From positions 1 to 54,529 of the forward strand of contig CANJCO010000033.1 in assembly GCA_947473045.1 (NCBI GenBank): a stretch of DNA of 54,529 nt, given 5' to 3'. Of this stretch, positions 1-54,529 are shown piece after piece. A program made the translations under genes and the position numbers. The number at the start of each line of letters is the position of its first letter. Within the stretch, counting starts at the first letter, position 1. The notes under the pieces were generated by a model. It was not told where the DNA came from. It worked only from the letters and a program-made list of their open reading frames with translations, and did not search any database. This stretch comes from Myxococcales bacterium (GTDB taxonomy: Bacteria; Myxococcota_A; Polyangia; Polyangiales; Polyangiaceae).

Positions 1-2
1 AT

Positions 3-1391
3 TTCATCGAAATCGGCTACCCCGCCGCGCTGCTGGAAGAGCGCATTTTGCTGGTCGATACGCCAGGCGTCAACGACCTGTCGCTGCAGCGCTCCGACAT
101 CACCTACAGCTACATTCCAAGGGCCGATGCGGTGCTGTTTCTGCTCGATGCCGGGCAAATTCTGAAAGAGAGCGAGCGCGTCTTTCTTGAAGAAAAGCTG
201 CTCCGGGGGTCGCGCGACAAGATCGTGTTCGTGATCACCAAGTGGGACTTGCTCAGCGAGAGCGAGCGGCAGGAAGCGCTCGCCTACGCGAAGGCGCAGC
301 TCGCGAAGCTCGTCACCGCGCCCGTGGTGTTTCCGGTGAGCGCCGAACGCGCGATCGCAGGCGATTTTGCAGCCAGCGGCCTTGCCGACCTGCTCGCCTA
401 CCTGACGCGATTTCTCGCCGAGGAGCGCGGACGCATCCTGCTGGGCAACGCGATCGGCGAGGCGCTCGGCGCGGCCGCGACGCTGTCGAAGGGCATCGAC
501 GCGCGGCGACGGGCGATCTCGATGAGCAACGAGGAAATCGACCGCAGAATCGGCCTGCTCGAGGCCGATCTGGCCGGACAGTCCGGCACGCTCGAACAGC
601 GGCGGGCGCACATTCGCGAAGAGGTCAGCGGAATCAAAGTCGGCGCCCGAAAAGACCTCGAGCGCTTCGTCGACGAAGTGATTCGGCAGCTGCCCAACGT
701 CATCGATGCGGCCAAGGCCGACGAGCTGAAGCAGTACCTTCCCAGCTTTCTCGAAGACACGTTTCGCACATGGGGAGAGGCGCAAACGCGGGAGCTCGGG
801 GGCCAGCTCGAAGGCCTCGCCGAGCGCACGATCGCCCTGGTGAGGGACGACGCGCACGACGCCACGCGGCGCGTGGGCGAGGCGCTCGGAGCCGATGTAA
901 AGCGCCTCGACGTGCGGGTCGATACGTTCAACTACGACGCGGGAGTGAGCGCGCTGCTCGCCATCGGCATCGGCACGCTCTTCGTGAACCTCATGCTGGG
1001 GGGCGTGCTGATCGCGGCAGCCCCCGTCGTGGCCTACATGCTGCGCGGCCGCATCGAGGGCGAGTACCGCAAGCGGGCGAAAGAGCTCGCCCCCGACGTG
1101 GTTCGCGCCGCTGCCGCGAAGGTGGGCCCCAAGCTCGACGAGTTGGTCGATGCCTTCGCAGAAAAGCTCGAGGCCTGGGTCGTGACCGCGAGCGAAGAGC
1201 TCTACCGCGAAGTGCTCGAAGTGCTGCGCGATGCCCGCGAAGCGCGACAGCGCGGAACGGTCGACGAAGTCGGTGCGACCGCGGATGTCGAGGCCGAGGC
1301 AGGCGCGCTGGCCGCCGGCGTGGTGCATCTCGAGGCGATGCGCGCTGCGCTGTGGTCGCCCGGCGAGCGCGCCCGGATCGCGCCGGCGTAA
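3..1391 (+). CDS. Dynamin-like large GTPase, 5' end outside window
   Basis: The frame is open from the first bases, so the N-terminus with the P-loop lies upstream of the window. The G3 motif LLVDTPGVND (about 51-80) and the G4 motif FVITKWDLL (228-254) are visible. They are followed by a long charged helical region, a hydrophobic segment at about 945-1045 and a helical C-terminal tail. The order GTPase, stalk, membrane segment, tail fits bacterial dynamin-like proteins, which bind and remodel membranes. The TTG at 48 sits inside the GTPase core and is not a start. The partner gene often paired with such proteins cannot be checked here. The family is well supported; the physiological role is unknown. 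Confidence 0.85.
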   Translation, partial: FIEIGYPAALLEERILLVDTPGVNDLSLQRSDITYSYIPRADAVLFLLDAGQILKESERVFLEEKLLRGSRDKIVFVITKWDLLSESERQEALAYAKAQLAKLVTAPVVFPVSAERAIAGDFAASGLADLLAYLTRFLAEERGRILLGNAIGEALGAAATLSKGIDARRRAISMSNEEIDRRIGLLEADLAGQSGTLEQRRAHIREEVSGIKVGARKDLERFVDEVIRQLPNVIDAAKADELKQYLPSFLEDTFRTWGEAQTRELGGQLEGLAERTIALVRDDAHDATRRVGEALGADVKRLDVRVDTFNYDAGVSALLAIGIGTLFVNLMLGGVLIAAAPVVAYMLRGRIEGEYRKRAKELAPDVVRAAAAKVGPKLDELVDAFAEKLEAWVVTASEELYREVLEVLRDAREARQRGTVDEVGATADVEAEAGALAAGVVHLEAMRAALWSPGERARIAPA

Positions 1392-1511
1392 GCGCGTCAG
1401 CACGCAATCGCGGCAGAAAACACGACAAGTGGACATTCAGCTCTGCCTTCTGGTATTGCGCGGTGAGGGCGGGGTCTTTTTTTCCTTCTCCGCCACGAGC
1501 GATTACCTAAA

Positions 1512-2264
1512 ATGCCGATTTCCAAGAAGAACAAGCCGAAGCTGTCCGCGGCAAAGGTCGTAAAGACCAAGGCCACCAAGCCCGCGAAAGCGGCGCCCAA
1601 GGTCGCCAAAGCCGCAGCGAAGACCGCCAGGGCGCCGGCGAAGAGCGCGAAATCTGCAACGAAATCCACCGCAAAAACCGGCGGCAAGTCGAAGGCGGGC
1701 GCGGCGGGCAAAGACGAAAAGGGCAAGCGCAAGCTCGGTCTGCGAGGCGCCGCTCCGTGGGCCGCGCGTCATGCCGCCAAGCACGCCGAAGAGGCCCGGG
1801 CGCGCGCTTCGCAGCCTGCCCTTCCCGGCAGCGCACGCGCCACGATTCGCACCCCTTCCGGCGCTGAAGACATCAAGCAGAAGATCGGCGCGCTCAACAA
1901 CTGCCTCGCCCAGATCAAGGGCCTGCGCAAAGCCCTCCACAAGACCTTCTTCGACATCGGCCTCGTGCTCCGCGACATTCAGGCACGCAAGCTGTTCGAG
2001 CCCAAAGGCTACGGCACCTTCGACGCGTTTCTCGATCGCGAGATCGACCTGGGCAAGACGACCTCGCAGCGCCTCGTCCGCATCACGCAGGTGTTCATCA
2101 AAGAGGCCGCGCTCGACTTCGGCATGGAGCGTTGCATCAACGGCTTGATGACCCTCGAAGCCGTGCCCGAAGCGGCGGGTTCGTCGGTGCGCCTCGAAAG
2201 CGGCAAGATTCCGCCGGCTCCGATTTCGACGACGATGCTGCCGCTGCGTCCGCCCGGCCGCTGA
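1512..2264 (+). CDS. Histone H1-like Lys/Ala-rich tail fused to a small helical domain
   Basis: This is a 250-residue protein. Residues 1 to about 75 are almost only Lys, Ala, Pro, Thr and Ser with AAK/PAK repeats, like eukaryotic H1 tails and the H1-like proteins known from several bacteria. Residues of about 115-225 form a separate helical domain with the pattern IGLVLRDIQARKLFEPKGY, then GTFDAFLDREIDLGKTTSQR. That pattern resembles domains in phage and plasmid proteins where a wing-like segment precedes a helix. I infer a nucleoid-associated or DNA-binding role; the domain identity is not certain. No clear ribosome site precedes the ATG. It converges on the kinase gene with a 4-base gap. 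Confidence 0.75.
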   Translation: MPISKKNKPKLSAAKVVKTKATKPAKAAPKVAKAAAKTARAPAKSAKSATKSTAKTGGKSKAGAAGKDEKGKRKLGLRGAAPWAARHAAKHAEEARARASQPALPGSARATIRTPSGAEDIKQKIGALNNCLAQIKGLRKALHKTFFDIGLVLRDIQARKLFEPKGYGTFDAFLDREIDLGKTTSQRLVRITQVFIKEAALDFGMERCINGLMTLEAVPEAAGSSVRLESGKIPPAPISTTMLPLRPPGR

Positions 2265-2268
2265 CCGG

Positions 2269-3822
2269 CTACGCCCCTGCCCCTCCACCCTCCGGCGCAC
2301 TTCGCGCTGCCGGAAGCGACACGATCACGCTCGCGCCCTTGCCCCGCGCGCTGTCGATGCGCACGTCTCCGCCGTGCTGATCGATGATCTTGCGCACGAT
2401 CGACAGCCCAAGCCCCGTTCCTGCCTCCTTGGTGGTGAAGAACGGGTCGAACACTTGCGCGAGCACGCTCGGGTCGATTCCGGGGCCGGTGTCGTCGAGC
2501 TGTAAGACCACTTTATTTTCTCTTGAAAAGACTTTTGCGCTCAGCGATCCGCCGTCTTTCATGGCCTCAAGGGCGTTGACGACCAGGTTGAGCACGACTT
2601 GCTTCAACTTCTCGGCGTCGCCGATCGCACGCGGCCCGTCGCTGTCGATTTCGACGGCGATCTTCACTCCGCGCGCTTCGGCCTGCTCCCGCTCGAGGGC
2701 GAGCACGGCCTCGACCAGCTCGCCAAGCTCGACCGCCTGACGCGACAACTCCCTCGGGCGCGCGAGCTCGAGGAACTCGGTGAGGAGCCGCCCGAGGCGA
2801 CCGATCTCGTCGCCCACGATGTGGAGGCGCTTGTGCATTTCGCTGCGCGTGCCGGGGCTCAGCTCGGCGAGCCTGTCGACGGCGCGGTTGAGCAGGTGAA
2901 GCTGCAAATTGGCTGCGTTTAGGGGGTTTCGAATCTCGTGGGCGAGGCCCATCGCGAGCTCGCCCATCGCGGAGAGCGCCTCGGCGTCGGCCGCTCGCTT
3001 CTCGAGCGCGCGGCGCTCGGTCGTGTCGATCCCGATGCCGTAGACGAGCCCGCCGCCTTCGGAGTGGGCGAAGCCGTCACGCACCCGCGACAGGTGCCAG
3101 CGCACCCGGTGCATCGCCCCGCGCTCGGCCAGGCGATCGCCGAACGACGTCTCGACTTCCCGCGCTTTGTCCCCGGCGAGCGCCGCCGCCAGCGCGTCGG
3201 TCAGCCTCTGCCCGTCTTCGCGCGAGACCCATCGCGAGACAAAATCGTGACCCCGCGCCTCCTCGGACGCAACGCCGGCCATCGAGGCTGCTTTTCTATT
3301 GAAAAGAACCACGCCGCCGCTCGCGTCAAGCGCCACGACCAGAACGTCGGTGAGCTCGACCACTGCGCGATAGCGACGCTCGAGCTCCGCGCGCTCACGC
3401 GTGAGACGCACCTTGGTGATCGCCTGCTCGACGGTCGCGATGAGCTCTTCGGGGCGGAAGCTCTTGACGATGAGGGCGAACGCGCCGCTGCGGAGCGCGG
3501 CGATGGCGGCGTCCATGCTCGCGAAGCCGGTGATGAGGACGACCTCGCCCTCGACCGACAGCGCGCGCAGCGGGATGATCAAGTCGACGCCGCTCGCGTC
3601 GGGGAGCTTCACGTCGACGATCGCCACATCGAAGCCTTCGTCGCGGGCCATCGCAAGCGCTTCGCGACCGCACGTGGCCGTGCGCACGACGTAGGCCGCC
3701 GGGCCAGTGCCGGCGCCCAACAGGACGTCGCGGAGGGCCCCTGCGAGGTCGGCGTTGTCGTCGACGATGAGCACGCGGCCAAGCGAAGTCGCCCGCGGCG
3801 GGGTCGGAAGCGTCTGCGGCAT
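2269..3822 (-). CDS. Hybrid sensor: receiver, PAS and histidine kinase
   Basis: This cytoplasmic 517-residue protein has a receiver domain (about 17-130; acidic pocket D21/D22, phospho-acceptor D70, Lys120), a PAS domain (about 150-265), a dimerization/phospho-acceptor helix with His295 in GLAHEIRNP, and an HATPase domain with NLVVNALEAM, DTGPGIDP and GTGLGLSIV boxes. There is no membrane segment. The receiver at the N-terminus suggests that it takes phosphate from, or is gated by, another kinase. The usual Lys-Pro after the receiver's last strand is Lys-Ser here (IVKSFRPEE). It starts 8 bases after gatB on the same strand. No output regulator is adjacent, so the target is unknown. Confidence 0.93.
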   Translation of the reverse strand: MPQTLPTPPRATSLGRVLIVDDNADLAGALRDVLLGAGTGPAAYVVRTATCGREALAMARDEGFDVAIVDVKLPDASGVDLIIPLRALSVEGEVVLITGFASMDAAIAALRSGAFALIVKSFRPEELIATVEQAITKVRLTRERAELERRYRAVVELTDVLVVALDASGGVVLFNRKAASMAGVASEEARGHDFVSRWVSREDGQRLTDALAAALAGDKAREVETSFGDRLAERGAMHRVRWHLSRVRDGFAHSEGGGLVYGIGIDTTERRALEKRAADAEALSAMGELAMGLAHEIRNPLNAANLQLHLLNRAVDRLAELSPGTRSEMHKRLHIVGDEIGRLGRLLTEFLELARPRELSRQAVELGELVEAVLALEREQAEARGVKIAVEIDSDGPRAIGDAEKLKQVVLNLVVNALEAMKDGGSLSAKVFSRENKVVLQLDDTGPGIDPSVLAQVFDPFFTTKEAGTGLGLSIVRKIIDQHGGDVRIDSARGKGASVIVSLPAARSAPEGGGAGA

Positions 3823-3830
3823 GGGTCGCG

Positions 3831-5276
3831 CTACCCGAGCCCGAGCGCGCGCTTGATCGCGTCGTTGACCATCTGCGGATTGGCGCTGCCCTTGGTCTCT
3901 TTCATGACCTGCCCGACGAAAAAGCCCATGAGGCTCGCCTTCCCCGCTCTCAGGGCCTCGGCCTGGCGGCTGTTGGCGAGGACGATCGCGGCCACGATGG
4001 CGTCGATGGCCGCCGCATCGGAGACTTGCGCCATGCCGCGCTCGCGCACGACGTCGGCCGGGGCGCGCGGGGTGCCGGCGATAAGCGCGTAGACTTCTTT
4101 TGCCTGCTTGCCGCTGATCGTGGCGGCGTCGACCAGCCCGAGCAGCTCGGCGAGCTGCGCCGGCGAAATCGGGAAGTCGGCTTCGAGTCCGCGGGTGACG
4201 ATCCCGCCCAAAATTTCGCTTTGAACGAAATTTGCGGCCTTCGCGCCGTCGCCGTGAAGTCGCGCGCAGTGCTCAAAAAATGACGCTATTTGAGGATGCT
4301 GCGTGAGCACCTGCGCCGCATAGGGCGTGATTTCATATTGTGAAACGAATCGTTCACGCTTGGCCCGTGGCAGCTCGGGCATGGCCTGCCGTACCTGCTC
4401 GATCCACGCGTCTTCAAGCACCAGCGGCGGCAAATCGGGCTCGGGGAAGTAGCGGTAGTCCTGCGCGGTCTCCTTGCTGCGCATCGAAAACGTGCGGCCG
4501 GCCTTTTCGTCCCACCCGCGCGTCTCGTGCTCGATGCGCCCGCCGCCCTCGACGATGGCCTGCTGGCGCAGCGCCTCGTACTCGATCGCCTTTTGCACGA
4601 AGCGAAACGAGTTAATGTTCTTGAGCTCGACGCGCGTCCCGAGCTGCGGCGCGCCTTTTTTTCGGATGGACACGTTCGCGTCGCAGCGAAACGAGCCCTC
4701 TTCGAGGTTGCCGTCGTTGATGCCGATGAAGATGAGAATTTCCCGCAGCGACCGCAGGTATTCGGCCGCCTCGGCGCCGCTCGACAGCTCAGGCTCGCCC
4801 ACGATCTCGACCAGCGCCACGCCGGAGCGGTTCAGATCCACGATCGAGTCTTCGCCGCGCGCGTGGCTGCTCTTGCCGGCGTCTTCTTCCATGTGCACGC
4901 GGGTGATGCGCACGACCTTTTCGACTCGCGCGCCCGACGCGCCAGGGACCTCGATGCTGAGCGCGCCTCCCTCGCTGCAGGGCTCGTCGAACTGACTGAT
5001 CTGGTAGCCCTTGGGCAAGTCCGGATAGAAGTAGTTCTTGCGCGAAAATCGGCTTGTTTTCTGCAGCGTGCAGCCGAGCGCGAGGGCCGTACGAACCGCG
5101 AATTCGACCGCACGGGCGCTGAGCACCGGCAGCGCTCCGGGCAGGCCAAGGCAAGTCGGGCAGACCTGCGTGTTGGGGGCTGCACCGAAGGTCGCGGGGC
5201 AGGCGCAAAACGCCTTGGTATGCGTCAGCAGCTGCGCATGCACCTCAAGGCCGATGACGGTCTCGTACTCGCTCAT
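3831..5276 (-). CDS. gatB: Aspartyl/glutamyl-tRNA amidotransferase subunit B
   Basis: GatB is the kinase/transamidase subunit of GatCAB, which converts Glu-tRNA(Gln) and/or Asp-tRNA(Asn) to the amide form. The 481-residue length is normal. The hallmarks are the N-terminal VIGLEVHAQL, the Cys-rich CPTCLGLPGALPV, the segment PDLPKGYQISQFDEP, and the C-terminal YqeY-like region ending NPQMVNDAIKRALG. gatA and gatC are not in the window, so the operon is split. The ATG at 5276 is preceded by TAGCCT 10 bases upstream and no Shine-Dalgarno sequence. The identification is firm. Confidence 0.97.
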   Translation of the reverse strand: MSEYETVIGLEVHAQLLTHTKAFCACPATFGAAPNTQVCPTCLGLPGALPVLSARAVEFAVRTALALGCTLQKTSRFSRKNYFYPDLPKGYQISQFDEPCSEGGALSIEVPGASGARVEKVVRITRVHMEEDAGKSSHARGEDSIVDLNRSGVALVEIVGEPELSSGAEAAEYLRSLREILIFIGINDGNLEEGSFRCDANVSIRKKGAPQLGTRVELKNINSFRFVQKAIEYEALRQQAIVEGGGRIEHETRGWDEKAGRTFSMRSKETAQDYRYFPEPDLPPLVLEDAWIEQVRQAMPELPRAKRERFVSQYEITPYAAQVLTQHPQIASFFEHCARLHGDGAKAANFVQSEILGGIVTRGLEADFPISPAQLAELLGLVDAATISGKQAKEVYALIAGTPRAPADVVRERGMAQVSDAAAIDAIVAAIVLANSRQAEALRAGKASLMGFFVGQVMKETKGSANPQMVNDAIKRALGLG

Positions 5277-5286
5277 GGTGCGACGG

Positions 5287-5292
5287 AGGCTA
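5287..5292 (-). promoter_or_regulatory. Predicted -10 box of gatB (TAGCCT)
   Basis: TAGCCT lies 10 bases before the gatB ATG with no purine-rich ribosome site between, so transcription would start at or very near the start codon. Confidence 0.45.
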
Positions 5293-5333
5293 GCAGACGC
5301 GCAACCCGGCCCGGTGCGCGGCGAGCGCGGCGG

Positions 5334-6485
5334 TCACTCTGCGGCGGCGCAGCAGCGAAAGCCGGTGGAGTAGTCGTGATACTCGTGCGCGTGCGCCCGC
5401 GTGGCGTAGCTGCATCCGTCGCCGTTGATGGTCGTGTCGAGGTAGTAGCCGCCCGCGAACGTACCGTGGGGGGCGGCGGGATCGGACGAGACCCACTCGT
5501 GCAGGTTGCCCACGATGTCGACGACGCCATAGTCGTTTGTGCACGCGGGGTAATCGCCAGTGAGCGCCAGCGCGCCGGAGACCTGACCGAGGCGCGGATC
5601 GTTGAGCCTCGTCCAGACGGCGGGATCGATCTGCGAGGGACGAACGCTCGGCTTGCCTACGACCCTGCGGCGCGGCGGCGGAGCGGTCTTCGCGCCGGCC
5701 CTCGCGGGGGATCGCGCGGGAGGCCTCGCAGCAGCGGCAGCCGCAGGCCTGCGCGCCGGATTACCTGTATGCTGCACGGTCTTCTTTTTCGCGCTTTGCG
5801 GCGGATGCGCCGCTCTCGCTGCGTGCGGCGTCGCGCGCCCGGGCTGCTGGCGGGGGCCCGGAGCGGCAGCCGCAGCGAACGCCGCAGGAAATACGGCGAG
5901 CACCGCGCTCTTTCCGAGGTCGTTGCAGCTGCCCGGCTGACGGCTGTCTCCGTACGGAAACGCGGTTCGCGATGGGCCCATGCACGCGGTCTTCCACTCG
6001 TCGTAGCGGCACAGTCGTTTTCCGGAGGCCGCACATGCGTCCTGCGCCTGCACTTCGCTGATGAAGCCTTGCGGAAAGACATGCGGCTCACTCACCGCGC
6101 GAACGTCGTGACCGTCGACGGCCAGGTAGTGCGGGTACGGCGCCTCAGTGCCGTCGGGGAGCATTTCGACCAGCGACGCTTCGTAGACGTCGATGCAGAA
6201 GCGTCCCTCGATCGACACCATGTTCGTCGGGCAAGGCGCGCTCGCGTCGGCGGCCTCGGCGGCGTCACCTTCGGCCGCGTCCGCGCCCTCAGCGACCGCT
6301 TCGCCGTCGGAATTCGCGCCTGCGCCTCCGTCGTCCGCGGCATCCGCTGCGAGCGCGGCGGCCCCGTCCGGAGAGGCTGCGTCGCCAGGATCGGTGCGAG
6401 GCTCCGCGCCAGGTCGCGCAGGCGAGGACGCGCACGCCGCGGCGACAGCGAGCGCGACTGAACACGCAAGCAAGCGGCGACGCAT
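5334..6485 (-). CDS. FGE/sulfatase-modifying-factor-like lipoprotein with a low-complexity insert
   Basis: This 383-residue protein has a signal peptide with lipobox Cys18, an Asp/Ala-rich linker to about residue 83, then a formylglycine-generating-enzyme-type C-lectin fold: PTNMVSIEGRFCIDVYEAS, GKRLCRYDEWKTAC, FPYGD, NLHEWVSS and a terminal STGFRCC. Such lipoproteins are common in myxobacteria and most are not proven enzymes. Residues of about 200-283 (bases 5637-5888) are a Pro/Ala/Arg-rich insert in the middle of the fold. No sulfatase neighbour is present. It is divergent from the small gene at 6612 and starts 9 bases after TAGACT. The fold is confident; catalysis is doubtful. Confidence 0.85.
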   Translation of the reverse strand: MRRRLLACSVALAVAAACASSPARPGAEPRTDPGDAASPDGAAALAADAADDGGAGANSDGEAVAEGADAAEGDAAEAADASAPCPTNMVSIEGRFCIDVYEASLVEMLPDGTEAPYPHYLAVDGHDVRAVSEPHVFPQGFISEVQAQDACAASGKRLCRYDEWKTACMGPSRTAFPYGDSRQPGSCNDLGKSAVLAVFPAAFAAAAAPGPRQQPGRATPHAARAAHPPQSAKKKTVQHTGNPARRPAAAAAARPPARSPARAGAKTAPPPRRRVVGKPSVRPSQIDPAVWTRLNDPRLGQVSGALALTGDYPACTNDYGVVDIVGNLHEWVSSDPAAPHGTFAGGYYLDTTINGDGCSYATRAHAHEYHDYSTGFRCCAAAE

Positions 6486-6494
6486 CGGCTGGGG

Positions 6495-6500
6495 AGTCTA
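6495..6500 (-). promoter_or_regulatory. Predicted -10 box (TAGACT) of the FGE-like gene
   Basis: TAGACT ends 9 bases before the ATG at 6485, with no Shine-Dalgarno sequence between. This is consistent with a leaderless transcript. Confidence 0.4.
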
Positions 6501-6611
6501 CCGTTTCCGACGATCGCAGCAAGTTGTTGGCGCAATTCGCCCGCCGCGCGACGCGCGCACGCAGAACGAGGCTCCCGCCGGCGTCGATCCCTTGGTACAG
6601 GGTGATCGACG

Positions 6612-6872
6612 ATGAGCTTCGGACGAAACCCACACGTGGCCAAAGCAGAGGCAGAAGAGCAAAAAGCGCAGTGCGCGAAAGACGACGCCGGCGCCGAGCG
6701 TTCGTGGCGCGAGGCGGCCCGCCAATGGGATCGCGCAGCGGAGCGCGAAACGGACGCCAAGCGGCGCCTCGAATACGCAGGCAGGGCCGAGGCCGCGCGA
6801 CTGGCCGCCGACGGCGATCTGAGCGAAAGCGCCGCCGCCGTCGCGCCCGAAGTGTCGAAGTTGTACAATTAG
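6612..6872 (+). CDS. Small charged helical protein, unknown
   Basis: This is an 86-residue, Ala/Glu/Arg-rich, probably all-helical protein (AKAEAEEQKAQCAKDDAGAE and onward) with no signal peptide or recognised domain. Its composition suggests two amphipathic helices, as in small TPR-like or coiled-coil proteins. It sits between the divergent FGE-like gene and the FtsB-like gene, 84 bases upstream of the latter. I do not recognise a family. The coding call rests on the open frame, codon style and position. Confidence 0.55.
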   Translation: MSFGRNPHVAKAEAEEQKAQCAKDDAGAERSWREAARQWDRAAERETDAKRRLEYAGRAEAARLAADGDLSESAAAVAPEVSKLYN

Positions 6873-6956
6873 CGGCCCTGCCCCGCGGCGATCGGCGTTG
6901 GGCGGCGACCCCTACAAATTCGCCATGATCCCTTGATTCGCTGTAAGACCGCACCT

Positions 6957-7265
6957 GTGACGGTCGCCCGCAAAGTCTCGCGCTTCACCGAGCGCGCCCT
7001 GCCCATCGGCATTTTGACGGTCGCCGCCGTGAGCGTGCCCATTTTGATGCTGCGCCCCGAAGGCGTCACGCGCATGCACGCGCTGCAGCGCGAGCTCGAC
7101 GACGTTCACTCGCAGAACGCCGAGCTCGCGCGAGACGTCGGCGCGCTGCGGGCGGAAGTTCAAGGGCTGCGCGACGATCCGAAAGCCGTCGAAAAAATCG
7201 CGCGCGAAGAGCTCGGACTCGTGCGCAAAAGCGAGATCGTCTTTCAGTTCGGCAAGCCGCGCTGA
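6957..7265 (+). CDS. FtsB/DivIC-like septum formation protein
   Basis: This is a small bitopic protein. It has a short cytoplasmic N-terminus, a membrane helix (ALPIGILTVAAVSVPILML), a heptad-like coiled coil (LQRELDDVHSQNAELARDVG) and the C-terminal motif DDPKAVEKIAREELGLVRKS-E. That is typical of the DivIC/FtsB family, which links FtsL and FtsQ in the divisome. I take the GTG at 6957 as start because TAAGAC lies 8 bases upstream; a TTG at 6933 is in frame and would add eight residues. The family call is good; no other cell-division gene is nearby. Confidence 0.85.
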   Translation: MTVARKVSRFTERALPIGILTVAAVSVPILMLRPEGVTRMHALQRELDDVHSQNAELARDVGALRAEVQGLRDDPKAVEKIAREELGLVRKSEIVFQFGKPR

Positions 7266-7297
7266 GGCGGCCGTAGCGAAGTGGCCGGCGGTGGCGC

Positions 7298-7303
7298 TAC
7301 CAT
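7298..7303 (+). promoter_or_regulatory. Predicted -10 box (TACCAT) of the mutase gene
   Basis: TACCAT lies 10 bases before ATG 7314. It favours that ATG over the in-frame GTG at 7281, which is upstream of the box. Confidence 0.4.
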
Positions 7304-7313
7304 CGACGATCGC

Positions 7314-8974
<1,661 letters not shown>

Positions 8975-8978
<4 letters not shown>

Positions 8979-9226
8979 AGGCATCGCGCTGCGTCCGCCA
9001 CGGCCTCGCGACCGGTCCGGGCGGGCTGTGCGCGCTGTGCCATCGTGACCTGCACGCCGGCGAAGGCGCGCTGATTCGGCGGCGCGACAAACCGCTGCGC
9101 ACCTTGACGCGGATCGCGGTCGCGATCGCGGCCGGGATCACGACGTTTGGGCTGCTCCTTGCGATTTTCGACAAGGCTGATGCGCCGCCTTCGCCAGCCC
9201 CTGGCGGCGACGCCGCGAGCGAGTGA
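8975..9226 (+). CDS. Small Cys-containing single-span membrane protein
   Basis: This 83-residue protein starts with GTG overlapping the mutase stop codon (GTGA). Its N-terminal Cys/His cluster (CVRHG, then CALCHRD) looks like a small zinc knuckle on the cytoplasmic side. It is followed by one membrane helix ([19 protein letters not shown]) and a short acidic/proline tail. The translational coupling suggests co-expression with the mutase, but a functional link is not shown. I do not recognise a named family. Confidence 0.6.
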
Positions 9227-9258
9227 TCCGGCGTGACGAGGGCCCGCGCGAAGTGCGC

Positions 9259-9264
9259 TAGCAT
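9259..9264 (+). promoter_or_regulatory. Predicted -10 box (TAGCAT) before the MopE-like gene
   Basis: TAGCAT overlaps the first two bases of ATG 9263 and lies 7 bases before the in-frame GTG 9272. This makes GTG 9272 the likelier start if the transcript is leaderless. Confidence 0.4.
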
Positions 9265-9271
9265 GACCTCC

Positions 9272-11389
9272 GTGACACGCACGCTCGTAGCCCTTTCGCT
9301 CGTCCTCGCGGCCGCATGCAGTGAGCCGCAGCGCGATCTTCAGTACCGCCCGTTCGACGCCGGCGCGGACGCAGACGCGGCGGCCAATGGCGGCGCCGAC
9401 GGCGGCGATGGCGAGCTCGGGAAGTCGTGCAAAGACGACAAGCAGTGCGACGACGGCATCGCGTGCACGTTCGACTCGTGCGACGCCAGGCTCGAGCGCT
9501 GCCGCAACCACGCAGACGACACGCTGTGCGACGACGGGGTGTACTGCAACGGCCGTGAGCTGTGTTTTCAAAAGACGGGCTGCGCGCAGGGCGCGGTCGT
9601 GACCTGCGACGAGGGATCGGGCGCGTGCCTCATCAACCGCTGCATCGAGGCGACGAAATCGTGCGAGCACGATCCCCGAGACGTTGATCAAGACGGCGAT
9701 CCCGACGATCACTGCGCCGGCGGTCACGACTGCAATGAGCAGGATCCAGCGATAAATAGCCTACATTCAGAAGTGTGCGGCAACGGTCGCGACGACAACT
9801 GCAACGGCGTCGTCGACGAGAAGCCCTGCGCCGCGGCCGACAGCGCGACGTGCGCGACGGCGAAGAAGATCACCGCAGCCGGCAACTACGCGCTAACGGC
9901 CGTAGGCGCCCCAAAATCGTTTCAAACGACATGTTCGGTGCCCAGCCCGCAGGCCGCGCACGACGTGGTCGCGCAGGTGACGGTGCCGCCAGGCCCCAAC
10001 GTCGACCTCGACCTGTGGGTGTCGAGCGGCGGCGTAGGCGCCGTGTCGGTGGCGATTCAGGCCGCGTGCGGACAGAGCGTCAGCGAGCTCGCCTGCGGCG
10101 CGGGCGCCGGCGCCACAGAGACGAGAGCGAGGGCGCGCAACCTGACGCCCGGCGACTACTGGGTCATCGTGACCGCGGCCAACGAGACTGCGCTGACGCT
10201 GGGCGTCGACTTCCTGTCGCCTACGCCAAAGCCGACGAACGAAGACTGCGCGGCCCCCGAGTCAATTTCGCCCGGCGTGCCGACCAAGGTGTCGCTCATC
10301 GACGCCGCGAAGGACCTCCCGAGCGACTGCGGCGTCGGCACCGGCGAGCTTACGTATGCACTTACGGTGACGCAGACGTCCGACGTGCGGGTGTACGCCT
10401 CGACGCTGCGGGGCAGCGGATCGCCGCTGATCGGGCTGCGCGCCCCGGCATGCGCGGGGCAGAACGACGAGCTGCACTGCCACGCCGGCAGCGCCCTGCC
10501 GGTGTTCGCGCGCGCGCTCGCGCCGGCGACGTACGTGATCACTGTAGCGGCCACGACGCCGATCGACGCGAGCGTGCTCGTGCAGCTTTCGCCGCCGACC
10601 GTGGCCCCCGCCGACCAGACTTGCCAGACCGCGCCGCCGCTGACGATCGGCAAGACGCTGACGTTCGACCTGTCGAATCACGAAGACGCGATCAAGGACG
10701 GGTGCCTGCCCGGCGGGCCGACAGCCGCCTACGCGCTCGACCTCGTCGATCCGAGCGACGTGATCGTGGTCGGGCGATTTCCGCAGAGCGACACCGGCGC
10801 GGTCTCGCTCGACGCTCCCGCGTGCGGCGTCAGCGATCAACTCATGTGCGGCAGCAGCTCGACGCCGGTGCGAACGGCGAGACGAAATGTGGCCCCGGGC
10901 AGCTACAGGGCGGTGGTGGCCGACACGCTCGGACAGCAGGGAACCCTCGGCGTCTTCGCGCGCCCGACCGTGGCCGCGACGCTCGTGTTCGGCGCCCACG
11001 ACTGCTCGACGCCCACGACGATTTCACAGGGCGGCGGCTTCTACACCGGCGACACGTCGCTGCTGACGGGCACCTACGACGAGAGCTGCGACTCGAGCGG
11101 ACAGCCCAAGGGCGGCGCGCCCGATCAGGTATTTCGGCTCGACCTGAGCAAGCCATCGCACGTGATTTTGTCGATGCAGGGGTCGGTGTATTCTACAATA
11201 TTGAGCGTCCGTCAGGGCTCGAGTTGCCCAGGCATCGAGCTCAAAAATGGCTGCACTGCGGGCTTTGCGGGCCCGCGAAGCTTTCTCGACTTCGCCCAGC
11301 TCGGCGCCGGCACGTACTGGGTCTTCGTCGACGGCTATGCGGGCAGCAAGGGCGTCTACGATCTCGACGTCTACGTCAGCGATCCGTAA
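9272..11389 (+). CDS. MopE-like secreted lipoprotein with Cys-rich and beta-domain repeats
   Basis: A lipoprotein signal (LSLVLAAACS) is followed by an Asp/Ala linker and two Cys-rich modules with the pattern C-x-DG-x-x-C (QCDDGIACTFDSC, LCDDGVYCNG). Next comes the MopE-type putative metal-binding motif (DVDQDGDPDDHC ... GNGRDDNCNGVVDE). The remaining ~500 residues contain four or more similar beta-sandwich repeats of about 130 residues, each with an N-E-x-x-D-C or D-x-x-C opening and an R-x-x-x-PG-x-Y-x-V strand pair (LTPGDYWVIV, LAPATYVITV, VAPGSYRAVV, LGAGTYWVFV). These look like pre-peptidase C-terminal-type domains. The likely site is the outer surface. The role is unknown; metal binding is inferred. 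GTG 9272 is chosen over ATG 9263 on promoter grounds. Confidence 0.82.
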   Translation: MTRTLVALSLVLAAACSEPQRDLQYRPFDAGADADAAANGGADGGDGELGKSCKDDKQCDDGIACTFDSCDARLERCRNHADDTLCDDGVYCNGRELCFQKTGCAQGAVVTCDEGSGACLINRCIEATKSCEHDPRDVDQDGDPDDHCAGGHDCNEQDPAINSLHSEVCGNGRDDNCNGVVDEKPCAAADSATCATAKKITAAGNYALTAVGAPKSFQTTCSVPSPQAAHDVVAQVTVPPGPNVDLDLWVSSGGVGAVSVAIQAACGQSVSELACGAGAGATETRARARNLTPGDYWVIVTAANETALTLGVDFLSPTPKPTNEDCAAPESISPGVPTKVSLIDAAKDLPSDCGVGTGELTYALTVTQTSDVRVYASTLRGSGSPLIGLRAPACAGQNDELHCHAGSALPVFARALAPATYVITVAATTPIDASVLVQLSPPTVAPADQTCQTAPPLTIGKTLTFDLSNHEDAIKDGCLPGGPTAAYALDLVDPSDVIVVGRFPQSDTGAVSLDAPACGVSDQLMCGSSSTPVRTARRNVAPGSYRAVVADTLGQQGTLGVFARPTVAATLVFGAHDCSTPTTISQGGGFYTGDTSLLTGTYDESCDSSGQPKGGAPDQVFRLDLSKPSHVILSMQGSVYSTILSVRQGSSCPGIELKNGCTAGFAGPRSFLDFAQLGAGTYWVFVDGYAGSKGVYDLDVYVSDP
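9917..9929 (+). repeat. 13-bp semi-palindrome TCGTTTCAAACGA
   Basis: This is a perfect copy of the recurrent AT-rich 13-mer. It lies inside the MopE-like gene in frame as TCG TTT CAA ACG, using codons that are unusual for this GC-rich sequence. The reverse complement of the same word is at 16042. Confidence 0.6.
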
Positions 11390-11412
11390 CGCGCGCTACG
11401 GAGCAACGCTCG

Positions 11413-11949
11413 CTACTGGGCGAGATCGCGAAACGGGCCGGGGCCGCAGTGAAACTTCCCGTCGACCTTCGCGCACGCCACTTCCTGCTCGAACGTCGCC
11501 TCGGCGACGCCGTCGCCGTTGAAGTCGGCCCGCGCGCGCGCCACTCCCGACGCCTCGCTGCGCCTTTCCCACTCGTACTGAAATGCCTGCGGGTCTTTGA
11601 CTTGAAACTCAACGCAGCTGAACGCCGGAGCGCTCCAGTCGGCGGGCGTGCTCGCGTAGAGCGCTGCGCCGACTTGCGACAACTGCGCGGGCACCTTGGG
11701 CGAGCTTTCGGGAAGCGCCGACTGCTTTTCGCCGCACGCCATCACCGATCGGGCGAGGTAGACGACGTTGCTCTTGCCCTCGCGAAGCCGCGAGTTGGCG
11801 ACAAACCGTGGCCGTCCGTAGAGCTGAAACGTCACAATCGTCGCGACAATGACCGCGACGCCGGAGATGCCGAACCACACGACGACCTTCTTGCCCGACA
11901 TGCGCGCTTCGGGGTTGGGCGCGGATCGCTGTGCGGAGGGCTCGGTCAT
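11413..11949 (-). CDS. Membrane-anchored periplasmic protein, pilin-like outline
   Basis: This 178-residue protein has a short basic N-terminus (SGKKVVVWFG), one membrane helix and a periplasmic domain containing four Cys and a DFNGDGVAE segment. The outline (N-terminal helix then small globular domain) and the D-x-N-x-D-G stretch recall myxobacterial pilin-like proteins. There is no prepilin peptidase site (G-F-T-L-x-E), so it is not a canonical pilin. The start ATG 11949 follows TACTTG by 9 bases; an upstream in-frame start at 11988 is possible. It converges on the MopE-like gene and diverges from the peptidase gene. Function unknown. Confidence 0.65.
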   Translation of the reverse strand: MTEPSAQRSAPNPEARMSGKKVVVWFGISGVAVIVATIVTFQLYGRPRFVANSRLREGKSNVVYLARSVMACGEKQSALPESSPKVPAQLSQVGAALYASTPADWSAPAFSCVEFQVKDPQAFQYEWERRSEASGVARARADFNGDGVAEATFEQEVACAKVDGKFHCGPGPFRDLAQ

Positions 11950-11996
11950 GGGCGCTGAGCAAGTAGGAGCGATAGCGGGCACCGTCAAGTACGGGC

Positions 11997-12002
11997 TATA
12001 TC
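11997..12002 (+). promoter_or_regulatory. Predicted -10 box (TATATC) of the M61 peptidase
   Basis: TATATC ends 6 bases before ATG 12009. There is no ribosome site between, which suggests a leaderless transcript. Confidence 0.35.
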
Positions 12003-12008
12003 CGTGGC

Positions 12009-13724
12009 ATGCGCATCACCCACCGCGTTGGCCTCGCCCACGCCGCCGCTCACTTGATCGACGTCGAGACGCGCCTGCATTCCGCCGAGCCCCTCCCCTC
12101 GCCGCTCGAGCCGTTCATGGCCGTGTGGACGCCGGGTTCGTACATGGTGCGCGAGTACGCGCGGCACATCGAATCGCTGCGTTGCGAAGGCGGCCGCATC
12201 GTCGCCATCTCGAAGAACGCGTGGCGCATCGAGCACGACGGCGCCCGCGAAATCACGCTGCGGTACCGGCTTTACTGCAACGAGCTGACCGTCCGAAGCA
12301 ATCACGTCGACGCCTCGCACGCCTACCTCAACGGTGCCGCAACGTTTCTCGGCGTGCGCGGGCACCTCGGCGCCCCCGTCGAGGTCACGCTCGACGCGCC
12401 GGCCGGCTGGAGGGCGGCCACTGCGCTGGCGCGCGTCGCCGGGAGCAACAACGTGCGTACTGCACGCAATTACGACGAGCTGGTCGACTCTCCCATCGAG
12501 CTCGGGGAGCACGACGAGTTTGCCTTCGTTGCCGCCGGAAAGCCCCACAAGTACGCGATTTGGCCAGCGCGCGCCCTGTCGCCCGACAACATCGAGCGCC
12601 TCGTGAGCAGCACGCGCACGCTCATCGAGGTCGAGGCCAAGCTGATGGGAGGCCTCCCGCACGACGGCTTTACGTTCATCTTGCACCTGTCGACCCGCGC
12701 TCGCGGCGGCCTGGAGCACAGAGACAGCACCTCGCTGCTCGTGCCGCCGAGCGCGCCGCACACCCGTGAGGCGTGGCTCGACTGCCTGTCGCTCATCGCG
12801 CACGAGTATTTTCACCTGTGGAACGTCAAGCGCCTGCGCCCAGAAGGCCTGACGCCGGACCGGTACGAAGCCGAGAGCTACACGCGCATGCTCTGGTGGT
12901 TCGAGGGCGGCACGAGCTATTTCGACTGGCGCTTCCTTCGGCTCGCGGGGCTGTGCTCCGAGGCAGAATACCTGGCGCACATGGGCACCGAAATCGCCTA
13001 CGTCGAGCAGACGCCGGGCCGGCTGGTGCACTCGCTCGAAGACGCCTCGTTCGACGCCTGGATCAAGCTGTATCGGCCCGACGAAAACAGCGTCAATTCA
13101 TCGATCAGCTACTACTTCAAGGGCGAGCTCGTGTGCGCGATGCTCGACCTGGAGATCCGCGCGCGCTCCGGCGGACGAAGCAGCCTCGACGCGGTGATGG
13201 TCGCGCTGTGGGAGCAGTTCGGGCGTGACGAGAGACCGATCCCCGAAGGCGCGATGCAAGGGCTGTTCGAGTCGATCACGGGCTGCGCGCTCGGCGACCT
13301 GTTCGACGCGTGGATCCGCGGCACTTCCGAGCTCGACTGCGACGCCACCTTCGCGAAGGCCGGCCTGTCGATCGAGCGCACAAAGCGAGGGACGGTCTCT
13401 GTCGGCGCGCGGCTCGTTCTAAGCGGAGGTCGCGTCACGGTCGCCTCCGTGGCGCGAGGCGGAGGCGCTCATGCCGCGGGAATCGATCCCCACGACGAGG
13501 TGCTCAGCGTCGCCGGTCGCCGCGTCGACGGGACGGCCGTCGAAGCGCTGCTCGCGGACTTTTTGCCGGGCCAGCGCGTCGACGTGATCATCTCCCGCGA
13601 CGGCCGAACGCGATCGCTCGAGCTGACGCTCGGCGAGGCGCGCGTCGACAAAGTTACGCTGTCTCCGAGCGCGAACGCTACCCGTGAGCAAACCGCGCTG
13701 CGCGAGGCGTGGCTCGCGCTGTAA
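12009..13724 (+). CDS. M61-family glycyl aminopeptidase-like metalloprotease with PDZ domain
   Basis: This 571-residue protein matches the M61 architecture. It has an N-terminal beta domain (PFMAVWTPGSYMVREYARHI), a zinc catalytic domain with LIAHEYFHLWNVKRL (zinc ligands His265 and His269, catalytic Glu266) and the downstream ligand Glu299 in WWFEGGTSYFDW, and a C-terminal PDZ domain (about 460-545; ARGGGAHAAGIDPHDEVLSV). Family members remove N-terminal residues, often Gly or Ala. There is no signal peptide, so it is probably cytoplasmic. It converges on the ACP gene with 6 bases between. The identification is firm; the substrate is unknown. Confidence 0.93.
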   Translation: MRITHRVGLAHAAAHLIDVETRLHSAEPLPSPLEPFMAVWTPGSYMVREYARHIESLRCEGGRIVAISKNAWRIEHDGAREITLRYRLYCNELTVRSNHVDASHAYLNGAATFLGVRGHLGAPVEVTLDAPAGWRAATALARVAGSNNVRTARNYDELVDSPIELGEHDEFAFVAAGKPHKYAIWPARALSPDNIERLVSSTRTLIEVEAKLMGGLPHDGFTFILHLSTRARGGLEHRDSTSLLVPPSAPHTREAWLDCLSLIAHEYFHLWNVKRLRPEGLTPDRYEAESYTRMLWWFEGGTSYFDWRFLRLAGLCSEAEYLAHMGTEIAYVEQTPGRLVHSLEDASFDAWIKLYRPDENSVNSSISYYFKGELVCAMLDLEIRARSGGRSSLDAVMVALWEQFGRDERPIPEGAMQGLFESITGCALGDLFDAWIRGTSELDCDATFAKAGLSIERTKRGTVSVGARLVLSGGRVTVASVARGGGAHAAGIDPHDEVLSVAGRRVDGTAVEALLADFLPGQRVDVIISRDGRTRSLELTLGEARVDKVTLSPSANATREQTALREAWLAL

Positions 13725-13730
13725 CCGCGC

Positions 13731-13973
13731 TCAGGCAGCCTTTTCGGCGAGCTTGCCCTTTACGAGATCGTAGCTCTTCGTGAGCGTGGAGATCTCCTGA
13801 AGCTCGGAGTCCTCGATCTTGATTTTGTACTGACGCTCGATGGCGGCGACGATTTCTACGCCCATCATGGAGTCGATGCCGAGGTCCTTGAAGTGGCTGT
13901 CATCGGGCACTTCGGCGATTTCGGCGATTTCAGCGATGAGAGCGCGAAGCTCCTCTTTCAGCTCGTTCGACAT
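13731..13973 (-). CDS. Acyl carrier protein 1 of the lipid locus
   Basis: This 80-residue acyl carrier protein carries the phosphopantetheine attachment motif LGIDSMMGVE. Its helix order and acidity are normal (KIEDSELQEISTLTKSYDL). It is the last gene of the operon FAAL-ACP2-ACP1, 14 bases after ACP2, with a purine-rich site (GGAGAAG) ahead of ATG 13973. The Ser is followed by Met rather than Leu, which is less usual. It probably carries acyl chains loaded by the adjacent FAAL or elongated by the divergent ketosynthases. Confidence 0.92.
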   Translation of the reverse strand: MSNELKEELRALIAEIAEIAEVPDDSHFKDLGIDSMMGVEIVAAIERQYKIKIEDSELQEISTLTKSYDLVKGKLAEKAA

Positions 13974-13987
13974 TTGCTTCTCCGATG

Positions 13988-14239
13988 TCAGCCGAGGGCT
14001 TGGCGCTTCTCGACCAGCTCGAGAAGGTCTTTGACCGTCTGGATCCCGGCGAGCGACTCGTCGGGGATCTGCACCTTGAGTTCGCGCTCCATCGCGCCGA
14101 CGATTTCGAGCATGCCGAGCGAATCGATGCCCAGCTCGCTGATGACCGTCGCCTCCGTGATGGACTTGAACTCTTTCTCGGCGATCTCGGCGGCGGTCTT
14201 GTGAAACATCGATAGAAGCTCTGCGCGACTCAAGGCCAT
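13988..14239 (-). CDS. Acyl carrier protein 2 of the lipid locus
   Basis: The ORF could extend upstream, but the ATG at 14239 has a strong ribosome site (GGAGAAG) and gives an 83-residue carrier protein with the motif LGIDSLGMLEIV. The N-terminus MALSRAELLSMFHKTAAEIA is a good first helix. It differs clearly from ACP1, so two carriers are encoded side by side, perhaps one for starter loading and one for elongation or transfer to the oxoamine synthase. A 154-base gap separates it from the FAAL stop. Confidence 0.92.
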   Translation of the reverse strand: MALSRAELLSMFHKTAAEIAEKEFKSITEATVISELGIDSLGMLEIVGAMERELKVQIPDESLAGIQTVKDLLELVEKRQALG

Positions 14240-14351
14240 GTTCTTCTCCACCGGAGCGTGCGAAGCGCGCAAAAAATGGACACGCGGTCGCCGCCGAAAA
14301 GGTTGCGGTCGTCTACCTGAATCGGACGAAAATTTCAACCACGCAGGACGT

Positions 14352-14364
14352 TCTTTTCAAGAGA
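14352..14364 (+). repeat. 13-bp motif TCTTTTCAAGAGA between FAAL and ACP2
   Basis: This is the only clear non-coding copy of the recurrent 13-mer. The identical word on the other strand is at 2519, inside the kinase gene. Confidence 0.5.
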
Positions 14365-14392
14365 CCCCGCGAGGCGCGAAGTCCGCGGCGAA

Positions 14393-16195
14393 TCAGGTCG
14401 CTTCGGGCTCGCCCGCTGCGGCTGACCTCGGCCGCGGAAGCGTCCCGTCGAGAAACATCTGGCGGGTCTTGCGGCGCTGGGGCTTGCCGCTCGAAGTCCG
14501 CGGCAGCGCGCCCTGCGGGACGATCTCGACCCGGTAGACCGAGAGGCCGATTTGAGCCGCGACCGCCTGCTGAATCTGCTCGGTGATGCCCGCGGCCTCG
14601 CTCTGGAAGGCCTCGGCGCAGACGACGAGCTGCTCTTCGCCGGTTCCGTCTTCAACATGGCGTCCGGCGGCGTCGACCGTGACGCCGAACGCGACCACGT
14701 TGCCGCGGCGCACCCCCGGCAGCTCGCTCACCACCCACTCGATGTCGCTCGGGTAGAAGTTACGACCCCGGATGATGATGATGTCCTTGAGGCGACCGCA
14801 AATGTAAAGTTGTCCCCCCGCGAAGTAACCCAGGTCTCCCGTGAAGAGCCAGGTGCGCCCGTCTTCGCGGCGCCTGAAAGCCGCCTCGGAGAGCTCGGGC
14901 TCGTTGTAGTAGCCCTGACAAATCGAGGGGCCGGTGGTGGTGATTTGACCGACCTGACGCTCGCCGAGGCGGTTGCCCTGCTCATCGACGATGGCCACGT
15001 CGTGGCCCGGAAACCCGGCGCCGCAGCCGACGAGCTCCTGCGCGAGCTCGGAAGAATCGCCCGACGCGTTCTTTTCAAGCGAAGAAGACAGGGCTTCGCC
15101 GCGCGTGAGGCTGCCGGCGTCGACCACGTCCGTGACGAAGCCCGATCCATGCTGCACGAAGGTGGTGGCGAGGGTGGCCTCGGCCATGCCGTACGACGGC
15201 AGAAAGCTCTTCGGGTCGAAGCCCGCGGGCGCGAGCTTGTCCGCGAAATCACGCAGGGTGCGCGCCTGAATGGGCTCGGCGCCGCAGCCCGTGACCCGCA
15301 TGCACGACAGGTCGAGGCCCGAGAGATCTTTGTCCTTCAGGCGCTTGGCGACCAGCGCGTACGCGAAGTTCGGCGCATAGGTGATCGTGCCGCGGTGTTT
15401 GTGGATCGTATCGAGCCAGATGCGCGGGCTGCGCACGAAGCTCGCCGTAGGCAGAAACACAACGGGAATGTCGGTGAACAGGGGACCGATCACGAAGCCG
15501 ATGAGGCCCATGTCGTGAAAGAGCGGCAGCCACGAAACGCCCTTGTCGATGCTCGAATCCTTACCGAGGCCGTGAATCATGAAGGCCTCGCTGTTGTGCG
15601 AGAGGTTGCCGTGCGTGACCACGACCCCCTTGGGGCGCGAGGTCGATCCGCTGGTGAACTGAAGAAAGCACACGTCGTGCTCCGAGACCTCCACGACGGG
15701 CGCCTGCGGGGCCGGCCCGGTGAGCGCATCGATGGTGAGCAAAGCCTCGACGCTCGGCGTGCGGGGCAGCACGGGCTCGACGTACGGGCGCGTCGCCTCG
15801 GTCGTGACGAGCAGCTTGGCCCCCGATGCGCTCGTGATGTGGGCAACGGTGTCGTGATAGGTGTCGACGTTCTTGAACGACAGCTGCGGGTACATCGGAA
15901 CCGGCACGGCTCCTGCGAAGATGGCGCCGAGGAACGTGAGCACGAACTCGTCGGGCTCGGGGATCACCAGCGCGACGCGATCGCCCTTGCTCACGCCGCG
16001 CGCGGACAAGTGCGCAGCGCGCCGCGTGGCCTCCTCGAAAATCGTTTGAAACGAACAAAAGCGCTCGCCTCCGTCCGCGCGAATGAAGGTGAAGCCGCGG
16101 CCCGCGTCGTGCGCGAGCGCGCGCACGGCCTGCACGAGGGTCGGAGCGACGAGGCGGCCAGGCTGACGAACAGGGCTGAGAGCAGGAAGGGCCAT
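14393..16195 (-). CDS. Fatty acyl-AMP ligase (FAAL)
   Basis: This 600-residue ANL-superfamily enzyme has the P-loop-like FTSGSTSRPKGVVVTH, the segment SWLPLFHDMGLIGFV, the motif PSYGMAEATLAT, the TGDLGY core and GRLKDIIIIRGRNFYPSDIE. The phrases SWLPLFHDMGLIG and RNFYPSDIE are typical of FAALs, which activate free fatty acids as acyl-adenylates and pass them to an ACP rather than to CoA. Two ACP genes follow on the same strand. The C-terminal catalytic Lys region (PRTSSGKPQRRKTR) is present. Divergent ketosynthase genes start 142 bases away, so the pair probably shares a control region. Two 13-bp motif copies lie inside (15070, 16042). Confidence 0.93.
   Translation of the reverse strand: MALPALSPVRQPGRLVAPTLVQAVRALAHDAGRGFTFIRADGGERFCSFQTIFEEATRRAAHLSARGVSKGDRVALVIPEPDEFVLTFLGAIFAGAVPVPMYPQLSFKNVDTYHDTVAHITSASGAKLLVTTEATRPYVEPVLPRTPSVEALLTIDALTGPAPQAPVVEVSEHDVCFLQFTSGSTSRPKGVVVTHGNLSHNSEAFMIHGLGKDSSIDKGVSWLPLFHDMGLIGFVIGPLFTDIPVVFLPTASFVRSPRIWLDTIHKHRGTITYAPNFAYALVAKRLKDKDLSGLDLSCMRVTGCGAEPIQARTLRDFADKLAPAGFDPKSFLPSYGMAEATLATTFVQHGSGFVTDVVDAGSLTRGEALSSSLEKNASGDSSELAQELVGCGAGFPGHDVAIVDEQGNRLGERQVGQITTTGPSICQGYYNEPELSEAAFRRREDGRTWLFTGDLGYFAGGQLYICGRLKDIIIIRGRNFYPSDIEWVVSELPGVRRGNVVAFGVTVDAAGRHVEDGTGEEQLVVCAEAFQSEAAGITEQIQQAVAAQIGLSVYRVEIVPQGALPRTSSGKPQRRKTRQMFLDGTLPRPRSAAAGEPEAT
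16042..16054 (+). repeat. 13-bp semi-palindrome TCGTTTGAAACGA
   Basis: This is a perfect copy inside the FAAL gene. On the coding strand it reads TCG TTT CAA ACG, exactly as at 9917 in an unrelated lipoprotein gene. Confidence 0.6.
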
Positions 16196-16336
16196 GGGCG
16201 GCGTTTAGTCCTGCGATCGCCGGCCCGCAAGCGGTCGCGAAGGGCGCGGCGCCGGGCCCGCGCGTAGGCTTTTTCGCAGTAACGCCACGTCGCCGCCGCG
16301 TTGCGCAGCCGCGCGCATGGGCGGTATAAGCGCAAC
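16196..16336. promoter_or_regulatory. Divergent control region between the two lipid operons
   Basis: This 141-base gap separates the FAAL start from the ketosynthase start. TATAAG at 16325-16330 lies 6 bases before GTG 16337 and is the likely -10 box for the rightward operon. No clear operator repeat is visible. Confidence 0.4.
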
Positions 16337-17602
16337 GTGGCCAACAACGAGCGCGTCTTCATTACCGGCGTCGGGGTCGTCAGCTCCGTGGGGATGGGCC
16401 GCGCTGCGTTCTTCGACGCGATCCGCACCGGAAAAAACGGCATTTCGCCAGTAACTTCGTTCGACGCGACGCCGCTGGGACGCTCGTATGCGGGCGAGGT
16501 CAAAGACTTCCGAGCCGCCGATCACCTGACCGCCGCCGAGGCGCGCCGGATGGGGCGATGCTCCGCGATGTCGCTCGCCGCCGCGCGCATGGCCATCGTC
16601 GACTCGGGCATCGATGAAGCGCTGCTGAGAGGGCCCCGCACCGCGGTCGTCATCGGCACCACGATGGGCGAAGCCGACGTCATCGCCGACCTCGATCACG
16701 CCTGGATCGCCGGAGGCGCCGAGGCGGTGAGTCGCACGTTGCTGCCAAAATACGGCTCGACGCTGCTGCCGATTCACATCGCGCGCGCCTACGGGGTTCA
16801 AGGCATGACCATGACCCTGCCGGGCGCCTGCGCGGCGGGAAACTACGCGATCGGCCTCGGAGCCGACATCATCCGCGCCGGACGCGCCGACGTGGTGATC
16901 GCGGGCAGCGTCGAGCTGCTCCAGCAGCTCGAATTCAGCGGCTTCGTGAGGCTCGCCGCGATGGCCGTTTCGCGGTGCCAGCCGTTCGACCTCAACCGTC
17001 AGGGGCTGATCCTGGGCGAAGGCTCGGGCGTCGTGATTCTCGAGAGCGAGGCGCATGCGGTTCGGCGCCACGCCACCGCGCAGGCCGAGGTCGGCGGCTA
17101 CGGGCTCTCGTGCGACGCCTACCACATCACGAGGCCCCATCCGGAGGCGACCGGCAGCATCGCCGCGATGGCGGACGCCATTCGCCGATCAGGCCTCACG
17201 CCCGCCGACGTCGACTTCGTCAACGCGCACGGCACCGGCACCCGCGCCAACGATCAGGCCGAAGCGAAGGTGATGAACGAGATCTTCGGCTCCCGGCGCG
17301 TGCCGATTTCGAGCATGAAGAGCACCCTCGGCCACTGCATGGGAGCCGCCAGCGCAATCGAAGCCATCGGGTGCGTGATGACGATCGAAACCGGCATTTA
17401 TCCGCCCACGATGGGCTACGAGACGCCGGATCCCGAGTGCGATCTCAATGTGGTCGCCAACGCGCCGGCGACCGGTCCGCACGGGGTGTTGCTCAACAAC
17501 TCGCTGGCGTTTGGCGGTTACAACGCGGTGGCGTGCTTCGCCAAGCCCGGCGTGCTTCCGCATCCCCGCGAAGTGGCGGCTTCGCTCGGAGCGCGCTCGT
17601 GA
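16337..17602 (+). CDS. Beta-ketoacyl-ACP synthase (FabF-like), complete active site
   Basis: This 421-residue ketosynthase of the KAS II/FabF type condenses acyl groups with malonyl-ACP. The triad is intact: Cys165 in LPGACAAGNYA, His298 in VNAHGTGTRAND and His333 in KSTLGHCMGAAS (Lys328). GTG 16337 starts the conserved VFITGVGVVSS strand after an eight-residue leader; the longer in-frame start at 16301 would put extra basic residues in front. The stop overlaps the next gene's GTG (GTGA), as in KS/CLF pairs. It belongs to the operon with the CLF-like protein and the oxoamine synthase. Confidence 0.94.
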   Translation: MANNERVFITGVGVVSSVGMGRAAFFDAIRTGKNGISPVTSFDATPLGRSYAGEVKDFRAADHLTAAEARRMGRCSAMSLAAARMAIVDSGIDEALLRGPRTAVVIGTTMGEADVIADLDHAWIAGGAEAVSRTLLPKYGSTLLPIHIARAYGVQGMTMTLPGACAAGNYAIGLGADIIRAGRADVVIAGSVELLQQLEFSGFVRLAAMAVSRCQPFDLNRQGLILGEGSGVVILESEAHAVRRHATAQAEVGGYGLSCDAYHITRPHPEATGSIAAMADAIRRSGLTPADVDFVNAHGTGTRANDQAEAKVMNEIFGSRRVPISSMKSTLGHCMGAASAIEAIGCVMTIETGIYPPTMGYETPDPECDLNVVANAPATGPHGVLLNNSLAFGGYNAVACFAKPGVLPHPREVAASLGARS

Positions 17603-18762
17603 CGCCGCGCTCGATCACGGGCCTCGGCATCTGCTCAACGATCGGCACGGGCCGCGAGGCGTTTTTCCGCGCGCTCGCCGATGCACCTGCGCTCGCGGGC
17701 GCGGAGCTCAAGCCGGTGCTGTCGTTTGACGCCTCGAAATACAGCGAAGCCGCCGTCGCCGAGGTCGCCGATTTCGACCCCGCGCGGTGGCTTGGAGACA
17801 AGGGCCTGCGATCGCTCGATCGCCTCACCAAGCTGCTCGTCGTGGCGGCGCGCCTGTGCGCACACGACGCCGGGCTCAAGCGTGATGGCGCGTTCGTGGT
17901 GGGCTCACCGGAGCAGACCGGCCTCGTGTGCTCGAACGCGTACGGCAGCCTCGAGGCGATCACCGAGCTTGACCGGGTCGCCGTGCTCGAAGACGCGCGG
18001 TACATCAACCCCGCCAAATTTCCCAATACCGTGGCCAACAGCGCCAGCGGCTATGTGAGCATCTGGGAAGACCTTCGCGCGCTGAACGTGGCGATCAGCA
18101 ACGGCAACTGCGGGGCGCTCGACGCAGTCGCGTGCGCCGATATCTACATGGCGAGCCATCGCGCCGAGACCATCCTCGTCGGCGGCGCCGAGGCCCTGTC
18201 CGAAGCGCTTTTTCTGGCGTTTCAGCGCGTAGGGATGCTCGAGTCCGGCGCGCGCGTCGGCGAAGGCGCCGCCATTGTCGCGCTCGAAGACCGCGAGCGG
18301 GCCCGCGCTCGCGGCGCGCGCGTGTGGGCCGAAGTGGTGGGCTGCGGCGCAGCGTTCGATGCGGCCGAAGGCGAAGGCGCGGGCGTTTTTCACGCGTCGA
18401 AAGAAGCCATGGCGCGGGCGATTCACGAAGCGCTGGCCGACGCAGACGTCGCGGCGAGCGAAGTCGACCTCGTGATCAGCGGAGTGGCGGGGCTTCGGGC
18501 GTTCGACGCATTTGAGCTCGCCGGGATCGCCCGGGCGCTCGGCAAAGGCACGCCGGTGTGTGCGCCCAAGCGGCTGCTGGGCGAGACGTTCGGCGCCGGC
18601 GGCGCGATGGGCATGGCCGTCGCTGCAGCGTACCTCGGAGGCCTTCCTCCGCGCGAAATCGTTCAGGGCTTGCCACCGTCGCGCGTGGCCACAGTCGTCG
18701 TCACTGCGATGGGCTACTACGGAAATGCCTCTGCGGTGGTGATGCGCAAGTCTCCAGATTGA
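17599..18762 (+). CDS. CLF-like ketosynthase homologue lacking both active-site His
   Basis: This 387-residue thiolase-fold protein is translationally coupled to the ketosynthase. A Cys is kept (Cys171 in ISNGNCGALDA). The two His positions are lost: the NAHGTGT site reads VISGVAGLRAFD and the LGH site reads LGETFGAGGAMG. Loss of His with retention of the fold is typical of chain-length-factor subunits of type II polyketide and aryl-polyene systems, although those usually also lose the Cys. I infer a heterodimer with the upstream KAS that sets chain length. The start is the GTG overlapping the previous stop. Confidence 0.82.
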   Translation: MTPRSITGLGICSTIGTGREAFFRALADAPALAGAELKPVLSFDASKYSEAAVAEVADFDPARWLGDKGLRSLDRLTKLLVVAARLCAHDAGLKRDGAFVVGSPEQTGLVCSNAYGSLEAITELDRVAVLEDARYINPAKFPNTVANSASGYVSIWEDLRALNVAISNGNCGALDAVACADIYMASHRAETILVGGAEALSEALFLAFQRVGMLESGARVGEGAAIVALEDRERARARGARVWAEVVGCGAAFDAAEGEGAGVFHASKEAMARAIHEALADADVAASEVDLVISGVAGLRAFDAFELAGIARALGKGTPVCAPKRLLGETFGAGGAMGMAVAAAYLGGLPPREIVQGLPPSRVATVVVTAMGYYGNASAVVMRKSPD

Positions 18763-18780
18763 GGTAGACAGCGCCTCGAC

Positions 18781-20013
18781 ATGACGTTCATCGACGAAAA
18801 GGCGCACGCCGAGCTCGCCCGCATCCGTAAGGCCCGCGAAAAGCAGGTTTATCCGTACTTTCGCGAGTTCGAGACCGGCGGACTGCACACGACAATCGCG
18901 GGGCAGCCGATCGTCAATTTCAGCTCGAACGACTACCTCGGGCTCACCAACCACCCGAAGGTGAAAGAGGCCGCACACAAGGCGGTCGACAGCTACGCGT
19001 GCGGTCTGTCGAGCTCGCGCGTGCAGGCCACCACCGTCGACCACGTCGCCCTCGAAAACCGCCTCGCGCGCTGGTACGGCTTCGAAAAGTGCCTGCTGTT
19101 TACGACCGGCTACCAGGCCATGGTCGGTACGATCGCCGCGCTCGCTGACAAAGACACCACCCTGGTGCTCGACAGCTACAGCCACGCCTGCATCCTCGAC
19201 GGCACTTTCATGGCGGCCGGCGTTCCGGGGCGCGCGCCTGAAGTGCGGTTTTTCAATCACAACTCCGTCAAGAGCCTCGAGCGCATTCTCAAGACCCGCG
19301 AGCGCAAAAACGCCATCGTGCTCATCGAAGGCGTCTACTCACTCGACGGCGACAAAGCGCCCATCAAAGAGATGGTCGACATCTGCGCGGCGCACGGCGC
19401 CTACATCGTGCTCGACGACGCGCACGGCACCGGAACGCTCGGCATGAACGGGCGCGGCATTCTCGAAGAGGCCGCTGTCGAAGGGCGCGTGCCGGTCGTC
19501 ATCAGCACGTTCTCGAAGACCTTCGGCGGCATCGGCGGAATCCTCCTCGGTCGCGGAGAAGTTGTAGAATACATTCAACATACGGCCCGTTCGTTCTTGT
19601 TCTCGGCCAGCCTGCCGGTGCCGATCGTGGCGGCCGCGAGCACCATTCTCGACATGCTCGAAGACGAAGGCCCGAAGCTCGTGAGCGAGCTGCACGAAAA
19701 GGCCGAGTGGATGCGCTCGAACCTCAAAAGTGCGGGCTTCGACCTCGGCGCGTCGAACACGCACATCATGCCGGTCTACTGCCGCGATGAGCGCAAGGCG
19801 CTGTTCATGCACGTCGCGCTGCTCGAATCGGGCGTGCTCATGGTGCCCATCACCTACCCCGGCGTGAAGCTGGGCGAAGAGCGGCTGCGCCTCAACGTGA
19901 CCCGCGGTCACACGCAGCAGGACATGGACAAGGCGCTCGACCTGCTCAAGATGTACGGGGAGGCGTTCTTCGTGCTCAGCGGCGAAGATCTCGGCCCCCT
20001 CGAAGACGACTGA
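18781..20013 (+). CDS. Alpha-oxoamine synthase (SPT/BioF/KBL family)
   Basis: This PLP enzyme of 410 residues condenses an acyl thioester with an amino acid and releases CO2. Visible are His135 (SYSHACILDG, stacks on PLP), D212-D213-x-H215 (LDDAHGTG) and the Schiff-base Lys246 (STFSKTFGG). The C-terminal YPGVKLGEERLRLNVTRGHT is like that of serine palmitoyltransferases. The glycine-rich acyl-binding segment is unusual (YACGLSSSRVQATTVDH). Neighbouring FAAL, ACPs and ketosynthases point to an acyl-ACP substrate and a sphingolipid- or sulfonolipid-like 3-keto amino lipid, rather than biotin. Amino acid specificity cannot be read. TAGACA lies 10 bases before the ATG. Confidence 0.85.
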   Translation: MTFIDEKAHAELARIRKAREKQVYPYFREFETGGLHTTIAGQPIVNFSSNDYLGLTNHPKVKEAAHKAVDSYACGLSSSRVQATTVDHVALENRLARWYGFEKCLLFTTGYQAMVGTIAALADKDTTLVLDSYSHACILDGTFMAAGVPGRAPEVRFFNHNSVKSLERILKTRERKNAIVLIEGVYSLDGDKAPIKEMVDICAAHGAYIVLDDAHGTGTLGMNGRGILEEAAVEGRVPVVISTFSKTFGGIGGILLGRGEVVEYIQHTARSFLFSASLPVPIVAAASTILDMLEDEGPKLVSELHEKAEWMRSNLKSAGFDLGASNTHIMPVYCRDERKALFMHVALLESGVLMVPITYPGVKLGEERLRLNVTRGHTQQDMDKALDLLKMYGEAFFVLSGEDLGPLEDD

Positions 20014-20062
20014 GCCGCGCTTGCGGTAGACGCGCGCGCCACGTCGCGATATCTCCTGTGGC

Positions 20063-20341
20063 ATGACTCAGGACCAGCTCGACGCGATCTTCAAGACCTA
20101 CGGCGCCAAGTCCGGAGCAGACGGCTGGTTCGTTTTTCCCGAAGGCTCGGTCGTGTCGATTTACGTGGCGCGCGAGGGCGCGTCGGTCACGTTGGCGCGC
20201 GTCGACGGCGTGAAGTTCGAGGGCGACCTGCTCTTCGGGCGAACGGCAAAAAAAGAGCTGTATGCTGCACGCATTCCCGATGTCCTCGCGCTGTCGTTCG
20301 ACCCGGGTTCGAGCATGCCGTCCAGACGCGCGGGATTCTAA
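20063..20341 (+). CDS. Small protein of unknown function in the lipid locus
   Basis: This is a 92-residue soluble protein with beta-strand-like segments (GWFVFPEGSVVSIYVAREGA, GDLLFGRTAKKELYAARIP). No known domain is recognised and there is no signal peptide. TATCTC ends 7 bases before the ATG. It lies 49 bases after the oxoamine synthase and 3 bases before the acyltransferase gene, so it is probably co-expressed with the latter. The coding call is reasonable; the function is unknown. Confidence 0.6.
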   Translation: MTQDQLDAIFKTYGAKSGADGWFVFPEGSVVSIYVAREGASVTLARVDGVKFEGDLLFGRTAKKELYAARIPDVLALSFDPGSSMPSRRAGF

Positions 20342-20344
20342 GCC

Positions 20345-21232
20345 TTGCGCGTCGCGACGTCGGCCTTGCACTGGGCCGCGCGCGGCGTTGGCGCGCTGAG
20401 GTTCTCTGACCTCGGCGTTTGGGGGCGCGCGCTCGGGTGGGTCGTCGGAAGCGCGCTGGGCGTTCGCCGATCGCACGTCGTAGCGTCGATGCGGGCCGCG
20501 GGCATCCCCGAGCCCGAGGCCGCGGCATCCGCGATGTACGACGCGCTCGGCACCAGCGCGATCGAGCTGCTGTGGCTGGCAGCGCGCGATCGCGATCTGG
20601 CAGCGATCGCGCACATCGACGGGCCATCGACGCGCGCGATCGACGAGGCGAAGCGCGGTGGCCGCGGGCTGGTTTTCGCAGCCTCGCACACAGGCAACTG
20701 GGACCTCGCCGCGTGCGCCATCGCCAGCCATGTGCCGCTCATGGTGATCACCAAGCACCTGTCGATGCGCGGCATCGACGCGTTTTGGCAGGGCACGCGC
20801 GCGCGCTACGGGATCACGCTGGTCGGGGCCGCGGGGGCGCTGGCCAGGGCGCGAGCCCATTTGGCCGCAGGCGGCGCAGTGGCGATGATGATCGATCAGG
20901 TGCCCGATGCCGCGCATCACAGCGTGCGCGCGCCGTTTCTTGGCGGCGAAGCGCACGTCGATCGCGCCCCGTTCGCGCTCGCCGCGGCTTGTCGTGTGCC
21001 GCTGCTCGTTGCCGCGGCCCGACGCACCGAGCACGGTCAGGCCCTGCGCGTACTCACAGCGCTCACGCCACCGGCGGCTGCCGCGACTCGGTGGGCCCAC
21101 GGCGCGGCGCTCGAAGCCACCGCGGCGCTCGATGCGTTCGTGCGCGCGCACCCTAGCGAGTGGCTCTGGATGCACCGTCGCTGGCGCAGGCCTTCGGACT
21201 CACGCGCGGTGCGCAGGCCCGAGCGCCCTTAG
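20345..21232 (+). CDS. LpxL/HtrB-like lysophospholipid or lipid A acyltransferase
   Basis: This ~295-residue protein has the acyltransferase motif H-x4-D in ASHTGNWDLAAC, the later MMIDQVPDAAHHSVRAPFLGG and a C-terminal PSEWLWMHRRWRRP. All are typical of the LpxL/HtrB family that transfers an acyl chain from acyl-ACP to a lipid. The start is uncertain; a TTG at 20345 opens the frame. Placed after FAAL/ACP/KAS/oxoamine synthase, it may acylate the lipid made by the locus, but a housekeeping lipid A role is also possible. Confidence 0.85.
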   Translation: MRVATSALHWAARGVGALRFSDLGVWGRALGWVVGSALGVRRSHVVASMRAAGIPEPEAAASAMYDALGTSAIELLWLAARDRDLAAIAHIDGPSTRAIDEAKRGGRGLVFAASHTGNWDLAACAIASHVPLMVITKHLSMRGIDAFWQGTRARYGITLVGAAGALARARAHLAAGGAVAMMIDQVPDAAHHSVRAPFLGGEAHVDRAPFALAAACRVPLLVAAARRTEHGQALRVLTALTPPAAAATRWAHGAALEATAALDAFVRAHPSEWLWMHRRWRRPSDSRAVRRPERP

Positions 21233-21412
21233 CCGATAGCGCGTGCCGCAACGATCGCAGGCCGGCACCGCGCCCGGCTCGAGTTCGCATACGCACACAG
21301 ACTTGCAGTTTACACATATCCACGCAGCCGCATCTTCGTCGATGAGCGCCGTCGTCGACGGGGGGCACGGCCTTGTCGACGATTGCGCTTCGCGGGTCTC
21401 GCTCGTCATCAT
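21200..21412 (-). CDS. Small zinc-ribbon protein
   Basis: This 70-residue protein has two Cys pairs ([17 protein letters not shown], then [10 protein letters not shown]) of the zinc-ribbon type and an acidic/Thr-rich N-terminus. ATG 21412 is preceded by TACCTT with a 7-base spacer, matching the promoter pattern of the window and supporting a real gene. It overlaps the last 33 bases of the acyltransferase gene tail to tail. The role is unknown. Confidence 0.55.
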
Positions 21413-21419
21413 GGTGTCC

Positions 21420-21425
21420 AAGGTA
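21420..21425 (-). promoter_or_regulatory. Predicted -10 box (TACCTT) of the zinc-ribbon gene
   Basis: TACCTT ends 7 bases before ATG 21412, with no Shine-Dalgarno sequence between. Confidence 0.4.
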
Positions 21426-21550
21426 GCGAGCGCGCGCGTCGATTCGCGCACCGGAGAGCCACGACTTGGAGGCGAATCGATGGCGAGACCCCCGAGCGGG
21501 CGCGCGCCGTGACCGTTGCGGGTAGCGGCACGCGGGGGTATTCCGTCGGC

Positions 21551-22360
21551 ATGCACGATCCCATCGTCATCGCCGGACGCTCCTTCGAAAGCCGCCTCAT
21601 CGTCGGCACGGGCAAATATGCGAGCGTCGAGCAGACGGAGCTCGCGATCGACGCCTGTGAGGCCGAGATCGTCACCGTGGCCCTCAGGCGCGTCGACCTC
21701 AGCGATCGTTCGAGCGGCTCGCTGATGTCGCTGCTGACGCGGCGGGCGAACCTGGGAGACGGCGCGAAGGGCGAGTCGCGGCGCTGGACGATTCTGCCCA
21801 ACACCGCCGGCTGTTTCACGGCCGACGAAGCCGTGCGCACGCTTCGTTTGGCCCGCGAGCTGGGAATCGCAGACATGGTCAAGCTCGAGGTGATCGGCGA
21901 CAAGGACACCCTGTATCCCGACAACGAGCAGACGCTCGAGGCGGCAAAAATCCTCGTGAAGGAGGGCTTTACCGTGCTGCCCTACTGCATCGATGATCCG
22001 ATTGTGTGCCGCAAACTCGAGGACATCGGCTGCGCCGCGGTGATGCCGCTGGCCGCCCCGATCGGCTCCGGGCTGGGCATTCGCAACCCGCACAACCTGA
22101 GCATCATCATTGAACGCGCGAAGGTTCCGGTGATCGTCGACGCCGGCGTGGGCACGGCCAGCGACGCAGCGATCGCGCTGGAGCTCGGGTGCCACGCCGT
22201 GCTGATGAACACGGCGATCGCCCACGCGAGCGATCCGGTGCTGATGGCCCACGCGATGAAGCTCGGCGTTCGCGCAGGAAGAGCCGCGTTTGTCGCGGGG
22301 CGCATGCACAAGAGCCGCTACGCGAACGCGTCGAGCCCGACGAAGGGCCTCATCGAGTGA
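21551..22360 (+). CDS. thiG: Thiazole synthase
   Basis: ThiG makes the thiazole phosphate of thiamine from deoxyxylulose phosphate, ThiS-thiocarboxylate and dehydroglycine. The 269-residue product starts at the conserved [20 protein letters not shown] and keeps [56 protein letters not shown] and [13 protein letters not shown] 21551 is chosen because the family begins here and TATTCC ends 6 bases before it. No thiS or thiO gene and no TPP riboswitch is visible. The stop overlaps the next gene (GTGA). Confidence 0.96.
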
Positions 22361-22611
22361 CGCGCGCAGCTGTGGCGCTCGCGCTGGCGACGCTGACCGG
22401 CGCACCGATGCAGTGCGCGCATCCGCCCGAGGATTCCGTGCGAACCGAAGACAGCGCAGGGGACGCGCTGTGGGCGCTCGCGCAAGATTTTGAAGCGCAC
22501 GGCGAGCACGCAGCCGCTGTGCACACCCTCGATACACTCGCCCGGCGTTACCCCGCCAATCGCCACGCGCAGGCTGCGCGACTCGCGGCCGCGAGCGACG
22601 CCGGCCCGTGA
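22357..22611 (+). CDS. Small exported or helical protein between thiG and thiE
   Basis: This 84-residue protein starts at a GTG overlapping the thiG stop. It has a hydrophobic N-terminus ([14 protein letters not shown]) with a Cys soon after that could be a weak lipobox, then a TPR-like helix pair ([38 protein letters not shown]). It is not ThiS: it lacks the terminal Gly-Gly and the ubiquitin-like pattern. Function is unknown. Confidence 0.5.
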
Positions 22612-22627
22612 TGCGGCGCGGGGCCGC

Positions 22628-23257
22628 GTGACGCCGAGGCTGGTGCTGATCACCGACGCTGCGTTTGGCGACGACCTGCTCGCGCGCGTCGCTCGCGCGG
22701 TTTGTGGGGCAGTTCCCGGGGCGTGCGTGCAATTGCGCGATCGCGTTCGCAGTGACGACGCGCTGCTGCCGCTCGCGATGCGCTTGCGCGAGATCACGCG
22801 CGCCCACCGCGCGATGCTGATCGTCAATCGACGCCCCGCGCTGGCCGGAGCGTGCGGAGCCGATGGCGTTCACGTGAGCGCCGCGGACGTCGAAGAGACG
22901 CGCGCCGCGCTCGGGCCTCACGCGTACATCAGCGCGCCTGCGCACGACGCGGGCGAGCTCGAACGCGCGCGCCGAGGCGGCGCCGATTTCGCGCTGGTGA
23001 GCCCGATTTTCGCCTCACCCGGCAAAGGCCCGGGTCGCGGCACCGTCGCGCTACGACAAGCCCGAATGCTGTCGGGGTCGCACATGGGGATCGTGGCGCT
23101 CGGAGGGATCGACGCGTCGAATGCGGCGGAGTGCTTCGAAGCCGGCGCGCTCGGCGTCGCGGCGGTTCGAGCGCTGCTCTGCGCGGGCGACGCGGGCGAA
23201 ACTGCGGCGCGAATGGTCAGCGCATGCGGCGTTTGCTATGAGCCAGCTTCCCGATGA
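22628..23257 (+). CDS. thiE: Thiamine-phosphate synthase family protein
   Basis: ThiE joins the thiazole and pyrimidine halves of thiamine. The 209-residue product from GTG 22628 shows LVLITDAAF, CVQLRDRVRSDDALL, MLIVNRRPALAGACGADGVH, the phosphate-binding ALVSPIFASPGKGPGRG and GIVALGGIDASNAAE. The catalytic-loop spacing resembles ThiE, but short members of the TenI branch look similar and cannot be excluded. Its stop overlaps the ATG of an ACP gene (ATGA), an unusual coupling. Confidence 0.85.
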   Translation: MTPRLVLITDAAFGDDLLARVARAVCGAVPGACVQLRDRVRSDDALLPLAMRLREITRAHRAMLIVNRRPALAGACGADGVHVSAADVEETRAALGPHAYISAPAHDAGELERARRGGADFALVSPIFASPGKGPGRGTVALRQARMLSGSHMGIVALGGIDASNAAECFEAGALGVAAVRALLCAGDAGETAARMVSACGVCYEPASR

Positions 23258-23550
23258 CGCATGAAGAGTCTCTGAAGGTGACACTCGAGGTGCTCGCGCG
23301 GCACTTCGACCCGCCGCGCGAAATCGCTGCGACGCACGAGATTCAGGCCGATTTGGGCCTCGACAGCCTCGCGGTCATGGAGATCATCGCCGACATCGAA
23401 GACGCCGCCGGCGTGCATGTGCCGATGGAAGCGCTCGAAAGCATTGTGACCGTTGGCGACGTCGCGGCGGCGTTGGTACGATTGACGGAGGGCGCCCCAC
23501 CGAAGTATGCCGGAGGCCTGCGAGCCGCCAATCATGGTAAACTTGTCTGA
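23254..23550 (+). CDS. Acyl carrier protein 3
   Basis: This 98-residue carrier has the site LGLDSLAVMEIIADIED and a C-terminal extension (PPKYAGGLRAANHGKLV) beyond the usual ACP end. It is translationally coupled to thiE (ATGA overlap). It lies 2-10 kb from the two ACPs of the FAAL operon and may serve the same lipid pathway or an unrelated one. There is no phosphopantetheinyl transferase in the window. Confidence 0.9.
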   Translation: MTHEESLKVTLEVLARHFDPPREIAATHEIQADLGLDSLAVMEIIADIEDAAGVHVPMEALESIVTVGDVAAALVRLTEGAPPKYAGGLRAANHGKLV

Positions 23551-23590
23551 CGCTACCCGCTTGTATAACGAAAGGTGAGTAAAATCCCCC

Positions 23591-24223
23591 ATGCAGACTG
23601 CCCTTATGTCTCTCGCGATCGGCGCATCGCTCGTCTTTTCGGCCTGCTCCTCAAGCTCGACGACCCCTGCCGCCGACGCTGGCGGCGTGGTTTGCGCGAG
23701 CCCTGGCGGCGCGGTGAGCGGCGCTGCTGACACGCACTGCGGGACGACCGTGCAGCCCACGAGCCTCGCTTCTTGCCATCCCGATGCGGGCGCGGCGCTC
23801 GACGCGGCCGTGGCCGCCGACGCGGCGATGCCGATGGATGACGGCGGAATGCCCGAATTGGGCGCAACGCTGTTCAACGCCGAAGGCGACGACGACGACT
23901 GCAAGTTCCACCTGAAGTGGACGGCGACTCCGGTTTGTTCGGGCGCGGGAGGCGTCACGTTCACCGTCACCGCCACGAAGAAAACAGACGGCTCTCCGCT
24001 CACGGGAGCCGCCCCGTACATCGAAGCGCTGCTGACCGACACCCATCCGGCGCCCTCGGCCGGCTCGGCGGTCGAAGGGGCCGCGGGCTCGTACGTGATC
24101 GGTCCGGTGAAGTTCGACGCCGCGGGAACGTGGACGGTGCGCTTCCACTTCTACGGCGATTGCGCCGATGGCGTGCCTGACTCGCCGCACGCGCACGCGG
24201 CGTTCTTCGTGCGCGTTCCGTGA
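23591..24223 (+). CDS. Lipoprotein with FixH/YtkA-like beta-sandwich domain
   Basis: This 210-residue protein has a signal peptide with lipobox (GASLVFSACSS), an Asp/Ala linker and a beta domain from DDDDCKFHLKWTATPVC to SPHAHAAFFVRVP. The pattern of GVTFTVTATKKTDGSPL, ALLTDTHPAP, GSYVIGPV and GTWTVRFHFYGDC resembles the Ig-like YtkA/FixH fold of periplasmic copper- or oxidase-related proteins, an inference from strand pattern. The His-rich ends (THPAP, SPHAHAAF) could bind metal. A ribosome site (AAAGGTGAG) is present about 15 bases upstream, and TATAAC lies before it. It is the first gene of the redox locus. Confidence 0.7.
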   Translation: MQTALMSLAIGASLVFSACSSSSTTPAADAGGVVCASPGGAVSGAADTHCGTTVQPTSLASCHPDAGAALDAAVAADAAMPMDDGGMPELGATLFNAEGDDDDCKFHLKWTATPVCSGAGGVTFTVTATKKTDGSPLTGAAPYIEALLTDTHPAPSAGSAVEGAAGSYVIGPVKFDAAGTWTVRFHFYGDCADGVPDSPHAHAAFFVRVP

Positions 24224-24236
24224 GCTCGACCGCGCC

Positions 24237-24665
24237 GTGAAGCTCGCCTGCGCCCTCGCGTTGTCGCTCACGATTGCGTGTTCGGGGAGCTCCGGAAACG
24301 CGCCCGGTGCGGACGCCGTTTTTCCGGCACCCGCACTGAAGACGGCGCTGTCGTCGACCGGTTCGCTCATGATCGAGGTTCGAACTTCGCCGGATCAGCC
24401 GCCCTCGCACGGCGTGCTGACGGTTGAATACTTCGTGAAGAACGCCAGCGACGCCGCGCCGGTCGATGGGCTCGTGATGAGCGCCGAACCGTGGATGCCC
24501 GCGCACGGACATGGCGCCAGCGTTCGGCCTACCGTCACGCCGCGGGGCAACGGGCGGTATGTGCTGACCAACGTCGACCTTTACATGCCGGGAAGCTGGC
24601 AGCTGCGCACCGCGATCGCGGGCCCCCTCACCGACAGTGTCGACGTCCCGCTCGATGTCCTCTAG
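24237..24665 (+). CDS. YtkA-like periplasmic lipoprotein A
   Basis: From GTG 24237 this encodes a 142-residue lipoprotein (LALSLTIACSG) with the YtkA-like core MSAEPWMPAHGHGASVRP and VDLYMPGSWQLRTAI. The M-P-x-H-G-H-G element and the M-P-G-x-W strand are the family's hallmark; relatives are found beside copper proteins and oxidases. It starts 14 bases after the previous gene and overlaps the next by 11 bases. A second, similar protein closes the locus at 27963-28436. Confidence 0.8.
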   Translation: MKLACALALSLTIACSGSSGNAPGADAVFPAPALKTALSSTGSLMIEVRTSPDQPPSHGVLTVEYFVKNASDAAPVDGLVMSAEPWMPAHGHGASVRPTVTPRGNGRYVLTNVDLYMPGSWQLRTAIAGPLTDSVDVPLDVL

Positions 24666-25578
24666 CGCGCAGCGCATCGTCGGCGCAGCGTGCGGCCTGG
24701 CCGCCATCGCCCTCGCCGCGAGTGCGCGCGGTCAGGCATGCTGCGCAGGCGGCGGGGTCGTGACCCCCGGGCGACTCGCGCCTCACGAAGTGGCCCTCGT
24801 GGGCATCGAGGCGCGCGCGGGCTGGGCCATCGGATCGCACGACGGACAGGCGCGGTACGCGGGTGCCGCGCAAGGCTCGGCCGAGGTCGACCTGGAGCAG
24901 GCGCTGCTCGCGTCTGTGCGCCTGCACAAGATCGCGCAAATTTCGCTGCGCGCGCCGCTCGCCCAGACGTGGCGCACGACGCGCTCCACCGGCGGTGAGT
25001 TCGGAGGCGGACTCGGGGATCTCAACGCGAGCGCGCGGGTCGACCTGCTGCGCACCGGCCAGGCCCGCCCGCTGCCAGGGGTCGCGATTCTTGCGGGAAT
25101 CACGCTTCCAACGGGCAAGGCCACCGAGGACGCGTCGAAGCCGCTCGCGACCGACGCGACCGGAATCGGAGCCTGGCAGGGCAGCCTCGGCGTCGCCGCG
25201 GAGCAGACGTTCGGCCCGTGGCTGGTGAGCGTCTCCGCAGTCGCGAGCCTGCGCTCGGCACGCCACGTAGGCTCGGTGAGCGAAGCGCTCGCGCCCCAGA
25301 TCGCGCTCGTCGGCGCGGCCGGCTACGCCTTCGAAAACGAGGCCGCGGTCGCCGCTGTGCTCTCGTTCGCGACCGAGGCAAACGCGAGCATCAACGGGGC
25401 CGAGGCGCCTTCCACGTCGCACCGGCAAACGCGGGCGGGCCTGTCGGGCGTGTTGCCGTTCAGCGATCGCCTCAGGCTTCAGGGCAGCGTGTTTGTCGAC
25501 CTGCCGATCGACGGCCTCGGTCGCAACGCCACCGCGACCACCGGCATGTCGCTCGTGCTGCTGCGGACATTTACGTGA
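24655..25578 (+). CDS. Predicted outer-membrane beta-barrel protein
   Basis: The protein has 307 residues from ATG 24655 (18 bases inside an alternative in-frame ATG at 24637). It has a signal peptide ending at ASARGQ, then CCAGGGVV, and about 270 residues of alternating strands with Gly/aromatic turns, ending in a terminal aromatic strand (TTGMSLVLLRTFT). This is the outline of porin-like channels. The vicinal Cys pair right after the signal peptide is unusual and could hold metal or a disulfide. It overlaps the YtkA-like gene upstream and the redoxin gene downstream, so it is co-translated with them. Confidence 0.72.
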   Translation: MSSSAQRIVGAACGLAAIALAASARGQACCAGGGVVTPGRLAPHEVALVGIEARAGWAIGSHDGQARYAGAAQGSAEVDLEQALLASVRLHKIAQISLRAPLAQTWRTTRSTGGEFGGGLGDLNASARVDLLRTGQARPLPGVAILAGITLPTGKATEDASKPLATDATGIGAWQGSLGVAAEQTFGPWLVSVSAVASLRSARHVGSVSEALAPQIALVGAAGYAFENEAAVAAVLSFATEANASINGAEAPSTSHRQTRAGLSGVLPFSDRLRLQGSVFVDLPIDGLGRNATATTGMSLVLLRTFT

Positions 25579-26144
25579 TGCGCCTCGGCGCTCTGGCGTT
25601 TGCCGCGACGCTCTGCGCCTGCGCCGGCGCAGGGGCGTCCGCGCCTCTCTCCCGCGCAGTCGCGCTGCGGGGCACCGACGGCGTTTCGCACGATCTGAGC
25701 GCCGAGGTCGCGCAGGCGCCCGCGACGGTGCTCGTTTTTTTTCACCCACACTGCCCTTGCATGGCCGCACACGAGCCGCGGCTCCGTGCGCTCTACAACG
25801 AGCTGCAGCCAAAAGGCGTGCGGTGGTTCATGGTCGACAGCGAGGCCGGCGGAACGCTGGCGGACGACGCGGCGTTCGTGGCGGATCGGCGCTATGATTT
25901 CCCGATGCTCCGAGACGACCGAGGCGTGCTTGCGAGGGCGCTCGGCGCCGACGTCGCCACCTTCAGCGTGGTGCTCGATCGCGAAGGACACGTTCGCTAC
26001 GCCGGCGGCATCGACGACGACCGCACGCACTTGCGTGACGTCGCGAGCCCATACTTGCGCGACGCCGTGATGGCCGTTGTCGCGGGCAAGCCGGTGGAGA
26101 GGCAGAGCGGAAAGGCGCTCGGATGCGCGCTCGCGCTCGACTGA
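25578..26144 (+). CDS. Redoxin (AhpC/TSA-like) lipoprotein
   Basis: The ATG at 25578 overlaps the barrel gene's TGA. The 188-residue product has a lipoprotein signal (TLCACAG) and a thioredoxin-fold domain with VLVFFHPHCPCMAAHEPRLR (Cys59 and Cys61 in a C-P-C arrangement), followed by VVLDREGHVRYAGGIDD. The C-terminal SGKALGCALAL matches redoxins found with cytochromes and copper oxidases, where a G-C-x-I/L ending is common. It probably acts in periplasmic thiol or metal-centre chemistry. It overlaps the cytochrome gene at its 3' end. Confidence 0.82.
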   Translation: MRLGALAFAATLCACAGAGASAPLSRAVALRGTDGVSHDLSAEVAQAPATVLVFFHPHCPCMAAHEPRLRALYNELQPKGVRWFMVDSEAGGTLADDAAFVADRRYDFPMLRDDRGVLARALGADVATFSVVLDREGHVRYAGGIDDDRTHLRDVASPYLRDAVMAVVAGKPVERQSGKALGCALALD

Positions 26145-26518
26145 TCGTCGCCGTCGCGAGCCTCCTTGCGTGCGCAGCGGCGTGCGGCAGCGCGCCTGCG
26201 ATCGCGCCCGACGCGAGCGCCCCCGAGGCCGGCGTCTGCCCGGAAGATTTGCCGGCCGCTTGTCCTGCGACTGCTCCACGCTACCAGGCTGAAATCGCCC
26301 TGATTCTAGCTTCGAAGTGCGCGTCCTGCCACGGAGCAGGCGGCACCGCGAGCAGCAGGTTCGACACATCGAGCTACGACCGCGTGTACTCCGCGCGAGC
26401 AACTGCGCTCAGCCAGATCTATGATTGCAGGATGCCCCCGGCCAACGCTGTCGCGCTCTCACCCGGCGAGCGCGCCGCGCTGCTCACATGGTTCGTCTGC
26501 CATGCTCCGAACAACTAA
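26123..26518 (+). CDS. Mono-heme c-type cytochrome lipoprotein
   Basis: This 131-residue lipoprotein (lipobox Cys21 in ACAAACGS) has one heme-binding motif, CASCH (66-70), and a candidate axial Met in CRMPPANAV, followed by SPGERAALLTWFVC. It is a compact class I-like cytochrome domain. The gene overlaps the redoxin gene by 22 bases and the penta-heme gene by 17 bases. An electron carrier between the multiheme protein and a partner is the likely role. Confidence 0.85.
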   Translation: MRARARLIVAVASLLACAAACGSAPAIAPDASAPEAGVCPEDLPAACPATAPRYQAEIALILASKCASCHGAGGTASSRFDTSSYDRVYSARATALSQIYDCRMPPANAVALSPGERAALLTWFVCHAPNN

Positions 26519-27953
26519 GCTCATCGCTGCGGTCGCGCTCGCTTCGGCGGCGGCAGGAGCGAGCTGCGGCACCACGTCGACGGCCCCGAGCTACGCGTCG
26601 CGCGCGGCCATGCTCGATCCCGCGACGTGCAAGTCATGCCACGCCGATCACTACCGGGACTGGTCGGGAAGCATGCATGCCTACGCCGCGCAGGACCCGG
26701 TGTTTGTCGCGATGAACGCGCGGGGCCAGCGTGAGACCCGCGGCGCGCTCGGCAGCTTCTGCGTCAACTGCCACGCCCCGATGGCCGTGCGCGAGGGAGC
26801 GACGCGCGACGGGCTCAACCTCGAGACGGTGCCGGCCGCCCTCAAGGGCGTCACGTGCTTTTTCTGCCACGCCGTCGATGCCGTCGAGGGCACTCATGAC
26901 GCCGCCCTGCACCTCGCGAGCGACACCACGATGCGCGGCCCGTTCGGCGACCCGCTCGCAAACGCCGCCCATCCCTCGCGCTACTCCGAGCTTTTCGATC
27001 GCAACAGGGCCGATTCGTCGAAGATGTGCGGAGCGTGCCACGACATCGTCAACGGTCACGGGGTCGCGCTCGAGCGCACGCTGCAGGAGTGGGAAGCGTC
27101 GGTATATTCGGCCCCCGGAGGGGCGACGTGCGGGCAGTGCCACATGGACCAGAGCGCGGATCTGCGGCCCGTGGCGCAGGTCGACGGCGCTCCGCTGCGC
27201 CGCTATCACCTTCATCAAAATCCGGGCGTGGACATCGCCCTCACCCCCTTCCCTGAGGCGACCGCGCAGAAGTCGAAGGTTCAGGCGTTTCTCAATGCAA
27301 CGCTGCAGTCGGCGTTGTGCGTGGGCGACGGCAACGCGGGCATCGGCGTCCTTTTGGACAACGTCGCCGCCGGACACTCCTGGCCCAGCGGCGCCGCGCA
27401 AGATCGCAGGGCGTGGACGGAAGTCGTCGCGTACGCTGGCGCTCAGATCATCTACCAAAGCGGCGTGCCCGGTCCCGATGGGGACGTCACCCTCGCGGAC
27501 GCCGACGTGTGGTTTTTGCGCGATTGCATGTTCGACGCCGCCGGCGCTCACGTGCCGATGTTTTGGCAAGCCACGCGCAACGAAAGCTACCTGCTGCCCG
27601 GGCAGCCCACGTTCGACCCGAAAGACCCCCGATTCTACCAGACGCACGTCCTGCAGCGGTTTCCGCGCGCGGCCTCGCTTCCGCAGGCGCCCGACCGGGT
27701 GACCCTGCGCGTGCGCGTTCAACCCGTCGGCGTCGATGTGCTGCGCGACCTCGTGGCGAGCGGCGATCTCGCCAGCGACGCAGCAAGCGCGATGCCGATA
27801 TTCGATGTCGGTGAGCCGCTTGAGTGGACAGCGGCGACGGGCAAATTCGGCTACGCGGAAGGTCCGGTCAAGTTCACGTGCGTCACGAAAACAGCTCTGA
27901 ACTTTACCGCCCAATCCACTCCAGCCCCCGCGCACGCCGACTGCAAACCTTAG
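26502..27953 (+). CDS. Penta-heme c-type cytochrome lipoprotein
   Basis: ATG 26502 gives 483 residues with a signal peptide and lipobox-like GASCGT. Five CxxCH sites are visible: CKSCH (43-47), CVNCH, CFFCH, CGACH and CGQCH, all in the first half. The opening C-x2-C-H-x2-H-Y-x2-W resembles cytochrome c554-type multiheme proteins (DPATCKSCHADHYRDWSGS). The C-terminal ~250 residues are heme-free and beta-rich, with several Trp. It may be an electron conduit or reductase. The substrate is unknown; no molybdenum or copper catalytic subunit is adjacent. Confidence 0.88.
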   Translation: MLRTTKLIAAVALASAAAGASCGTTSTAPSYASRAAMLDPATCKSCHADHYRDWSGSMHAYAAQDPVFVAMNARGQRETRGALGSFCVNCHAPMAVREGATRDGLNLETVPAALKGVTCFFCHAVDAVEGTHDAALHLASDTTMRGPFGDPLANAAHPSRYSELFDRNRADSSKMCGACHDIVNGHGVALERTLQEWEASVYSAPGGATCGQCHMDQSADLRPVAQVDGAPLRRYHLHQNPGVDIALTPFPEATAQKSKVQAFLNATLQSALCVGDGNAGIGVLLDNVAAGHSWPSGAAQDRRAWTEVVAYAGAQIIYQSGVPGPDGDVTLADADVWFLRDCMFDAAGAHVPMFWQATRNESYLLPGQPTFDPKDPRFYQTHVLQRFPRAASLPQAPDRVTLRVRVQPVGVDVLRDLVASGDLASDAASAMPIFDVGEPLEWTAATGKFGYAEGPVKFTCVTKTALNFTAQSTPAPAHADCKP

Positions 27954-27962
27954 CGGCGCGGC

Positions 27963-28436
27963 TTAGCCGGCCACGCAAAACGCCATCACGACGGTGTCGG
28001 TGTCGGCGCCGCTCGTGAGGGCGAACGTCGCCTGCCAGAGGCCCGGCATAAACAAGTACAGGGGCGCGATTTCAAAGCTGCCGTCGGGTTGCGCAGTGAC
28101 AACGGGAGTGACCGAGCTCCCGTGCCCGTGCTCCGGCATCAGCAAGGTCACGTTGACGGCGGGCTGCGCGGCGGCGGCGCCCCCTGCCCGCTCGACCCTC
28201 ACCCGCCACGTGTTGGTGCCCCTCAGTGGCGGCGCCGGGGCCGCCTGCACCAGCGCGAGCTGCAGCGTGCCCTGCTCGCCCACCTTCGTGAGGTTCGCCG
28301 CGTAGGTCAGCGCCCGCGGATCGCGCTCGCAGCCAATGAACGCGGCCTCCGCACCTGCGTCAGCGGCAGCAGCCGGCGCGCCAGACGAACAAGCGACCAG
28401 CATCAGCGTGACAACTGCGCATCCCGCACGCCGCAT
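27963..28436 (-). CDS. YtkA-like periplasmic lipoprotein B
   Basis: ATG 28436 gives 157 residues: a lipoprotein signal (VTLMLVACSSG), a linker and a YtkA-like core (NVTLLMPEHGHGSSVTP, IAPLYLFMPGLWQATFAL) that mirrors protein A of the redox locus. It lies on the opposite strand, tail to tail with the penta-heme gene (9 bases apart), so it has its own promoter (TACCGT, 7-base spacer). A Cys near the C-terminus (VVMAFCVAG) may pair with Cys35 or so. Confidence 0.82.
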   Translation of the reverse strand: MRRAGCAVVTLMLVACSSGAPAAAADAGAEAAFIGCERDPRALTYAANLTKVGEQGTLQLALVQAAPAPPLRGTNTWRVRVERAGGAAAAQPAVNVTLLMPEHGHGSSVTPVVTAQPDGSFEIAPLYLFMPGLWQATFALTSGADTDTVVMAFCVAG

Positions 28437-28443
28437 GGGCGTT

Positions 28444-28449
28444 ACGGTA
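28444..28449 (-). promoter_or_regulatory. Predicted -10 box (TACCGT) of YtkA-like gene B
   Basis: TACCGT ends 7 bases before ATG 28436, with no ribosome site between. Confidence 0.4.
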
Positions 28450-28565
28450 GCGCACTGCAGCCTGCGAGCGAGCGTGGATCGCGCCGCAGACGCGTAGTAG
28501 ACTGGACCGCTCGTAACGCCAGCCCCGAATCTCGGCGAGCGGCCAATCGAAAGCCCTGGAGCCCA

Positions 28566-30005
28566 GTGTCCGAAACCACCGAACGTTCGCACGCCGCGCG
28601 CCTCCGCGCCTACCTCATCATCGTCAGCGTCGCGGCCTTCGCGACGACGTTCGCGCAGCAGCGCATGCTGGGGAGCCTCCCGACGCTGTTTCTCCTCAAA
28701 GAGAAGCTGCATCTCGGCAAAGAACAAGTCGCCGTCTTTTTTCTGTGGGCCACGTTCGCCTGGAACCTCAAGCCCATCGCAGGCGTACTGACCGACGCGT
28801 TTCCCATCTTCGGATCGCGCCGCAAGGTCTACCTCGTCGCCGGCGCAACCGGCGCCGCCTTCTGCTGGATCGCCCTCGGCTTCTTTCATGACAGCTACGC
28901 GGCGCTGCTCGGATTTTCGATCGCGCTAAACGCCGCGATCGTGTTCGCGAGCACGGCGATGGGAGGCCTTCAAGTCGAGGCGAGTCAGGCCTTCGCGGCG
29001 CCGGGTCGCATCACCTCGCTGCGGCAGATTTTTATGTCGATCGCGCAGCTTTCGGCGCCGCTGCTCGGCGGCTGGCTGGCATCGAAAGCGTTCGGTTTCA
29101 CAGCAGGAATCGCGGCCACTGTGCTCATCGCAGCGGCAAGCGTCACGCTCCTCGTGCTCAAAGAAGACGCGCGCGAGCCGCTCAAGGCGCTCTCCGAGAT
29201 CGAGCTCGCCCAGCCCCGCTACAAGCCTTCCGTCGGCGTGCTCGTCGGCATCGCCGCGTTCGGCGCGGCGGCGATGACGTGCGTGACCAATGAAGAGACG
29301 CGCAGCGTCGGCATCTCGCTGCTCGCCTTGCTCGCCGTGTTTTTTATGATCATCGGCCTCGCCGTGGTGCCCACCCGCAACCCGGTGATCTTCAAAGCCC
29401 AGGGCCAACTCACACAGATTCTCGGCTCGAAGACGCTGTGGCTCGCCGTGGTGATGCTCTTTCTGATTTACACCGTTCCGGGGCTCTACACGTCGCTGAC
29501 GTTCAAGCAGTCGGACGAGCTGCATTTCAGCAAAGACTTCATCGGGCGGCTCACCGCGTGGGAGGCCGCGATGGGCCTTGGCGCCGCGTTCGCCTACGCC
29601 GCCATTTGCAAGCACTTCAACCTGCGAACCCTGCTCATCGGCTCGGTGCTCGCGAACGCGCTGCTGACGCTCACCTACCTGCTCTACACGCGCGAAACTG
29701 CCATCTACATTCACTCGGTCACCGGCTTTATCGCGGTCGCGAGCGAGCTCGCGCTGATGGACCTCGCAGTGCGCTCAACGCCCAAGGGCTGCGAAGCGCT
29801 CGGGTTTGCGCTGATGATGAGCATTCGCAATTTCGGTATCGCGATGAGCGATGTCATCGGCACGAAGATGATCGACGGCTACGGCTTCAAGTTCAATCAG
29901 CTCGTGCTCATCAACGCCACCACGACGGCGGTGGTGCTGCTGTTCGTGCCGATGCTGCCGCGCGCGATCATGCTCGCGCGTGAGGGACAGCCAACGGCGA
30001 AGTAG
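28566..30005 (+). CDS. BT1-family (folate/biopterin-type) major facilitator transporter
   Basis: This 479-residue protein has about 12 membrane helices. The segment NLKPIAGVLTDAFPIFGSRR is the hallmark of BT1-family transporters (K-P-x-x-G-x-x-x-D-x-x-P-I-x-G-x-R-R). The N-terminal QQRMLGSLPTLFLLKEKLHL and the later LRQIFMSIAQLSAPLLGG also fit. Members carry folates, pterins or other small molecules; the substrate here cannot be told. GTG 28566 is chosen because the conserved region begins about 15 residues later; the upstream open frame is low-quality sequence. It is not obviously part of the redox locus. Confidence 0.87.
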   Translation: MSETTERSHAARLRAYLIIVSVAAFATTFAQQRMLGSLPTLFLLKEKLHLGKEQVAVFFLWATFAWNLKPIAGVLTDAFPIFGSRRKVYLVAGATGAAFCWIALGFFHDSYAALLGFSIALNAAIVFASTAMGGLQVEASQAFAAPGRITSLRQIFMSIAQLSAPLLGGWLASKAFGFTAGIAATVLIAAASVTLLVLKEDAREPLKALSEIELAQPRYKPSVGVLVGIAAFGAAAMTCVTNEETRSVGISLLALLAVFFMIIGLAVVPTRNPVIFKAQGQLTQILGSKTLWLAVVMLFLIYTVPGLYTSLTFKQSDELHFSKDFIGRLTAWEAAMGLGAAFAYAAICKHFNLRTLLIGSVLANALLTLTYLLYTRETAIYIHSVTGFIAVASELALMDLAVRSTPKGCEALGFALMMSIRNFGIAMSDVIGTKMIDGYGFKFNQLVLINATTTAVVLLFVPMLPRAIMLAREGQPTAK

Positions 30006-30037
30006 CTCCGAGCGCGCCGGGGTCGGCAGGCGCCGCT

Positions 30038-31558
30038 TCAGAGCGTGAGGTGCACAACCTGAGCGCTTACCGCCGGGATGCCATCGGTAACCCCGGGGCG
30101 GCCGCCGACCCCCGGCTTTCCGGCAGCACCGGGCGTGATGTGCGTCGTGGTGAATGCATCAATAACGGGCGCCGCCTTACCGTGCCACGCGACTCCGGCG
30201 GAGAGCCCGCCCGCGCCGCCTGCACCTGCGCCACCTGCGCCGCCTGTGCCTCCCGCCGCTCCGGAGCACCCGGGCACCTGCGCTTTGGAACTCATGCCGC
30301 CCGACTGCCCGATCTGACCGAGCAACCCGGCGCCGCCTGCCCCGGCGCCGAGCGACTTGATCACCGAAAGGCGCACCGAAACCTGCGAATCGACCGCTAC
30401 GTTGTTGACCACGACCTCGGTCATCAGCAGCCCGACGCTCGCCCCGCCGCCGCTGCCGCCGCTACCGCCGCCGCCGCCGCAGCCTCCGCAGCCGCCGCCC
30501 GAGCCTCCGCCGCTGACGACGGTTCCGCTGCCGCCGCCGCCACCACCGCCCCCTTGCGCGACGACGCCGTTTTTGCCCGGAGCGCCGCTGGCCGGCATCC
30601 AAACGCCGTTCACAATCGCGCCGTAGGACGTCGCAGCCGTGGGATCGGCATCCGCGCCCGCCGCTCCGCCCGCGCCGACCGTGCCGTTGAAGCACATGCC
30701 CGATGGAGGCGCGCCCGCGCCCCCGATGCCGCTGAACTTCGCGGCGGGCAACCCGGAGCCTCCGGCGGTACCTTGCATGCTGCTCGCGTTGCCGCCGCCG
30801 CCGCCGACGCTGTTTTTTCCGTCAGCGCAGAGCATGCAAGCGTGGGGCATCCCTCCCTGAGCACCGACCGGAGCGTTGCCCGCGATGCTCGGATCGGAGC
30901 CCAGGATCTTGGAGTTGTAGTTCGGCACCGGCTCCCCGGCGCTGCCGTCCTTGCCGGCTCCGCTGTCGATGCTGACAGAAATAAGATTCACATCCTGCGC
31001 GCCCGCGACGACGACCCCGAAGCTCGACTCGCCCGGGAGCTGCGCGTCGAGCCCGGCGATCGCGACCCTCGCCATGGACACGTGGCTGGCCGTAATCAAG
31101 ACACCGTACGCAGGCTTGCTGGCCACGATTCGCGTTGTGGGCTCGCCGCTCGGCGCCGGCGACCACGTCGCGCAGTCGAAGCTGCCAAAGATATTGACCA
31201 GCGAGGAGACTTCGACAGAGCCGGCGTAAACTCCGCCGCACGCGTAAACATAGGGGCGTTTCGCCGCCACCGCTGCGGCGAGCGCCGCGTTCATCGATTT
31301 CAGGGGCGCCGATTTGGTCCCCGCGCTCGCGTCGTTGCCCTTGTCGCTCACGAAGACGCCATCTGCGTCGGAGGCGACGCAGCCGGGCTGCATGTTGACG
31401 TCGCCGGAGAGATTGCAGATCACCGAAACCGGGCTGTCAACGGCGGCGTCGGCGCTCATATACACTGCAGGGGAAACGTCACTCAGATCGGTCACGATCG
31501 AGCAGGAGAGCGCGCAGGCCCCAGCACCCAACACCGCAGCGTTGCGAAGCGAATTCAT
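30038..31558 (-). CDS. Glycine-rich surface lipoprotein
   Basis: This 506-residue lipoprotein (GACALSCS) has a beta-helix-like middle (YVYACGGVYAGSVEVSSLVN) and then long Gly-rich blocks (GGGGGGGGSGTVVSGGGSGG and similar), reminiscent of PE-PGRS-like proteins. The C-terminus has collagen-like G-x-x-G-K-P-G turns. It shares the N-terminal tag SIVTDLSDVSP with the lipoprotein at 31604 (SLVTDLSGVAP). Cys near the repeats (CGGCGG, CMLC) may cross-link. TATCGT ends 6 bases before ATG 31558. It is probably an outer-surface structural or adhesive protein; function unknown. Confidence 0.8.
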   Translation of the reverse strand: MNSLRNAAVLGAGACALSCSIVTDLSDVSPAVYMSADAAVDSPVSVICNLSGDVNMQPGCVASDADGVFVSDKGNDASAGTKSAPLKSMNAALAAAVAAKRPYVYACGGVYAGSVEVSSLVNIFGSFDCATWSPAPSGEPTTRIVASKPAYGVLITASHVSMARVAIAGLDAQLPGESSFGVVVAGAQDVNLISVSIDSGAGKDGSAGEPVPNYNSKILGSDPSIAGNAPVGAQGGMPHACMLCADGKNSVGGGGGNASSMQGTAGGSGLPAAKFSGIGGAGAPPSGMCFNGTVGAGGAAGADADPTAATSYGAIVNGVWMPASGAPGKNGVVAQGGGGGGGGSGTVVSGGGSGGGCGGCGGGGGSGGSGGGASVGLLMTEVVVNNVAVDSQVSVRLSVIKSLGAGAGGAGLLGQIGQSGGMSSKAQVPGCSGAAGGTGGAGGAGAGGAGGLSAGVAWHGKAAPVIDAFTTTHITPGAAGKPGVGGRPGVTDGIPAVSAQVVHLTL

Positions 31559-31564
31559 CGCTTC

Positions 31565-31570
31565 ACGATA
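31565..31570 (-). promoter_or_regulatory. Predicted -10 box (TATCGT) of the glycine-rich lipoprotein
   Basis: TATCGT ends 6 bases before ATG 31558, so the transcript would begin at about the start codon. Confidence 0.4.
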
Positions 31571-31603
31571 TCGCGCGGGCCCGCACGCAGGGTGAGATTC
31601 GTG

Positions 31604-32434
31604 TCAGTCGTAGTCGATGAGCACGTCGTCGATGTGCACCGACCAGGGCAGCGAAGGCGCCCTCAGAAATTCGATACCGAGCACGACGCCCGTATCGCGG
31701 ACCCCGGCATCCTGGAACGCCTGCGCGAGCTGGCAGAGCGGGGCTGACTCGACTCCGTTGAACGTCGCTCCGCAACGCTGGGTAGGCAGATCGAGCCATA
31801 TGCCGTAGCGACCATTGGCAGCGGCGCCGGTCGGCAGGCCGGCAGGGGTGTTGGCGACCGCGATCGTGCCGGCCAGCTGCTCGAGATCGGCCGCGTTGCT
31901 GTACATGTTCATCCGCAAGATGAGCATCGCGCCCCCGGGCCCGCGGAGCTTGATGCTTACTGGCGAAAAGCCGTGAATCCCGGTGCCCGGGCTGAACGCG
32001 GCCGGATCGAACTTTTCGACCTTCATCGCGAACTCGACGCGCACGCGCGTTGCGAGGGGTCGGTTGATGCGATCGAGAAACGAAAAACTCGCGGCGCCGT
32101 CGGTAGCCCCGGCGCTCGCGAGCAGTGCGTTCGGCCTCGAAAACGTCCCGGAGTCGTCGAAGAACAGCTGGCCGCCGGGCGAGACCGCAGGCTTCCAGCG
32201 CGCGAGCGCCGCGTTGTCGTCGAAGTCGTCGCAGAAGCTGTGAGCGTCGCCCCGACACGCACAAAAGCCGGCGTCGCAGCTCGACCGCGCGGCATCGGCT
32301 GACCCGGCGTCGGTCGACGAATCGACGGTCGAACCGTCGGGAGCCGCCGGCGCCACGCCCGAAAGATCGGTCACAAGCGAACAGGCGACGAGCGACACGC
32401 TGGCGACGACGAGCGTGTTCCGCACAATGCGCAT
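31604..32434 (-). CDS. Lipoprotein with lectin-like beta-sandwich outline
   Basis: This 276-residue lipoprotein (VASVSLVACS) has an Asp/Ser linker, a short Cys cluster (CDAGFCACRGDAHSFCDDFD) and a beta-rich domain ending WSVHIDDVLIDYD. That ending is typical of concanavalin-like or CBM-like sandwiches found in myxobacterial lipoproteins (FCDDFD ... VHIDDVLID). It shares the SLVTDLSGV tag with the neighbouring glycine-rich lipoprotein. ATG 32434 is 6 bases after a perfect TATAAT. Ligand unknown. Confidence 0.8.
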   Translation of the reverse strand: MRIVRNTLVVASVSLVACSLVTDLSGVAPAAPDGSTVDSSTDAGSADAARSSCDAGFCACRGDAHSFCDDFDDNAALARWKPAVSPGGQLFFDDSGTFSRPNALLASAGATDGAASFSFLDRINRPLATRVRVEFAMKVEKFDPAAFSPGTGIHGFSPVSIKLRGPGGAMLILRMNMYSNAADLEQLAGTIAVANTPAGLPTGAAANGRYGIWLDLPTQRCGATFNGVESAPLCQLAQAFQDAGVRDTGVVLGIEFLRAPSLPWSVHIDDVLIDYD

Positions 32435-32440
32435 TGGCTG

Positions 32441-32446
32441 ATTATA
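32441..32446 (-). promoter_or_regulatory. Consensus -10 box (TATAAT) 6 bases before a start codon
   Basis: This is the cleanest example in the window of a -10 element abutting a start codon: TATAAT, six bases, ATG. No good -35 box is evident. Confidence 0.55.
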
Positions 32447-32754
32447 TACGCCCGCGACACTCTCCGCGAGCCGGACCGCCCGCTGCGAACGTGCCGCGAG
32501 GGCCATCGTCGGCTCGGCGCGCCCCCGCGCTTCGCCAGTCGCGCCGATCGCCGCGCGGAGGCGGAGTCCGAGCCTCGTGCAGCAGCGGTCACCCCCGCGG
32601 CGACGGACTGGATCGGCGGAGAACCATCGCGACGACACGCGCGACCCGCGAGCGGCCGCGAGCCACGCGCGACCCGTCGATCGCGCATTCATCGCGAAAA
32701 CAAGCCTCTCCGCGATACGCGAGGCTGGTACGAACCTCGCACTACGCGCCACTT

Positions 32755-34377
32755 ATGCTCACCCGCACGCTGGCGCTCGCGTCCACGCTCGTAGTCGTTT
32801 CGGCTTGTTCGGCAGGCGACCAGACGCCCGAAACAACCGGATCGACCGCCGACGCGATGAAGGTCGTTTGCGGCGCCAGCGCGGGCGGCCCCGTACAGGG
32901 GCGCGACGTATCGGTCTATCAGGGCAACTTCGACTGGAACGCGCAGAAGGCGCAGGGCGTGGTCTTCGGCTACGCCCGCATCAGCGATGGGACCACCCAC
33001 TACGACTCGCAGTTTTCGAACAACTGGAACAAGATGAAGGCCGCCGGCATCCTTCGCGGAGCCTATCAGTTCTTCGAACCGGCGCAGGATCCCGTCGCGC
33101 AGGCGAACATGGTGGTCGCGGCGATCGGAAAGCTGGGCGTCGGCGACCTTCCGGCGATGATCGACGTCGAGGCCACGGGCGGACAGTCGGGCGCCACGAT
33201 CGCGGCGCGCATTCAGATCTGGATGGACGTGGTCGAGAAGGGAACAGGGCGACATCCGCTCATCTATTCGGGCTCGTATTTCTGGGAGGACAACGTCGGC
33301 TCGACCGCCTTCGGCGCGACCCCGTTCTGGATTGCGGCTTACGGCCCGGCCTGCCCGTCGGTGCCGAACGGCTGGTCAAACTGGAAATTCTGGCAGTACT
33401 CCAACGGCAACGGCTCCCTTGATCACGACGTCTTCAACGGCACGCTTGCCGAGCTTCAGGCCATGGCGCGGCCCGCCGATCAGGCGCCCCGCGGATACCT
33501 CGACGTCGCCGACTGCGCGTCGATCGGCGGATGGGCGCAAGACCAGGACACGCCGACGAAGGCGGTGAATGTCGACTTGTATTTCGACGGCCCTGCGGGC
33601 TCGTCCGCACCCGGCGTGAGGACGCTCGCGAACCAGTCGCGCGCCGATCTCTGCACGCCGCTGGGCTCGTGCGAGCACGGCTTTGCGCTGAAGACTCCGG
33701 CGAGCCTGTTCGATGGTAAGCCGCACACTGTTCACGCCTACGGCATCGACTCGAATCCGATCGGCGACAACCCGCTCCTCGCCGACGCTCCGAAGTCGTT
33801 CAACTGCGCGCTTCCGGCGCTACCGAAGAACGTCCTCCGCCGCCACGTCACCGATCAGGCCTCATTTTCGGCCTGGAAGTTCAACATGTTCGAGGGCGTG
33901 TTTCACTATCCGCAAGCTCAGGTGAACACCCTGCCGATCGGCCGCGCGCTGACCGCGGCCCCGACGCTTGTCGTCGCCGACGGTGATCCCGGCATTTACG
34001 TGAGGGACGGCAAGCTCAAGCGTCACGTCATCAATCCCGCGTCGATGACGGCCTGGTCGTTCGACGGACTCGCGCTCAAGAAGCTCACCCTCGCCCAGCT
34101 CCAGGCCATGCCGAACGGCGCCGAGTGGCCGGCCGCTCCGACGCTGATTCAGGGGAGCGGCGGGCCGGAGGTCGACGTGCTCGACGTGGCCGACGGTGCC
34201 GCCGAGGACGCGCCGACGTCGCCCGCGCTGCCCGCCGCCCCAGCGGTTCAAGCCGACGCGAGCGGAGCGTCTGGAGATTCGGGCGGCTGCTCGGCTGCCG
34301 GAACGAGCAACTCCGGCGCGGCGAGCTGGCTCCTGAGCCTCGCCGTGGTCGCCATGCTGCGGAGGCGCAAGGCCTGA
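32755..34377 (+). CDS. GH25 lysozyme-like lipoprotein with MYXO-CTERM-like tail
   Basis: This 540-residue protein has a lipobox (VVVSACSAG, Cys18), then a GH25 muramidase domain (GRDVSVYQGNFDW with Asp51, PAMIDVEATGG, FWIAAYGPACPS, WKFWQYSNG). A middle beta domain recurs in myxobacterial hydrolases (GYLDVADCASIGGWAQD), and two short repeat domains follow (LRRHVTD, LKRHVIN). The C-terminus GGCSAAGTSN, a hydrophobic stretch and RRRKA resembles the MYXO-CTERM surface-sorting signal. GH25 enzymes cut the glycan of peptidoglycan. An N-terminal lipobox plus a C-terminal sorting signal on one protein is odd. TACGCG lies 6 bases before the ATG. Confidence 0.92.
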   Translation: MLTRTLALASTLVVVSACSAGDQTPETTGSTADAMKVVCGASAGGPVQGRDVSVYQGNFDWNAQKAQGVVFGYARISDGTTHYDSQFSNNWNKMKAAGILRGAYQFFEPAQDPVAQANMVVAAIGKLGVGDLPAMIDVEATGGQSGATIAARIQIWMDVVEKGTGRHPLIYSGSYFWEDNVGSTAFGATPFWIAAYGPACPSVPNGWSNWKFWQYSNGNGSLDHDVFNGTLAELQAMARPADQAPRGYLDVADCASIGGWAQDQDTPTKAVNVDLYFDGPAGSSAPGVRTLANQSRADLCTPLGSCEHGFALKTPASLFDGKPHTVHAYGIDSNPIGDNPLLADAPKSFNCALPALPKNVLRRHVTDQASFSAWKFNMFEGVFHYPQAQVNTLPIGRALTAAPTLVVADGDPGIYVRDGKLKRHVINPASMTAWSFDGLALKKLTLAQLQAMPNGAEWPAAPTLIQGSGGPEVDVLDVADGAAEDAPTSPALPAAPAVQADASGASGDSGGCSAAGTSNSGAASWLLSLAVVAMLRRRKA

Positions 34378-34423
34378 GATCGTGTTGCCGTACGTGATGT
34401 TTGCAAGCCCCCGCGAACTGACT

Positions 34424-34574
34424 CCAGCGGGGCGCTCGAAGAACGCCCTGCCAGGACTTGGCGAAGCCAATTGCGTGGGGTCGGGACCGACGAAAAACCG
34501 CGTTTTTCGGGCCGGGGAGGTGCATACCTCCCCGAGATGAAAGGCTAGCAGGCCGCTGCTTCAACGGCCTGCCA
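34424..34574 (-). repeat. Hairpin repeat element, copy A (diverged, inverted)
   Basis: This is a diverged copy of the element at 42341 in the opposite orientation. The core with GGGGAGGTGCATACCTCCCC and the TTGGCGAAGCCAA hairpin is well kept; the outer hairpins have several changes. It lies 47 bases after the GH25 stop. The 432-base gap 34378-34809 otherwise shows no gene; peptides such as GRCIPPRDER read through it are artefacts of the repeat. Confidence 0.85.
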
Positions 34575-34809
34575 GGGTTCAGCGTGACTTTGTTGTCAGC
34601 TCCCTTGAATAAGCGAGCAGGTCGCACCGTCGAACGGTGACATTCTCGCGGTCGCTACCTGCGCTCTCCCGCGCCGCGGCGATCTCGCGTATGTTGCCCC
34701 CCAATGTCGAATGAGCGCGGCGAGTAAAAACGCCTTCGCTGACCTCGATCCACCACTTTTGCACGTTGTTCACCGGCGCACGATGTCGCCACCCGAGAAA
34801 GGCCCTCCC

Positions 34810-35064
34810 ATGAACCGAAACGTCACCCTCGCCGCCTTCGCTGCCTCCGCCCTCGTCGCGGGCTTTGCCCTCATTGCCGGCGGCACCACCGAGGCGCGCG
34901 CGTTCTCGGGCGGCCACGACGCCGGCCATGTCGACTTCGCGAACGGCCACGACGCCGGCCATGTCGACTTCGCAAACGGCCACGACGCCGGCCACGTCGA
35001 CTTCGCAAACGGCCACGACGCCGGCCATGTCGACTTCGCGAACGGCCACGACGCCGGTCACTGA
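34810..35064 (+). CDS. Exported GHDAGHVDFAN tandem-repeat peptide
   Basis: The ORF from ATG 34810 encodes 84 residues. A classical signal peptide (about residues 1-31, ending TTEARA) is followed by FSG and four perfect 11-residue units GHDAGHVDFAN plus a final GHDAGH. The mature peptide of about 53 residues is nearly all repeat, with 10 His and 9 Asp, so metal binding or a fibrous role is plausible. The ATG has a purine-rich site (GAGAAAGG) 6 bases upstream, one of the few Shine-Dalgarno starts here. I know no family for it. The length and clean signal peptide argue that it is real. Confidence 0.72.
   Translation: MNRNVTLAAFAASALVAGFALIAGGTTEARAFSGGHDAGHVDFANGHDAGHVDFANGHDAGHVDFANGHDAGHVDFANGHDAGH
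34912..35061 (+). repeat. 33-bp tandem repeats encoding GHDAGHVDFAN
   Basis: Units start at 34912, 34945, 34978 and 35011, with a partial unit at 35044. They differ only at silent third positions (CAT/CAC, GCG/GCA), so the peptide is conserved while the DNA has begun to drift. Confidence 0.95.
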
Positions 35065-35218
35065 ACGAAGTCGCTCTGCGATTCGCAGCGCCGAGGCCCA
35101 CGTGGCTTCGGCGTTCGTATTTTGTGGGCCACGACCTCGGTCCGCAGTGGTTTTCGTTCCGCGATTCGGGCGCGGAGTCCGGCGACGCTTCGGCGTTCTT
35201 GTTTTGCTGGCTTCGGGG

Positions 35219-35224
35219 TAGCGT
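35219..35224 (+). promoter_or_regulatory. Predicted -10 box (TAGCGT)
   Basis: TAGCGT ends 7 bases before ATG 35232, without a ribosome site. Confidence 0.4.
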
Positions 35225-35231
35225 CATCGCC

Positions 35232-36701
35232 ATGCGCCCCATTCGCCTTCTGCCTGTGCTCGCGGCGTTCCCCGCCATTTTCGCGTGCGGTGCGACGCAG
35301 TCGACGGTTGCTCCCGCCGATGCGAGCGCGCCGGACACCAGCGTTTTCGATGCGTCGCTCGCGGCGCCCGACGCCAGCGACGCCGCGCCCGCCTGCGCGT
35401 CCGGTGGCCCGTGCGCGACCAACGCGGGAGCGCCGTGCCTCACGGGCGTTATCGCGTGCAGCGGCGGTCAGGCCCAGTGCGTCGACGGGGCGCCTGCCGC
35501 CGACGGCCTCGCGTGTAAAACGGGCCTGTGCACCCGCGGAGCTTGCCTCGCGCCGCTGAGCGTGACGACGACCGTCGACCTCTCGAAAGACCCGGTGACC
35601 CCCACCCGAACTTGCGCGGAATCGCCTGTTTTCAGCGTGATCGGCCTCACGTCCACCACGGCGACGTTGTCCGCGAGTCCCGCTGCGGCGTGCCTCACGA
35701 AGGGCGACGAAGTCATCCTCATCAACTTGCAGGGAGCTCCCGGGCAGACGCCAAACATCGGCGTTTGGGAGCTGCTCGAAGTCGCGGGCGTCTCCGCGGG
35801 CGTCGTTAGTTTCACCACGAACAAGGCCCACAGCTACGGCGCGACGACCAACACCGATGCGAGCATCGGGATCGGCCCGACGGACCAAAAAGTCGCGCTG
35901 ATTCGCGTCGCACAATTCGGTGATCTCAACGTCGGCGCGGGCGGCACGGTGACGGCGTCGAGCTGGTCGGGCACCGCGGGAGGCGTCGTCGCGCTGCGGG
36001 CCGCGAAGCTCACAGTCGACGGGAATATCAGCGCGTCAGGCCTCGGCTACCGCGGCGGACGCTGGAGCCGCGACAGCGGCGGGTGCAGCAACAGCGTGGC
36101 GACCGAAGCGGGAGAATCGATCGACGGCCAGGGGGCCGCAGGCGCAACCAACAACGTCGGCGGCGCCGGCGGCATCTCGGCCGCGTCAGGAGTCAATTTC
36201 GCAGGGAACACGCCGGTTCAGAGTGGCGCTGGGCACGCGCAGCCGGGTCAGGCGGGCACCAACGGACAGGGCCGCACCGTCGGCCCGGCAGGGATCGCCT
36301 ACGGGGCCGGCGACGCATCAAGGCTTACGCTGGGATCGGGACAGGGCGGCAACCTCACCTGCGCCAACAACGTCTCCGGCCCGGCGCTGCAAGACGGGAG
36401 CGACCGCCTCGCGGGCGGCATCGTCGTGGCGTTCGCAGCCACCCTCGACGTCGGCAAAGCCGGCATCATCGGCGCAAACGCGCTCGCGGCGGCGCGCGAC
36501 GTTTCGGCGTCGGGAGGTTATATCTACCTTCAGGGGGCGAGCCTCGCGCTGGGCGATTTGCGCGTGACGGCGACAGGCGGCGTAGGCCCGGGAGGCAGCC
36601 CATCGACGCAGAACCTCGCGTCGAAATCGAGCGACGGATACGTCGTGGTGAAGGCCGCCTCGGTTAGCGGCACAACATTGCCCGCGGCGCACGCGTTGTA
36701 A
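35232..36701 (+). CDS. Surface lipoprotein with Cys-rich head and Gly-rich beta-repeat body
   Basis: This 489-residue lipoprotein (AAFPAIFACGA) has an Asp/Ala linker and a Cys-rich module (CASGGPCATNAGAPCLTG ... CKTGLCTRGACL). Its beta-helix-like body has short repeats such as GGTVTASSWSGTAGGVVALR, ISASGLGYRGG and GGYIYLQGASLALGDLRV. Comparable modules occur in large myxobacterial adhesins. It is preceded by a 167-base gap with a degenerate ~82-bp direct repeat and followed by the 1,414-residue membrane protein. Role unknown, probably surface. Confidence 0.8.
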   Translation: MRPIRLLPVLAAFPAIFACGATQSTVAPADASAPDTSVFDASLAAPDASDAAPACASGGPCATNAGAPCLTGVIACSGGQAQCVDGAPAADGLACKTGLCTRGACLAPLSVTTTVDLSKDPVTPTRTCAESPVFSVIGLTSTTATLSASPAAACLTKGDEVILINLQGAPGQTPNIGVWELLEVAGVSAGVVSFTTNKAHSYGATTNTDASIGIGPTDQKVALIRVAQFGDLNVGAGGTVTASSWSGTAGGVVALRAAKLTVDGNISASGLGYRGGRWSRDSGGCSNSVATEAGESIDGQGAAGATNNVGGAGGISAASGVNFAGNTPVQSGAGHAQPGQAGTNGQGRTVGPAGIAYGAGDASRLTLGSGQGGNLTCANNVSGPALQDGSDRLAGGIVVAFAATLDVGKAGIIGANALAAARDVSASGGYIYLQGASLALGDLRVTATGGVGPGGSPSTQNLASKSSDGYVVVKAASVSGTTLPAAHAL

Positions 36702-36771
36702 CAATTTAAATTAGCCGGGCGATTTTCGGGATCGTTTGACGGGCGGAGGCGTAGCTACGCAACATCCTCCC

Positions 36772-39700
36772 ATGCCGCTGCCCGCCGTCCGCACCCTCGC
36801 CTTCGCGCTCCTCACCCTCGTGCTCACCGGCGCATCGCACGCATCCGCTGCGGCGCCGCTCGATCCAAAAAAGGTACCCGATCCGCTCAAGCCGTGGACC
36901 GACTGGGTGCTGTCCAGCGCGGGCGACGCCGCGTGTCCGGGGCTCCAGGGGCAAAAAGACGCTGTCCGCTGCGCGTGGCCGTCGCGGCTCGACGCCTCCG
37001 TCGATGAGCACGGGGCGCACTTTACGCAGCGCTGGCACGTCGACGCCGCGCGCTGGGTGCCGCTTCCCGGAGACGAGAAGAGGTGGCCGCTCGATGTGAA
37101 GGTGGACGGCAAGGCGGCTGTGGTCGTGGCGCAAGCGTCTTCGCCGAGCGTGCGACTCGAACCCGGCGACCACGTCATCGCCGGAGCGTTCGCGTGGGAC
37201 GCGCTGCCCGAAGCGCTGCGCGTTCCAGTCGAGACCGGCCTCCTCGCGCTCACCCTCAAGGGTGCCCCGATCGCCTCGCCGCAGCGCGACGCGCTCGGTA
37301 ACGTATTTCTGCAACGGACCGGTACGCAGGAAGAAGGCGAGCGCCTCGAGATCGTCGCCCACCGCAAAATTACCGACGATATTCCGCTGCTTCTCACGAC
37401 GCAGATCGAGCTCGATGTGGCGGGCAAGAGCCGCGAAGTGCTGCTCGGCAGGGTGCTGCCGTCCGGCTTCGTGCCCATGGCGCTCGACGGCCCGCTGCCG
37501 GCGCGCCTCGAGCCCGACAGCCGGCTTCGCGTGCAGGTCAGGCCCGGTCGGTGGACGCTGAGCCTGACCGCCCGAAGCGAAGGGGTCGTCGCAGCGCTGA
37601 AGCGGCCCGAGCCCGACGGCCCATGGCGCGCCGGTGACGAAGTGTGGACCTTCGAAGCGAAACCGGACCTGCGCCTCGTCGACCTGAAAGGCCCACCGTC
37701 GATCGATCCCGCTCAAACAAGCCTGCCCGATGCATGGAAACGCTTTCCGGCATTTCCGATGAAAGTGGGAGACGAGGTCTCGCTTTCGGAGCAGCGGCGC
37801 GGTGACGCCAACCCGCCCCCCGATCAGCTCACCCTGTCGCGCTCGCTGTGGCTCGACTTCGACGGGACCGGGTACACTGTCTCAGACGCGCTGCGGGGCA
37901 CCCTCAACCGCGACACGCGACTCGAGATGGCCGCTCCGACGACGCTCGGGCGCGTGGCGATCGCCGGGCGCGACCAGTTCATCACGCACTTGCCCGATGG
38001 CGCGCAAATGGGCGTCGAAGTTCGCCAGGGACCGATCGATCTCGCCGCAGACAGCCGCGTGACGGGCAACGTCGGTGACATTCCCGCCGTCGGTTGGAAC
38101 AGCGATTTTCACCAGCTGTCGGCGACGCTTCACCTGCCGCCGGGTTGGCGGCTGCTGCACGCCTCGGGCGTCGACGACGTGCAGGCCACCTGGCTACGGC
38201 AGTGGTCGCTGCTGCAAATTTTTCTCGCGCTCGTGCTCACCCTCGCGGTCGGCAGGCTCCACGGCTGGCGCTGGGGCGCTGTCGCGCTGGTGATGCTGAC
38301 GCTTACGCTCCCCGAGGCAGGCGCGCCCCGCTGGATCTGGGTGCCGGTGCTAATCGCCGAAGCCCTCGTGCGCCTGGTCCCGAAGGGCGTGTTCCAGCAG
38401 CTCGCGCGCGGCCTGCGCGGCGCCACCCTCGTGCTGGCGACCCTCATCGCGATTCCATTCCTCGTGCGCGAGGTTCGCGAAGGCCTGCACCCGGTGCTCG
38501 CAGCCGAGTCGATCGATCTCGCGGGCGGTGGGCAGGTCGCCGATACGACCAGCGCATTCGGAGGCTCTAAGAACGAGGCCGTGACCGGCGGACTGCAAGA
38601 AGACGACAAAGGCGGCGCCCCTGCGGCCGCAGCGCCCAGCCCCGCCGCAGCCCCGCCCGCCGCGCAGGAGCTCGAAGAACGGGCGAAGGCGAGTGACTTC
38701 CTAAGTCGAAGCAGCGCGGTCGCTCCGAAGCGCGAAGCCTCCAAATTTTACACCGAAACCTACGACCCGAACGTCATCGTGCAAACGGGACCGGGAGTCC
38801 CCAGGTGGTCGTGGACGAGCATCCCACTTTCGTGGAGCGGCCCCGTCGCAGCAGGCCAGCGGCTGAAGTTGTGGCTGCTTCCGCCTGGCGTGAACCTCGG
38901 CCTCGCCTTCGCGCGGCTGCTGCTGCTCGCGCTCGTGCTCGTGCGCATGATCCCTGTGCCCTCGCGCCTGTGGCCTTCGGGCTGGGGCCCGAAAGCTGGC
39001 GGCGTTGCGGCGGGCGTTGCGCTCGCGATCGGCCTGACGTTTGCGCCGACGAACGCCCAGGCGCAGATGCCCGACAAGGCCACGCTCGACGAGCTGCGCG
39101 AGCGGCTGTTGGCCAAGCCGGACTGTCAGCCCAACTGCGCATCGATCGGCCGACTCTCGCTCCAACTCGACGGCAGCTCGCTGCGCGGACGCGCCGAGAT
39201 CGACGCCGCGACGGCGACCGCCGTGGCCTTGCCCGGCATCGCGTCGCAATGGCTGCCTGACGAAGTCGCGCTCGACGGACAGGCCGCGAAGGCCCTGCTT
39301 CGCACCCCCGACGGCGTGCTGTGGATCGCCGTCACCGCGGGCAGTCATCAGGTCACGTTCTCGGGCCGCACGCCCGCGCGCGACTCGCTTCAGCTGCCGC
39401 TACACCACAAGCCCCACCGCGTCGAGGCCACCGCCGAGGGCTGGCACGTCGCCGGCATACATGAAGACGGCGTCGCGGACGAAAATGTGCAGTTTACACG
39501 CATCGAAAAGTCGACCGGCGCCGGCGGCGCCCTGCAGCCTGGCGCGCTGCCTCCGTTCGTGCGCATCGAGCGCACGCTGCACATCGGCCTGCAGTGGCAA
39601 ATCGACACGCGCGTCGTGCGGGCCACACCGACCGGCGCCGCCATCGTCTTCGAGGTCCCTCTGCTGCCAGGTGAATCGGTCACGACGGCCGATCTGCGCG

Positions 39701-41016
39701 TGGTCAAAGGCGCCGCTCAGGTCAACATGGCGCCCGATGCGTCGACCGTCGAGTGGCGCTCGACGCTCGAGCAGAGGTCGCCCATCAAGCTCATCGCCCC
39801 CAAAGCGGTCGCGTGGACCGAAGTGTGGCGCGTCGAAGTGGGGCCGATGTGGCACGCCGCATTGAGCGGCATCCCGCTCGTGCACACACAGCTCGCCGCC
39901 GGCGCAGCGCACCTTCCGGAGTGGCGACCGTGGCCCGGTGAAGAGGCCACCATCGAGCTCACGCGCCCCGACGGCGTGGCCGGGCAGTCGCTGACGATCG
40001 ATGCGTCCACGCTGGAGCTCAGTCCCGGCCTGCGCGCGACCGACGCCCATCTTTCGCTGTCGATTCGTGCCAGTCGCGGCGCCGCGCACATCATCACCCT
40101 ACCCGAGGGAGCCCAGCTCGAGAGCCTCACAGTTGGCGGAGCCTCCCAACCCGTGCGTCAGGAGGGCCGCCGCGTCACGATCGCCATCGTCCCGGGCGCG
40201 CAGAGCATCGAGCTCAGGTGGCGGCAAACAGCCTCGATCGGCACGATCTTCCGCACCCCGGAGGTCGACCTCGGCGCCCCCAGCGTCAACGCGTCTCTCA
40301 CGATCGCGCCCGGCTCGCGTTGGGTGCTTTTTCTGGGAGGTCCACAGATGGGGCCTGCCGTGCTCTTCTGGAGCATGCTGACCGTCATGCTGCTCATTGC
40401 GGTCGGCCTCGGTCGCATTCGGTGGACGCCGCTGCGCTGGTGGCACTGGACGCTGCTCGCCGTAGGACTGTCGCAGGTGCCCATCGTTTTGGGTGCCCTG
40501 TTCGCGGGCTGGCTGATCGCGCTCGGCTGGCGAAAGGCCCGGCCCGAGCTGGCGGACGCGTGGTTCAATCTCAGGCAAGTCGTACTCGTCGGCTGGACGC
40601 TCGTCGCGCTCGTGCTCCTCGGCATGGCCATCTATCAGGGGCTGCTCGGCACGCCCGAAATGCAGGTACTCGGAAACGGCTCCGATCATGGGAATCTGCG
40701 GTGGTTTTCTGACCGCGCAGGCGCCGTCCTGCCGCAGGCCTCGGTCGTCTCGCTGCCGCTGATGGCCTACCGCGTGGCCATGCTCGCGTGGGCGCTTTGG
40801 ATCGCGATCGCCATCCTGCGTTGGCTGCGCTTCGGCTGGACGGCGTTCGGCGAAGGCGGCTTCTGGAAGGGCGCCCCGCCGAGGCCTCGGCACGCGGGCA
40901 ACGTGCGTCCTGATGGCTCAGTCCCCGGTTACCAACCGGCCCCCGAGGCGGCCTCGGAAGCCCTCGCGGCCCCGCCCCCGCCCGCTCCGCCGGCCGACGA
41001 CGACACGCCGCGTTGA
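36772..41016 (+). CDS. 1,414-residue two-lobed membrane protein, unknown
   Basis: A signal peptide (LAFALLTLVLTGASHASAAA) leads a large periplasmic beta-rich region (to about residue 470), a membrane cluster (about 478-600) and an Ala/Pro linker. A second hydrophobic stretch (about 713-735) precedes a signal-peptide-like helix (GVALAIGLTFAPTNAQAQ, about 748-765). A second periplasmic beta region (to about 1190) and a C-terminal membrane cluster (about 1193-1370) end in an Ala/Pro-rich tail. The two halves have the same plan, as if two genes had fused or one had doubled. I do not recognise the family. The start at 36772 is chosen because it opens the signal peptide. Confidence 0.78.
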   Translation: MPLPAVRTLAFALLTLVLTGASHASAAAPLDPKKVPDPLKPWTDWVLSSAGDAACPGLQGQKDAVRCAWPSRLDASVDEHGAHFTQRWHVDAARWVPLPGDEKRWPLDVKVDGKAAVVVAQASSPSVRLEPGDHVIAGAFAWDALPEALRVPVETGLLALTLKGAPIASPQRDALGNVFLQRTGTQEEGERLEIVAHRKITDDIPLLLTTQIELDVAGKSREVLLGRVLPSGFVPMALDGPLPARLEPDSRLRVQVRPGRWTLSLTARSEGVVAALKRPEPDGPWRAGDEVWTFEAKPDLRLVDLKGPPSIDPAQTSLPDAWKRFPAFPMKVGDEVSLSEQRRGDANPPPDQLTLSRSLWLDFDGTGYTVSDALRGTLNRDTRLEMAAPTTLGRVAIAGRDQFITHLPDGAQMGVEVRQGPIDLAADSRVTGNVGDIPAVGWNSDFHQLSATLHLPPGWRLLHASGVDDVQATWLRQWSLLQIFLALVLTLAVGRLHGWRWGAVALVMLTLTLPEAGAPRWIWVPVLIAEALVRLVPKGVFQQLARGLRGATLVLATLIAIPFLVREVREGLHPVLAAESIDLAGGGQVADTTSAFGGSKNEAVTGGLQEDDKGGAPAAAAPSPAAAPPAAQELEERAKASDFLSRSSAVAPKREASKFYTETYDPNVIVQTGPGVPRWSWTSIPLSWSGPVAAGQRLKLWLLPPGVNLGLAFARLLLLALVLVRMIPVPSRLWPSGWGPKAGGVAAGVALAIGLTFAPTNAQAQMPDKATLDELRERLLAKPDCQPNCASIGRLSLQLDGSSLRGRAEIDAATATAVALPGIASQWLPDEVALDGQAAKALLRTPDGVLWIAVTAGSHQVTFSGRTPARDSLQLPLHHKPHRVEATAEGWHVAGIHEDGVADENVQFTRIEKSTGAGGALQPGALPPFVRIERTLHIGLQWQIDTRVVRATPTGAAIVFEVPLLPGESVTTADLRVVKGAAQVNMAPDASTVEWRSTLEQRSPIKLIAPKAVAWTEVWRVEVGPMWHAALSGIPLVHTQLAAGAAHLPEWRPWPGEEATIELTRPDGVAGQSLTIDASTLELSPGLRATDAHLSLSIRASRGAAHIITLPEGAQLESLTVGGASQPVRQEGRRVTIAIVPGAQSIELRWRQTASIGTIFRTPEVDLGAPSVNASLTIAPGSRWVLFLGGPQMGPAVLFWSMLTVMLLIAVGLGRIRWTPLRWWHWTLLAVGLSQVPIVLGALFAGWLIALGWRKARPELADAWFNLRQVVLVGWTLVALVLLGMAIYQGLLGTPEMQVLGNGSDHGNLRWFSDRAGAVLPQASVVSLPLMAYRVAMLAWALWIAIAILRWLRFGWTAFGEGGFWKGAPPRPRHAGNVRPDGSVPGYQPAPEAASEALAAPPPPAPPADDDTPR

Positions 41017-41093
41017 CGCGCGCGCCGGCACCTGTGGAGTCCCACCTTCCGGACTCCGCGGGCGGCCACGCGATGTCCGCCGCAGTCTGCGAA

Positions 41094-42329
41094 TTAGAAC
41101 GTCCCGCCGACCCCGCCGGTCATTCCACCCGGCACCGGCGAGACCGTCGGCGCGAAGTGAAACGAGGTGCTCTTTTCGGGTACGAGGCGATCTTCGATGC
41201 GGTCTCCTTCCATGCCACGGGTCAGCGCCCACGCGCCTCCGAGGCCCCCGAGCACGCCAAGGCCGGTGACAGCCGATCCAACGCGCGCGCCGCCTCCGTT
41301 GCCTGCAACGGCCAGGTAGAGTCCGCCCATCATGAAGCCGCCGAGCACGCCCCCGAGGTCGAGAAAGCGCACCCGCGCGACCGACGGCGACGCCGATTTC
41401 GCCGTGAGCACGCCCGCCGCGAGACCTGCGTTGTACGCGACCAGCAGGGTCGCAAAATTGGTACTGGCATCGATCGTGTTGCCAGCGATCGTGAGCGAGA
41501 GGAGCTCAACGACGACGCCTGACCACAACCCGCCTGAGCCGACCCACGAGGCCCGCCCGGGTGTCACCGCTGAAAAATGCCCAGCGAGGCCGCCGGCCAA
41601 CGCCCCCGCCGTGGCGCCGGCCCACAGAACGCCCTCGACCCTTGCGCTGCTCCACTTCGAGCGATTGGGGACAGATTCATGCCACGCGGAGATGAGGGCG
41701 CCGTCGACGAGGCCGATCGTCATGCCGCTCACAATCGCCTGGGGAGCCCCGTATTTCAGCTTGTAGCTGCCAAGGTTGTCGAAGGCCGCAACCGCGCCAA
41801 TTCCGGCCGCTGTGAGGCTCAGTGCGGGCAACAACACGCCAGCCGAGCTTTTGGCGTCCGCGAGGTTCGACAGCCACAGCCCAGTGCCGGCGCCGTAGGC
41901 GGCCGCGTAGATGTAAAGCGACGCGACCTCGTCGGTTGTGCGAACGCGCGCGTCGGGCCCCAGGGCCAACACATTGTTGCGAAGGCGCCAAGCGGCGGCG
42001 AGCGAGCCGAGCTCTGTCGCCGCGCGCCGATCGGCGGGCGAGCTGGCGTGCGCGGCGAGATCGTCGAACGAGCGCTCAGCGTCCGCGAACTGACCGCCGA
42101 GCAGCTGATCGCGCGAGGCCTCGAACGCGGCCTGCCATCCCGGATCGCTGACGGGCAGCGGGGCTGACACCGGAGTCGCGGTCGGAGCGATCGGCGCGGA
42201 TGCAGGCGGCGGATTGGTCAACGCCTCAGCTTGCGCGCCGACGGGCGGCGTCTCCGCGGCAGCAGCGGCCTGCGCGAACGCCGGCCCAGAAACCAGAACA
42301 CCAAGCAGGCTAAGCGAAAGAAGGCGCAT
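41094..42329 (-). CDS. Envelope protein with Gly-rich hydrophobic helices, unknown
   Basis: This ~411-residue protein has a cleavable signal peptide (SLLGVLVSGPAFAQ), a Pro/Ala linker, a short helical region (GWQAAFEASRDQLLGGQFAD, possibly TPR-like) and then a series of Gly/Ala-rich hydrophobic segments (AGATAGALAGGLAGHFSAV, GGVLGGFMMGGLYLAVAG) in the style of glycine zippers. It may sit in or span the outer membrane. ATG 42329 is preferred over 42338 because TAATAT lies 7 bases before it, and that box overlaps the edge of repeat copy B. It converges on the 1,414-residue gene. Confidence 0.7.
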   Translation of the reverse strand: MRLLSLSLLGVLVSGPAFAQAAAAAETPPVGAQAEALTNPPPASAPIAPTATPVSAPLPVSDPGWQAAFEASRDQLLGGQFADAERSFDDLAAHASSPADRRAATELGSLAAAWRLRNNVLALGPDARVRTTDEVASLYIYAAAYGAGTGLWLSNLADAKSSAGVLLPALSLTAAGIGAVAAFDNLGSYKLKYGAPQAIVSGMTIGLVDGALISAWHESVPNRSKWSSARVEGVLWAGATAGALAGGLAGHFSAVTPGRASWVGSGGLWSGVVVELLSLTIAGNTIDASTNFATLLVAYNAGLAAGVLTAKSASPSVARVRFLDLGGVLGGFMMGGLYLAVAGNGGGARVGSAVTGLGVLGGLGGAWALTRGMEGDRIEDRLVPEKSTSFHFAPTVSPVPGGMTGGVGGTF

Positions 42330-42336
42330 TCGCCGC

Positions 42337-42342
42337 ATATTA
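42337..42342 (-). promoter_or_regulatory. Predicted -10 box (TAATAT) straddling the repeat edge
   Basis: TAATAT ends 7 bases before ATG 42329. Its first two bases are the terminal TA of repeat copy B, so everything upstream of the -10 is repeat DNA. Confidence 0.4.
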
Positions 42343-42487
42343 GCAGGCCGTTGAAGAACGGCCTGCTATCCTTTCATCTCGGGGAGGTATGCACCTCCCC
42401 GCCCCGAAAAACGCGGTTTTTCGGGGTCCCCACCCCACGCAATTGACTTCGCCAATTCCTAGCAGGGTGTTTTTCAACACCCTGCTA
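42341..42487 (+). repeat. Hairpin repeat element, copy B
   Basis: This 147-bp element has four stem-loops: TAGCAGGCCGTT/AACGGCCTGCTA around GAAG (42341-42368), CGGGGAGGT/ACCTCCCCG (42380-42401), CCCCGAAAAA/TTTTTCGGGG (42402-42426) and TAGCAGGGTGTT/AACACCCTGCTA around TTTC (42460-42487). Both outer stems begin TAGCAGG and end CCTGCTA, giving inverted termini. It is identical to copy C over the 145 bp visible there. No transposase is adjacent. Confidence 0.92.
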
Positions 42488-42568
42488 ACAAACGTTGCGC
42501 CACGGCTACCCAGAATGCGTCGCCCTACGTTGTCAAGAAAACGGATTCTCAACGCCCGGCGATGCGCC

Positions 42569-42574
42569 TATCGT
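42569..42574 (+). promoter_or_regulatory. Predicted -10 box (TATCGT)
   Basis: TATCGT ends 8 bases before ATG 42583. Confidence 0.4.
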
Positions 42575-42582
42575 CGCTGCAC

Positions 42583-43197
42583 ATGAGCGCAGTATCGCCC
42601 TGGGATGTTGACCCCGCCCTGCAGCCCTCGCGCCTCGCCCTGCTCGCGCGCCTCGCCGCCGAGGCCCGCCAGAGCGCGCTCGACGACGCCCGGCGCGACG
42701 AGGGCGACACCAACTGGGGCATCGGCTGCAGAGCCTACGAGCGCTTCGTCTACAAGCTGTCGCGGGCTTCGCTCGGAAGCGCCCGCGGCTGGCTTGGCGT
42801 CGTGCGCGACGGGCTGTCGTTCACCATCAAGATCGACCGCGTGGTGATGCGCTCCTACACGGGCGGCCCGAGCAAACCCGAGCTTCGACACGTGCTCGCA
42901 GCGCAGCCGCTGTCGGCCCCGGTCGACGCGCGCCAGCTGCTGCTCCCGTTCGTCGCGAGTCCGCAGCCTGAAAATGATCCCAGGTGGGTCTGGCTCATGG
43001 CGGTCGAGAACGACGACTCGGGCGGCGTCTCCCGCGTGGTATTTTTTCAGGCCCACCCCGAAGGCTTCACGCGAAATGTGTGGAGTCCGCCGCCCGGCGC
43101 GCTGACGCGAAAGCACGACCGGCAGCCGGGCCCCCGCCGAAGCCCGACCGCGAGGCGCCGCGCGCGCGCAGCATCGCAGGCGCTGTTCCCCATTTAG
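42583..43197 (+). CDS. Soluble protein of unknown function
   Basis: This protein has 204 residues from ATG 42583, which has TATCGT 8 bases upstream. It has no signal peptide. The N-terminal half is helical and charged (LALLARLAAEARQSALDDAR, DTNWGIGCRAYERFVYKLSR); the middle is mixed (SFTIKIDRVVMRSYTGGPSK, WVWLMAVEND) and the C-terminal ~35 residues are Arg/Pro-rich. No family is recognised. It diverges from the envelope protein gene across repeat copy B. Confidence 0.6.
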   Translation: MSAVSPWDVDPALQPSRLALLARLAAEARQSALDDARRDEGDTNWGIGCRAYERFVYKLSRASLGSARGWLGVVRDGLSFTIKIDRVVMRSYTGGPSKPELRHVLAAQPLSAPVDARQLLLPFVASPQPENDPRWVWLMAVENDDSGGVSRVVFFQAHPEGFTRNVWSPPPGALTRKHDRQPGPRRSPTARRRARAASQALFPI

Positions 43198-43214
43198 ATC
43201 GCGCGAATCGCGAA

Positions 43215-44351
43215 TCACAGCGTGATGCGCGTCCCCACAATGGCCCGCCCGTGACTTTTGCTGGCCCAATAGTACGCCACGACGACTTCGCCGCCGGGCA
43301 GCTCGGCCGCCCACGGATATCCCAGATCGGCGCCTTCACCGTCGGAGCGCACTACAAACTCGTCCGCCCCGTCAAGGTCGCCGGCTTCGGCGTCGAGGAG
43401 CCGCGCGCGAACGCCCCACGGAGCGTGGCGGTAGCCGTAGGTGAGCAATACCCGTCCATCCCGCAGCCGGAGCGGATGGTAAGGGTGCCCCATCACAGAA
43501 TGCCGCTTCCACGGCGACCACGACCGGCCACCATCGGTCGAGCGGGCAGTCACCAGCGCGTCGCCCAGCCCCGACGTGCGACAAAAAAGCACCAGGCCGC
43601 CGCTCGCAGTCAGCAGGAGCGAGGGCTCCTGAAAACCGGCGCGCCGGTCGGCGTCGCGGATCGCGCAGGCGCGATGTGAGAACGTCGCTCCTTGATCTTT
43701 TGAAACGAATAAATGAACGCTCGCCGGAAGGCCGACCGCATCGTATGCGGCGAGGAGCACCTCGCCTTCGCGCTCGACCATCGCGCCGCGCAGGCCGCCG
43801 CGATACGCCCCTCTGCGCTCGGCCCACGGATCGCCCGAATCAGGCACGGGCGCGAGATAATGATGCGCGCCAAAGCTGCTTCCCCCATCGTCGCTCGCGC
43901 GTACCGACACACCCCACGGCACAAAAGTAGTCAGTTCGGTCGCGATCACAGCATCGGAGGAGAGTCCGGTCGCCATCGCGGCCACGACCATCGGCGCCGC
44001 CGCCGAGGCGAGCGGGTACCACCCAAACGAGCCGAGCAGCACCCGCCCGCTCTCGAGCACCAGCAGCGATGCGTCCTGCTCCGCCGCTTGCGGATCGGCC
44101 GCCACCACGGTCGGCCCTTGCATCGTTTCAAGCGAATCAGGAGACAGCCGCAAGGTCGCGATGTGCGAGCGCGTGTCCCAGTGCGAACGCCCGATGCCGC
44201 TGCCCGAAGCGCTGTCGCCGAGGAGCCATCGCGGATCGCGCCCGCGGCGGAACGCGAGCAGCAGGTGCCCGTCGGACAGGCGCGCGAGCGACGGGAAGGC
44301 TGCGTGAAATCGCGCGTCCTCGTAGAGCGTCCGGTGGCTGACGACCCGCAT
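43215..44351 (-). CDS. Sialidase-like beta-propeller protein
   Basis: This 378-residue protein has Asp-box (BNR) motifs: SDDGGSSFG, SKDQGATFS and STDGGRSWS, plus the N-terminal FHAAFPSLARLSDGHLLLAF and the late YGYRHAPWGVRARLLDAEAG. This is the six-bladed propeller of the sialidase superfamily. There is no signal peptide, so it may act in the cytoplasm or not be a true sialidase. The Arg triad cannot be assigned with certainty. Its ATG overlaps the stop of the DAACS symporter, forming an operon that could import and process an acidic substrate. Two 13-bp motif copies lie inside (43696, 44123). Confidence 0.82.
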   Translation of the reverse strand: MRVVSHRTLYEDARFHAAFPSLARLSDGHLLLAFRRGRDPRWLLGDSASGSGIGRSHWDTRSHIATLRLSPDSLETMQGPTVVAADPQAAEQDASLLVLESGRVLLGSFGWYPLASAAAPMVVAAMATGLSSDAVIATELTTFVPWGVSVRASDDGGSSFGAHHYLAPVPDSGDPWAERRGAYRGGLRGAMVEREGEVLLAAYDAVGLPASVHLFVSKDQGATFSHRACAIRDADRRAGFQEPSLLLTASGGLVLFCRTSGLGDALVTARSTDGGRSWSPWKRHSVMGHPYHPLRLRDGRVLLTYGYRHAPWGVRARLLDAEAGDLDGADEFVVRSDGEGADLGYPWAAELPGGEVVVAYYWASKSHGRAIVGTRITL

Positions 44352-45646
44352 CAGGTCGCCTCCTCCGGGACGCGGGAGGGCTCCTGAAAGACACCCTCCC
44401 AGCGCGCGACGACGCAGGCCGCGAGCCCGTTGCCAGTGAGATTGAGCGCAGAGCGCGCCATGTCCATGATCTCGTCGACGGCGAGAATCATCGCGACGCC
44501 TGCCTCGCCGGGCAGCCCGAACCCCTGGCACGTGCCGGCGATGATCACGAGCGTGGCTCGCGGAACGCCGGCGACGCCCTTCGACGTCAGCATGAACGTC
44601 ATCACCATCGCGATCTGCGATCCGAGCGTCATCTCAATGTGCGCTGCCTGGGCGATCGCGAGCGAGGCGAGCACGAGGTAGAGCGTCGAGCCGTCGAGGT
44701 TGAACGAATAGCCCGTCGGTATGACGAAGCTGGCTACGCGGCGGGGCACGCCAAAAGCCTCCATTTGCTCGAGCAGCCGAGGCAGCGCGGCCTCGCTTGA
44801 AGCCGTCGAAAACGCGATCGTGGCTGGCTCGCGAATGTGCCGGAAAAAACCCAAAATCGGAATGCGCGCGATCAGCATGACCGGAAGGAACACCACGACC
44901 AGCAGCAGCGCGAGCGCGAGATAAAGGCTGCCGACCAATACCGAGTAGTGCCGGAGCAGGTCGAGCACCGCAGGCCAGCCGCGGAGCCCGCTCGAGCCGC
45001 CGCCCGAGGCCATGTGGCTCACGTTGTAGGCCATCGCGCCGAACACCCCGAGCGGCGTTAGGCGCATGACCATCTCGGTGTATTTGAACATCACCTGAGC
45101 GGTCGCCTCGAACAGCCGCAGCACGGGAGCGCCCTTGTCGCCTACGCGAACCAGCGCGATGCCAAACAGCGACGAGAAGATGACGACGGGCAAAATGTCG
45201 CCCTCTGCAGCGTGCTTGATGAAGTTCGACGGAAACGCGTGCAAGGCGATGTCCCAACCGGAGAGCGGTTTGGCAAGCTCCACGTGCGCCGAGGCGACCA
45301 GCGGCAGTCCGTCTCCCGGCCTAAGCCAGTTTCCGATTCCGAGCCCAATGAAGAGCGCGACGGTAGTGACCACTTCGAAATAGAGCAGCGCCTTGCCGCC
45401 CATACGGCCGACCGCCTTCAAGTCGCCCGTCTGCGCGATGCCGACCACAATGGTCGACACCAAAATGGGCACGATCACGCCCTTGATAAGGGCAATAAAC
45501 GCTTTCGAAAGCAGCTGAAAGGCGTGGAACGCTACGGGATGTTCCTTTTCGGGTAGCAACCCGCCGGCGAGCACGCCGAGCCCGAGCGCAACGAAAATGA
45601 CAAACGTCCCCGATTGCCAAAAAGACCGCTTCGCCGGGAGCTTCAT
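44351..45646 (-). CDS. Dicarboxylate/amino acid:cation symporter (DAACS)
   Basis: This 431-residue membrane protein is of the GltP/DctA type. The signatures are FVIPTGYSFNLDGSTLYL, the serine-rich FSTASSEAALPRLLEQ hairpin and the C-terminal MILAVDEIMDMARSALNLTG. It imports an acidic amino acid or C4-dicarboxylate with H+ or Na+. ATG 45646 is preferred over GTG 45655 because TACCGT ends 7 bases before it and would include that GTG. The sialidase-like gene follows with an overlapping start. Confidence 0.95.
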   Translation of the reverse strand: MKLPAKRSFWQSGTFVIFVALGLGVLAGGLLPEKEHPVAFHAFQLLSKAFIALIKGVIVPILVSTIVVGIAQTGDLKAVGRMGGKALLYFEVVTTVALFIGLGIGNWLRPGDGLPLVASAHVELAKPLSGWDIALHAFPSNFIKHAAEGDILPVVIFSSLFGIALVRVGDKGAPVLRLFEATAQVMFKYTEMVMRLTPLGVFGAMAYNVSHMASGGGSSGLRGWPAVLDLLRHYSVLVGSLYLALALLLVVVFLPVMLIARIPILGFFRHIREPATIAFSTASSEAALPRLLEQMEAFGVPRRVASFVIPTGYSFNLDGSTLYLVLASLAIAQAAHIEMTLGSQIAMVMTFMLTSKGVAGVPRATLVIIAGTCQGFGLPGEAGVAMILAVDEIMDMARSALNLTGNGLAACVVARWEGVFQEPSRVPEEAT

Positions 45647-45653
45647 TGCGGTC

Positions 45654-45659
45654 ACGGTA
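45654..45659 (-). promoter_or_regulatory. Predicted -10 box (TACCGT) of the DAACS symporter
   Basis: TACCGT ends 7 bases before ATG 45646. The alternative in-frame GTG at 45655 overlaps this box. Confidence 0.4.
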
Positions 45660-45691
45660 CACGCACCTGCGTGCGCTGCCCACCGCGCTGA

Positions 45692-46648
45692 CTACGGTCC
45701 GAGCCCCGCCTCCGCCGCTTTCGTCGACAAATACGCGGTCGTCACCGGGCGTCCCGCGAAGTCCTGATAGTCGAGCACCGGATCGGCCCCGGCCGGATTG
45801 TGCGGCTTGGTAATCACCAGCGAGATGTGGAGGCAGAGCTTCGCGCCCGACTGGCAGCCCGCTGCGTTCGAGTCGACCTGAAAGAAGCCGCCGTACGTAT
45901 TTCCGAGCGACTGCATGTCGCTCAAATTGAGGCCGTAAGTGCCGGTGCCCGAGGCATAGGGCGCAACGAAATAGGCTTTTCTTAATCGCGATACGGTGCC
46001 CGCCGACAGACCAGTTGACTGGGCCCCGCCCTGACTGCCGCCGTCGAGGTTGAAGTAGACGACGCGGCCCTTGGTGAGGCTCAGCGGGTCGGCGCCGGTA
46101 GCGAGCTGGTTCAGCAGCTCGTGGGCCACGAAGCTGCCCGAAGAGTGCCCGGCGATGAGCACGGTTTTCGTCTTTGGAGAGACCAGCGGAAGCATGGCCT
46201 GCGCGATCTTGCTGTTGCCAATTTCGAGCGACGCGTAGTTCGATTGCGCGGGGCCTTGAACGGCCCAAATGTAGCGCACGCCCATGGGCTGTAGCCACGC
46301 CTTGTAGAGCGCCGTCGCCCAGGCCTTCGCGCCGTCGAGCGCGACATTGTAACCGGCGTAGGCGACGAACATGCTCTCGCCCGCCGGGTTGCCGCTGTCT
46401 TTCGCGGCGACGCCGTAGCCCACGCTCGGCCCGGCGTTCCAAGCGATCGCGTCGATGTCGGGCACGACGGGCGGGCCGGCGTCGGGCGCCGCATCCGGCG
46501 CCTGGCTCGCGTCCCGCGTCGCAGCGTCCCGCGCCTCGGCGTCTGCGTGTTCGGCGTCGGGTGCTGCGTCAGGCGCAGAAGGCAGGGCTCCTTCGTCCGC
46601 GCTGCATGCGACGAGCGCGACTGCGCTGGCAGCGGCGACGAGCTTCAT
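45692..46648 (-). CDS. Alpha/beta-hydrolase-like lipoprotein
   Basis: This 318-residue lipoprotein (ASAVALVACSA) has a long Asp/Ala linker and an alpha/beta-hydrolase-like domain with the nucleophile elbow LIAGHSSGSFVAHELL (G-H-S-S-G) and a Gly-rich oxyanion region (FNLDGGSQGGAQSTG). A candidate His is in LHISLVITKPHNPAG. It overlaps the upstream Cys-rich lipoprotein gene (ATGA), so the two are co-translated. A secreted esterase/lipase-like role is likely; the substrate is unknown. Confidence 0.82.
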   Translation of the reverse strand: MKLVAAASAVALVACSADEGALPSAPDAAPDAEHADAEARDAATRDASQAPDAAPDAGPPVVPDIDAIAWNAGPSVGYGVAAKDSGNPAGESMFVAYAGYNVALDGAKAWATALYKAWLQPMGVRYIWAVQGPAQSNYASLEIGNSKIAQAMLPLVSPKTKTVLIAGHSSGSFVAHELLNQLATGADPLSLTKGRVVYFNLDGGSQGGAQSTGLSAGTVSRLRKAYFVAPYASGTGTYGLNLSDMQSLGNTYGGFFQVDSNAAGCQSGAKLCLHISLVITKPHNPAGADPVLDYQDFAGRPVTTAYLSTKAAEAGLGP

Positions 46649-47085
46649 TGGCACTCGGCCGCGCACTGCGCATCCACGCAACCGATCGCCGCGTCGTATT
46701 CCGATCGTCCGACGGGAAAATCGACTCCGCATTGCGCGACGCAGTCTTTTGCCACTCCCGCAGCATCGGGGCCGGCATCGGCGGGAAGCAGCGCGCAAGC
46801 GAGGATGCAGTTTACGTAGTCGTCGTTGCAGCGCGTGTCGCCGAGGCACGCGTTCACCGCGACGCAGCATCGCGCCTGCGCGCAATCGTTGCAGACTACA
46901 TTCTTCGACGAATAGGGCTGCAGAAGCTTGCAGCTGGCCGCGTCGACCACGGCGCCGTCGGGGCGCGCGCTGTCTGCGACCGCGTCGCCCGGAACAGAAG
47001 CGTCCGCGGGCGCCGAGAGCGGCCCGTCGGCGGCGCTGCAGGCAACAAAACAAGTGAGCGCGACGGCCATCAAGCGGAAGGACAT
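46645..47085 (-). CDS. Cys-rich secreted lipoprotein
   Basis: Starting at ATG 47085 this gives 146 residues. The signal is FRLMAVALTCFVACS; after an Asp/Ala linker comes a Cys pattern CNDCAQARCCVAVNACLGD, then CNDDYVNCILAC and CVAQCGVDF, and the end CVDAQCAAECQ. Such compact Cys repeats are frequent in myxobacterial lipoproteins and are likely disulfide-rich. The TACCAT box ends 7 bases before this ATG. The upstream in-frame ATG at 47094 overlaps the box. The hydrolase gene is coupled downstream. Confidence 0.8.
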   Translation of the reverse strand: MSFRLMAVALTCFVACSAADGPLSAPADASVPGDAVADSARPDGAVVDAASCKLLQPYSSKNVVCNDCAQARCCVAVNACLGDTRCNDDYVNCILACALLPADAGPDAAGVAKDCVAQCGVDFPVGRSEYDAAIGCVDAQCAAECQ

Positions 47086-47092
47086 GAGCCGC

Positions 47093-47098
47093 ATGGTA
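47093..47098 (-). promoter_or_regulatory. Predicted -10 box (TACCAT) of the Cys-rich lipoprotein
   Basis: TACCAT ends 7 bases before ATG 47085, with no ribosome site between. Confidence 0.4.
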
Positions 47099-47300
47099 GG
47101 CCGATTCGCGGCGCGACGATCGAGGCATCGAGCGGCCCCTCCGCTGACGCTGTGCGGGATTTGGCACCGCGCCATGCGGCACGCGCTTCGTTCGCGCGGG
47201 AAGTTGCGTTAAGATGCGAAACAGCTCCCCCGAAAGGCGATCACCCATGACACGTCTCCGCCGCCGCACGCCGCGGCGTTGCGATCGCGCGCGTTGTCGC

Positions 47301-47306
47301 TATCGT
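47301..47306 (+). promoter_or_regulatory. Predicted -10 box (TATCGT)
   Basis: TATCGT ends 11 bases before ATG 47318. Confidence 0.35.
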
Positions 47307-47317
47307 GGGTGGTCACC

Positions 47318-48193
47318 ATGAGAAATGTCGCATTCGCGGGGGGCGCGAGCCTCGTTTGGCTTGTCTGCGCCTGCTCGAGCCCCTCATCCACGTTCAGTCC
47401 TGAACCCGCCGACGCCGGCGCCGCCGAGGCGGGAGCAGCCGACGCGAGCGAGGACGCTCCTGTCTTTTTCCCGGATGCCGCGACGGGCGACGTCACGGTC
47501 GACCTTCCGCTCGGAGACGTCGACGCGGTGGTCACCTGCGACAACGCGTACGGCTTCGGCTGGGGAGACGACACCAAGATCGGCACTTACAATACCGCCC
47601 CGGCGTCGATACTGGCCGGCGACATTTTCAACTGCGGCACCGGGCCCGAGGGCTACACGATTCCCGCCGCGCAGGCGCCCGCAAACGCCTACCTTTACGC
47701 CATCGCGTGGGCCGACCACTCGGTCACTCAGGGGCTGCTCGGGCAGTTCAAGCGGGCGGGTGCGCAGCCGCTGTATACCGGAGACGCGAAGTGGGAAGTA
47801 TGCGCTACGGGGATCGACTACGATACCAGTGATCCGTCGCAAAAGTCTGGCCCGCCGGTCGCTCAAATCAACACCGAGATCGCCAGGTGCAACTCGGGGA
47901 GCGGAAGCAAGGCTACGTCGAGCGCCGGCTGGGTCAACAGCGCGGGCGCGATCACGGCGGGCGCAATTGGCAAGCTCGCCATCGGTCAGGACAACTCGAA
48001 AGCGTACAACCCCGACTTTCCGATCGTGTGTCCCAGCGGAGGCGCCGATCCCGGGCTCGACAACAAGGCTCAGTGGATGTGGTACTCGGCGAGCGGGAGC
48101 AACGCAGCGTTCCACTTTTCTTCGGTGTCCGAGTCGCGCCCCTTCCTGATTTTTCGGCTCGCCGCGAAGGCGCTGCCGCCGCCGCCAAACTGA
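47318..48193 (+). CDS. Lipoprotein of unknown function
   Basis: This 291-residue lipoprotein (ASLVWLVCACSS) has an Asp/Ala linker (about 20-50) and a beta-rich domain with many Trp/Tyr (NAYGFGWGDDTKIGTYN, YAIAWADHSVTQGLLG, AQWMWYSASGSN). Three Cys pairs are likely (CDNAYG, FNCGTG, WEVCATG, RCNSG, IVCPSG). It has no recognised catalytic motif. It is divergent from the Cys-rich lipoprotein operon and precedes the helicase gene. Confidence 0.72.
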   Translation: MRNVAFAGGASLVWLVCACSSPSSTFSPEPADAGAAEAGAADASEDAPVFFPDAATGDVTVDLPLGDVDAVVTCDNAYGFGWGDDTKIGTYNTAPASILAGDIFNCGTGPEGYTIPAAQAPANAYLYAIAWADHSVTQGLLGQFKRAGAQPLYTGDAKWEVCATGIDYDTSDPSQKSGPPVAQINTEIARCNSGSGSKATSSAGWVNSAGAITAGAIGKLAIGQDNSKAYNPDFPIVCPSGGADPGLDNKAQWMWYSASGSNAAFHFSSVSESRPFLIFRLAAKALPPPPN

Positions 48194-48238
48194 AACACGG
48201 TTTGCGAGGCGATGGCCCAGCGCGGGCCGCAGGCCTGC

Positions 48239-48244
48239 TAACGT
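48239..48244 (+). promoter_or_regulatory. Predicted -10 box (TAACGT) of the helicase
   Basis: TAACGT ends 9 bases before ATG 48254, without a Shine-Dalgarno sequence. Confidence 0.4.
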
Positions 48245-48253
48245 CGCGCGACC

Positions 48254-50806
48254 ATGACCGAATCCGCGCCACGCGATCTGCGCCAGCTGCCCCCGCGCGA
48301 TGCGCCCAGCGGCGTCATCCTCGATGCCTTTCTGGCCTACGTCGCGAGCCGCGACCTCGGCCTGTATCCTGCCCAGGAAGAGGCCATCCTGGAGCTGCTC
48401 AGCGGCGCCAATGTCATCCTCAACACGCCTACCGGATCGGGCAAATCGCTCGTGGCCGAAGCCGCCCACTTCGACGCCCTCGTGCGCGGCGAGCGCTCGT
48501 ACTACACGAGCCCGATCAAGGCCCTCGCGAACGAGAAGTTCTTCGCGCTCGCGCGCACGTTTGGCGCTGAAAACGTGGGCCTGATGACCGGCGACGCCAC
48601 GGTCAACCGCGACGCGCCCATCATCTGCGCCACTGCCGAAGTGCTCGCCAACATCGCGCTCGCCGAAGGCCCGAACGCCGACGTCGCCCTCGCCGTGCTC
48701 GACGAGTTTCACTACTACGCGGACCGGGAGCGCGGCGTCGCGTGGCAGGTGCCGCTGCTCACCTTGCCGAATACACGTTTTCTGCTGATGAGCGCGACGT
48801 TCGGCGACACCGATCCCTTTCAGAAGTACCTCGCCGATCGCACCGGGCGCCGCACCGCAGTGGTCAAGTCGAACGACCGGCCGGTGCCGCTCGACTTCAC
48901 CTACAGCGAGATCGCGCTGCACGAGCGCGTAAATAAGCTCATCGGCGAGGGCAAGCACCCCATTTATCTGGTGAACTTCACCCAGCGGGCGTGCGCCGAA
49001 GAAGCGCAAAACCTGATGAGCGTCGATTACTGCACCAAAGAAGAGAAGAAGAAGATCGCCGAGGCACTTCAGGGCGCGAGGTTCGACAGCCCGTATGGCA
49101 AAGAGCTGCAGCGTTTTCTTCGCCACGGCATCGGCATTCACCACGCGGGCCTGCTGCCCAAATACCGGCTGATGGTCGAAAAGCTGGCCCAAAAAGGGCT
49201 GCTCAAGATTATCAGCGGCACCGACACGCTCGGCGTGGGCGTCAACGTCCCCATTCGCTCGGTGCTCTTCACCCAGCTGTGCAAGTTCGACGGCGAGGGC
49301 ACGAACCTGCTCAAAATTCGCGACTTTCAGCAGATCGCAGGGCGCGCCGGTCGCAAGGGCTTCGACCACGCGGGCAGCGTCGTTGCGCAGGCGCCCGAGC
49401 ACGTGATCGAAAACCTCCGGCTCGAGGCGAAGGCGGGCAACGACCCCGTGAAGAAGAAGCGCATCGTCAGAAAGAAGGCCCCCGACCGCGGCTACGTGCA
49501 CTGGGACAAAACCACCTTCGACAAACTCATCACGTCGGCGCCGGAGCCGCTCGTCTCACGATTTTCCGTATCGCACGGCATGGTCGTGAGCGTGCTGTGC
49601 AGGCACGAAGGGGGCGGCTGCATGGCGCTCGCGCGCCTCATCAAGTCGTCGCACGAGCGACCGGCTGCGCAGCGCGCGATCGGCCGAAAAGCCCTCGAAA
49701 TGATCAGCTCGCTGCGCGACGCGAGCATCTTGAAGACGATGGTCGACGAGGGCGGACATCGGGTCATGGCCGTCAACGCCGACCTCGGCGAAGATTTCTC
49801 GATTCACCACGCGCTGTCGCTGTACCTGCTCGATACCGCAAAGCTGCTCGACGTAAACGAACCTGCCTATGAGCTCGATTTGCTGACGGTCGTCGAATCG
49901 ATTCTCGAAAACCCCGAGGTGATCCTCGCGCGGCAGCTCGACAAAATAAAGACCGAGAAAATGGCCGAAATGAAGGCCGCGGGCATCGAGTTCGATGAGC
50001 GCATCGCCGAGCTCGAGAAGCTCGATTATCCCAAGCCTCAGGCAGAGTTCATCTACACCAGCTTCAACGCGTTTGCGGCGAAGCACCCGTGGGTGAAGGC
50101 CGACAACATTCGGCCCAAATCGGTGGCGCGCGAGATGTATGAAAACGTCATTTCGTTTTCTGAATATGTTCGCGAATACGGGCTCGAGCGCATCGAGGCC
50201 GCGCTGCTTCGGTATTTGTCGGAGGTGTACAAAGCGCTCGTGCAGACGGTGCCGGCGTGGGCAAAAACACCGGCAGTCGACGACGTTACCGAGTATTTCG
50301 GCGCGATCATTCGCCAGGTCGACGCGAGCCTGCTCGACGAGTGGGAGCGCATGAAAAACCCCGCCGAGCGCGTGCTGGCGCCGAGCGCCGACGATCTGGA
50401 GCCGGAGGGCTCGAAGGACATCACCAAAGACAAGCGCACATTCTCGGTGCTCGTGCGCAATGAGCTCTTTCGTTTCATTCGGTGCTTGTCGCGCAAGGAC
50501 TTCGCCGAGGCCGCCCGCGCGGTTCGGGGCGGCCCGGACGCGCTCGCCCCGGAGGGTCACGCTGCCGCGTGGTACGAGGCCGAATTTGCGCCCTATTACG
50601 CCGAGCACGCGTCGCTGCGCATCGACCCCGAGGCCCGCGGACCGAAGCTGCTCGCCATCGAAGAAGCGGGGCCGTTGTGGCGCGTGCGGCAGACGCTGCT
50701 CGACTCCGAAGAAGACAATGACTGGTTCTTCGACGCGACCGTCGATCTCGAAGCGTCACGCGTGGCCGGGCGGCCCATTTGGTGTGTGGAGCGCTTCGGG
50801 AAATAG
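48254..50806 (+). CDS. Ski2-like superfamily II helicase with DUF3516 C-terminus
   Basis: This 850-residue ATPase has the Walker A TPTGSGKS (58-65), the box DEFH (150-153 in AVLDEFHYYAD), motif III MSATFGD and motif VI FQQIAGRAGRKGFD. The order and the phrase GIGIHHAGLLPKYRLMVEKL are those of the Ski2/Mtr4 branch, which unwinds RNA or nucleic acid duplexes. The long C-terminal part (EYFGAIIRQVDASLLDEWER) matches the DUF3516-type bacterial members. There is no partner exosome or nuclease gene nearby. The start ATG follows TAACGT by 9 bases. Confidence 0.93.
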   Translation: MTESAPRDLRQLPPRDAPSGVILDAFLAYVASRDLGLYPAQEEAILELLSGANVILNTPTGSGKSLVAEAAHFDALVRGERSYYTSPIKALANEKFFALARTFGAENVGLMTGDATVNRDAPIICATAEVLANIALAEGPNADVALAVLDEFHYYADRERGVAWQVPLLTLPNTRFLLMSATFGDTDPFQKYLADRTGRRTAVVKSNDRPVPLDFTYSEIALHERVNKLIGEGKHPIYLVNFTQRACAEEAQNLMSVDYCTKEEKKKIAEALQGARFDSPYGKELQRFLRHGIGIHHAGLLPKYRLMVEKLAQKGLLKIISGTDTLGVGVNVPIRSVLFTQLCKFDGEGTNLLKIRDFQQIAGRAGRKGFDHAGSVVAQAPEHVIENLRLEAKAGNDPVKKKRIVRKKAPDRGYVHWDKTTFDKLITSAPEPLVSRFSVSHGMVVSVLCRHEGGGCMALARLIKSSHERPAAQRAIGRKALEMISSLRDASILKTMVDEGGHRVMAVNADLGEDFSIHHALSLYLLDTAKLLDVNEPAYELDLLTVVESILENPEVILARQLDKIKTEKMAEMKAAGIEFDERIAELEKLDYPKPQAEFIYTSFNAFAAKHPWVKADNIRPKSVAREMYENVISFSEYVREYGLERIEAALLRYLSEVYKALVQTVPAWAKTPAVDDVTEYFGAIIRQVDASLLDEWERMKNPAERVLAPSADDLEPEGSKDITKDKRTFSVLVRNELFRFIRCLSRKDFAEAARAVRGGPDALAPEGHAAAWYEAEFAPYYAEHASLRIDPEARGPKLLAIEEAGPLWRVRQTLLDSEEDNDWFFDATVDLEASRVAGRPIWCVERFGK

Positions 50807-50991
50807 GCTGGGCTACCGCGAGCGAACGCTGGCGGCGCGCGGGATCGGGCGGGCACGCAGCGATTATCGACTCCGCGAACGCCGCGCGGCCGCCTGCGGG
50901 CGGAGCGAGCGCCGCCGGTCAAAAGCGTGCGACCACGATGGGCCGCGCGGGCAGTGACGGCGACCGTGGCGTCGTGCTACCCAGCCTGCGC

Positions 50992-51231
50992 ATGACGACC
51001 TCTTCCGCCGTTGCCGACGTCCAGAACAAGTCCGTGGCCTTTGAAGGCACCACCTACCAAATTCAGGAGCTCGGCGAAGACAACTTCACCGTCCTCATCG
51101 CCGGCGTTCCGCTCGGCCGCATCGTGCTCGCGTTCGGCGCTCCCAACGGCGTGTCCGAAGACGGCGTCACGAGCGAAGACACGCTTTACGCCATCGCCGA
51201 GTGCTGGTTCGCGGCCACGGCCGAAGCCTGA
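50992..51231 (+). CDS. Small beta-rich protein of unknown function
   Basis: This 79-residue soluble protein from ATG 50992 has VAFEGTTYQIQELGEDNFTV, LGRIVLAFGAPNGVSEDG and TLYAIAECWFAATAEA. The sequence is compact and non-repetitive with no signal peptide. TACCCA ends 8 bases before the ATG. The 185-base gap before it (50807-50991) shows no other gene. The family is not recognised. Confidence 0.55.
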   Translation: MTTSSAVADVQNKSVAFEGTTYQIQELGEDNFTVLIAGVPLGRIVLAFGAPNGVSEDGVTSEDTLYAIAECWFAATAEA

Positions 51232-51300
51232 GTCCCGGCGCGAAGCCGGCCGCCCCGGGGCGCCCGTCTCATGGCGGACGCCTCGGTAAAACAGGCAGCG

Positions 51301-52872
51301 TTACTGCCAGCAGATGCCAGCGGCGCGCGGCTGTCCGCTCGGACACGCAGGCTCGCAGACGCCGGTGAGCAGGTCGGCTCGCTGCGTAGGCGCGCACGTA
51401 GGCGCGGCGGGGACGCCCTGCTGCGCTTGCGTACTCGACGCGCCGGGCATGCAGAAGCCGGCCACCGGCGCGAGGCCGTTTGCGCACGCAGCGCCGCAGC
51501 GCGCGAACACCGGATCGACGACCTGTCCGGCCGGGCAGGCGCTCGCCCCGGGTTGGCCAGCAGGCGCGGCGATTACGCCGGGAAACGGGAACGGAAAGGG
51601 AAACGGAAACGGCGAAGGGGTCGCGGGAGAAGGCGCGGGCTGATTCTGCCAGCGCGTCGGCGGCAGCACGGTGCCCGCGGCGTCTCCCACCGTCACGACG
51701 AAGGCTTCGTGGAGCTCGTCGCGGACCATGCGCTCGCTGATCCACGCGTAGCCGTGGTCGCCCCACGCGCCGCCCCAGCTGTTGTGCACCAAAAATTGGC
51801 GACCTGAATTCGTCGTGCGATATCCCACGAGCGCCACCGCGTGGCCGCCCTGCCCGTCGGATTGCCAATCGGCGATGACCGATCCTGGCTGCTGCCGCTG
51901 CGCATTCCACAGCCTCGCGTCGATATCGAACCCCGCGAAAACAGCTCGTCCGGTGCTGAGCACCTGCGCGATCTGATCGGGATCGCCCGGCCGCGACGCG
52001 AGCGAGCGAAACGCCGTAATCTCGTATACGCCCGAGCCTTCCGCCCGGTTCACCTCTGACACGAGCGCGGGATCGCTGTGCCATGAATTGATGGTCAGAC
52101 CGTACGCGGCCGAACACGACGACCGATCGCCCTCGTTGTCGTCGAGCTTGCAGGCCTTGTGCGGATCGTAGGGCCAGTCGTTTTCGCGCACGAGGGGCTT
52201 GCCCGATCCGCGCTGAAACAGCAGCTGAAACTCGTCGTGGGCGATGATGTGCAGCGGCGCGATGACCTCACCGCGGCCCGCAAGGCGGAGTCCGTTTTCA
52301 ATCAGCGTCGACATCGCAAACGACCAGCACACGCCGGCCTGCTGTTGGTCTTTCACAGGGCCGTCAAAACCAAGTAACCGAAGGTCGACCATGGTTGGCG
52401 CGGCCGCTGGCGGCGCGGGAGGCAACGGCACGGCCACGGGCGAATTGGTGAGCTTCGGGAGGCCGCCGCACAGGGTCTTGGCCCATACCATCGGCGCTAC
52501 CTCTACGGCCGCGCACGGATCGCGCGTGCCCATGGCGACAAGCTGCTGCAAGTTGAACGGCTGCACGACGGCGGGAGCGGCGGGCCACCCCGGGAGCGGC
52601 GGCAGTTGCGCGGGCCAAATCCAGCCGGCAGGAAGCGGAGGCTGGGACGCCTGCGCGGGCGCGGCCGACGGTTGGGCGGCCGGCGGCGCGGGCCACCCCT
52701 GCGGGTAGGGCTGCGCCGGCGGCGCGGGCCACGGTTGAAGCGCAAGTGGCGCCGCTGCGGGCGTCGCGGCCGGCTTCGAGGGCTGCGCGCAGGCGCCGAA
52801 GACCGACCCGGCGAGCACGAGCCCGGTAGCGGCCCTCAGGCCTCGAGCATTCGCAGGACGCAGCATGTTCAT
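51301..52872 (-). CDS. Papain-like (C1) cysteine protease lipoprotein
   Basis: This ~523-residue protein has a lipobox (AGSVFGACAQ), a Pro/Ala-rich stretch (PAPPAQPYPQGWPAPPA) and a C1A protease domain: GPVKDQQQAGVCWSFA with the catalytic Cys, GGHAVALVGY with the His and NSWGGAWGDHGYAW with the Asn. The papain CGSCW is AGVCW here, so the structural Cys is missing. A PFPFPFPFPFPG linker leads to a Cys-rich tail (ACPAGQVVDPVFARCGAAC). ATG 52872 is taken as start; 52866 or 52908 are possible. It is likely secreted and surface-anchored. Confidence 0.88.
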   Translation of the reverse strand: MNMLRPANARGLRAATGLVLAGSVFGACAQPSKPAATPAAAPLALQPWPAPPAQPYPQGWPAPPAAQPSAAPAQASQPPLPAGWIWPAQLPPLPGWPAAPAVVQPFNLQQLVAMGTRDPCAAVEVAPMVWAKTLCGGLPKLTNSPVAVPLPPAPPAAAPTMVDLRLLGFDGPVKDQQQAGVCWSFAMSTLIENGLRLAGRGEVIAPLHIIAHDEFQLLFQRGSGKPLVRENDWPYDPHKACKLDDNEGDRSSCSAAYGLTINSWHSDPALVSEVNRAEGSGVYEITAFRSLASRPGDPDQIAQVLSTGRAVFAGFDIDARLWNAQRQQPGSVIADWQSDGQGGHAVALVGYRTTNSGRQFLVHNSWGGAWGDHGYAWISERMVRDELHEAFVVTVGDAAGTVLPPTRWQNQPAPSPATPSPFPFPFPFPFPGVIAAPAGQPGASACPAGQVVDPVFARCGAACANGLAPVAGFCMPGASSTQAQQGVPAAPTCAPTQRADLLTGVCEPACPSGQPRAAGICWQ

Positions 52873-53000
52873 ACGACCTTGGACGAGGCCGTCGCGCCCG
52901 TCAATCAACCGGTGCCCGCCCCGCGATCCGGCTCATTCGCTCACAATCGCTTGCGCACCACGCGAAGAGAACGCAAATTGGCGACTTCGGAGGCCTCCGC

Positions 53001-53276
53001 ATGCCCGAGCTCACGCCCGACATCGTAAACGACGACGCCGCGCTCGCCGCCTGCGTAGACGCGCTGATCGAGTCGGATCCCGGCGCCAGCGCGCAGGCCG
53101 CCGCGATCAACAAGGTCGCGACCGCCGTGCGCCACCGGCTCGAGGCCGCTTCGTGGGGCGAGGCGCTCGAGCTCGAGGCGAAAATCAACGCACGCTGGTC
53201 GGACCTCGCAGTCGTGATCGCTCGATGGGCCTTTGAGCAGGGTTTTCGCGCGCGCGAGAACGCCGACGACCGCTGA
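53001..53276 (+). CDS. Small helical protein, unknown
   Basis: This 91-residue soluble protein is mostly alpha-helical (DAALAACVDALIESDPGASA, WGEALELEAKINARWSDLAV). No signal peptide or known domain is seen. A GGAGG-containing site precedes the ATG and sits in the palindrome GGAGGCCTCC (52990-52999), so this is one of the Shine-Dalgarno starts. It converges on the XRE regulator gene. Confidence 0.55.
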   Translation: MPELTPDIVNDDAALAACVDALIESDPGASAQAAAINKVATAVRHRLEAASWGEALELEAKINARWSDLAVVIARWAFEQGFRARENADDR

Positions 53277-53302
53277 CCGACTGCCCGAGGAGCCGTGACC
53301 GA

Positions 53303-53683
53303 CTACTCGCGGCCGTCCGTTCGGCGACCCGCCGCCAGCAGGAGCTTGAGGCCGCGCGTAATGTCATCGACCGACGCGTCGTCGAGCCTGTCGACAATCG
53401 CGACGAGTCTCGCTATCGACGGCCGCGCGGTCGATTCAGGCGGAGGCGATTGGCCTTCGACCAGCGATTCGACCGATACCTCGAGCGCAGCGGCCAGACG
53501 CACAATCACGGCGGTTGACGGATGAAGGCGGCCTCGCTCGATGCGGCTGATCGTGGCGTCGACGACGCCTCCGCGCTGCGCCAGCTCGGACTGCGTCAGG
53601 CCCTTTCGTATCCGCAGCGCACGAAGGGCGGAGTGCAGGTGTTGGGCGGAGTGCAGGTGTTGAGGGACCGTAGCTCGCGACAT
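53303..53683 (-). CDS. XRE-family transcriptional regulator
   Basis: This 126-residue protein has an XRE/Cro-type helix-turn-helix (LRIRKGLTQSELAQRGGVVD, then ATISRIERGRLHPSTAVIVR) and a short helical C-terminus (VDRLDDASVDDITRGLKLLL). The N-terminal HLHSAQHLHSA is coded by a short tandem duplication (about 53626-53658) and may lie before the true start. No target is identified. The 293 bases upstream of it, to the tRNA, show nothing else that I can support. Confidence 0.85.
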   Translation of the reverse strand: MSRATVPQHLHSAQHLHSALRALRIRKGLTQSELAQRGGVVDATISRIERGRLHPSTAVIVRLAAALEVSVESLVEGQSPPPESTARPSIARLVAIVDRLDDASVDDITRGLKLLLAAGRRTDGRE

Positions 53684-53976
53684 ATCTCGCGAAATTCTTG
53701 CGCATTTTCCAGCACAACAACAGGCCCTTCACGCAGATCAACCGTTTGACATGCGCGCGAGCGGGAGACATAGTCTGCCTCGGTCGCCGCGAATGTGCCC
53801 CCCACGTTCGCGGCGGCCACTTGCATTTTGTTGTTTGGCCCCTGCTGCAGACCCGGCCCTCGGGGCCCAGCAGCAGAACGTGCGAAAAACTATTGACGTG
53901 AGCGCGCAGGGTCAGCATAAAGCGCGGCGAATCTGCATCGCCGACGCAGTTGGTCGGCAGCCGCGAAAGTGGCACT

Positions 53977-54050
53977 CGGGGCGTAGCGCAGCCTGGTAGC
54001 GCACCTGGTTCGGGACCAGGGAGTCGGAGGTTCAAATCCTCTCGCCCCGA
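53977..54050 (+). tRNA. tRNA-Pro (anticodon CGG)
   Basis: The acceptor stem CGGGGCG (53977-53983) pairs with CGCCCCG (54043-54049) and the discriminator is A54050. The anticodon stem CCTGG/CCAGG encloses TTCGGGA, giving anticodon CGG for CCG codons. The T-arm has GTTCAAATC. CCA is not encoded. Sequences on the opposite strand that look like an ORF here are artefacts. Confidence 0.97.
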
Positions 54051-54384
54051 CTACTTCTCTTCCTACTCGAATCCTCGAAAAAGCCGGGGATATGCGAAGG
54101 TGCCGCGCGGCTGCGCCAGCGGGCCTCCAGCATCGGCGGGTCTGCCTCCGGGCGGGCGAACAGGTCGCGTCGTCCCTCATGGCTGCGCGCGCGACGGCGC
54201 GCGACCGAAGCGTCGACGCCGCGTGATCGCGATGCCCAACGTCCTGCTGGGCGTGCACGTCGAGCGCCTGACCGACGCCGGTGCAGCGAAATTCGCTCGG
54301 CGCAGCGAAGAGCTCGCATGGCAGGTCGCTTCTAAACTGCCCGCCCGCCACGCCAACGGGCGACCGCTCGGCACCGACGACTGC
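54051..54384. other. Region between tRNA-Pro and repeat copy C
   Basis: No confident gene is present. An open frame from ATG 54232 encodes 51 residues (MPNVLLGVHVERLTDAGAAK and onward) and stops at the TAG that opens repeat copy C, so it may be a gene remnant cut by the element. No integrase, direct repeat of the tRNA 3' end or promoter is evident. Confidence 0.4.
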
Positions 54385-54529
54385 TAGCAGGCCGTTGAAG
54401 AACGGCCTGCTATCCTTTCATCTCGGGGAGGTATGCACCTCCCCGCCCCGAAAAACGCGGTTTTTCGGGGTCCCCACCCCACGCAATTGACTTCGCCAAT
54501 TCCTAGCAGGGTGTTTTTCAACACCCTGC
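54385..54529 (+). repeat. Hairpin repeat element, copy C (runs off the window)
   Basis: The first 145 bases of the element are identical to copy B, 12 kb away; the last two bases fall outside the window. The perfect identity suggests recent movement or gene conversion. The opening TAG closes a short upstream frame. Confidence 0.92.

Follow-up and report, generated by a model that had tools for sequence, protein, structure and literature searches.

An alpha-oxoamine synthase clade linked to a type II KAS/CLF pair as a candidate entry point to sphingolipid synthesis in Polyangiales

What lipid is made where the genes for a fatty acyl-AMP ligase (FAAL), two acyl carrier proteins (ACPs), a ketosynthase pair and an alpha-oxoamine synthase (AOS) lie together? 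This question is raised by a locus in a 54,529-nucleotide stretch of DNA from a Myxococcales bacterium, referred to here as the window. The core set consists of six genes. ACP1 (13731..13973; PF00550, E 6.9e-15), ACP2 (13988..14239; PF00550, E 5.8e-11; start ATG 14239 picked by eye) and a PRK09192-type FAAL (14393..16195; NF006624, 496 bits against a cut-off of 600) are on the minus strand. They are divergent from three genes on the plus strand, which encode a catalytically complete FabF-type ketosynthase (KAS; about 16337..17602, GTG start 16337), a CLF-like partner missing the catalytic Cys and His (about 17584..18762, start approximate) and the AOS (18781..20013), a proposed equivalent of serine palmitoyltransferase (SPT). 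A 92-residue protein with no Pfam match (20063..20341, plus) and an LpxL-like acyltransferase (20345..21232, plus; PF03279, E 3.4e-22) follow. A preliminary description of this DNA had named all of these genes, and each was located where it had been placed.

The divergent ACP1-ACP2-FAAL/KAS-CLF-AOS layout is found again across Polyangiales, and window-type AOS genes are also borne by named contigs of Sandaracinus, a genus with a culturable species, Sandaracinus amylolyticus. The arrangement is not due to chance, as it recurs in dozens of genomes in which the AOS proteins are 65-79% identical. Two outcomes had been named beforehand as counting against the lipid-locus reading, an AOS that groups with BioF beside biotin genes in relatives and an absence of synteny in related genomes. 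Neither was seen, since the window genome encodes a BioF-type enzyme and a KBL separately and the gene order showed strong synteny. The conserved genes fall into two modules, a five-gene ACP1-ACP2-(FAAL)/KAS-CLF module and the AOS alone, and the two are sometimes unlinked. ACP1 stays with the AOS where KAS/CLF is missing and with KAS/CLF where the AOS is unlinked, the usual partners of ACP2 are FAAL, KAS and CLF, and a linked FAAL is missing from many AOS loci. The CLF is restricted to genomes with a window-type AOS (63/64, the sole exception being at a contig end), even where the AOS is unlinked. The variable flanking genes identified by Pfam are ordinary neighbours (class I tRNA synthetase, bestrophin, PGM, kinase and M16 peptidase) and include no ketoreductase for the KAS/CLF.

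The small protein and the LpxL-like acyltransferase are the first genes of a separate unit, small-LpxL-ThiG-ThiE-ACP3, whose order is kept in relatives. There its orientation with respect to the AOS is reversed, in Sandaracinaceae-type genomes the unit does not adjoin the AOS, and on this synteny both genes were dismissed as parts of the AOS pathway. The suggestion that the LpxL-like protein N- or O-acylates the product finds no support, as this protein is part of another unit and a homolog of bCerS, the ceramide N-acyltransferase, is encoded elsewhere in the genome.

The ketosynthase pair has the features of a type II KS-CLF. The Cys-His-His-Lys residues of KAS are retained in 60/60 orthologs inspected, the Cys and both His are missing from the CLF in all 60 orthologs inspected, and the two genes are adjacent. 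The best solved match for both proteins is PDB 9S5H, on which no publication was found in the literature searched. Chains B/C of 9S5H and Iga11/Iga12 (6KXD) likewise combine an active KS with a partner lacking catalytic residues; the window pair differs from both in having no KR/DH genes and in its linkage to an AOS and two ACPs. The FAAL is 34% identical to AasR of E. coli BL21 and 39% identical to a Roseomonas FAAL that adjoins an SDR. Its homology to AasR and its linkage to a dedicated ACP (ACP2/ACP1) suggest an AasR-like acyl-ACP synthetase, but FAAL paralogs are numerous.

The distribution of these genes was surveyed in 116 Polyangiales genomes. The window-type AOS is present in 80 and the canonical myxobacterial SPT in 28, and no genome has both (Fisher p 5e-20, a value that is inflated because the pattern rests on few evolutionary switches). 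The canonical enzyme occurs near bCerS in Polyangiaceae without the window type (L058-L060, L063); it shares with the window AOS its inferred role, the order and an association with bCerS, but the two are only 35-36% identical and belong to different clades. The bCerS family was detected in 72 of the 80 AOS genomes and in 27 of the 28 with canonical SPT, the assignment being based on context (Rubrobacter and Aureispira clusters, and yghO next to the spt operon in E. coli) and not on direct comparison with the Caulobacter bCerS. Of the eight AOS genomes without a clear bCerS, one (G057) is 99% complete. The window genome has a bCerS at C102, where the matched stretch contains one stop codon, and neither this gene nor the candidate for CerR is linked to the AOS locus. 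In other genomes with the window-type AOS, bCerS adjoins it in divergent orientation (G193) or a bCerS-CerR pair is present (G018), and a CerR-like SDR is close to ACP1-AOS in genomes lacking KAS/CLF.

Taken together, these observations suggest, with a probability that we put at roughly 0.58, that in Polyangiales a ceramide-type sphingolipid pathway starts with the AOS, which replaces the canonical SPT and is fed by a dedicated ACP and a type II KAS/CLF. The acyl chain would be loaded by the AasR-like FAAL, built by the dedicated KAS/CLF heterodimer, or both. Elongation on ACP2/ACP1 would involve housekeeping FabG/FabZ/FabI, whose recruitment is the simplest way to account for the missing KR and DH. 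ACP1, the proposed donor ACP of the AOS, would most likely hand the chain to the enzyme, which would join it to an amino acid (serine being the likeliest) to form a 3-oxo long-chain base. N-acylation by bCerS and reduction by a CerR-type reductase would follow.

The catalytic residues of the AOS (PLP Lys246, His135, Asp212, His215 and Arg370) are invariant in 23 orthologs, but they are common to all AOS and do not discriminate among them. The TFSK motif around the PLP lysine and Ala276 match the SPTs aligned and differ from BioF, KBL and ALAS; they are indicative only, since a Streptomyces PKS-AOS nearly has the same motif (TLSK, Ala). R375 is nearly invariant in the window clade and missing in every other AOS aligned, and therefore the substrate may differ. 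The enzyme might take alanine, glycine or another amino acid, and the resulting 1-deoxy- or other aminolipids would still be N-acylated by bCerS. In favour of this are the separate AOS clade with its own arginine and a study of the Black Sea that described 1-deoxyceramides and suggested other amino acids as possible substrates of Spt homologs (PMC11334938). We nevertheless regard this as unlikely, since TFSK/Ala276 is common to serine-using SPTs and the AOS substitutes for the canonical SPT across 80 genomes.

A second possibility concerns the chain itself. PigH, in prodigiosin synthesis, provides a precedent for condensation-cyclisation chemistry that forms a pyrrole. If the beta-ketoacyl-ACP made by KAS/CLF were left unreduced, its condensation with an amino acid by the AOS would give an amino-diketone that cyclises to a 2-alkyl-3-hydroxypyrrole-type lipid. 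No KR, DH or ER was recognised in the locus or its conserved neighbourhood, and the confinement of the CLF to genomes with this AOS would also fit. However, in genus g13 about 16 genomes retain ACP1-AOS with no CLF detected genome-wide, which implies that the AOS can do without a supply of beta-ketoacyl chains, and the co-occurrence of the bCerS family and the exclusion of canonical SPT also speak against a pyrrole, which we consider a still weaker prospect than a change of amino acid.

The identity of the AOS was also examined by fold, profile and phylogeny. The best structural match is the SPT 3a2b (Z 49.0 and an rmsd of 1.8 over 387, against a Z of 47.5 for the next family), a comparison that cannot decide function as the fold is common to all AOS. 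The preliminary description had proposed a sphingolipid- or sulfonolipid-like product. The first part is supported, while capnine synthesis from cysteate by a relative of SulA is very improbable: SulA, which comes from another phylum, shares the AOS fold and also uses an acyl-ACP donor (PMC9304779), but its structure 7u7h scores below SPT (Z 42.9), and its defining Lys281 is replaced by alanine (Ala276) in all 23 orthologs. The window AOS falls below the NCBIfam SPT equivalog cut-offs (NF047599 289/500, NF047600 309/640 and NF047603 233/670 bits); the bCerS-linked myxobacterial SPT likewise fails all three, which indicates that these models are lineage-bound. In the tree, the window AOS forms its own clade (support 100/99) outside the known SPT clade and weakly near BioF/HemA (83/77), and AU tests reject union neither with SPT (p 0.343) nor with BioF (p 0.17). 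A BioF-type enzyme of biotin synthesis, for which the top single NCBIfam score (TIGR00858, 319 bits, cut-off 426) and this weak placement might be cited, is likewise very improbable, as a BioF-type gene (C1) stands elsewhere in the genome, whose one remaining AOS is a KBL above the TIGR01822 cut-off, no biotin gene was recognised next to the AOS in the loci inspected, and the motif is TFSK/Ala rather than TFGK/Thr. Neither BioF nor SulA thus describes the AOS, which has SPT-like active-site residues but in this tree lies outside the known SPT clade.

The preferred reading, a sphingolipid pathway entered through this AOS, has parallels in known systems. The ACP-bound donor proposed earlier is supported, but its novelty is not: Rhodobacterial SPTs prefer acyl-AcpR as their donor (PMC9386255), and SulA likewise prefers acyl-ACP (PMC9304779). 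The Rhodobacterial AasR-AcpR-SPT module (Caulobacter, E. coli BL21; PMC9386255) resembles the window in its dedicated ACP, its acyl-ACP synthetase (annotated FAAL in E. coli BL21), its AOS and a ceramide N-acyltransferase encoded in another unit. It differs in lacking KAS/CLF, in having a single ACP and in having CerR within the cluster, and its SPTs are about 28-33% identical to the window AOS and belong to a different clade. Pseudomonas fluorescens MYb115 has the SgaAB system, in which a PKS supplies SgaB, an AOS that has SPT activity, and sphingolipids are made without a canonical SPT (PMC12134224). The likeness to the window, drawn from the published description and not from the SgaB sequence, is that a condensing enzyme supplies the AOS; that enzyme is an iterative type I PKS, whereas the window has a type II KAS/CLF and free ACPs, and SgaAB is a secondary metabolite cluster whereas the window system is an order-wide trait. 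AOS matches in Burkholderia and Cupriavidus were rejected as SgaB relatives, having a KBL-type motif and no condensing enzyme matched adjacent. ACP-bound SPT chemistry and PKS-plus-AOS routes to sphingolipids are thus already known; what is new is the AOS clade, the exclusion of canonical SPT where this clade occurs and the tie between it and KAS/CLF, and the literature searched yielded no papers on KS/CLF with AOS or on FAAL with AOS.

The host order is a large one of soil and marine myxobacteria that, by the LpxC survey, seem mostly LPS-less. LpxC was detected in 28/116 Polyangiales genomes and in 10/80 of the AOS carriers; the majority of these diderms thus seem to be without LPS, and as LpxC is missing in most, the same presumably holds for the AOS-bearing myxobacteria. 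It is thought that sphingolipids substitute for LPS in some bacteria (PMC11324152). We tentatively suggest, as a fuller scenario that is less secure than the entry role itself, that an AOS clade outside the known SPTs displaced SPT order-wide, receives its chain from type II KAS/CLF-ACP elongation machinery dedicated to it and furnishes the outer membrane of these mostly LpxC-less myxobacteria with long or unusual long-chain bases. Canonical SPT was not found in the AOS genomes, and if the AOS is an SPT equivalent, the gap in the supply of LPS-substitute lipids closes. A fatty-acid-type KAS/CLF would then be coupled to long-chain-base synthesis, and a previously unrecognised clade would be added to surveys of bacterial sphingolipid makers; surveys based on the SPT clade only could misscore these bacteria as sphingolipid-free.

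The window alpha-oxoamine synthase (AOS; 18781-20013, plus strand) and the canonical myxobacterial serine palmitoyltransferase (SPT) exclude one another across Polyangiales. Among 116 genomes of the order, orthologs of the window AOS (the window type) were found in 80, canonical SPT in 28, both in 0 and neither in 8, where canonical denotes the SPT adjacent or close to the ceramide N-acyltransferase bCerS in Polyangiaceae genomes without the window type. The window type covers ~40 genera and canonical SPT ~15, and one family (f1) contains both types, so the split does not simply follow family lines. The Fisher p value (5e-20) is not to be taken at face value because the number of AOS/SPT switches is small. 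One of the eight genomes with neither type (G230) has bCerS and the reductase CerR as well as a third AOS type (motifs TFSK and FSCAL) beside another KAS (locus L236, contig C308, 3038-6098); this KAS is just 26% identical to that of the window, and the pair is possibly a second independent KAS-AOS pairing.

The bCerS family, which was assigned by context using a Rubrobacter gene between an AOS and a reductase as the query, is present in 72 of the 80 window-type genomes and 27 of the 28 with canonical SPT. The query shares 33% identity with its Aureispira equivalent and also matches yghO of E. coli, a gene flanking the aasR-cerR-acpR-spt operon of strain BL21. A bCerS gene adjoins the window-type AOS divergently in one genome (G193), a bCerS-CerR pair occurs in another (G018), and a CerR-like SDR lies close to ACP1-AOS in genus g13. 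The window genome has a bCerS homolog on contig C102 with one stop codon within the matched stretch, and its top CerR candidate (32%) is on contig C2.

The window contig (C33) is part of a 5.15 Mb genome, 99.98% complete, whose closest named relatives are Labilithrix/Polyangiaceae and Sandaracinaceae MAGs. All eight genes named in the preliminary description were found; the KAS retains the Cys, two His and Lys, and the CLF is missing the Cys and both His in every ortholog inspected. Upstream of an M61 peptidase (12009-13724), a large protein (9233-11389) carries a PF11617 MopE copper-binding motif. In a 189-genome sample of the phylum, AOS orthologs with 66-77% identity are present in Polyangiales, and outside the order only <40% identity was seen among the matches listed. 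Scanning 84,980 species turned up 80 loci, whose titles are nearly all Myxococcota or Deltaproteobacteria MAGs, a few reading only Proteobacteria or uncultured bacterium. The synteny expected of the gene set was borne out, as most loci keep the order ACP1-ACP2-FAAL, divergent from KAS-CLF-AOS. The CLF occurs in 64 of the 116 genomes of the order and the AOS in 63 of these 64; in the sole exception (G198, 82% complete) the CLF is 404 bases from a contig end. A 4HBT-type thioesterase (family assigned by sequence cluster, with Pfam run on the L036 copy) adjoins ACP1 in three locus-bearing genomes (L036 2643-3071, L039 17390-17821 and L047 14893-15309).

The small protein and the LpxL-like acyltransferase were also considered as pathway parts. 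They belong to a small-LpxL-ThiG-ThiE-ACP3 unit (20063-23550) whose gene order is conserved in Labilithrix-type relatives and which, in relatives, is as a whole either absent or reversed in orientation relative to the AOS; it is a neighbour of the AOS system and lies outside the pathway. The unit combines thiamin genes, a third ACP and an LpxL-like acyltransferase.

By NCBIfam, bioF is the top score for the window AOS yet under the cut-off, with SPT models next; the genome encodes two further AOSs, a BioF-type enzyme and a KBL that scores above the TIGR01822 cut-off. In the window AOS the PLP lysine lies within TFSK, and Ala276 occupies the position of the Lys281 that defines SulA, the cysteate acyl-ACP transferase; the SPTs aligned share this pair, unlike BioF (TFGK/Thr), KBL (TLGK/Asn) and ALAS (TLAK/Thr). 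Within VTRGHT, the window clade has a nearly invariant Arg375 that no other AOS aligned shares, not even a 44% sister group; this residue may be a marker of substrate or ACP binding. In a maximum-likelihood tree the orthologs form their own clade (100/99) outside the SPT clade, with a 44%-identical pair from two genomes (G216/G267) as sister and weak deep placement, and AU tests rejected union with neither SPT (p 0.343) nor BioF (p 0.17). The top match of the AlphaFold2 model (pLDDT 84.5) is SPT 3a2b (Z 49.0); other AOSs trail it by a few Z units. Together, the weak placement, the AU results and the near-equal fold scores make sequence and fold alone indecisive for AOS identity.

From the observed genes, residues, linkage and co-occurrence we infer a pathway in which FAAL, or a housekeeping synthase, would supply acyl-ACP, KAS/CLF would elongate it on ACP2/ACP1 with reductions by housekeeping FabG/FabZ/FabI, and the AOS would join acyl-ACP1 to an amino acid, most likely serine; bCerS would then N-acylate and CerR reduce the product. 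Handover from ACP1 is suggested because it is the element common to two variants: genus g13 retains ACP1 divergent from the AOS alone, with no CLF found elsewhere in its genomes, and family f50 and part of f4 keep the ACP1-ACP2-(FAAL)/KAS-CLF unit intact with the AOS on a separate contig. Since g13 keeps ACP1-AOS without CLF, KAS/CLF would be an accessory that sets the chain and not a chemical requirement. The same genomes count against a PigH-like route, in which the AOS would condense an unreduced beta-ketoacyl-ACP from KAS/CLF to give a pyrrole-type lipid.

Acyl-ACP is an established donor for SPT, with dedicated AcpR and AasR (PMC9386255), and for SulA (PMC9304779), and in SgaAB a PKS feeds an AOS with SPT activity (PMC12134224). 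In a survey of the Black Sea, membership in an SPT-like clade served as the criterion for sphingolipid capacity (PMC11334938). As far as the literature searched shows, what is new is the AOS clade, the finding that it and canonical SPT exclude each other, and the coupling of this AOS to a type II KAS/CLF. LpxC was found in 28 of the 116 genomes. Of the 80 window-type genomes, 10 have it, including the window genome; the remaining 70 yielded neither LpxC nor canonical SPT, and bCerS is present in most of them. The incompleteness of MAGs weakens any single absence but leaves the trend standing. The 88 genomes of the order in which LpxC was looked for and not found suggest that LPS loss is the rule in Polyangiales.

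Follow-up and report, generated by a model that had tools for sequence, protein, structure and literature searches.

A probable IS5-mobilised MITE with a conserved three-hairpin core, often placed on stop codons in a Polyangiaceae genome

The hairpin-rich repeat described here was found in a 54,529-nt stretch of DNA (the window) from a Polyangiaceae genome. Judging from sequence comparison, it is very probably a 141-bp MITE moved in trans by a DDE transposase of the IS5 family, with insertion at CTAR sites and duplication of 4 bp. MITEs derived from IS elements are already known. A previous sequence-only reading of this DNA had proposed a MITE or a REP/BIME-type element moved in trans. The former is favored by the terminal repeats, the 4-bp duplication, the dispersed copies and an IS5 partner, while the latter lacks a Y1/RAYT gene. 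The element is short and carries no transposase gene. Since 141 bp leave room for at most 47 codons, the earlier statement that it has no coding capacity is reasonable, short of proof.

Three copies are present in the window, as originally noticed. Copies B (42341-42487) and C (54385-54529), both on the plus strand, are alike over 145 bp without a mismatch. Copy A is indeed inverted and diverged, 91% identical to copy B over 135 bp, and is older. Based on the flanking tetramers, the mobile unit of copy B, CAGG...CCTG, spans positions 42344-42484; the corresponding units are 34428-34571 on the minus strand for copy A and 54388-54529 for copy C (BLAST and flank comparison). The window is the whole of contig C33, and copy C is cut off where this contig ends. 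The genome-wide total is far higher than three. In this 5.15-Mb assembly (138 contigs, 99.98% complete), 42 copies were matched by BLAST and at least 150, all with E below 1e-12, by R1, a covariance model built from 16 sequences of the core. Copy B has a 100% identical match on contig C19, and dozens of further copies show 97% identity to it or more. About 82 of the 150 matches scored tie at a near-top score and the remainder form a diverged tail. This distribution points to a family that is old but has recently undergone a burst, to which the copies with equal scores would belong. The copies are dispersed and have unrelated flanks, as expected for a MITE, and many contigs of the assembly terminate inside a copy. 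In an assembly from another genus (G006, loci L031/L205), a copy 97% identical was found at the end of a short contig; it represents either a recent transfer or a misbinned contig.

Besides the two inner stems and the two outer ones (12 bp, 4-base loops) recognized before, the predicted fold of copy B contains a third, weaker inner stem. Its minimum free energy is -76.1 kcal/mol on the plus strand, compared to -41.6 for shuffled sequence (z -9.8); the opposite strand also folds better than shuffled sequence (z -8.4). The left end hairpin (42341-42368, plus strand) has a GAAG loop in its 12-bp stem and includes the IS5-type left terminal repeat CAGGCCGTTGAAGAAC. The right end hairpin (42460-42487, plus strand; 12-bp stem, TTTC loop) gives the IS5-type right terminal repeat CAGGGTGTTGAAAAAC when read as the reverse complement. 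The inverted TAGCAGG/CCTGCTA ends reported earlier do contain terminal repeats, except that the outer TAG and CTA are parts of the flanking CTAR/YTAG tetramers. Between the end hairpins lies a structured core (42372-42457, plus strand) of three plus-strand hairpins, with compensatory pairs among relatives: hairpin 1, GGGGAGGT-ATGC-ACCTCCCC, at 42381-42400; hairpin 2, CCCCGAAAAA...TTTTTCGGGG, at 42401-42427; and hairpin 3, AATTGACTTCGCCAATT, at 42441-42457, which is weak in copy B. Loop-loop pairing within the core was considered and dropped for weak support.

Some neighbors of these copies were noted in passing. A minus-strand frame (42338 to about 41094) has its ATG a few bp downstream of copy B; its product starts with the signal-peptide-like MRRMRLLSLSLLGVLVSGPAFAQA, and copy B may provide the 5′ leader of this gene. 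Just before copy A, the protein encoded at 32755-34377 has a hydrophobic segment and then RRRKA at its C-terminal end, similar to a MYXO-CTERM sorting signal. Further away, the region 13731-23550 contains two or three acyl-carrier-protein-like genes, a ligase-like, two ketosynthase-like and an aminotransferase-like gene, as judged by eye from the translations, and is possibly a lipid or polyketide locus.

The boundaries of the element were defined by an alignment of 92 copies from the same genome, in which the CAGG...CCTG ends are constant and the sequence outside is variable. The left-edge tetramers in 56 copies include CTAG (21), CTAA (11), CTGG (9) and CCAG (6), and these four also account for most tetramers when both sides are taken together. 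In 64 copies, the fourth flanking base (A or G) agrees between the left and right sides much more often than expected for independent flanks (table [[13,1],[6,43]], Fisher p=3e-8), and no likeness of the two flanks was seen beyond 4 bp in this comparison. One nested copy provides an empty site. At locus L008, the left hairpin of an older copy is interrupted by a second one, and removal of the insert and one CCAG restores the older copy, which then matches a paralogue elsewhere. The target-site duplication that had been proposed as a check is therefore seen both in the co-varying flanks and in this clean empty site, which are, as read from the sequences, marks of a DDE transposase. In E. coli, IS5 duplicates a 4-bp target with the consensus C-A/T-A-G/A (PMC11677980). 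The right flank is frequently ATAG where the left is CTAG, and an alternative description would be a 3-bp duplication (TAR), with the variable base before the right TAR assigned to the element. In the window, copy A is bounded by CTGG on the minus strand at both 34424-34427 and 34572-34575. Copy B is not a clean example of duplication, its left (TTAG, 42340-42343, plus strand) and right (CTAA, 42485-42488, plus strand) tetramers being different. The left tetramer of copy C is CTAG (54384-54387, plus strand), and a small ORF at 54223-54387 is predicted to stop at its TAG.

Two genes in the window's genome show profile matches to DDE_Tnp_1. One belongs to a resident IS on contig C83 (L219; 1339 bp, CTAA-CAGGACGTTGAG...TTTCAACACCCTG-CTAA), and here the search for an IS sharing the ends of the repeat, suggested by the earlier reading, was successful. 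Its 356-aa transposase scores 273.5 bits with the NCBIfam IS5 model NF033581, against a cut-off of 140. The ends of this IS read CTAA-CAGGACGTTGAGAAAC on the left and, as the reverse complement of the right end, TTAG-CAGGGTGTTGAAATTC; its right end is identical to that of the MITE in the 12 terminal bases (CAGGGTGTTGAA). Its left end lacks the perfect hairpin of the MITE and the IS is single-copy, so that a sibling since lost may have been the actual mobiliser. We infer that the moving is done by the C83 transposase or by such a sibling with hairpin ends. A related genome (G011) carries a 520-bp deleted IS5, CTAG-CAGGGTGTTGCAGAACACCCTG ... CAGGCCGTTCTGCAACGGCCTG-CTAG, the transposase fragment of which is 71% identical to the C83 transposase. 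Its two ends carry the two MITE-like hairpins, CAGGGTGTTGCAGAACACCCTG and CAGGCCGTTGCAGAACGGCCTG respectively, and one of these ends matches the left terminal repeat of the MITE at 21/22 positions. Because both end types are present in this element, the difference between the left and right ends of the MITE is an IS5 trait. The second DDE IS in the window's genome, on contig C54 (L220, about 144-1537; 414-aa open frame), was rejected as a partner since its terminal repeat differs (CACTACTTTGACA); it has CTAG on both sides and is inserted within the CTAG that borders a MITE copy.

The core is more widespread than any one set of ends. It was found in 28 of 108 Polyangiaceae genomes, representing 16 of 48 genera, and in a sample of the phylum it was present in 12 of 377 genomes, all but two in Polyangiaceae. 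A scan of named genomes gave core matches in Labilithrix, Minicystis rosea (a single copy) and several MAGs, and the family was placed as Polyangiaceae. The core is about 85 nt long and follows the pattern TCATC-nCGGGG...CCCCG-CCCC...GGGG-TCCCCACCCCACGCG-hairpin 3. Among 35 cores, compensatory changes occur at 12 of 24 pairs (73 cells versus 27.1 +/- 3.9 in shuffles, an excess that kinship can inflate), and hairpin 2, re-read in its own register, shows them at six or seven of ten pairs; hairpin 3 is less regular than the others. The core is probably kept through selection on its folded form, either RNA or cruciform DNA.

The end hairpins around this core vary between lineages: CAGGCTGCTGAA in G005; CTAA-CAGGCCGATGAA in G001; CTC[AG]AGAGCTGTCGA, with CTTCAG at the right, in G022 and G068; CTAR-ATGACCGAGC in G085 and G090; and CTAG-AACGCCGATC in G023 and G103. 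Some cores in G005 and G086 lack end hairpins altogether and begin immediately after a TAR stop codon. Conversely, three loci in G007 (L035, L043 and L047) carry solo end-type hairpins, AGCAGGGTGTTTTTCAACACCCTGCT and TAGCAGGCCGTTGAAAAACGGCCTGCTA, without a core, and the core model finds nothing in that genome. At one junction shared by G085 and G090 (L145, L148; flanks about 80% identical), the elements lie within about 25 bp of each other in opposite orientation, which looks like two separate insertions into one gene junction. In the other lineages, 12 genomes gave 39 DDE_Tnp_1 matches, and a scan of 30 of these loci for terminal repeats with flanking duplications found no IS convincingly matching the local ends, most of its hits being due to chance; an end-pattern search in G022 revealed no autonomous copy. 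One IS end in G011 (L294, AACACCGATCAC) loosely resembles the left end in G023 and G103, which is only a lead. It is conceivable, though we hold it only tentatively, that the hairpin core is a selected module carried by different ends, perhaps by different mobiliser classes (IS5-type at TAR; oriented and without duplication at TGA), and brought repeatedly onto stop codons.

In the window's genome, an edge of the element coincides exactly with the stop codon of a neighboring gene in 28 of 53 copies, compared to 19 of 149 random CTAR sites (p=2e-8), and 19 of 53 copies versus 15 of 149 random sites lie between convergent genes. For these counts, the coding frames closest to each copy on either side were assigned with a home-made codon score, based on codon usage in the window, and not with a standard gene finder. 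One strand of CTAR contains TAA or TAG and the opposite strand TAG, so that both stops are kept after the 4-bp duplication. Selection alone is enough to produce this pattern, and the enrichment may reflect selection rather than targeting. The tight spacing around the copies is not special, because gene ends are tightly packed anyway: convergent genes without an element are separated by medians of 24 and 13.5 bp. In G022 (ACE_MYX3), the right edge falls exactly on a TGA stop in 28 of 31 copies, compared to 1 of 61 control CTTCA sites (p=4e-19). It is always the right edge, and the TGA belongs to the gene running into the element, so the orientation is fixed. No duplicated tetramer is visible in the G022 copies, and symmetric IS5-type insertion does not explain their fixed orientation.

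Two other kinds of origin have to be considered for the copies themselves. A segmental-duplication remnant or an assembly artefact could be suspected from the many copies at contig ends; such ends are, however, what a short-read assembly would be expected to produce at a 147-bp identical repeat, and diverged copies are assembled inside contigs. With at least 150 copies, the interior ones having exact edges and unrelated flanks, the flank comparison rules out segmental duplication, and with it the earlier proviso that only three copies might exist within a duplicated segment; this explanation is almost certainly wrong. Slightly more credit, yet still very little, can be given to a REP/BIME-type repeat whose hairpins are recognized by a RAYT (Y1 tyrosine transposase). 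The short hairpins, the tetranucleotide at the edge, the mosaic tandem copies with a common hairpin and the mostly intergenic positions all fit it, as does the G022 element, which follows CTGA without duplication in a genome that has one RAYT-like gene. However, the search for a REP-associated tyrosine transposase gave no Y1_Tnp (PF01797) match in the 99.98%-complete genome of the window, whereas five control genomes score, and across 108 genomes the presence of RAYT does not track that of the element. The RAYT-like gene of G022 has no element ends on its flanks, and none was detected in G068, which shares the ends of G022. The 4-bp duplication in the window's genome suits a DDE and not a Y1 transposase. 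A REP/RAYT origin is thus ruled out for this genome, barring a highly diverged Y1 protein.

The remaining explanation, improbable but the least so of the three, is that the core is a structured RNA or 3′-UTR element serving the host, such as a bidirectional terminator or a protector of mRNA 3′ ends, and that its spread at gene ends reflects this function. It would account for the compensatory changes across genera, for the exact stop-codon positions and for the G005 and G086 cores that directly follow TAR stop codons. Against it, copies in the window's genome show no clear orientation preference relative to genes, the hairpins are not followed by the U-run of intrinsic terminators, and a search of Rfam 15 with six loci returned no family at its gathering score. 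The patchy presence in the family's genomes, the target duplications and the recent burst of identical copies also count against it.

The preferred reading, a MITE moved by an IS5-type enzyme, leads to the following scenario. An IS5-family DDE transposase would move the hairpin-ended element (CAGGCCGTTGAAGAAC..., CAGGGTGTTGAAAAAC...) into CTAR and duplicate 4 bp. Since CTAR contains a stop codon, such insertions would spare the stops of the flanking genes. In a GC-rich, tightly packed genome, gene ends would be the tolerated sites, and copies would build up exactly on stop codons, frequently between convergent genes. The three-hairpin core would be inherited across Polyangiaceae, while the end hairpins would diverge or be swapped with the transposase in use. 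If terminal repeats were the constrained part, one would expect the ends to be kept and the middle to change, the opposite of what is seen here. The coincidence with stop codons, TAA/TAG in one lineage and TGA in another, makes a testable case of a selfish element settling without breaking genes, and the family offers a test of targeting versus selection as the cause of this placement.

Our literature search turned up no publication describing such repeats, either in Polyangiaceae or in other myxobacteria. Compared to the IS5 family (E. coli IS5; NF033581), the element shares the 4-bp CTAR duplication and its terminal repeats match those of an IS with a DDE transposase in the same genome, but it is non-autonomous, only 141 bp long and has full-hairpin ends, with no internal likeness to the IS noticed. 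REP/BIME elements with RAYT are similar in their hairpins, hairpin-sharing mosaics and gene-end positions; the Polyangiaceae MITE differs from them by its 4-bp target duplication and by the lack of a detected RAYT in the window's genome. The CIR (CerM-associated intergenic repeats) of Caulobacter and relatives are about 110 bp long, conserved across related species, and form stem-loops in their 5′ and 3′ parts (PMC2229807). They are likewise intergenic repeats with independent stem-loops common to related species, but they carry a GANTC motif, whereas the Polyangiaceae MITE shows target duplications and an IS5 partner. RUP of pneumococcus, a non-coding element of about 107 bp with more than 100 intergenic copies, has ends matching a resident IS and a target duplication (PMC2229807). 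In its short non-coding sequence, many copies, resident-IS ends and target duplication it is like the Polyangiaceae MITE, although its mobiliser is IS630-Spn1 and its target TA, as opposed to IS5-type ends and CTAR. For RUP, no signature of structure or function is reported beyond the terminal repeats, whereas the Polyangiaceae MITE has a three-hairpin core with compensatory changes across genera. What is unusual about this family is that a structured core is shared while its ends change, and that copies in more than one lineage are placed exactly on stop codons.
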